Shown here: positions 1 through 23,668 of the stretch, piece after piece
Layout: each line of letters begins with the position of its first letter
Numbering within the stretch: the first letter of the stretch is position 1
From: a virus
IMG/VR virus record: IMGVR_UViG_3300008107_005973
Coordinates: 1 to 23,668 of that record
Strand: one strand, 5' to 3'
DNA: 23,668 bases
Translations under genes and position numbers: made by a program
The notes under the pieces: generated by a model
What the model was told of the DNA's origin: nothing
The model's database searches: none
What the model saw: the letters and a program-made list of their open reading frames with translations, nothing else

Positions 1-15
1 AGGGGGAAAATACTA

Positions 16-579
16 TTAAATTTTTGCAGACCAGGCTTTAATTACCGGGTGCAAAATATCATCAGTGTAATCCATTTTCATAGTGTTCACAATTGCGAGA
101 ACAATTTGAATGTTGCCTTTGACGTATCCTTTGCTAGAACTAATACGATCTACACTAGGACGATAAGGATTGCGCTTTTTCTTGGTACCTAATTCCATGT
201 TGAAATCTAGACCAGTCAATGTGCATTTACCTTTGCATTCATCAAATACCTTTTGAATATACTCAGGGGTAAGATTAAATCCCATAACCCTACCATCTTT
301 TGCCTTTGCCTTTACTCTATTCTTTAGAGCAGTACATTCTAGCTTACCAAAATTTTCAGGAAGTGCCTTTTTTGCTCTTGCAATATCGCGAACTTTTTTA
401 CGCATTGCTTCTTTTTGAGCAGGAGTAAGACTTTCTTTTTTCTGTTGGTAATCCCATTTACCAAATGCTGTTGCCATTGCTTCTTCATCTTCTGTCAATG
501 GACGTGCATCAATACGACGAATCAAATGCAAACGTTTTGCTTCTTTACGAACCGCAGAGTCTTCAAAATTGTATGTCAT
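16..579 (-). CDS. HNH-type endonuclease-like protein
   Basis: 187 aa, complete at its C terminus (TAA at 16-18). The first ~95 residues are Lys/Arg-rich and helical. The C-terminal half looks like a phage HNH/treble-clef nuclease: paired cysteines C115 and C119 followed by a TG turn, then SVDRI at ~142-146 and a GY..GN turn at ~151-156, followed by a hydrophobic helix ending NTMKMD. The DRI/GN spacing is typical of phage HNH proteins, but the first histidine of a classical HNH motif is replaced by aspartate. I see no Shine-Dalgarno sequence before the ATG, so the start is uncertain. It is the last minus-strand gene in the window, downstream of a winged-helix gene. It could be a free-standing mobile nuclease or a DNA-processing enzyme. 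The family-level call is fairly secure; activity is inferred. Confidence 0.65.
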   Translation of the reverse strand: MTYNFEDSAVRKEAKRLHLIRRIDARPLTEDEEAMATAFGKWDYQQKKESLTPAQKEAMRKKVRDIARAKKALPENFGKLECTALKNRVKAKAKDGRVMGFNLTPEYIQKVFDECKGKCTLTGLDFNMELGTKKKRNPYRPSVDRISSSKGYVKGNIQIVLAIVNTMKMDYTDDILHPVIKAWSAKI

Positions 580-600
580 GATGTGTCAAAGTCAAATTAT

Positions 601-625
601 AAAATTCCGCTTACGCCTTACGGAA
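601..625 (-). terminator. candidate terminator after the winged-helix gene
   Basis: In the 96-nt gap between two minus-strand genes, TTCCG (621-625 read leftwards) pairs with CGGAA (605-609), followed directly by TTTTAT. The stem is only 5 bp with an 11-nt loop. A second imperfect hairpin (CTTTTATCG/CGAT..AAAAG) lies just upstream. Weak to moderate support. Confidence 0.35.
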
Positions 626-675
626 GCACTTTTCTATCGTTGCGATAAAAGGTGGAGGATGTGCTCGTGGATTAA

Positions 676-927
676 TTAGACGCGGTTAAAAGCGTCGCCG
701 CCCATAGCTGCATAAGCTGCGGCTACCATTTGGCGGCTAGGTGTGCCAAGGCGGTATGCGGTCTTACCGTTCTTGGTTTGGTTGGTGTAAACTGCGTAAC
801 CTTCTGAACGAAGTTCGCTGATACGAGGACGAATGCTATCCTCGGTTGCGCCGGTAAGACCGGCAAGCTGAGCAGGCGTAAATTGACGACCAGACTCAAG
901 AACTTTCAAAACACGATTTTTCAACAT
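676..927 (-). CDS. winged helix-turn-helix DNA-binding protein
   Basis: 83 aa. Residues ~1-60 have the pattern of a winged-helix repressor: helix 1 (LKNRVLKVLESG), QFTPAQLAGLTGATEDSIRPRISELRSEGY as the helix-turn-helix with recognition helix, then a short beta wing (AVYTNQTKNGKTAYRLG). The last ~20 residues are an Ala-rich helix. The start has a good ribosome site (GGAGA, 6 nt before ATG). It has its own near-consensus sigma-70 promoter at 1002-1030, and an inverted repeat overlaps that promoter's -35 box, which would suit autoregulation (inference). Likely a small phage transcription factor; its target is unknown. Confidence 0.7.
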   Translation of the reverse strand: MLKNRVLKVLESGRQFTPAQLAGLTGATEDSIRPRISELRSEGYAVYTNQTKNGKTAYRLGTPSRQMVAAAYAAMGGDAFNRV

Positions 928-1001
928 AGTGTATCTCCATTAAAATTAAAACAACCACAATCATTAGAATAGCAACGGTGGTCTTTCATTACTATAAACA
1001 T

Positions 1002-1030
1002 ATTATATAATAAAACTACTGTTCTGTCAA
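1002..1030 (-). promoter_or_regulatory. sigma-70 promoter for the winged-helix gene
   Basis: Read leftwards: TTGACA (1030-1025), 17-nt spacer, TATAAT (1007-1002). Both hexamers are perfect. The -35 box sits inside the inverted repeat GTTCT-N4-AGAAC (1021-1034). Confidence 0.85.
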
Positions 1031-1042
1031 GAACATAGTTGT

Positions 1043-1282
1043 TCAAAACCTATGATGCCTACTAACTCGATTTCCTTTAGCATGCTTTTGTAGGTATTCT
1101 CTTCCAACTTTACCGTCCTCAATTTCCTCGAGTGCGGTAAGGATATTACTTTTAGCAACAGTATTATTTTCCTTTTTAAGTTCTCGTGCTCGTGCGGTTG
1201 CAACAAGAACCATTTCATATCTGTTACCAATCATCTTGGCAGCATCTTCTGAAGTATATCTACCTCGATCCATATCTTTCAT
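1043..1282 (-). CDS. rpoZ-like: RNA polymerase omega subunit homologue
   Basis: 79 aa, close to bacterial omega (~70-91 aa). Residues 10-33 (TSEDAAKMIGNRYEMVLVAT, then ARARE) match the conserved omega core known from E. coli RpoZ ([23 protein letters not shown]). Residues 46-58 (NILTALEEIEDGKV) match the second conserved block (ALREIEEG). The C-terminal tail is basic (KHAKGNRVSRHHRF) rather than the acidic or Ala-rich tail of many host omegas. The ribosome site AAGGAT lies 5 nt before the ATG. It is the last gene of a mixed tRNA/protein operon, 13 nt after a tRNA. Host omega binds beta-prime and helps core assembly and ppGpp response. A phage copy could replace or modify host omega (inference). 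Confidence 0.88.
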   Translation of the reverse strand: MKDMDRGRYTSEDAAKMIGNRYEMVLVATARARELKKENNTVAKSNILTALEEIEDGKVGREYLQKHAKGNRVSRHHRF

Positions 1283-1295
1283 ATAATATCCTTAT

Positions 1296-1372
1296 TGGTG
1301 CGCCCGGTAGGACTTGAACCTACGACCAATGGATTATGAGTCCACTGCTCTAACCAACTGAGCTACAGGCGC
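1296..1372 (-). tRNA. tRNA with CAT anticodon, probably tRNA-Ile2 (AUA)
   Basis: 77 nt with encoded CCA. Acceptor GCGCCTG pairs with CGGGCGC. Anticodon loop CTCATAA, T-loop TTCAAGT. Three tRNAs here have CAT. This one has C4-G69 and C5-G68 in the acceptor, as in TilS-modified tRNA-Ile2, and an Ile2-like variable region. An elongator Met identity cannot be excluded. It lies between rubredoxin and the omega gene. Confidence 0.93.
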
Positions 1373-1378
1373 GTATTC

Positions 1379-1516
1379 TTAAATTACTTCGTAGTCTTCT
1401 TTGCCGCATCCACATTCGGGGCAAAGAAAATCCTCGGGCAATGCTTCCCACACACCTTCAAGTTCTTCATCATGGATATGCCCACAAACTACGCATACAT
1501 GTACATCTGATTTCAT
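1379..1516 (-). CDS. stand-alone rubredoxin
   Basis: 45 aa; too short for most ORF callers. Two CxxC knuckles, C8-VV-C11-G and C32-PE-C35-G, form the Fe(SCys)4 site. The flanking residues (WEALPEDFLCPECG, then KEDYEVI) are typical of rubredoxins, although the loop between the knuckles is shorter than the classic ~29 residues. The ATG overlaps the rubrerythrin stop as TAATG, so the two are translationally coupled. In most rubrerythrins this domain is fused to the C terminus of the diiron domain; here it is a separate chain. Expected role: one-electron donor to the rubrerythrin made from the same mRNA. Confidence 0.85.
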   Translation of the reverse strand: MKSDVHVCVVCGHIHDEELEGVWEALPEDFLCPECGCGKEDYEVI

Positions 1517-1974
1517 TATAGGTTCTCCAATACTTCTGCGTAAGCTTCTGCATGACGCTTTTCAATTTTTGTTAGTGCCGCAAATCTTTTCTCTGCTTTA
1601 AGCAATCGTTCTTGAATTGCTTTAAATTGCCCGGCATGTTCTTTTGATTCTACAATTTGCGTCTCCGCTTCAATCATTGCCCTCGTATCACCTTCGTGTT
1701 TAGCAATCGTATAAAACTCAGGATACATTTCTGTATACTCATAAGTCTCACCGTCAATTGCTTTCTGCAAACATTCTTTGGTAGAGGGCTTGCCGATTAA
1801 CAATTCCAAATGACCCCATGCATGTAGAATCTCCTGATCTGCAGTATGTTCAAAGTGTTTAGCAACTTCTTCATACCCTTCTTCTCGAGCAATCTTAGCG
1901 AAATACCGATACTTGATATGCGCCATTGACTCACCTGCCAACGCACTTTCAAGATTTTTTAATGTTGATGCCAT
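1516..1974 (-). CDS. rubrerythrin, diiron domain only
   Basis: 152 aa four-helix ferritin-like protein. Iron-ligand motifs are visible: E15 in GES, E48xxH51 (EILH), a Glu within YEYTEMYPEF (~78-87), E102 region (MIEAE) and E138xxH141 (EKRHAEAY). N-terminal KNLESALAGESMAHIKYRYFA is characteristic of rubrerythrins, which reduce hydrogen peroxide in anaerobic or microaerobic stress defence. The usual C-terminal rubredoxin domain is missing here and is encoded by the next, overlapping gene. Strong ribosome site AAGGAG, 5 nt before the ATG. It lies between a tRNA-Leu and the rubredoxin gene in a P1-driven operon. Cytoplasmic; protection of the infected cell from peroxide is inferred. Confidence 0.9.
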   Translation of the reverse strand: MASTLKNLESALAGESMAHIKYRYFAKIAREEGYEEVAKHFEHTADQEILHAWGHLELLIGKPSTKECLQKAIDGETYEYTEMYPEFYTIAKHEGDTRAMIEAETQIVESKEHAGQFKAIQERLLKAEKRFAALTKIEKRHAEAYAEVLENL

Positions 1975-1993
1975 AAAAACTCCTTATTAAAAC

Positions 1994-2079
1994 TGGTACC
2001 AGAGACGGGACTCGAACCCGTATGCCCTCGCGAGCGGCAGATTTTAAGTCTGCTGTGTATACCATTCCACCACTCTGGC
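1994..2079 (-). tRNA. tRNA-Leu (TAA)
   Basis: 86 nt, class II with long variable arm. Acceptor GCCAGAG/CTCTGGT, anticodon loop CTTAAAA, T-loop TTCGAGT, encoded CCA. Its 5' end is 1 nt after the stop codon of the upstream coding sequence. Confidence 0.96.
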
Positions 2080-2080
2080 T

Positions 2081-2356
2081 CTATTCATCTGCAATATGAT
2101 CAGCAACAGGGTTATGCTTGATCATCTTTTCTTCGTATTGTTTTTTAAGTTCACCTAGATCATAATCCTTTATAGCGGACTTACGAACAATATCATAGAT
2201 AGGATGCATTACTTTGTTAGTAATTTGTTTACTCATATCTTCTAAAACTGTATCTACATTATCGCCATTGGCAATTCTTTGTAGAGCAACACCATATTCA
2301 AAGATACGAACACGTTCAACCCATTTATCATATGGCTCATTAAGACCCATTTTCAT
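2081..2356 (-). CDS. small protein like the glutamyl-tRNA reductase dimerisation domain
   Basis: 91 aa. Residues ~25-52 (ALQRIANGDNVDTVLEDMSK, then QITNKVMHP) resemble the C-terminal dimerisation region of HemA, where bacterial enzymes have L-x-NG-x-x-x-x-VL...LTNKLLHAPT. The catalytic and NADPH-binding domains are absent, so it cannot be a reductase by itself. It could bind host GluTR, tRNA or another partner; this is inference. A GTG two codons upstream overlaps the GAGGT ribosome site, so I chose the ATG at 2356 (4 nt after GAGGT); ATG 2350 is also possible. It is preceded by a structured leader with a pseudoknot-like hairpin and followed 1 nt later by tRNA-Leu. Confidence 0.6.
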   Translation of the reverse strand: MKMGLNEPYDKWVERVRIFEYGVALQRIANGDNVDTVLEDMSKQITNKVMHPIYDIVRKSAIKDYDLGELKKQYEEKMIKHNPVADHIADE

Positions 2357-2366
2357 TATCACCTCA

Positions 2367-2486
2367 ACAAAAATGCTAGTTATTTTTGTGTCAGGAAACT
2401 AGCAAACCCCGTGAGCGCAGCCCATCCTGTTTTCGCGTCAGCGGATCCAGAAGCTAAGAAGCATTTGTGTACAGGTCTGGAATGTT
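2367..2486 (-). promoter_or_regulatory. structured 5' leader with two competing helices
   Basis: This 120-nt leader lies between tRNA-Gly and the GluTR-like gene. Read leftwards, GCTAGTT (2403-2397) is followed by a hairpin with stem ACAAAAAT/ATTTTTGT (2389-2382 and 2374-2367). Its entire 7-nt loop, AACTAGC (2381-2375), is complementary to the upstream GCTAGTT. The two can form either a pseudoknot or two mutually exclusive hairpins. The second stem ends 1 nt before the GAGGT ribosome site. Further upstream, CCAGA/TCTGG and CAGGA/TCCTG pairs are visible. This is the architecture of a cis-regulatory RNA; I recognise no known riboswitch class. The first hairpin plus ATTTTTGTT could also act as a terminator. 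Confidence 0.5.
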
Positions 2487-2560
2487 TGGAGCGAGCTACG
2501 GGAATCGAACCCGTGCCTTGAGCTTGGAAGGCTCTAATTCTACCATTAAACTAAACTCGC
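2487..2560 (-). tRNA. tRNA-Gly (TCC)
   Basis: 74 nt. Acceptor GCGAGTT/AGCTCGC, anticodon loop CTTCCAA, T-loop TTCGATT, encoded CCA. It lies 13 nt downstream of the DUF458 gene. Confidence 0.96.
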
Positions 2561-2573
2561 TTTCTATTATATA

Positions 2574-3056
2574 TTACGCCGCCATTGCCATGACCTCTTT
2601 AAGTCTGTCTGCGGCATAGCTTGCAGCAAAAGCATTTGGCTTCACCATTGGTATAATGTTACACATACCTTTAATGTAACCTACTGCTTGTTGAATCACT
2701 ATAGAACTATTATAACATTCTTGCGGATTAATGTCAAGATGAATCTGTACTTCTTTTTCACCAATCACATCGGCATCCACAAGCTTTTGATAAAGCTCTG
2801 CGACTTTGTACACTTCATTCATTAGACGTAAAGACGGTTTACTGTTCTTTGCATCGTAATCAATTTCAGTTTGTACTTCTCCAAAAATCTTACAACCATG
2901 GCGACCATTGATATGAACAACGATTGCAAGAGTATAATCTGCGTACCATTTACCGTCGCGCTTATAGCGTTCCGAATCTGCACCAATATAAATTTTTGTC
3001 TCAGGAGACTGAGCGTGAATAAATTTGGTCACTTCTGCAATATTGATTTTTCTCAT
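2574..3056 (-). CDS. RNase H-like DUF458/YkuK family protein
   Basis: 160 aa. Family hallmarks of the predicted RNase H-fold DUF458 proteins (B. subtilis YkuK) are present in order: IYIGADSERY near 18-27 (first acidic residue), AIVVHINGRHGCKIFGEVQT, SLRLMNEVYKVAELYQKL, IHLDINPQE (second acidic region), a GYIKGM segment, and the terminal KPNAFAASYAADRL. The reading frame continues 16 codons upstream into tRNA-Gly(GCC). I chose the ATG at 3056 because AAAGGTG lies just before it and the upstream codons belong to the tRNA. It is probably a nuclease or nucleic-acid-binding protein. Its place among tRNAs suggests RNA metabolism, but that is inference. Confidence 0.78.
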   Translation of the reverse strand: MRKINIAEVTKFIHAQSPETKIYIGADSERYKRDGKWYADYTLAIVVHINGRHGCKIFGEVQTEIDYDAKNSKPSLRLMNEVYKVAELYQKLVDADVIGEKEVQIHLDINPQECYNSSIVIQQAVGYIKGMCNIIPMVKPNAFAASYAADRLKEVMAMAA

Positions 3057-3070
3057 AGTACACCTTTGGT

Positions 3071-3144
3071 TGGAGCGGGATACGAGAATCGAACTCGTGT
3101 CCAAACCTTGGCAAGGTTTCGTTCTACCATTTAACTAATCCCGC
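3071..3144 (-). tRNA. tRNA-Gly (GCC)
   Basis: 74 nt. Acceptor GCGGGAT/ATCCCGC, anticodon loop TTGCCAA, T-loop TTCGATT, encoded CCA. First gene after promoter P1. Confidence 0.96.
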
Positions 3145-3157
3145 ATTTATAAATCAT

Positions 3158-3186
3158 ATTATAACACCTTTTAGAACCCTTGTCAA
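3158..3186 (-). promoter_or_regulatory. sigma-70 promoter P1 (tRNA-Gly/DUF458/rubrerythrin/omega operon)
   Basis: Read leftwards: TTGACA (3186-3181), 17-nt spacer, TATAAT (3163-3158), both perfect. The spacer ends CTAAAAGGTGT, a string shared with the promoters at 5538 and 7356. Preceded by TGC, as in most promoters of this set. Confidence 0.9.
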
Positions 3187-3198
3187 GCATAAGGGTAT

Positions 3199-3272
3199 TG
3201 GCTCCGGTGGAGGGAATCGAACCCCCGCTAACGGTTTTGGAGACCGCCGCACTACCATTATACTACACCGGA
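3199..3272 (-). tRNA. tRNA-Trp (CCA)
   Basis: 74 nt. Acceptor TCCGGTG/CACCGGA, discriminator G, anticodon loop CTCCAAA, T-loop TTCGATT, encoded CCA. Confidence 0.96.
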
Positions 3273-3275
3273 ATA

Positions 3276-3405
3276 TTACGCTTTCCAATCATCATAAAAA
3301 CCCAATCTTTGATTTTCCTCCACTAATGCATCGAGAGCATCTTCAGTAGATAGAATATCTTGATATTCGTTTTTCATGATAGATTTATCAAATTGTTTTT
3401 GTATT
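3276..3405 (-). pseudogene. C-terminal fragment of an unknown minus-strand gene
   Basis: A minus-strand reading frame ends at 3276 and reads KRIQKQFDKSIMKNEYQDIL (first residue near 3400) and onward to EENQRLGFYDDWKA. It looks like normal coding sequence up to about 3405. Beyond that, the same frame is simply antisense to the J-domain remnant. The only internal ATG (3377) would give 33 aa and has no ribosome site. I therefore read it as the surviving 3' end of a gene whose front was lost at a recombination junction. A translated 33-aa peptide is the alternative. Family not recognised. Confidence 0.4.
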
Positions 3406-3840
3406 CTTTTAAGCGATCCTATTCGTCGAACTGAATATGATACTACAGGTAAATTTGGAACTGATACAAGTATCAAAGATGAGGCATTGCACAATCTTGC
3501 ACAAATGCTTTTTAGTATCATACCAAATTTTAATCCTGAACAGGATAACCTTATACAATTAATGACAAATAGAGTTACAGAATTAAAACAAGAATGCACT
3601 AGTAACATAGATGTATGTAATAATTTTGTAGCTCATCTAAACAAGATTGTTGCAAGATTAAAAATTAAAACTGATAATGAAAATTTATTACTTGGTTTTG
3701 TTAACACTCAAATTGATATGCGAAAGAATGAATTTGCAACCTTCACAAGAAGAATACAAATTTGTGATCTTCAATTTGAAATTCTAAAAGACTATGAATA
3801 TGGTCTAGTAGAACTACCTGGTGCTCCCACCGAGAATTGA
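3376..3840 (+). pseudogene. truncated J-domain (DnaJ-like) gene on the opposite strand
   Basis: The only long plus-strand frame in the tRNA array (154 codons). From about 3403 it reads ILLSDPIRRTEYDTTGKFG, the end of a J-domain (consensus VLSDP..R..YD.TG). After it come helices (ALHNLAQMLFSIIPNF..; EYGLVELPG) seen in phage and bacterial J-domain proteins. The first ~50 residues of the domain, including the HPD motif needed to stimulate DnaK, are absent, and stop codons lie upstream. At the other end the frame runs into tRNA-Thr and stops inside it (TGA at 3838-3840), so the C terminus is also replaced. No ribosome site is visible. Best explained as a gene remnant joined near 3403 to a minus-strand fragment. 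Confidence 0.65.
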
Positions 3841-3892
3841 ACTCAGAATTCGTCCTTACCAAGGACGTGTTATACCACTTAACTATAGGAGC
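3819..3892 (-). tRNA. tRNA-Thr (GGT)
   Basis: 74 nt. Acceptor GCTCCTA/TGGGAGC, anticodon loop TTGGTAA, T-loop TTCAATT, encoded CCA. Its 3' part overlaps the tail of the opposing J-domain remnant. Confidence 0.95.
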
Positions 3893-3896
3893 CAAT

Positions 3897-3971
3897 TGGT
3901 TGCGGGAGGAGGACTCGAACCTCCGGCTTCCAGGTTATGAGCCTGGCGGTCTGCCGCTGACGTATCCCGCG
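3897..3971 (-). tRNA. initiator tRNA-Met (CAT)
   Basis: 75 nt. Anticodon loop CTCATAA. The acceptor begins C1 opposite A72 (CGCGGGA/TCCCGCA), the unpaired 1-72 position diagnostic of bacterial initiator tRNA. The anticodon stem ends AGG/CCT rather than the classic GGG/CCC, and D-stem position 10-25 is C-C. T-loop TTCGAGT, encoded CCA. Confidence 0.88.
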
Positions 3972-3980
3972 ATATATTTA

Positions 3981-4056
3981 TGGTGGAAGTGGTCAGACTC
4001 GAACTGACGATAAACACCGTATGAAGGTGCTGCATTAGCCGCTATGCTACACTTCC
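3981..4056 (-). tRNA. tRNA-Met (CAT), probably elongator
   Basis: 76 nt. Acceptor GGAAGTG/CACTTCC fully paired, anticodon loop TTCATAC, T-loop TTCGAGT, encoded CCA. It lacks the initiator 1-72 mismatch and the C4-C5 acceptor signature of tRNA-Ile2. Its first base is also the last base of the closing helix of structured unit A. Confidence 0.9.
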
Positions 4057-4183
4057 ACTTTATTGAAACACATTCTCGACGTAAGGGGTCTTTTCATCGT
4101 GCTAGTGAAGCTACTTCGTTGTGTGGCCAGGTTACAATCCTTTAACTGCCAACAACCAATGATGAATATGTTTCAATAAAGTG
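4056..4183 (-). ncRNA. structured RNA unit A (tRNA-array repeat family)
   Basis: 128 nt. The ends CACTTTATTGAAACATATTC and GAATGTGTTTCAATAAAGTG form a 20-bp closing helix with one G-U pair. Inside are a long hairpin (GTTGT/ACAAC, TGGC/GCCA, GTTA/TAAC) and a hairpin GAAG-TAG-CTTC. The TTGAAACA/TGTTTCAA core relates it to the units at 4737-5332 and 7038-7148. It sits flush against the 5' end of tRNA-Met. Function unknown. Confidence 0.6.
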
Positions 4184-4193
4184 TCTAGCTATT

Positions 4194-4285
4194 TGGTACC
4201 AGCGGAGGGGATCGAACCCTCTCAAGAACGCTAATCTGGCGCTAAAAGGTGTATAAGACCTCTCTGACTTCCAAGTCTCGCTGGC
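4194..4285 (-). tRNA. class II tRNA with TAT anticodon (identity uncertain)
   Basis: 92 nt with acceptor GCCAGCG/CGCTGGT, T-arm GAGGG-TTCGATC-CCCTC and encoded CCA. Anticodon arm GAGGT-CTTATAC-ACCTT reads TAT (AUA, Ile). The variable region is ~24 nt and forms a hairpin (AGCGC/GCGTT), a class II feature otherwise limited to Leu, Ser and Tyr. The D-loop is unusually short (4-6 nt). Leu, Ser and Tyr are already covered elsewhere in the array, so its amino acid cannot be stated. Confidence 0.75.
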
Positions 4286-4293
4286 ATTAAAAT

Positions 4294-4383
4294 TGGTGGA
4301 AGACTAGGGAGTCGAACCCTATGACCGTATTACTACAGTCTACAGATTAGCAATCTGCTGCATTACCATCCTGCCCGTCTTCC
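4294..4383 (-). tRNA. tRNA-Ser (GCT)
   Basis: 90 nt, class II. Acceptor GGAAGAC/GTCTTCC, anticodon loop TTGCTAA, long variable arm GACTGT/ACGGTC, T-loop TTCGACT, encoded CCA. Confidence 0.95.
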
Positions 4384-4393
4384 TAAAATTGTC

Positions 4394-4483
4394 TGGTGGA
4401 GGCGGTGAGATTCGAACTCACGGACCCTTTCGGATCGGCAGTTTTCAAGACTGCTGCAATAAACCGGACTCTGCCACACCTCC
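4394..4483 (-). tRNA. tRNA-Ser (TGA)
   Basis: 90 nt, class II. Acceptor GGAGGTG/CGCCTCC, anticodon loop CTTGAAA, T-loop TTCGAAT, encoded CCA. Confidence 0.96.
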
Positions 4484-4485
4484 AT

Positions 4486-4561
4486 TGGTGCCGATACGTA
4501 GAGTTGAACTACGGACACATAGATTTTCAGTCTACTGCTCTACCACCTGAGCTATATCGGC
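4486..4561 (-). tRNA. tRNA-Phe (GAA)
   Basis: 76 nt. Acceptor GCCGATA/TATCGGC, anticodon loop CTGAAAA, T-loop TTCAACT, encoded CCA. Confidence 0.96.
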
Positions 4562-4570
4562 AAATGTATT

Positions 4571-4645
4571 TGGGTGGAAGTACGGGAATCGAACCCGTGA
4601 TAGCGGAATCACAACCCGCGGTTTTGCCACTAAACTAACAACCAC
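4571..4645 (-). tRNA. tRNA-His (GTG)
   Basis: 75 nt including the extra 5' G(-1) opposite C73 that marks tRNA-His. Anticodon loop TTGTGAT, T-loop TTCGATT, encoded CCA. The acceptor has two adjacent U-U mismatches (positions 4-69 and 5-68), so it may be weakened or rely on repair of pairing. Confidence 0.92.
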
Positions 4646-4654
4646 ATAAAATCT

Positions 4655-4731
4655 TGGCCGGTCCTGAGAGACTCGAACTCCCAACCTTCGGTTTCGAAGA
4701 CCGCTGCTCTAATCCATTGAGCTAAGGACCG
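4655..4731 (-). tRNA. tRNA-Arg (TCG)
   Basis: 77 nt. Acceptor CGGTCCT/AGGACCG, discriminator G, anticodon loop CTTCGAA, T-loop TTCGAGT, encoded CCA. It is the first tRNA downstream of the tandem structured units. Confidence 0.96.
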
Positions 4732-4736
4732 TTATC

Positions 4737-4825
4737 ATATAGGAACACACTCAGGCGTAGTAGTTCGTTAGCCCACTAAGATACACAGCTACCACCTGTG
4801 TCATTAGTTGAATGTGTTTTTATAT
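4737..4825 (-). ncRNA. structured RNA unit 1
   Basis: 89 nt. Arms ATATAAAAACACATTCA and TGAGTGTGTTCCTATAT pair over 15 of 17 positions (two adjacent A-C mismatches). Interior hairpins: ACACAG-GTGGTAG-CTGTGT and TTAG-TGGG-CTAA. Confidence 0.6.
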
Positions 4826-4832
4826 AATTACC

Positions 4833-4910
4833 ATATAGGAACACACTTCGGATACTGTACTAAACAGAAACTATCCATCACGGGGGACCCGCTGAAATGT
4901 ATTCTTATAT
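4833..4910 (-). ncRNA. structured RNA unit 2
   Basis: 78 nt. Arms ATATAAGAATACATTTC and GAAGTGTGTTCCTATAT pair over 16 of 17 positions, two as G-U. Interior hairpins: CGGG-TCC-CCCG, and GGATA/TATCC enclosing CTGT-TTAGT-ACAG with a 4-nt bulge. Confidence 0.62.
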
Positions 4911-4917
4911 AATTACC

Positions 4918-4991
4918 ATATTGAAACACACTAACGGGAGCTACCCTTAAGACAGACTTCGCTACTCTGTCAATATAGTATGCTTCAATAT
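4918..4991 (-). ncRNA. structured RNA unit 3
   Basis: 74 nt. Arms ATATTGAAGCATACTA and TAGTGTGTTTCAATAT pair over all 16 positions (two G-U). Relative to unit 2, both arms change together (AAG/CCT to TGA/TCA), a compensatory difference. Interior hairpins: GACAGA-N9-TCTGTC and GGG-TAGCT-CCC. Confidence 0.65.
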
Positions 4992-4998
4992 AATTACC

Positions 4999-5071
4999 AT
5001 ATAGAAACACACTATTGGGAATTCAACCCAAGTCCGGCGACCGGCACGACGCTGTTAATATGTTCTTATAT
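4999..5071 (-). ncRNA. structured RNA unit 4
   Basis: 73 nt. Arms ATATAAGAACATAT and GTGTGTTTCTATAT pair over 13 of 14 positions. Interior hairpins: CCGG-TCG-CCGG, and TTGGG-TTGAATT-CCCAA. The second has the 5-bp stem and 7-nt loop of a tRNA T-arm and sits where a T-arm would. Confidence 0.62.
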
Positions 5072-5078
5072 AATTACC

Positions 5079-5170
5079 ATATAGAAATACTCTCGACCTC
5101 CAGTTACCGTAGTGATCAACCTACTTTTAACCTTCACGGGCCCTGCGTCCAGTTTAGAGTATTTTTATAT
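5079..5170 (-). ncRNA. structured RNA unit 5
   Basis: 92 nt. Arms ATATAAAAATACTCT and AGAGTATTTCTATAT pair over 14 of 15 positions. ATACTCT/AGAGTAT is a covarying change from the ACACA/TGTGT of its neighbours. Interior: GTTA/TAAC enclosing GTAG-GTTGATCA-CTAC; the other interior hairpin is less clear. Confidence 0.58.
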
Positions 5171-5172
5171 AA

Positions 5173-5243
5173 TGAAATAGTGAACAGGATTTGCACCTGT
5201 GCCCACAGCCTCCGGCTGCACTCTCCTACTAAGCTATCACCAT
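5173..5243 (-). ncRNA. tRNA-like sequence with truncated anticodon loop
   Basis: About 70 nt. Acceptor ATGGTGA/TCACTAT (7 of 7 with one G-U), then TA, D-arm GCTT-AGTAGGA-GAGT, and a perfect T-arm ACAGG-TGCAAAT-CCTGT. The anticodon arm is only 13 nt (CAGCC-GGA-GGCTG), four short of normal, with no T33 or readable anticodon. There is no encoded CCA, unlike all 28 tRNAs. Either a decayed tRNA or a tRNA mimic. Its acceptor 5' strand overlaps the closing helix of unit 7. Confidence 0.6.
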
Positions 5244-5332
5244 ATAGAAACACATTACCCGCATGAATATCCGGCATATCTACAAATATGTCCGACTGTT
5301 GTAGCAGTCAATGCAATGTGTTTTTATATGGT
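5239..5332 (-). ncRNA. structured RNA unit 7
   Basis: 94 nt. Arms ACCATATAAAAACACATT and AATGTGTTTCTATATGGT pair over 17 of 18 positions (one A-C). The leading ACCA is the discriminator and CCA end of the upstream tRNA-Lys. Interior hairpins: GACTG-CTACAA-CAGTC, and CATAT-TTGTAG-ATATG flanked by GG/CC. Confidence 0.62.
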
Positions 5333-5518
5333 AGGGGCGCCGGGACTCGAACCCGAAATTGGCAGATTAAAAGTCTGCTGTGATACCGTTTCACCACACC
5401 CCCGGACTTTTTCTTGTCTCCGCAAAGCCTTGTTAGACTTACGATGACTACCCGCTTTTCTTTTTAATGCCAAAACAACGAAGGGGTTACGTTGCTTGAC
5501 GATTATCTTGTGCTTCAT
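5324..5518 (-). CDS. small basic protein whose 3' end is the tRNA-Lys gene
   Basis: 64 codons. The first ~38 residues are strongly basic (motif RNPFVVLALKRKAGSHRKSN, then KALRR) and resemble small conserved phage proteins with an RNPFV-A-RKAGSHRKSNKALRR core. The start has an excellent ribosome site (AGGAG, 7 nt before ATG) and lies just downstream of promoter P2, so translation is credible. The frame then runs without a stop through the whole tRNA-Lys gene and ends with TAA inside the arm of unit 7. The last ~26 residues are therefore read from tRNA sequence. RNase P cleavage of the tRNA would remove the stop codon from this mRNA. Role unknown; nucleic-acid or ribosome binding is plausible from its charge. 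Confidence 0.65.
   Translation of the reverse strand: MKHKIIVKQRNPFVVLALKRKAGSHRKSNKALRRQEKVRGCGETVSQQTFNLPISGSSPGAPTI
5329..5403 (-). tRNA. tRNA-Lys (TTT)
   Basis: 75 nt. Acceptor GGGGGTG/CGCCCCT, anticodon loop CTTTTAA, T-loop TTCGAGT, encoded CCA. Nested in the 3' end of a same-strand reading frame; its ACCA is shared with the closing helix of unit 7. Confidence 0.95.
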
Positions 5519-5537
5519 TTTTATCTCCTAAAACACT

Positions 5538-5566
5538 ATTATAACACCTTTTAGAATCCGAGTCAA
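5538..5566 (-). promoter_or_regulatory. sigma-70 promoter P2
   Basis: Read leftwards: TTGACT (5566-5561), 17-nt spacer ending CTAAAAGGTGT, TATAAT (5543-5538). It would drive the basic protein, tRNA-Lys, the structured units and the tRNAs to their left. Confidence 0.85.
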
Positions 5567-5579
5567 ATGCTCGGGTATT

Positions 5580-5653
5580 TGGCAGAGGGTACTGGGATCG
5601 AACCAGTGATGACAGAGTCAAAGTCTGTAGTGTTACCGCTACACTAACCCCCA
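5580..5653 (-). tRNA. tRNA-Gln (TTG)
   Basis: 74 nt. Acceptor TGGGGGT/ACCCTCT with an unpaired U1-U72, compatible with the weak 1-72 pair GlnRS prefers. Discriminator G, anticodon loop CTTTGAC, T-loop TTCGATC, encoded CCA. Confidence 0.94.
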
Positions 5654-5662
5654 ACAAAAACT

Positions 5663-5737
5663 TGGTCCGCCGAAGAGGAATCGAACCTCTATTAATAGCT
5701 TAGAAGGCTACTGTTCTATCCGTTGAACTATCGGCAG
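5663..5737 (-). tRNA. tRNA-Arg (TCT)
   Basis: 75 nt. Acceptor CTGCCGA/TCGGCGG, anticodon loop CTTCTAA, T-loop TTCGATT, encoded CCA. Confidence 0.95.
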
Positions 5738-5742
5738 TAATT

Positions 5743-5816
5743 TGGTGCCCCGTGACAGAATCGAACTGCCGTCCCCTGATTACAAAACAGGTGTTCTACC
5801 ATTTAACTAACAGGGC
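5743..5816 (-). tRNA. tRNA-Thr (TGT)
   Basis: 74 nt. Acceptor GCCCTGT/ACGGGGC, anticodon loop TTTGTAA, T-loop TTCGATT, encoded CCA. Confidence 0.95.
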
Positions 5817-5823
5817 AAAAACT

Positions 5824-5899
5824 TGGTGCATCGTGAGAGACTCGAACTCCCGACAGCCTGCGTGTAAGGCAGGAACTCTACCAACTGAGTTAACGATGC
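5824..5899 (-). tRNA. tRNA-Val (TAC)
   Basis: 76 nt. Acceptor GCATCGT/ACGATGC, anticodon loop CTTACAC, T-loop TTCGAGT, encoded CCA. Confidence 0.96.
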
Positions 5900-5902
5900 A
5901 TT

Positions 5903-5986
5903 TGGTGGAGACGGATGGATTCGAACCACCGTGCTGTTAAGAACAGATTTACAGTCTGCCGCAATCGACCACTCTGCCACATCTCC
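5903..5986 (-). tRNA. tRNA-Tyr (GTA)
   Basis: 84 nt, class II. Acceptor GGAGATG/CGTCTCC, anticodon loop CTGTAAA, T-loop TTCGAAT, encoded CCA. Confidence 0.96.
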
Positions 5987-5994
5987 AAAATACT

Positions 5995-6069
5995 TGGCTC
6001 CCCAGGGTGGGATCGAACCACCGACCAAATGATTAACAGTCATCTACTCTACCGCTGAGCTACTAGGGA
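5995..6069 (-). tRNA. tRNA-Asn (GTT)
   Basis: 75 nt. Acceptor TCCCTAG/CTGGGGA, discriminator G, anticodon loop CTGTTAA, T-loop TTCGATC, encoded CCA. First gene after promoter P3. Confidence 0.96.
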
Positions 6070-6076
6070 ATATCTT

Positions 6077-6104
6077 ATTATAACAACTTGACTATAAAAG
6101 TCAA
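6077..6104 (-). promoter_or_regulatory. sigma-70 promoter P3
   Basis: Read leftwards: TTGACT (6104-6099), 16-nt spacer, TATAAT (6082-6077). Precedes the Asn-Tyr-Val-Thr-Arg-Gln tRNA run. Confidence 0.8.
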
Positions 6105-6114
6105 GCAAAAAATT

Positions 6115-6191
6115 TGGTCCGTGTGAAAGGATTCGAACCTCCGACCGCCTGGTCCCAAACCAGGAGCGCTACCTGACTGCGCTACACACGG
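6115..6191 (-). tRNA. tRNA-Pro (TGG)
   Basis: 77 nt. Acceptor CCGTGTG/CACACGG, anticodon loop TTTGGGA, T-loop TTCGAAT, encoded CCA. Its first 10 bases are also the last codons and stop of the GNAT-like gene. Confidence 0.96.
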
Positions 6192-6622
6192 ACATATTCA
6201 TAATTAACGGTTTCTTCATTCTCTCTAAAAACAATAGCACCGTTCTTCAAGTGAAAACGCTTTGCCATTTCTGTCTTAGGAGACAATGTAACAAACCTTT
6301 TTATGTATGGCATATTATTTTCTATGTGGGCTACTGCATCAAATATAAGCGTTTTGCCTGCACCTGGTGCATAACTCCATATCGTATAAAATACCGCAAT
6401 GTCTGGATTGTTTACTTTTTCAAACAACTCAGATTCTTTTGTTGGAACATTGTTCTGATAACTTACGCATGTGATTGCTAATACTTTATCATTTGTATCC
6501 CGAAGAACAAAGATATCTTTGTTATCACCTACTCGTTCCGTAGTCGGAATGTTCGGTCTAACAGGATCCTCATTCAATAAACTAAAAAAACTATCTGTAA
6601 GAGATTTTATTATATGTAACAT
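6182..6622 (-). CDS. GNAT-like acetyltransferase-type protein
   Basis: 146 aa. The frame runs upstream through tRNA-Ala, but the ATG at 6622 has a ribosome site (GAGGT, 4 nt before) and begins the natural protein (MLHIIKSLTDSFFSLL). Beta-strand pattern FVLRDTNDKVLAITCVSY (~35-55), then AVFYTIWSYAPGAGKTLIFDAVAHI (~75-100) and a terminal IKRFVTLSPKTEMAKRFHLK(NGA) resemble small phage acyl-CoA N-acyltransferase-fold proteins. The turn APGAGK could bind a phosphate, as in CoA binding. The last three codons and stop (TAG) lie inside tRNA-Pro, so mRNA translation and tRNA maturation compete. Substrate unknown; fold assignment moderate. Confidence 0.55.
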   Translation of the reverse strand: MLHIIKSLTDSFFSLLNEDPVRPNIPTTERVGDNKDIFVLRDTNDKVLAITCVSYQNNVPTKESELFEKVNNPDIAVFYTIWSYAPGAGKTLIFDAVAHIENNMPYIKRFVTLSPKTEMAKRFHLKNGAIVFRENEETVNYEYVRV

Positions 6623-6639
6623 GACAACCTCATTATTAT

Positions 6640-6714
6640 TGGTGGACCGACGGGGGATCGAACCCCGACTAAAGGCTTGCAAAGCCCCTGTGCTCCCATT
6701 ATCACTATCAGCCC
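6640..6714 (-). tRNA. tRNA-Ala (TGC)
   Basis: 75 nt. Acceptor GGGCTGA/TCGGTCC with two G-U pairs, anticodon loop TTTGCAA, T-loop TTCGATC, encoded CCA. The alanine G3-U70 identity pair is present. Confidence 0.96.
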
Positions 6715-6734
6715 AATATCTTGTCACATATTTA

Positions 6735-6818
6735 TGGTACCCCAGGAGAGACTCGAACTCTCACGCCTTTCGACATTGGCTTCTAAGACCAACGTGTCTA
6801 CCATTCCACCACCGGGGC
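6735..6818 (-). tRNA. tRNA-Leu (TAG)
   Basis: 84 nt, class II. Acceptor GCCCCGG/CTGGGGT, anticodon loop CTTAGAA, T-loop TTCGAGT, encoded CCA. Confidence 0.96.
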
Positions 6819-6830
6819 ATCTCTAAAATA

Positions 6831-6906
6831 TGGCGGTCCTAGGGGGTATCGAGCCCCACTCTTCTAGCGTGACAAGCTAGCGTGCGTCCATGAACACTTT
6901 AGGACC
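6831..6906 (-). tRNA. tRNA-Asp (GTC)
   Basis: 76 nt. Acceptor GGTCCTA/TAGGACC, discriminator G, anticodon loop TTGTCAC, encoded CCA. The T-loop is CTCGATA instead of TTCGAnn and the T-stem has one mismatch, so it is slightly degenerate. Confidence 0.9.
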
Positions 6907-6918
6907 TATCTTATTTCT

Positions 6919-6946
6919 ATTATAACACCTGTACAATAAATGTCAA
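6919..6946 (-). promoter_or_regulatory. sigma-70 promoter P4
   Basis: Read leftwards: TTGACA (6946-6941), 16-nt spacer ending AGGTGT, TATAAT (6924-6919). Precedes tRNA-Asp, tRNA-Leu, tRNA-Ala, the GNAT-like gene and tRNA-Pro. Confidence 0.85.
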
Positions 6947-6955
6947 GCATTATAT

Positions 6956-7033
6956 TGGAGTATCGGGAGGGATTCGAACCCCCGGTTTTAGTGATTTGCA
7001 ATCACTTGCATTGGACCGCTCTGCCACCGATAC
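6956..7033 (-). tRNA. tRNA-Cys (GCA)
   Basis: 78 nt. Acceptor GTATCGG/CCGATAC, discriminator U (typical of Cys), anticodon loop TTGCAAA, T-loop TTCGAAT, encoded CCA. Confidence 0.95.
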
Positions 7034-7037
7034 ATTA

Positions 7038-7148
7038 CCATATTAGAACACACTCCGTATCTTAACTACGACAAGTATCAAAACTTGTCTACAAGTCCAA
7101 ATAACAATCTCCGGAAGATTGTCCAACCTGAAATGTGTTTTAATATGG
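7038..7148 (-). ncRNA. structured RNA unit 8
   Basis: 111 nt between tRNA-Glu and tRNA-Cys. Arms CCATATTAAAACACATTTC and GGAGTGTGTTCTAATATGG pair over 18 of 19 positions (one A-C). The leading CCA is the 3' end of tRNA-Glu. Interior hairpins: ACAATCT-TCCGG-AGATTGT and GACAAG-TTTTGATA-CTTGTC. Same family as 4737-5332 although ~1.7 kb away. Confidence 0.62.
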
Positions 7149-7221
7149 CGTCCCGTACGAGAATCGAACTCGTGTTTCCGCCTTGAAAGGGCAGCGTCCT
7201 AGGCCTCTAGACGAACGGGAC
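7146..7221 (-). tRNA. tRNA-Glu (TTC)
   Basis: 76 nt. Acceptor GTCCCGT/ACGGGAC, discriminator G, anticodon loop CTTTCAA, T-loop TTCGATT, encoded CCA that is also the start of unit 8. Confidence 0.96.
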
Positions 7222-7224
7222 ATC

Positions 7225-7298
7225 TGGTCCTCTCGGATGGTATCGAACCAACGTCTCCCGGTTATCAGCCGGGTGCTCTACCTTTGAGCTACAAGAGG
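7225..7298 (-). tRNA. tRNA-Ile (GAT)
   Basis: 74 nt. Acceptor CCTCTTG/CGAGAGG, anticodon loop CTGATAA, T-loop TTCGATA with one T-stem mismatch, encoded CCA. First gene of the array after promoter P5. Confidence 0.95.
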
Positions 7299-7355
7299 AA
7301 AAATGGTACGCAAATTTTTAATGAACAATTGTAGATCTCTTTGATCCATGTGCTA

Positions 7356-7384
7356 ATTATAACACCTTTTAGTAACCCTGTCAA
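7356..7384 (-). promoter_or_regulatory. sigma-70 promoter P5, head of the tRNA array
   Basis: Read leftwards: TTGACA (7384-7379), 17-nt spacer ending CTAAAAGGTGT, TATAAT (7361-7356), both perfect. Preceded by TGC. It lies just after a terminator. Confidence 0.9.
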
Positions 7385-7404
7385 GCACAAGGTTATTAAA
7401 AAGT

Positions 7405-7446
7405 CTATAAAAGGAAACCCTCGGACTTTAGGGGTACCGAGGGTTC
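7405..7446 (-). terminator. rho-independent terminator before the tRNA array
   Basis: Read leftwards: AACCCTCGG (7445-7437), 12-nt loop, CCGAGGGTT (7424-7416), then TCCTTTTA. Nine perfect base pairs. It separates the dehydrogenase transcript from promoter P5. Confidence 0.8.
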
Positions 7447-7486
7447 TTGTAGTTTAGAAAAATACTATCTTACATCAAACCCTTTG

Positions 7487-7549
7487 TATACTCCATGTAT
7501 AATTACGTGCAAAGGCCTCTGGTAGGTGTCTACCTGAGGAATCCTTGCA
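7487..7549 (-). other. two hairpins downstream of the dehydrogenase gene
   Basis: The 177-nt region after the dehydrogenase stop has no credible gene. It holds a nearly continuous ~16-bp hairpin at 7508-7549 (TGCAAGG/CCTTTGCA, CCTC/GAGG, GGTAG-ACAC-CTACC) and a hairpin TATAC-ATGGA-GTATA at 7487-7501. Neither has a T-run, so they look like a structured 3' untranslated RNA or processing site rather than terminators. Confidence 0.45.
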
Positions 7550-7622
7550 TATAATGGGCTGGTTTAATGAAAACATTTATTTCTCTTTTATGTGTTAAAA
7601 ATATTTATACAACTATATGTCT

Positions 7623-8411
7623 TTATACGTCGTTTCTAAAAACTTTATTTTTCTTTATTGCTGCTTCAAGCACAGAAAGATCTACGCCTTGCGTCTGTGC
7701 AAATTTTAAAAGTGCAGCAGTGTCTTTGGGGAAGCACATGCCACCGAATCCAAAATTTCCATCTGGACCAGGGACTCTCATATGACTAGCACCTATTCGT
7801 CTATCTTGCGTAACCATTTTAGATACAAGGTTGAAATCACACTCTGTTTTCTTAGCAAGGTCATATATTTCATTCATGAATAATACTTTAGTTGCTAAAA
7901 ATGTATTGATAGTATACTTAGCAAGTGCTGCTTCACCTATCGAACAATGTGTTACCACTTTAAGATTCGGTTGCGTCAACCGAATCAATCGCTCGGCTTC
8001 TCGTTGATATGCTTTTACTCGTCCCCCAATAAAGGCAAACTCGCCTTGAACATAATCATGAAAAGCATTTGCTTCGGTTAAGAATTCTGGAGAATGAACT
8101 AGATTGGGATACTTTTCATTTAGTTCAGTATACACTCCAATAGGAGCAGTTGACTTACTAATAATTACACCATCGTAATTTTTTAGTTTATCTAATACTG
8201 ATAACAAAATGCTTACGTCACAAGTACCATCATCACTTTGAGGTGTTGGTGTACATATGAACACTCCGTCACATTGCATTAAATCATCGTAGGTATGAGT
8301 TCCTTTATTAGGATCACTATCTACAATAACAATCGAGGTATTCATAAAGCTTGTAGCATTTGCAATTGCACCACCAACAATACCTAAACCAACTATACCA
8401 ATCTTAGTCAT
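7623..8411 (-). CDS. UDP-glucose/nucleotide-sugar dehydrogenase, catalytic core only
   Basis: 262 aa against ~390-450 for the family. N-terminal Rossmann motif GIVGLGIVGG (5-14) binds NAD. FICTPTPQ (51-58), SKSTAPIGV (86-93), HSPEFLTEANAF (106-117) and KYTINTFLATKVLFMNE (165-181) follow the UDP-glucose dehydrogenase order. The catalytic Cys is C226 in FGGMCFPKD. The protein stops ~30 residues later, so the C-terminal UDP-sugar-binding domain is missing. It may form a minimal dimer or act on a different substrate. I chose ATG 8411 (AAGGAT, 4 nt before) over the longer frame starting at 8444, whose extra residues are read from the GC hairpin. It follows the Lys/Ala/Pro-rich protein gene. Possible role: modified sugar for DNA or surface glycosylation (inference). 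Confidence 0.85.
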   Translation of the reverse strand: MTKIGIVGLGIVGGAIANATSFMNTSIVIVDSDPNKGTHTYDDLMQCDGVFICTPTPQSDDGTCDVSILLSVLDKLKNYDGVIISKSTAPIGVYTELNEKYPNLVHSPEFLTEANAFHDYVQGEFAFIGGRVKAYQREAERLIRLTQPNLKVVTHCSIGEAALAKYTINTFLATKVLFMNEIYDLAKKTECDFNLVSKMVTQDRRIGASHMRVPGPDGNFGFGGMCFPKDTAALLKFAQTQGVDLSVLEAAIKKNKVFRNDV

Positions 8412-8428
8412 ACGAATCCTTATGTAAA

Positions 8429-8442
8429 GGGGGCAAGCCCCC
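8429..8442 (-). terminator. short GC hairpin between two genes
   Basis: GGGGG-CTTG-CCCCC followed by TTTACAT (read leftwards). It could be a weak terminator or a processing/stability hairpin between the 135-aa protein gene and the dehydrogenase. Confidence 0.5.
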
Positions 8443-8447
8443 ATATA

Positions 8448-8855
8448 TTACATCAAAGCTTCTGCAATTTCTTTGATCTCAGTCACTTCGAGATCTTCTT
8501 CAACCTTAGGCTTATTAACTTTCGGTTTGCTTGTAACTGCAGGCTTGGATGCCTTAACAGGTGCTACTTTAGCTTTAGGCGCTTTAACTGCTTTAGCTTT
8601 CGGCGCAACAGCATTGCTTTCTTTCTTGTCCATGGTCTCAACAATAAGACTAGACCATTGTGCAAAAACACCACCAGTATCTAGAAGATGCTGACAAGCT
8701 TCTGCCTTGGTCATTGCCCTGGGCAACTCAATGAGTTCGAGAGGACTATGTCCGCCCTTGGCCAAGATCTTAGTACGAGAAACGATATCATTCGCGAAAC
8801 GAACTTTAGTGATACCATGCTGAGTAGAAACACCTGCAACTGTAAAATTAGACAT
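8448..8855 (-). CDS. protein with conserved N-terminal domain and Lys/Ala/Pro-rich tail
   Basis: 135 aa. Residues 1-75 form a small mixed domain (FTVAGVSTQHGITKVRFAND, LELIELPRAMTKAEACQHLL). Residues ~78-118 are a low-complexity tail with repeated KAPKAK, KAVKAP and KPKV motifs, similar in composition to histone H1-like tails. The C terminus is acidic (EEDLEVTEIKEIAEAL). The basic tail suggests nucleic-acid contact; this is inferred from composition only. It is the first gene after the promoter at 8919-8947, with ribosome site AAAGGA before the ATG. Family not recognised. Confidence 0.7.
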   Translation of the reverse strand: MSNFTVAGVSTQHGITKVRFANDIVSRTKILAKGGHSPLELIELPRAMTKAEACQHLLDTGGVFAQWSSLIVETMDKKESNAVAPKAKAVKAPKAKVAPVKASKPAVTSKPKVNKPKVEEDLEVTEIKEIAEALM

Positions 8856-8918
8856 TTGTCTTTCCTTTAAAAAATGATATAAATTTCAATTCACCGAGAA
8901 CTAATGCTCTCAAACTCT

Positions 8919-8947
8919 ATTATATAGCCTTTGTCCATACCTGTCAA
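8919..8947 (-). promoter_or_regulatory. sigma-70 promoter
   Basis: Read leftwards: TTGACA (8947-8942), 17-nt spacer, TATAAT (8924-8919), both perfect, with the same upstream TGC as the tRNA-array promoters. Drives the 135-aa gene and the dehydrogenase. Confidence 0.88.
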
Positions 8948-8971
8948 GCATTAAGTTTAGATGTTGTTCTT

Positions 8972-9340
8972 TCACAACATCGCCTTAACTTTGGCTGTAT
9001 GTTTGCACATTCTGCGGAATTGGAAACCAACGCAATCACAAGTCACATTTCCGTCGGCAGAAATCACGGTGTAAATCTTGCCTGACGCTTTTGATTTGAC
9101 TTGGAAGATACGCTCAGTGCTTCTATTCTCAGAGAAGGTGTGGCCTACAATAAACTTCTTGTGGATATGCGATATGGGATACAATGGATTCCCAGTTCGA
9201 ACCGATACATAATCTTTGTCCAGCCATTTCGGATTAGGTACGACTTTACCCTTAAAGGTATTGATGTCGTGATCCTTGCCCAAAATATTGGACTTCCATT
9301 TTGTAGTAAGTTCTACTGAAGCACCTATTGAAAAGTTCAT
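8972..9340 (-). CDS. SWIM zinc-finger protein
   Basis: 122 aa. The C terminus carries the SWIM signature CxC-x8-CxH: C101, C103, C112, H114 in CDCVGFQFRRMCKHT. Just before it lie the usual strands (FQVKSKASGKIYTVISADG). The N-terminal ~70 residues contain strands VSVRTGNPLYPISHIHKKFI. I chose the second ATG (9340), 8 nt after GAGG; the ATG at 9346 is only 2-3 nt from the ribosome site. SWIM domains bind DNA or protein partners. Single-gene transcription unit with its own promoter at 9364-9392. Confidence 0.8.
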   Translation of the reverse strand: MNFSIGASVELTTKWKSNILGKDHDINTFKGKVVPNPKWLDKDYVSVRTGNPLYPISHIHKKFIVGHTFSENRSTERIFQVKSKASGKIYTVISADGNVTCDCVGFQFRRMCKHTAKVKAML

Positions 9341-9363
9341 ATACATTTCCTCAATGTTCCATT

Positions 9364-9392
9364 ATTATATGTGCTTTCGGACAAGAAGTCAA
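9364..9392 (-). promoter_or_regulatory. sigma-70 promoter for the SWIM gene
   Basis: Read leftwards: TTGACT (9392-9387), 17-nt spacer, TATAAT (9369-9364). Confidence 0.85.
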
Positions 9393-9397
9393 GCAAT

Positions 9398-9430
9398 TCA
9401 AAAAAATACCCTAGTCCTTGCTAGGGTATT
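9398..9430 (-). terminator. strong rho-independent terminator
   Basis: Read leftwards: ATACCCTAG (9429-9421), loop of 6, CTAGGGTAT (9414-9406), then a run of six T. Nine perfect base pairs. It ends the gp41-downstream transcript before the SWIM promoter. Confidence 0.92.
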
Positions 9431-9450
9431 TGAACGGTAATATTTTATTA

Positions 9451-9633
9451 TTACTCTTTGGTTTTTTTGACGATATCGTCATCATCTGTTAATTCTATGA
9501 TACCTTTGTCTTCGAAAAATCCCACAGTATCTGATATTCCCTTTTGATACCCATATGCTTTACACGCATAGCACGCAGTCAACATTAAAACTATTTGTAC
9601 GATATCATAAAATGTAAAGGTTAATTGTTCCAT
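9451..9633 (-). CDS. small single-pass membrane protein
   Basis: 60 aa. One hydrophobic helix at ~8-25 (FYDIVQIVLMLTACYACKAY), then GYQKGISDTVGFFEDKGIIELTDDDD, a short motif I associate with small proteins of T4-like marine phages. Charged C terminus. Strong ribosome site AAGGAG, 5 nt before ATG. Last gene before the terminator. Function unknown. Confidence 0.7.
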   Translation of the reverse strand: MEQLTFTFYDIVQIVLMLTACYACKAYGYQKGISDTVGFFEDKGIIELTDDDDIVKKTKE

Positions 9634-9676
9634 TACTTCTCCTTATAATTAATTAGAATCGCATGATGTACTCCTG

Positions 9677-10192
9677 TCAATCAGTCAATTCATTTTCTGG
9701 TTCATCATATACAAACCAATCCTGTTGTTTTTGTCTCAGATTTTTAAATTGGTTATGCTCTATTAGGAATTTAGCAACTAAGCTATTTTCCAAACCGTAT
9801 GCTTCTATCTCCCATGGTTGATCCCAATAGGAAACATCGTCTTCGTATTTGTCTCCCCTCCAAACGGTTACGTATCTTGTTTTAATATATCTGTCCTTCA
9901 TTTCCCCAATAGCCATTTGTTTCAAATGAACCATTTCGTGTGCGAGAACTAAGAACATATGTATTTTCTTTTTGGTCCTACAAATTTCTATAACGAAACT
10001 TCTAGGCAAGGGCAACCCTTCTTCTTTAAAGTCGCAGTATCCACCTGCTTGCATTTTATTTTTTATAACAACTTTGATTGAGATGTTTTTTATTAACTGC
10101 GGAGACAAAAGTTTATCAGCAAATGATCGAGCTGCCAACTTTAATAGCTTAGTTAAATTTCTATCCTTGGCGCCCAAAACTGATACAAGCAT
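9677..10192 (-). CDS. zinc metalloprotease-like protein (HExxH)
   Basis: 171 aa. HEMVH at 85-89 inside a hydrophobic helix (MFLVLAHEMVHLKQMAIGEM) gives two zinc ligands and the catalytic Glu. PWEIEAYG (~126-133) supplies a likely third ligand, as in SprT/gluzincin-type families. Upstream strands SIKVVIKN and FVIEICRT flank the site. Ribosome site CGGAGA, 6 nt before the ATG. It follows the 75-aa gene after gp41 and may process a protein late in DNA replication or assembly. The zinc site is clear; the target is not known. Confidence 0.78.
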   Translation of the reverse strand: MLVSVLGAKDRNLTKLLKLAARSFADKLLSPQLIKNISIKVVIKNKMQAGGYCDFKEEGLPLPRSFVIEICRTKKKIHMFLVLAHEMVHLKQMAIGEMKDRYIKTRYVTVWRGDKYEDDVSYWDQPWEIEAYGLENSLVAKFLIEHNQFKNLRQKQQDWFVYDEPENELTD

Positions 10193-10218
10193 TTTGTGTC
10201 TCCGGTGTTTGTTATTTA

Positions 10219-10446
10219 TTATTCATATAACTCATCAAATAATGTTTTGGTAAGATCTATATTTGAATGATCTCTTTTAGAACCAATCAAAGCTAGTCCT
10301 TCAAATGTTTGTTCCGATTTAAGTCCCTGGTTCAATTTCAATTCTTTGATATCTAAAGGTATAACAGAATCGATATAAACCAATTGCGAATCTGTACCAA
10401 CTTTTAAAGATGTATCAGATAATCTCGTTTTGCTTAATTTTAGCAT
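10219..10446 (-). CDS. unknown small protein coupled to gp41
   Basis: 75 aa, mostly beta-type sequence (LKVGTDSQLVYIDSVIPLDI) with an acidic terminal helix (DLTKTLFDELYE). No family recognised. Its ATG overlaps the helicase stop as TAATG, so it is translated from the same mRNA by reinitiation. Real coding is supported by this coupling and by the lack of another frame. Confidence 0.65.
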   Translation of the reverse strand: MLKLSKTRLSDTSLKVGTDSQLVYIDSVIPLDIKELKLNQGLKSEQTFEGLALIGSKRDHSNIDLTKTLFDELYE

Positions 10447-11861
10447 TAAACTCTTATCTTTGAAAAATCTCTCTTTTGAGAAAGATTACTAAAAATACCA
10501 TCGAATGCAGGATCTGCGCCAGATTTCTTAGGAGCATCATGTCTAATATTAGAATCAGTCAAACCTTTTTGTGCTGATTGCTCAAGGTCATACAACTTCA
10601 TCTTTGCTCTATCTACACCGATGACGAACCTTTTATTTATTGTCGGATCATTGTACCTGTTCTTCAACTGCTTTACCATTAGCTGATTTAGATTTTCCAT
10701 TTCTTCTGTGGATATCAAAGCAAACATAAAGTCAACAGTCGCAGGCAAACCAAAAGATTCTGAAGTATCAGTCAATTCAACATCCGTGTTTCCATACCCA
10801 CCTCGAGTTGTCTGTGTGGCACTTAGAATAGGAACATTCTCTTCAACTGCCAAGCCTCTAAGTTCTTCTGCAATAGACTTAATTAAAGTATAAGAATTAA
10901 TATTAGCACCGCCCTTGAATCTAGATGAGGCACAAATATTCAAATAGTCAATAACAATCAAATCTGGTCTAAACTGTTTCTTTAGTTGCAATTCATTCAA
11001 CAAAGATTTAAAGTGTCCAGAGTGTGCTCCAGCAGTAGGATACTCTTTAATGATTAGAGTGCCTTCAGTCTTGTTTCTAATTTTTTCAATACGACTATCA
11101 AATAAAGACTTAGGCAAGTCCTTTAACTGATCCATAGTAATGTTCATAAGATTTGCGTCAATACGTTCCGCAATTCTTTCTTCAGCCATTTCCAAAGTTA
11201 TATACAGAACATTTTTGCCCTGCGATAAAACAGATGCAGCCACATGACACATGAACAAAGACTTACCAACACCTGTACCTGCCAAACAAACATTCAAAGT
11301 CTTGTTAGGCATACCGCCGTTAGTGATCTTATTAAAATAATCTAGATCAAAAGGTATACGAGATTCTACTCGGTGGTAAAACTCATATCGTTTGTCTGCA
11401 CTTTCAATATAGTCATGTCCAACATTATTGTCGAAACAAACACCTAGTGCTTCTTGTAGTAATTGTGGGATGCCGTCCTCGGTCCTTGCTTTGTCTCTTC
11501 CATCAATGATTGCAATAGATGAAAGGATTGCATTATAAATTGCCTTGTCTTTACAGAATTTTTCTGTCTCTTTATACAACCATTCTTTATTATGATCTGT
11601 GCTATCTAATTGTTGTACATATTCAGCAACTTCTTTATACTGTTCTTCATTTAAACTTTTATCATTTTGAATAGCAATAATCAAGGCATCCTTACTAGGG
11701 ATTGCATTATATTGATCTATGAAATTAGTAATCTTATCATAAACAATTTTATCATTATTCTCTAAAAAATAATCCCGCTTTAAAAACGGGACTACTTTTC
11801 TCATGTACTCATCGTCATTCGCTAGATTCTGCAGAATTACGGTTTCGATTTTCGTACTCAT
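10446..11861 (-). CDS. 41: replicative DNA helicase (T4 gp41 / DnaB family)
   Basis: 471 aa, near T4 gp41. N-terminal helical domain (1-150), then the RecA-type ATPase domain. Walker A AGTGVGKS at ~194-201, then ITLEMAEERIAERIDANLM (H1a-like region), Walker B LIVIDYLNIC (~300), ILSATQTTRGGYG (~345; sensor/H3) and the C-terminal GVDRAKMKLYDLE. It unwinds DNA ahead of gp43 on the lagging-strand template. The ATG lies inside the end of the preceding 100-aa gene (47-nt overlap) with ribosome site AAGAAGG. The TAATG overlap couples it to the 75-aa gene. Confidence 0.96.
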   Translation of the reverse strand: MSTKIETVILQNLANDDEYMRKVVPFLKRDYFLENNDKIVYDKITNFIDQYNAIPSKDALIIAIQNDKSLNEEQYKEVAEYVQQLDSTDHNKEWLYKETEKFCKDKAIYNAILSSIAIIDGRDKARTEDGIPQLLQEALGVCFDNNVGHDYIESADKRYEFYHRVESRIPFDLDYFNKITNGGMPNKTLNVCLAGTGVGKSLFMCHVAASVLSQGKNVLYITLEMAEERIAERIDANLMNITMDQLKDLPKSLFDSRIEKIRNKTEGTLIIKEYPTAGAHSGHFKSLLNELQLKKQFRPDLIVIDYLNICASSRFKGGANINSYTLIKSIAEELRGLAVEENVPILSATQTTRGGYGNTDVELTDTSESFGLPATVDFMFALISTEEMENLNQLMVKQLKNRYNDPTINKRFVIGVDRAKMKLYDLEQSAQKGLTDSNIRHDAPKKSGADPAFDGIFSNLSQKRDFSKIRV

Positions 11862-12117
11862 CCATTGCCTTCTTTAAAATATCTTCTATAATAAAATTGA
11901 GAACCTTATCAAACTCTGGGCCAAAGTCTTTGTCTTTTTCTTTACCCTCAGGATATTTTACTATCGTATAGTCTAATACTAGACCATCATCATTTTCACC
12001 TGTTTCAAGTTCATTGATACTTAAAGCAGTACCTTCAAATTCTCCATCTAGAATTTTTACACCCCAGATTTCAATATCTTCTTTAACCATTTTCCATGGT
12101 TCATACTTCACTTGCAT
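11815..12117 (-). CDS. unknown acidic protein between uvsX and gp41
   Basis: 100 aa. Strands YEPWKMVKEDIEIWGVKILD, EGTALSINELE and VLDYTIVKYPEGKE, then an acidic helix FGPEFDKVLNFIIEDILKKA. No family recognised. It overlaps the uvsX end by 17 nt (GAGGAG inside uvsX serves as ribosome site) and the gp41 start by 47 nt, so it is sandwiched and probably stoichiometric with the replication proteins. A replication accessory role is only inferred from position. Confidence 0.75.
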   Translation of the reverse strand: MQVKYEPWKMVKEDIEIWGVKILDGEFEGTALSINELETGENDDGLVLDYTIVKYPEGKEKDKDFGPEFDKVLNFIIEDILKKAMDEYENRNRNSAESSE

Positions 12118-13159
12118 TTTCGAACTCCTCTTCTATTGAAACATCGTCCGAGGCCATCATTAGATCGCCTGTAGACATTTTATATCTAGACTCAATATAA
12201 TCTCTAAAGGCTTTGTCTGTCAATATCGGCATCCAAAACTCTTTAGTGTAGGTATCCTTTTGTCTATATTTTTGCTCTTCGCCCTTTTTAGAATACCAAC
12301 CATTCGATGGTTTAAATACGAAACCACCTTCCATTGCTACATCTAAAAGACCAGACCATTTGCTGATGCCTCCATCAAACAATACTTCAACCGGAATCTT
12401 AGATTTTTCTCTTACGAATCTAGATTTTTCTACATTGATAATAAAGTTATAGCCTACAACATCTGAGCCATCTTTTTCTTGTTGGCGACCAATAATAAAA
12501 ATATTATCTGCAGAATAGTAAATACCTGTACCGCCAGAAACAATCTGTTTAGGATACAATCCAATTTCAGAATATGTATGGTTGACAACAACTGCAGGGA
12601 TATCTTTGATTGTCAAATGAGGTGTAATCATTCTAAACAAAGATTTCATTTGCTTTGCTCTGGTCATGTCTGCAACAGACTTACCTTCAAGCGCATCATC
12701 AACTTCTTTCTTAGAAGCAAGGTTACCTACAGAGTCAACTACAATAATAACATGATCGCCTCGTTCAATATTATTGATCTGAGACATAACGTCAAATTTT
12801 AGTTGTTCTATATCGGTGATAGGTGTGTGTAATACTCTGGCGGTATCAATCCCAAAGGAATCAAAATAAGATTGAGGGCTACCAAACTCAGAGTCATAAA
12901 ATAAAACAATAGCATCTTCATATTTGTCCAGATAAGATTTAGCAAGTAAAAGGGAAAACGCAGTCTTAAAATGTTTAGAAGGGCCTGCGAATACTGTTAA
13001 CCCTGGGGTCAACCCACCTTCTAAACTACCCGATAGGGCAACATTAACCATTGGAACTGAAGTTTGAATCATATCCTTTTTGTTAAAGAATTTAGATTTG
13101 TTTAGAACTTCTGTTTCTTTGATTGTAGAATTCTTTTTCAATTTGTCAAGTAACGACAT
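12101..13159 (-). CDS. uvsX: UvsX recombinase (RecA-like)
   Basis: 352 aa, slightly shorter than T4 UvsX. Walker A AGPSKHFKTAF at ~58-68, AIVLFYDSEFGSPQSYFDSF (~87-106, with the catalytic Glu), Walker B HVIIVVDSVGNLASKKE (~137-153) and AVVVNHTYSEIGLYPKQIVSGG (~195-217). It binds single-stranded DNA and drives strand exchange and recombination-dependent replication in T4-type phages. Ribosome site AAGGAG, 6 nt before the ATG. A promoter-like sequence precedes it. Downstream overlap with the 100-aa gene and gp41 marks a replication/recombination operon. Confidence 0.96.
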   Translation of the reverse strand: MSLLDKLKKNSTIKETEVLNKSKFFNKKDMIQTSVPMVNVALSGSLEGGLTPGLTVFAGPSKHFKTAFSLLLAKSYLDKYEDAIVLFYDSEFGSPQSYFDSFGIDTARVLHTPITDIEQLKFDVMSQINNIERGDHVIIVVDSVGNLASKKEVDDALEGKSVADMTRAKQMKSLFRMITPHLTIKDIPAVVVNHTYSEIGLYPKQIVSGGTGIYYSADNIFIIGRQQEKDGSDVVGYNFIINVEKSRFVREKSKIPVEVLFDGGISKWSGLLDVAMEGGFVFKPSNGWYSKKGEEQKYRQKDTYTKEFWMPILTDKAFRDYIESRYKMSTGDLMMASDDVSIEEEFENASEV

Positions 13160-13183
13160 AATAACTCCTTAAGTATATTGTAT

Positions 13184-13212
13184 ATTATAATATGTATTGT
13201 GTAGTTTGTCTA
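13184..13212 (-). promoter_or_regulatory. candidate promoter for uvsX
   Basis: Read leftwards: TAGACA (13212-13207), 17-nt spacer, TATAAT (13189-13184). Perfect -10, one mismatch in -35. About 25 nt upstream of the uvsX ATG. Confidence 0.6.
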
Positions 13213-13214
13213 TA

Positions 13215-13982
13215 TTATTTTAAACCAGACCATTCTGATAGGTTAGGTTTGGCTGATTCCATTTCTTCAAATTCTTTTGAAGCAGGATGGAAATCTAGTC
13301 CTGTTGCTTTCTCTACTTCATCAATAGATGTAGCATATTTGGAAAGGTCTGCTACAGGCAAAGGTTTGTTAGGTAGAATAAATCCAATTCCCTTGGATGT
13401 ATTTTTATCAACAATTACTTTCCATAAGCTTGCAGGTACACCTACTTTATTTTGTCCAATAGTTAATGACTTGTCTGTATCATAAATTGTGCCGGTTATA
13501 ACATATATGTCTTTACCTTCAATTGCCCAATTACGAACATACGTTTCTAACTGTTTCCAAATACCTCTATTATGATTTGGTACTTGAGGAACCATGTTGG
13601 ACAAAAAGAATGACTCACTCATAATAATTTCATTCTGAGTATTGTTTGCACCGGGTGACAAATGTCCTCGATCATATGGCTTACCTGCATAATCAGCTAA
13701 TTGTGATTGATGTTCTTTTGCAATTGCTGGGTCTGGTCGAAAATCATCTTTTCTTTTTGCAGGTCCTTTGATCGCTTCTACAGTAAGATGTTCTACAACA
13801 TATTCTGCAGTCTTTGTATCATATCTATAATGTATTGCATAGTTTGTTTTACACAAATATTGACTGTTTGTTATTTTACTTACAGGTGCACCATGTAATA
13901 CGAATTGGGGGCAATTATCATCTATAGGATTAGCGAGTAAAGCTAAAGGTAATAGTAATATTGCTAGTAATAATTTTTTCAT
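13215..13982 (-). CDS. exported DNA/RNA non-specific endonuclease (NUC1/NucA family)
   Basis: 255 aa. Signal peptide at 1-17 (MKKLLLAILLLPLALLA followed by NPIDD), so likely periplasmic. Catalytic core: DRGHL at 104-108 (general-base His107), NMVPQVPNHNRGIWKQLE (~129-146) with the metal-binding Asn138 and conserved Glu146, and a YVITGTIYD strand. This is the beta-beta-alpha-metal nuclease family that cuts DNA and RNA without sequence preference. I chose ATG 13982 because it overlaps the gp43 stop (ATGA) and starts the signal peptide; the longer frame is antisense-free but inside gp43. Export makes it unlikely to act in replication. Defence against incoming phage DNA, or clearing of released DNA, are possible roles (inference). 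Confidence 0.88.
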   Translation of the reverse strand: MKKLLLAILLLPLALLANPIDDNCPQFVLHGAPVSKITNSQYLCKTNYAIHYRYDTKTAEYVVEHLTVEAIKGPAKRKDDFRPDPAIAKEHQSQLADYAGKPYDRGHLSPGANNTQNEIIMSESFFLSNMVPQVPNHNRGIWKQLETYVRNWAIEGKDIYVITGTIYDTDKSLTIGQNKVGVPASLWKVIVDKNTSKGIGFILPNKPLPVADLSKYATSIDEVEKATGLDFHPASKEFEEMESAKPNLSEWSGLK

Positions 13983-16468
13983 CCGAATAATCCTTCTAAG
14001 GTTGCTTGCGGCTTTGCCGACCAACCAATACCGTTCAATATTGTATTCATGGGTTCTAGAAAAGATTTATCAAACATTGTTTCGTAGTCTGCAAATTTTT
14101 TCAAATCTAATTCGGGCGGTATAACAGTATTAAATGCTATACAGTTCTCACCAATAGTATTGGGCTCTTTTAAATATATAAATTTAATTTTATCACCTTC
14201 TTTAATCTTTTCATATCTTTTATCTAATCCCATTTTTTCAAGATAGAAATTATAAAGAAGTGCTCCCCTGACATGCATCGGGGTCGCCTGTTTATATATA
14301 TTTGCTCTGTCAGTATATTTATTTAACCCGTTAACGCCTCTAGGAAAAGATATATCTTCCGGGGGTAATTTACGATACTGTTCTTCAAAATTACGAATAT
14401 ATTCTTGCAGGTTTTCTTCGGTATCTGTTAGTGCCATTTTAACCGCTTTTCGCAAACCATCTCTAATAGGTTCAGGTGTAGATGATCTGACAATTTCTAA
14501 TCCCATCACCTTTAGCTTTGGTTCAGCATATTGAACACCTTCGTTATTATATACATTCAAAGCATATCGTTTCTTTGCAACCCAAATACCTCTATCTGCA
14601 ATAACCTCTCGTTTGAAATAAACTTTGTTCTCAAACGCATTACTGTAATCTGCAATTTCATTACTACATTGCATTAGGAATTCTTCAATTTTATCTTTAC
14701 AAATTTTATCCAATATACCTACTACTTTATCTCCAGATAAATCTTTATAGAATTTTTTAACCAACGGATCTAATGTAATATAACAGGCATCAGTGTCGGA
14801 ATAAAAAGAATAAACATAATCTTTTGTCCCGCATACCTTGTTCAAATACTCATTTAAACATTTACCAATATATTGAATAATGAATTGGCCTGTTAAAGTA
14901 ATACCCTCAGCAATACGGTCATCATAGAATCTAAAATATTCATTTGCCATTGCACCAAATAAAGAATTCATTTGAATCTTTCGAGCCATCTGAAAATTAT
15001 TGTACTTAGATATTTCTTTCTGCCATTTCTTATCTTTTGTTTCTTCGTATTGTGTCTGTGCCTCAAGCATCAGATTCTTATACTGTTTACGATCATTGAA
15101 TAGCTTCTGAACAATCTCAGGAAAGATGCCTTGTTTCTTTCTTGTGAAACAATATCCATTTGCCGTCATACAATAATCTTCATCCTTCAAGTCATCAAGA
15201 TTGACGCTTTTAGAAACAAGTTTGTTTACAGTTAAATCTTTGCTGTACTGAGGAACCAATGTCTCCGGCGACAAATTATACTGCATAATAATACTAGGAT
15301 ATAGACTAGTTGCATCAAATGACACTACCCAATCATATTTACCTGGTCGAGGTTCTTGAACATACGCACCAGCAATTTGCCTACCTGGTCTTTCTTCTCG
15401 CTGATGGACAACAATATCTCGTTTCCACAATTCGTTATAAAGAATACAATCCCAAGTTCTTACTGCTGAGAAAATGTCAATAAAATTGCACTTTGCATCA
15501 TACGCCATTGTAAGAATAAGTTCAATTAATTTCATCTTCTCTTCAAGTTCGTCGACAAGTTCTACGTCTCGAATGTTATAGTCTACAAATTTTTGCCAAT
15601 TACCTTTCCAGAATGCGGAGAATGAATCAAACTCATCATAGTTTAATTTCTCTTTACCCAATTCTACTTTGGCAATGTGATCTAATTTATAAGATTCTTG
15701 ATTTGAATATGTAAATTTTTTGTAGAGATCTAAATAATCTAGAATTGCAATACCCAACACCTCAAAAGAAATGTTCTCTTTCTTTAATTTGAAAATACGT
15801 TTCTCGTTAACTACTTTCCAGGGCGACATCTTTTTAAGTTCATCTTCGCCAAGAACTTTAGTAATACGATTACATAGATATGGAATATCAAAGAACTCCA
15901 CATTCCATCCTGTAATAATATGAGGATGATCTTCGGAAATATATTCTAAGAACTTTCTTAGTAGTGTTACTTCATCTTTACACTCAATATAAGTGTGTCT
16001 GTCAGATGTTACTTTAAACGGATTTAATCCAAAGGAAACTAATTCCTTTGTTCCATAATCTTGCATGGTGATAATCAATACTTTTTCGTTTGGATTTGCA
16101 ACATCGGGGAATCCTAAATCTGCAGATGTTTCAATATCCAAAGACCATATCTTAATTTGAGTTATATCAAACTCTATATTATCGGGGAATGTTTTTGTGA
16201 TATACTGATAGGTATAATTGGTGTTTCCAAAGATCGGAAAGTTCTCAACTTCTTTATATCTGGAGACATAATCTCGAGCTTCGCTGATACTTTCAAATTT
16301 CAATTCCTCTAGATTATCACCAAAAAGAGATTTATAACCGGATTCTTTTTTAGATTTGAAGAAAAGTGAGGGTTTAAAGTTGACTCGATCTTGTACTTTT
16401 TTGCCGTTGTTCACACCCCGTACTAGAATATTGTTACCATACTGATTTACGCTAGTATAAAATTTCAT
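13979..16468 (-). CDS. 43: family B DNA polymerase (T4 gp43)
   Basis: 829 aa, shorter than T4 gp43 (898). Exonuclease motif I IWSLDIETSADLG (~108-120), Exo II ITGWNVEFFDIPYL (~182), Exo III YNIRDVELVDEL (~300). Polymerase motif A SFDATSLYPSIIMQYNLSPE, motif B ARKIQMNSLFGAMANEYF and motif C YSFYSDTDACYITLD are all intact. The C terminus (ATLEGLFG) looks like a sliding-clamp-binding tail. Upstream AAAGG and a promoter at 16501-16529. Separated from regA by a plus-strand island, unlike T4, and coupled by ATGA to the exported nuclease. Confidence 0.98.
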   Translation of the reverse strand: MKFYTSVNQYGNNILVRGVNNGKKVQDRVNFKPSLFFKSKKESGYKSLFGDNLEELKFESISEARDYVSRYKEVENFPIFGNTNYTYQYITKTFPDNIEFDITQIKIWSLDIETSADLGFPDVANPNEKVLIITMQDYGTKELVSFGLNPFKVTSDRHTYIECKDEVTLLRKFLEYISEDHPHIITGWNVEFFDIPYLCNRITKVLGEDELKKMSPWKVVNEKRIFKLKKENISFEVLGIAILDYLDLYKKFTYSNQESYKLDHIAKVELGKEKLNYDEFDSFSAFWKGNWQKFVDYNIRDVELVDELEEKMKLIELILTMAYDAKCNFIDIFSAVRTWDCILYNELWKRDIVVHQREERPGRQIAGAYVQEPRPGKYDWVVSFDATSLYPSIIMQYNLSPETLVPQYSKDLTVNKLVSKSVNLDDLKDEDYCMTANGYCFTRKKQGIFPEIVQKLFNDRKQYKNLMLEAQTQYEETKDKKWQKEISKYNNFQMARKIQMNSLFGAMANEYFRFYDDRIAEGITLTGQFIIQYIGKCLNEYLNKVCGTKDYVYSFYSDTDACYITLDPLVKKFYKDLSGDKVVGILDKICKDKIEEFLMQCSNEIADYSNAFENKVYFKREVIADRGIWVAKKRYALNVYNNEGVQYAEPKLKVMGLEIVRSSTPEPIRDGLRKAVKMALTDTEENLQEYIRNFEEQYRKLPPEDISFPRGVNGLNKYTDRANIYKQATPMHVRGALLYNFYLEKMGLDKRYEKIKEGDKIKFIYLKEPNTIGENCIAFNTVIPPELDLKKFADYETMFDKSFLEPMNTILNGIGWSAKPQATLEGLFG

Positions 16469-16485
16469 TGTGAAAACCTTTGGGA

Positions 16486-16493
16486 CATAAATA
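16486..16493 (+). promoter_or_regulatory. candidate T4-type late promoter
   Basis: CATAAATA, one mismatch from the T4 late consensus TATAAATA, 55 nt upstream of the first gene of the plus-strand structural-type island. Short motif, so support is modest. Confidence 0.4.
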
Positions 16494-16500
16494 ATATAGC

Positions 16501-16529
16501 ATTATATTATATATCATGTAGTAAATCAA
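16501..16529 (-). promoter_or_regulatory. candidate sigma-70 promoter for gp43
   Basis: Read leftwards: TTGATT (16529-16524), 17-nt spacer, TATAAT (16506-16501). Lies in the 79-nt divergent region between gp43 and the plus-strand island. Confidence 0.6.
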
Positions 16530-16547
16530 TAGAATAAGGAGAAATCT

Positions 16548-17090
16548 ATGGCTGACGCACCCAAACAATTATCAAGAAGCGAAAGAGAAGCACAAATCAA
16601 AGACAAAGCAGGATGGCTTATTACCGTACTGGCTGCTTTGCTGGCCATTAATACTCTTATGGGTGGTAGCAATTCTAGTAAGGTTTTAAATAATACCATA
16701 GATGCAAATAATACATGGGCTTTTTACCAAGCAAAATCTATCAAACAAACACTAGCTGAAATGGCATTAGATGATGCTGCTCGTGTAAAGGATACTAAAA
16801 AGGTAGAAGCACTACAAGCCAAAATAGATCGATATGAAAATGAACCTAAAGAAGGTAAGAAAGATCTAATGGCTAAAGCTCGTAAACTTGAAGAAGATCG
16901 AAGTGTCGCTAAAGCAAGATCACCCTGGTATACATACGCAGGGTCTTTATTTCAAATTGCAATTGTACTATTAACTGCTAGTATTTTAGCTGTTAATATG
17001 AGATTGTACTGGGCCAGCATTGGCGTAGGTGCCGTTGCTATGTTTTTAATGAGCCAAGCTGTTTGGTTGTGGCTTCCTATAGTAATTTAA
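16548..17090 (+). CDS. DUF4337-type membrane protein
   Basis: 180 aa. Soluble basic N terminus, membrane helix at ~24-40 (WLITVLAALLAINTLMGG), a polar middle segment with the family motif NTWAFYQAKSIKQTLAEMA (~55-73) and a coiled-coil-like stretch, then two C-terminal membrane helices (~133-150 and ~155-178). This is the DUF4337 layout. Strong ribosome site AAGGAG, 6 nt before ATG. First gene of the plus-strand island, so probably expressed late. Possibly a small envelope or lysis-related protein; the function of the family is not known to me. Confidence 0.75.
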   Translation: MADAPKQLSRSEREAQIKDKAGWLITVLAALLAINTLMGGSNSSKVLNNTIDANNTWAFYQAKSIKQTLAEMALDDAARVKDTKKVEALQAKIDRYENEPKEGKKDLMAKARKLEEDRSVAKARSPWYTYAGSLFQIAIVLLTASILAVNMRLYWASIGVGAVAMFLMSQAVWLWLPIVI

Positions 17091-17094
17091 TAAT

Positions 17095-18168
17095 ATGTCA
17101 GTAAAAATTAATGATTTGATTTTAGAGCAAGGTATACGAATAATACCGCCTCCCCCTAATGCGCCACCTGAACCTGCGCCGGCTCCGAGCCCTTCGCCGC
17201 CGCCTTCGCCTTCGCCGCCGCCACCAACCCCTGCTCCGGTAGCGCAGGGGCAATCTTTATTTACATCTCCAGGTACTTGGACTGCCCCTCCTACAACTAC
17301 AAGTATTTCGGCAGTTGCAATAGGTGGGGGTGGAGGAGGAACCGCATGGTCATCTGCTTTTCCGGCAACTCCTTGGCCAGGTACAGCTGTAGTATTATCG
17401 GATTGGCCAAGCGGCGGCTGGCCGGGTGGGGGCGGAGGTGCTCTTGCATATATGAATAATTATCCTGTACTTCCAGGAAACACATATAATATAACAGTCG
17501 GGACTGCGGGTGTAAGTGGAAGAAAAAATTGGAATACTACATCCCCCAATGGTCCTTTTTCGAACGCAACCTTAACCCAGGGCGGCGGCTCATCTTCTAT
17601 TAGATTTGGTCCCGTTACTATACTAAGTGCAGGTGGAGGACACGAGGGTGCAGGTACAGGATATGGCGGTAGTACTTATGGTGGGGGCTCTGAACCGTTT
17701 CAAGCATCATATAATTATATTAACCCTACACCATCAACTGCAGCACAAGCACCTTTTGCATCAACTGTTGGACTTGCTGGAGGCACAGCATTTAGCGGAG
17801 GTGGATCTGGCGGTAGTGCTGGGTCAGGTGGAAATCCAGCAGGCGGAATGACAAATGGTGTGCAAAATAATTTGACTATTGGTGGCGGGGGTGGTGGCAG
17901 TGCAGGTAAATATACTGGTAATGGTCCTAACGGGTCACCCGGCAACCCCGCACCGCCTAGAAGATTTAGAGGACGGCAAGGAGCAGGATCTGGTGTATTT
18001 GGTCAAGGTGTAGTTCCTACAACTTTTGATGTATATGGCAAGGGCGGTGGAGGTGCATCTATTGCAGGTGCAAATGCTGCTAGCGGCGGGGCTGTAAGAA
18101 TCGTATGGCCAGGTGTGGATAGACAATTCCCAAATGTGAATATTTTAGATTTACCTGTTATACCATAA
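17095..18168 (+). CDS. glycine-rich tail-fibre-type protein with proline-rich linker
   Basis: 357 aa. N terminus MSVKINDLILEQGIRII, then a Pro/Ser/Ala-rich linker at ~17-49 (PPPPNAPPEPAPAPSPSPPP and onward), then the start of a glycine-rich adhesin domain (FTSPGTWTAPPTTTSISAVA followed by IGGGGGG). The rest is low-complexity Gly/Ser/Asn sequence with repeated GGGGG turns and ends GGAVRIVWPGVDRQFPN. Such proteins are common near tail genes in aquatic T4-like phages and probably form glycine-rich (polyglycine-II-like) fibre tips. It shares its C-terminal motif with the next gene. It starts 4 nt after the DUF4337 stop. Confidence 0.75.
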   Translation: MSVKINDLILEQGIRIIPPPPNAPPEPAPAPSPSPPPSPSPPPPTPAPVAQGQSLFTSPGTWTAPPTTTSISAVAIGGGGGGTAWSSAFPATPWPGTAVVLSDWPSGGWPGGGGGALAYMNNYPVLPGNTYNITVGTAGVSGRKNWNTTSPNGPFSNATLTQGGGSSSIRFGPVTILSAGGGHEGAGTGYGGSTYGGGSEPFQASYNYINPTPSTAAQAPFASTVGLAGGTAFSGGGSGGSAGSGGNPAGGMTNGVQNNLTIGGGGGGSAGKYTGNGPNGSPGNPAPPRRFRGRQGAGSGVFGQGVVPTTFDVYGKGGGGASIAGANAASGGAVRIVWPGVDRQFPNVNILDLPVIP

Positions 18169-18176
18169 GGAATAAA

Positions 18177-19214
18177 ATGAAAATACGAAATATAAGATTA
18201 TCCAACGTAACAATAACCAATCGCCCAGTTGTTGGGGAATCCGTATATACAACAACAGGAACATATACTTGGGTATGCCCACCTGAAGTTTATAGCGTAT
18301 CAGTTGTTTGTATAGGCCCAGGTGCAGTTGCCCCGGACGGAGTTGCAATGAACAGCCCAAATGGCGGCAACGGTTACACCCCTTCCATCGGTGGCGGGGC
18401 AGGAAGCGGTGGCGCGCTAGCATGGAAAAATAATATACCAGTAACACCGGGCAATGTATATTATGTTTACAATGGAACATTCAATTATAAATATAGAGGT
18501 CCTGGAAATTTTGACCCACCAATGTCCGGTTCTGCATTTCGAATAGAAAATTATTCGAACGGTGGCGCAAGATATGCTGTAGCTGCAGGCGGAGCTGATA
18601 TATTAGCTGGGGCTCCTCTTAATAGTTATAGACATAGTAACTTTATTGTGGGTGAAGGTGGTGGACTTGGGGGACGGAGTGGAATATTCGGCGATCCAGA
18701 TATTGATGGGATTAGCCCGCCACATGGGTACTATGGTTTCTACCAAGGTGGGGGCGGTGCTGGAGGATATACAGGAAAAGGTGGGGATGGTGGTCGAGCT
18801 GACTTTAATTACTGGGAAGGCGCAAACGTAGGGTACGGTCAACCGGGCTTTGGAGGTGGTGGCGGAGGTGCCGGCGGTGGCTATGACAACGTGAACCCAG
18901 CAAACAGTCCAGCATTTACTCATCTTCCAGCTCCGTTGGCAACTATTGTAGCATTCGGCGGCGGCACAGGATTATACGGACAAGGTGATAGCGGAGAGGG
19001 TGGAAGTGGTACAAATTTATCAGCAAATGTATTAAGTCCAGGTGGTGCGGGTTCTGGAGGAATGTCTCATTTATATGGCGGCGGTATACGAGTACCTAAT
19101 GCATATGGTATTACAGATTCTCCTGGAGCAGTTCGAATTATATGGCCAGGAGCCATAAGAAAATTTCCAAACACTAATACTGGCGAAGCCGGTGTAGTAT
19201 ATAATGTAAACTAA
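18177..19214 (+). CDS. glycine-rich tail-fibre-type protein, paralogue
   Basis: 345 aa. MKIRNIRLSNVTITNRPVVG, then YTTTGTYTWVCPPEVYSVSV, the same domain opening as the previous gene (FxxPGTxxWxxPxxxxSISV). Glycine-rich body and C terminus GAVRIIWPGAIRKFPNTN matching its neighbour's GAVRIVWPGVDRQFPN. The proline linker is absent. Ribosome site AAGGA, 5 nt before the ATG. The two are a tandem duplication that has diverged, perhaps giving two receptor-binding or capsid-decoration variants (inference). Confidence 0.75.
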   Translation: MKIRNIRLSNVTITNRPVVGESVYTTTGTYTWVCPPEVYSVSVVCIGPGAVAPDGVAMNSPNGGNGYTPSIGGGAGSGGALAWKNNIPVTPGNVYYVYNGTFNYKYRGPGNFDPPMSGSAFRIENYSNGGARYAVAAGGADILAGAPLNSYRHSNFIVGEGGGLGGRSGIFGDPDIDGISPPHGYYGFYQGGGGAGGYTGKGGDGGRADFNYWEGANVGYGQPGFGGGGGGAGGGYDNVNPANSPAFTHLPAPLATIVAFGGGTGLYGQGDSGEGGSGTNLSANVLSPGGAGSGGMSHLYGGGIRVPNAYGITDSPGAVRIIWPGAIRKFPNTNTGEAGVVYNVN

Positions 19215-19262
19215 TAATGCAAGTGATGAATGATTTAGAATGGAGCCGGACCATGACATAAC

Positions 19263-20069
19263 ATGGATCCGTTAACACTCCTAGCATTGGCTAACGGGGC
19301 CGTTGCTGCGGTTAAAAAAGGTTGTCAGCTTTATAAAGATATTAAGAGCGCTGCGGGTGACGTAAAGGGCGTGTTGGATGACTTGGATAAGCAATTCAAT
19401 AAGCAACACGAAAACAAACCGGCAACTAAAGAACAACGGCAGCAGTTTGAGCAAAAGAAAAAAGAAGTAAAAGAAAATATTCTAAAAGATCCCAATGATG
19501 TTATCTCTATCATCGGAGACCAATTAGGAACATTCTTCGATGCAATGGACAAGATTGAAGAATTGTTTTATGATGAAGAACAAAAATCTAAAGAAGTATA
19601 TACTGGCGATGTCTCACTAAGTCGAAGAGCATTGCAAAGAGTATTGATTCGTTCCAGACTTGAACAAATGGAAGTTGAATTACGCGAACAGATGATCTAT
19701 AATGTTCCTGCAGACTTAAAAGACTTGTGGACTCGCTTTCAAGATATGCGTGTTCAAATTATAGATGAACAAAAAGTTGCAAGAAAAGTAAAAGAAAAAG
19801 AAGATGCAATTAAAAGAGCAAAGCGCCAAAGAAGAATGGAAAATCTCGCATTAGAACTTTCTTTAGCTGGCGGAATATTATTACTAATATTATTAATGGC
19901 CGGGTTCTTTACCTGGTTATCATATGATCGTAAACAAAGATGGCCTGAGCTAGGTGAACCCGGATCATATAAACAAAGATTAGAAGACGCTAAAAAATAC
20001 GATATAGAAAAATTTAGACAGGCGCTAAAAATATTAGACGAACAGAATTACCAAGATGGCAAAAAATAA
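19263..20069 (+). CDS. coiled-coil protein with one C-terminal membrane helix
   Basis: 268 aa. A short hydrophobic start (MDPLTLLALANGAVAAVKKG), then a long charged helical region (25-195) with several coiled-coil-like stretches, one transmembrane segment at ~197-219 (ALELSLAGGILLLILLMAGF), and a polar tail. No clear ribosome site close to the ATG; GGAG lies ~18 nt upstream. It overlaps the next small membrane protein by 14 nt. The layout (large cytoplasmic helical part, one membrane helix, small partners) could suit a lysis or virion-membrane protein, but I do not recognise the family. Confidence 0.7.
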   Translation: MDPLTLLALANGAVAAVKKGCQLYKDIKSAAGDVKGVLDDLDKQFNKQHENKPATKEQRQQFEQKKKEVKENILKDPNDVISIIGDQLGTFFDAMDKIEELFYDEEQKSKEVYTGDVSLSRRALQRVLIRSRLEQMEVELREQMIYNVPADLKDLWTRFQDMRVQIIDEQKVARKVKEKEDAIKRAKRQRRMENLALELSLAGGILLLILLMAGFFTWLSYDRKQRWPELGEPGSYKQRLEDAKKYDIEKFRQALKILDEQNYQDGKK

Positions 20070-20196
20070 GTACACATTTTTAGAATGGGTATTTGACAAT
20101 GTTGGATTTGCTAAATTTATTTTATTATTTTATCTATTTCTATTATTATTGTGCACAGGAATATTAGGGTTTGTTTGGTTATACACCAAACACTAA
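20056..20196 (+). CDS. 46-aa single-pass membrane protein
   Basis: MAKNKYTFLEWVFDNVGFAK then one strong membrane helix (FILLFYLFLLLLCTGILGFVWLY at ~19-41) and a short TKH tail. It overlaps the preceding gene by 14 nt and its stop is 1 nt before the next ATG (TAA-T-ATG), so three frames are coupled. Size and topology fit a holin- or pinholin-type accessory, but this is a guess from topology. Confidence 0.65.
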   Translation: MAKNKYTFLEWVFDNVGFAKFILLFYLFLLLLCTGILGFVWLYTKH

Positions 20197-20197
20197 T

Positions 20198-20515
20198 ATG
20201 AGTCCATTTAAAAAAACAATCATCGGCATTAGTACTGCTGTTACAATAGCCTCGCCTTTTATTCCGGACTCAGTTAATATCAGCGTATCTGTACCTATAA
20301 AAATTGAGGCTCAGGTATCTAAAAAAGAAAAACAATATAATATTGTAACTAAGAGCTGTACCTTAGAAAAATCCTTCGTAACTAACGACGGGTTAAAAGT
20401 ATGTGATTATGCTTGCGGAGGATCGGACAAACAACACATCTACAAAACTTACTTTTATAAAAATGCCGTTTGTCCGAAAGTGATTCAGGAACAAGTCAAA
20501 GAAAGAAGTAATTAA
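20198..20515 (+). CDS. small anchored or exported protein with four cysteines
   Basis: 105 aa. N-terminal hydrophobic helix (FKKTIIGISTAVTIASPFIP) likely acts as signal or anchor. The mature part has four cysteines (one in KSCTLEK, two in KVCDYACGG, one in NAVCPK), suggesting two disulphides outside the cytoplasm. I start at ATG 20198, coupled to the upstream stop; an upstream non-ATG start at 20171 would add 9 residues without support. Its stop overlaps the convergent minus-strand gene by 4 nt. Possibly the outer partner of the two membrane proteins before it, such as a spanin-like component (inference). Confidence 0.65.
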   Translation: MSPFKKTIIGISTAVTIASPFIPDSVNISVSVPIKIEAQVSKKEKQYNIVTKSCTLEKSFVTNDGLKVCDYACGGSDKQHIYKTYFYKNAVCPKVIQEQVKERSN

Positions 20516-20835
20516 TTTCCTACAATATTCAAAGAAGAAGTATTAGGATTCTTTCCTGTCAAGATTTGAATGCCTGTACCAAACAACATATTGTATTGGT
20601 TGTAAACATCTTCTTGCAAGTCTGCTTCCCAAATAATAGAAGATTCTTTAATCTTAATGGTGTGACCATTAGTGTAAGCTGCATATGGAATCAATGCCAT
20701 TGAGTGTTGATCTGGAGTAGACTTAGCCGACACCAACATAACAGCGCATGGTTTATCTACAATAACAGTAGTGCCATCATAGCTTACTTCACCCACAACT
20801 TCTTCGCCTGTAATAAGTTTAATTACTTTAATCAT
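20512..20835 (-). CDS. Sm-like fold protein of T4-like marine phages
   Basis: 107 aa. The N terminus IKVIKLITGEEVVGEVSYDG has the hydrophobic/Gly pattern of an Sm1 motif (V-x-L-x-x-G-x-x-x-x-G), followed by strands TVIVDKPCAVMLV, MALIPYAAYT and HTIKIKESSIIWEAD. Similar short proteins occur in cyanophage-type genomes; the Sm/Hfq-like assignment is tentative and based on strand pattern. Ribosome site AAAGGAA before ATG. It has its own promoter at 20901-20929 and converges with the plus-strand island. Confidence 0.6.
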   Translation of the reverse strand: MIKVIKLITGEEVVGEVSYDGTTVIVDKPCAVMLVSAKSTPDQHSMALIPYAAYTNGHTIKIKESSIIWEADLQEDVYNQYNMLFGTGIQILTGKNPNTSSLNIVGN

Positions 20836-20900
20836 TTTATTTCCTTTAATGCCAATAACGTATATTTTGATTTCGCGCGGATTGCGTCACTTCAATCCAC

Positions 20901-20929
20901 ATTATAAAATAGTATTTAATATCCGTCAA
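20901..20929 (-). promoter_or_regulatory. sigma-70 promoter
   Basis: Read leftwards: TTGACG (20929-20924), 17-nt spacer, TATAAT (20906-20901). Drives the Sm-like gene. Confidence 0.82.
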
Positions 20930-20937
20930 TAGCTTTT

Positions 20938-21429
20938 TCATAATGAACTATCCGTAGTTAATTTTTTAGTTTTGCCTGTAGGTTCTTTAACCTCAATTTT
21001 CTTAGGCTTCTTATGCTCAGGGATAATACGTTCCAAGAAAATTCTTAGCATACCATTTAACATCTCTGCATCTTTAACTTCAATCTGGTCGTCCAAAGCA
21101 AAGTTGCGAGTAAATGCTCTATTGGCAATTCCCTTAAATAGGAAATTTTCATCATTATCTGCAGTTTGAATGTTACCTTTAACAATCATCTTGTTATCAG
21201 CTAATTCAATTTCAATATCTTGTTTAGCAAAACCAGCAGCAGCAATTTCAATTACATAAGTATTGTCGCCGGTTTTCTTAACATTGTACGGAGGATAATT
21301 AGGAATGTTTTTTGTTATATCGTCATGCATTTTTGTAAGACGATTAAACTGTTCATCAAACCCAATAAAATATTTGTCCATTTCTTTGAACATATTTGTG
21401 TCGAAACGAGGCATTGTTATTAGCGTCAT
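20938..21429 (-). CDS. hsp20: small heat-shock protein (Hsp20/IbpA-like)
   Basis: 163 aa. N-terminal arm (1-43), alpha-crystallin domain from YPPYNVKKTGDNTYVIEIAA to GMLRIFLERIIPE (~45-140), including the GF-QDIEIELADNKMIVKG core. The tail KKPKKIEV carries the IxV-type C-terminal motif. Holdase chaperone; T4-like aquatic phages often carry one, thought to aid capsid or scaffold folding. Ribosome site GGGAG, 6 nt before ATG. It follows a 79-aa gene by 13 nt. Confidence 0.95.
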   Translation of the reverse strand: MTLITMPRFDTNMFKEMDKYFIGFDEQFNRLTKMHDDITKNIPNYPPYNVKKTGDNTYVIEIAAAGFAKQDIEIELADNKMIVKGNIQTADNDENFLFKGIANRAFTRNFALDDQIEVKDAEMLNGMLRIFLERIIPEHKKPKKIEVKEPTGKTKKLTTDSSL

Positions 21430-21442
21430 TTGTTACTCCCTA

Positions 21443-21682
21443 TTACTTAGATTCGGTTTTTTCGGTTTTGTTGGAACCAAAGATAAAGCGAGTCATAGAC
21501 TCTGTGCCAACGGTAATCAAATCACATCCAGATTTAGCAATCTGTTTTGTAAATTTGCGTTGTGCTTCAACGAATTCTTCTAGGGGTTTTTTGATTGTGT
21601 CGTCCTTCATGGTGTGACGAAGGAATTCTAGTTTGGCGTTTTGAATAGTATCAATAGCCATATCTGCGTAAAATGTACTCAT
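21443..21682 (-). CDS. helical small protein upstream of hsp20
   Basis: 79 aa, predicted entirely helical and amphipathic (IDTIQNAKLEFLRHTMKDDT, then KPLEEFVEAQRKFTKQIAKS). The heptad-like spacing is faintly like phasins, but I do not assign a family. Ribosome site AAGGAG, 7 nt before the ATG. Likely co-transcribed with hsp20. Confidence 0.65.
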   Translation of the reverse strand: MSTFYADMAIDTIQNAKLEFLRHTMKDDTIKKPLEEFVEAQRKFTKQIAKSGCDLITVGTESMTRFIFGSNKTEKTESK

Positions 21683-21713
21683 AAATTTCTCCTTAAAAAG
21701 CGAGTATTAAAAT

Positions 21714-21783
21714 GCTTACCCCGAAGGCATAAGCTCTGACGGTTTTATTGAGATCCGTCAACTCCGTTTCCCATCCCTGGGAA
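21714..21783 (-). other. three-hairpin intergenic region after regA
   Basis: Read leftwards: TTCCCA-GGGA-TGGGAA (21783-21768), GACGG-N12-CCGTC (21759-21738), and GCTTATGCC-TTCG-GGGTAAGC (21734-21714, one bulge) followed by ATTTTAATA. The last could be a terminator for gp44-62-regA. The three together could be a structured leader of the 79-aa gene. Confidence 0.5.
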
Positions 21784-21788
21784 CATAA

Positions 21789-22223
21789 TTATTTATTACT
21801 AGTTGTTAACTTTTTCTTGCCAATGTTATACTTTGTTTCCAATTTCCAATCATCTTTTTCTCTGTGCGAGATAACTTTGATCTGAGATAAAGGAGCATAG
21901 TCTTGGAAGAATTCAGGATTGTTAACTTTAACCAATCCCCAATCTACTAATAACTTTGAAATTGTATTTCTACGCTGCAAATCATTTTCAGATAGATCTG
22001 CGGTTTTACCATCTAATGCAAATAGTTCTTTAAAATGAACTATAAAATATCTGCCCTGCTTATGTAGTATATGGCATGATTGATATAGGGTTTTATCTTT
22101 TCTAGAAGCAACACCAATTCTTGTTAATGTTTCTCTTACTTTTAAAAAATCATCTGGTTCAGATAAAATTACTTCTAGAGGATGATACCCTGGAAAATCT
22201 ATATTGATTATGTCAGTACTCAT
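21789..22223 (-). CDS. regA: RegA translational repressor
   Basis: 144 aa. The T4 RegA pattern is visible: IINIDFPGYHPLEVILSEPD near the start, FLKVRETLTRIGVASRKDKT, LYQSCHILHKQGRYFIVHFK(ELFALDG), and NDLQRRNTISKLLVDWGLV. RegA binds the ribosome sites of early mRNAs and blocks initiation. I chose ATG 22223, which overlaps the gp62 stop as TAATG; the GTG three codons upstream is the alternative. Same gene order as T4 (44-62-regA). Confidence 0.93.
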   Translation of the reverse strand: MSTDIINIDFPGYHPLEVILSEPDDFLKVRETLTRIGVASRKDKTLYQSCHILHKQGRYFIVHFKELFALDGKTADLSENDLQRRNTISKLLVDWGLVKVNNPEFFQDYAPLSQIKVISHREKDDWKLETKYNIGKKKLTTSNK

Positions 22224-22666
22224 TACTTCCACCCACCTTTTGTTATTCTTTTTTTCATTTCTTCAATAGCCGAAGAATTTAGAAGTGGGAGTACTTGTTT
22301 GGCTTTTTCTGTGCTATAGCCATAGTATTCTTTGATAACTTCCAAATCAGCGACCTTCTCAGCCTTGATCCATTTATTGAATCTTTTCCGGGGCCTAATA
22401 ATATTTATAAGAAAATCAAATTGTAGAATCTTCGGCAAATGGGGTCTAGAATTCATTTCGTTCGCAGGAATTACTGTATCTGGCCCATAGGAAAGTCCTT
22501 TATTAATGATGTAGGGGTTATACTGTTTCTCAGACCAATCGTCCACAATTAGTTTTTCTTTGCTATGGTGTATAGCATTGATAAAATCGAAAGGGGAAAT
22601 AGATGGGGCTTTATACGGAATTGCCTCGGGTTTTGCTACAGGTCCACCCAAAAAGTCTAAACTCAT
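22223..22666 (-). CDS. 62: clamp-loader small subunit (T4 gp62)
   Basis: 147 aa. Typical gp62 features: ISPFDFINAIHHSKEKLIVD, YNPYIINKGLSYGPDTVIPANEMN, FLINIIRPRKRFNKWIKAEK, and IKEYYGYSTEKAKQVLPLL. Forms the gp44-gp62 complex that loads the gp45 clamp. The ATG overlaps the upstream membrane-protein stop (ATGA), and its stop overlaps regA (TAATG). Confidence 0.93.
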   Translation of the reverse strand: MSLDFLGGPVAKPEAIPYKAPSISPFDFINAIHHSKEKLIVDDWSEKQYNPYIINKGLSYGPDTVIPANEMNSRPHLPKILQFDFLINIIRPRKRFNKWIKAEKVADLEVIKEYYGYSTEKAKQVLPLLNSSAIEEMKKRITKGGWK

Positions 22667-22950
22667 GTTAACATCCTCACTAATCCAACTGTGTCAATAG
22701 TTGTTAACAGTATATAGTTAGCAAGCATCCCAAATGATTTCCGAGTATAACTAGCCCAAGCATACATGGCACAACCACCAATCCACACAGGATAAAGAGC
22801 AAGAAGAGGAGGATTTGGGACTGTGAGTGCCATGGTGATTGAGCAGCCAATACTAATAGCCCAAGCCAACAACTCAACAGCAAAACGAATGCGATTAGAA
22901 CGATAGTCATCTTTAATCCATTTAAATATATCTAAAATTATAGTATTCAT
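22663..22950 (-). CDS. small multi-pass membrane protein inside the clamp-loader operon
   Basis: 95 aa. A cytoplasmic amphipathic start (IFKWIKDDYRSNRIR) and about three membrane helices: ~23-42 (FAVELLAWAISIGCSITMAL), ~48-67 (LLALYPVWIGGCAMYAWASY), ~73-92. No family recognised. ATGA overlaps at both ends couple it to the peptidase and gp62 genes, so it is a real translated gene. Its presence between gp44 and gp62 departs from T4. Confidence 0.75.
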   Translation of the reverse strand: MNTIILDIFKWIKDDYRSNRIRFAVELLAWAISIGCSITMALTVPNPPLLALYPVWIGGCAMYAWASYTRKSFGMLANYILLTTIDTVGLVRMLT

Positions 22951-23222
22951 AATACACCTGAATTAGGGTTATCTACAGCAAGTGCAACTAGTGCATGCGC
23001 AGTATATGTAACCTGGTCTTCAGATAATTTTAGATTATATGCTTTATCAAGGATATGTAATGTCTCATGCATCAAGGCAATACGTTTTGTTTGTTCTGTA
23101 ATGCCGGTGTTTATCATAATTTTTTGATTATTAAAATCTGCAAGACCAATGTTACCGTTCATTTCCTCAGAAGATAGATATTGAATTTCGTAATCTATTC
23201 CCGCAACTCTAATATTATTCAT
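22947..23222 (-). CDS. short HExxH metallopeptidase-like protein
   Basis: 91 aa. Strands IRVAGIDYEIQYL and QKIMINTGI, then helix RIALMHETLHILDKAY with HETLH at 52-56, the zinc site of ImmA/IrrE- or SprT-like small peptidases. A third ligand may come from the next helix (YTAHALVALA, His) but is not certain. Its ATG overlaps the gp44 stop (ATGA) and its stop overlaps the next ATG. Placement between the two clamp-loader subunits is unusual. Confidence 0.7.
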   Translation of the reverse strand: MNNIRVAGIDYEIQYLSSEEMNGNIGLADFNNQKIMINTGITEQTKRIALMHETLHILDKAYNLKLSEDQVTYTAHALVALAVDNPNSGVL

Positions 23223-23668
23223 TTAAACTCCACTGCTGCCATAATCTCAGTTAAACACGCAACCAAATTAATTTCTTGGTCTGCACAAAATGCTGCTTTA
23301 TACTGATAATCTGCAAGCAATAAAACAAGTTGCGGTACCTGCACTACATTATCACATAGTGTGTCATACAACTTTCTAAATAGAGTCTGAGGGTCATTGT
23401 CAATATTATTAACTACCCATGTACGCATTTTCTTCCAATCACCTTCTTTCAAAGAAGCGATTAAGTCTTGCATATTGACTTCACCCATACTAACAAAGAT
23501 GCCTTCGTCAATATTACCCGATGCACTATATCGTTGCAGTTCATTTAGAATACGACGATAATCGGGGAAATGCTTTTCGATAACCTTTGCAATTACTTTA
23601 CTATCTGCAGTAACACTTTCAATTGAAAGAATCTCGGTTACGCGCTTAAAGAATAGTGCAGCAATCTT
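23219..23668 (-). CDS. 44: clamp-loader large subunit (T4 gp44), C-terminal part
   Basis: 149 residues visible; the 5' end lies beyond the window. Open frame from the window edge: ALFFKRVTEILSIESVTADS, VIEKHFPDYRRILNELQRYS (the helical lid region of AAA+ clamp loaders), then the collar domain MQDLIASLKEGDWKKMRTWV and LYDTLCDNVVQVPQLVLLLA. The ATPase motifs are outside the window. The ATG at 23488 is internal, not a start. ATGA overlap with the peptidase gene. Confidence 0.93.
   Translation of the reverse strand, partial: KIAALFFKRVTEILSIESVTADSKVIAKVIEKHFPDYRRILNELQRYSASGNIDEGIFVSMGEVNMQDLIASLKEGDWKKMRTWVVNNIDNDPQTLFRKLYDTLCDNVVQVPQLVLLLADYQYKAAFCADQEINLVACLTEIMAAVEFK

Follow-up and report, generated by a model that had tools for sequence, protein, structure and literature searches.

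A structured RNA with a loop-loop pseudoknot in tRNA-rich phages and on alphaproteobacterial plasmids

Does the short stretch between a tRNA-Gly(TCC) gene and a 91-aa open reading frame (ORF) in a tRNA-rich uncultured phage regulate the gene behind it, or does it belong to an element of its own? We analyzed a 23.7-kb fragment of this phage (23,668 nt, hereafter the window), which contains 28 tRNA genes together with a phage DNA polymerase and a DnaB-like helicase. A sequence-only reading had interpreted the stretch as a pseudoknot-type leader, i.e., a possible riboswitch or attenuator that switches between an open and a blocked state in front of a gene resembling the GluTR dimerisation region. 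The conserved pairing described there is only the 3' part of a larger element (2481-2375), which has tRNA-Gly(TCC) on one side and the ORF on the other, all on the minus strand.

Structure of the element

Neither the leader (z -0.37) nor the RNA element (z -0.03) had a better folding energy than shuffled sequences. As the plain fold was uninformative, we tested the structure by comparison. From 19 phage sequences we obtained the helix order P1 - PKa - P1' - P2 - PKb - P2' - P3 - P3', with 98.2% standard pairs and variation on both sides in 13/27 pairs. The score of this structure was reached by none of 500 shuffles, and slid controls collapsed. R1, a covariance model made from the 19 sequences, gave scores of 51-76 bits for copies on plasmids and in bacteria; among 76 R1 matches 15/22 pairs vary on both sides, in an alignment that was fitted to R1 and hence leans towards the model. 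In a second alignment, prepared separately from 28 members of which most are divergent, 18/24 pairs showed change on both sides.

In this second alignment the pseudoknot helix was paired in 100% of cases, and all four counted pairs vary on both sides. We also tested it independently of any alignment: the five bases ahead of AUGGGCUG had their exact complement upstream in 123/138 cores, compared with 7.3 expected among 138 cores after swapping with another type (94/102 compared with 4.9 in a smaller set). Compensatory changes were found in the inner pairs of P2, for example C-G/A-U/G-C. Between and behind the helices, the segments GAAA, AUGGGCU, GGUUU and CCyGACACAaNAA are conserved and unpaired. 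Judged by these sequence comparisons, 2481-2375 is one copy of a structured RNA family of about 100 nt with three helices and a loop-loop pseudoknot (Table 1). The window contains no second R1 match above noise. A plus-strand open frame across the element was considered and dropped, since the changes are compensatory in RNA pairs and the P1 loops are of variable length.

Table 1. Positions of the structured RNA, its parts and its flanking features in the window
Feature	Position	Strand	Observation
Putative promoter TTGACA-N17-TATAAT	2709..2737	-	Upstream of tRNA-Gly, RNA and ORF; 12/12 consensus match
tRNA-Gly(TCC)	2487..2560	-	3' end 5 nt ahead of the structured RNA
Whole structured RNA, 107 nt	2375..2481	-	One copy; covariance model R1 103.3 bits, E 1e-22
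Hairpin P1, UCCAGA (2481-2476) with UCUGGA (2451-2446)	2446..2481	-	4/6 pairs change on both sides (alignments A3 and A6)
Strand a of the pseudoknot (CCUGU, P1 loop)	2471..2475	-	Pairs with 2430-2426
Hairpin P2, CCGcUGACGC (2444-2435) with GCGcUCACGG (2418-2409)	2409..2444	-	Compensatory changes in inner pairs
Single strand GAAA	2431..2434	-	No variation in A2 and A3, almost none in A6; CGAAA anchored later search patterns, where GAAA conservation is not independent
Strand b of the pseudoknot (ACAGG, P2 loop)	2426..2430	-	Own complement in most cores
Single strand AUGGGCU	2419..2425	-	Near-invariant
Conserved CGGGGUUU, its CGG being the final part of P2	2404..2411	-	Alignments
Hairpin P3, GCUAGUU (2403-2397) with AACUAGC (2381-2375)	2375..2403	-	Every pair varies
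P3 loop UCCUGACACAAAAAU, consensus uCCyGACACAaNAA	2382..2396	-	Alignments
AT hairpin ACAAAAAT/AUUUUUGU around AACUAGC	2367..2389	-	Present here, conserved in 1/100
Downstream gene, 91 aa	2081..2356	-	Marginal similarity to the GluTR dimerisation domain

The downstream gene

The local hairpin on which the switch had been based exists in this phage. Its stem, ACAAAAAT (2389-2382) with ATTTTTGT (2374-2367) on the minus strand, closes the 7-nt loop AACTAGC (2381-2375); the upstream GCTAGTT (2403-2397) is complementary to this loop, both pairings exist, and the ribosome-binding site GAGGTGA lies directly beyond the AT hairpin. Loop complementarity had been named as the property to look for in relatives, and in the form of P3 it is present in 100/102 distinct cores, with 56 different 5' strands. 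A conserved pseudoknotted RNA is present as proposed, but the true pseudoknot is formed elsewhere (2475-2471 with 2430-2426). Comparison does not support the two exclusive states, because a competing AT hairpin (≥6 bp) was present in 1/100 cores, that of this phage.

The proposed link to GluTR and tetrapyrroles fared no better. The 91-aa ORF does resemble GluTR, in the dimerisation domain only and marginally (22-27 bits at a cut-off of 22.9). Syntenic relatives of the ORF were found on four contigs (L003-L006, three of them identical in this stretch), where the GluTR-like gene lies between the same tRNA-Gly and tRNA-Leu. Here the leader is absent, and the ATG of the ORF follows 4-5 nt past tRNA-Gly. 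As the relatives keep the ORF without the leader, we regard the leader as an extra element. Elements downstream of other copies are unrelated. With neither a conserved platform nor a conserved downstream gene, a GluTR riboswitch was rejected.

Distribution and comparison with known RNAs

Well over 100 viral contigs carry the RNA. The collection comprises 215 instances, with some contigs counted more than once; the distinct cores number 138. A block pattern, CAGGATGGGCTGC..CGGGGTTT, matched 57 viral contigs with a gap of always 5 nt, a degenerate core pattern gave 101 matches, and an independent 3' block matched more than 119 contigs, about two-thirds of the matches listed being real members by inspection. 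Each of 22 large phage contigs carrying the RNA has exactly one copy; as an exception to one copy per phage, two copies about 425 nt apart were observed in L165 and L249. Searches of a collection of cultured phages gave no credible blastn match.

A distant blastn search led to intergenic regions on plasmids of Alphaproteobacteria (best E 5e-5), and alignment of these regions revealed the same blocks. Plasmid copies occur in Azospirillum, Methylobacterium, Skermanella and Paracoccus, i.e., in culturable bacteria, which makes the RNA accessible to bench tests. In bacterial genomes we found about a dozen true species matches in 84,980, mostly in Alphaproteobacteria and in one Verrucomicrobia MAG. 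Genome sampling gave 1/385 for Alphaproteobacteria, 1/240 for the phylum of the Verrucomicrobia MAG and 1/200 for one family, where each match was the seed genome only; the RNA is therefore a rare accessory element in bacteria. A match in Rhizobium (L010) lacks the fold and was excluded from the set.

None of the 4227 models of Rfam 15, a library that includes the recent permuted tmRNA model, reaches its gathering threshold with the RNA in the window or its relatives: only tRNA and tmRNA models gave matches, and the best permissive match reached 16.9 bits where 45 are required. Neither ARAGORN nor any Rfam tRNA or tmRNA model matched the RNA itself. Neither motif text searches nor openly licensed papers gave a description of it, and an earlier listing as a candidate motif may exist elsewhere. 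We are nearly certain that the RNA family exists, and by these searches it is an uncatalogued one. It is of a new kind in sequence and fold; a Y-RNA-like function would make it a variant.

By context, the nearest known RNAs are the stable RNAs C and D of phage T4 (species 1 and 2 RNA), which are likewise small RNAs inside a phage tRNA cluster. They have 139 and 119 nt and are annotated without function. They differ from the RNA described here in sequence and structure; with filters off, R1 gave a best overlap of 1.5 bits (E 9.9). Strongly covarying, present in many large phages and shared with plasmids, the family joins the few known phage RNAs as a new kind of gene, and it gives a handle on an old question, the presence of non-tRNA RNAs like RNA C and D in the tRNA islands of phages.

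Bacterial Y RNAs (YrlA), which act with Ro60/Rsr, offer a further parallel, in a subset of phages only, where the RNA lies beside a Ro60-like gene and near tRNA/RNA-repair functions. In contrast to Y RNAs, most carriers of the RNA lack a Ro60-like gene, and the fold of bacterial Y RNAs differs from that of the phage RNA. Permuted tmRNAs (RF04321, RF01850) are structured as well, and several of the carrier phages have them in their tRNA islands, but at separate loci; the RNA matches neither model. A link to permuted tmRNA was rejected, for some carriers have both and yet the tmRNA is not linked to the RNA. A search with RF00023 across the contigs gave only sub-threshold matches, mostly tRNAs. 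Permuted tmRNA genes were noted in the carriers L014, L015, L020, L036, L050, L053, L065 and L118, and also in the lake cyanophage BUCT-ZZ01 (L206), in which the RNA was not seen.

Genomic context and possible function

What follows the RNA varies, and there is no fixed downstream gene. Behind 137 cores we counted 23 tRNAs, 43 terminator-like elements, 25 gene starts and 46 other cases; the scan for terminator-like elements was loose and flagged the window too, where a stricter scan finds none in the stretch it covered. A riboswitch or attenuator in cis would bind a metabolite or tRNA and thereby control translation of the next gene. With roughly 40 conserved positions and its pseudoknotted core the RNA does resemble a typical aptamer, the window has its ORF close downstream, and the 25 gene starts follow closely with their ribosome-binding sites, as a cis element would give. 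However, these genes belong to at least nine unrelated protein families, tRNAs or terminator-like elements lie behind most classified cores, copies on plasmids lie between unrelated genes, the syntenic relatives hold the gene without the leader, and the alternative pairing that would form an expression platform is not conserved. Because nothing is shared downstream and no alternative pairing is conserved, we consider a riboswitch improbable. Terminator-like elements and the placement of the RNA in long operons would also suit an antiterminator in cis that modifies RNA polymerase, by analogy to the put sites of phage HK022. This appears highly improbable, given that a new promoter sometimes lies immediately behind the terminator, e.g., in L014, and that the plasmid copies are isolated.

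Upstream, the RNA begins a few nt behind a tRNA 3' end in 27/102 cores; in 19/102 a tRNA lies directly downstream. Other cores have TATAAT- or T4-late-like TATAAATA elements within 20 nt before P1, at modest enrichment. A self-cleaving ribozyme could trim tRNA 3' trailers in a role akin to that of the HDV-like theta ribozymes. HDV-like ribozymes form a nested double pseudoknot with the helix order P1-P2-P3-P1'-P4-P2', from which the order P1-PKa-P1'-P2-PKb-P2'-P3 found here differs. A fit to the HDV/theta fold, with CGC-UGAN-GCG as P4 and CGAAA as catalytic junction, was excluded by P2 covariation; the CGAAA shared with pistol and hammerhead ribozymes is presumably a superficial resemblance only. 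Theta ribozymes, likewise phage RNAs, lie at the 3' ends of tRNAs and have amber-suppressor phages as some of their carriers (PMC10879173); amber-suppressor tRNAs are encoded by some of the phages that carry our RNA. Against this, most cores have no tRNA directly upstream, no Rfam ribozyme family is matched, and a subset has promoter-like and terminator-like elements of its own, where it is hard to see what cleavage would be for, so that a ribozyme, too, is hardly probable. One form of trans action would be a counter-defence RNA that serves as a decoy for an immune nuclease of the host or for an effector that cleaves tRNAs, or that inhibits such an enzyme. Sporadic occurrence on phages and plasmids, the lack of a fixed neighbour and a single copy per phage genome are consistent with it, and phage tRNA islands have been tied to RNA repair and conflict (PMC7824862). 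We found no target, though, and regard this role as unlikely; by inspection the RNA does not resemble a CRISPR repeat.

We favor, with a probability of about 0.7, a discrete structured small-RNA gene, mainly of uncultured phages and sporadically of alphaproteobacterial plasmids, prophages and genomes, whose product would act in trans as a small RNA of phage tRNA/RNA-maintenance islands, possibly with a ribonucleoprotein partner. The loop-loop pseudoknot locks two hairpins together, and behind them lies a third hairpin, whose loop of 15 nt is conserved. In the window, the RNA is probably co-transcribed with tRNA-Gly and the following ORF from the putative promoter 2737-2709 and may be cut out as tRNAs are; elsewhere it may be made from its own promoter. 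Most likely, the invariant single-stranded segments would then be presented to a protein or to a host RNA.

A candidate for this protein comes from phages without a tRNA directly upstream, in which two genes recur just ahead of the RNA. A Ro60-like gene (DUF2828 plus DUF7788 vWA domain; PHROG 850 'RNA-binding protein') lies directly upstream in 24/138 cores, which belong to few related lineages and hence represent few independent events, and a calcineurin-like phosphoesterase does so in six. Within the DNA retrieved around the RNA, the Ro60-like gene is present in 47 RNA-bearing loci. In another phage lineage, a true TROVE gene lies downstream of the RNA at a distance of 0.5-0.7 kb. According to a published survey, TROVE proteins and phosphoesterases are part of phage RNA-repair systems (PMC7824862). 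DUF7788 or TROVE was found in 9/22 large viral carrier contigs and neither of them in the other 13 or in any of eight bacterial carrier genomes, on which grounds Ro60 was rejected as a universal partner; near the Ro-like genes of six cultured phages the RNA is absent. Since most carriers lack a Ro60-like gene, Ro60 is not an obligatory partner, and the link is suggestive, not general. A Ro60 or RNA-repair role is less likely than not. The Ro60-like RNA-binding protein would be the best candidate partner in phages encoding one, and a host factor might take its place in others. That the RNA represents a new trans-acting class, which in phages and plasmids would combine with a Ro60-like protein or a protein of the host into a ribonucleoprotein that protects, repairs or polices tRNAs during infection, is a rather doubtful extension.

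Several other features were noted around the RNA. An RNase H-like gene (DUF458, PF04308) lies upstream of the tRNA-Gly/RNA unit (2574-3056, minus strand); a DUF458 gene also adjoins a Ro-like gene in Vibrio phage phi-ST2 and, judged by sequence resemblance, is found near the RNA in L199. In L015, L020, L046, L047 and L110, the next gene after the RNA starts with M-x-TAG-IEYAC or similar, with an amber codon at position 3, and several of these phages carry a tRNA with a CUA anticodon. The codon offers a short site, in frame, at which amber recoding could be tested.

Elsewhere in the window, tRNA-Lys and tRNA-Arg are separated by a head-to-tail series of at least six units, each 64-83 nt long (4742-5325, minus strand). 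They share a similar closing stem (AAxACAxATT / AATGTGTTTC), which encloses hairpins that vary and are mostly multi-branched, are joined by a near-constant linker, CTATATGGTAATTATATAA, and have fold z-scores of -1.1 to -4.8. The units give the impression of small stable RNAs in an array, different from tRNAs. We saw no second such array; in a scan with 15 nt of the linker, each contig among the matches listed was hit once. A further element is repeated at 3158-3199, 5538-5579, 7356-7397 and 8919-8960 with 62-88% identity, in or just beyond the tRNA region, and in at least one copy the minus strand (3186-3158) contains a perfect promoter, TTGACA-N17-TATAAT.
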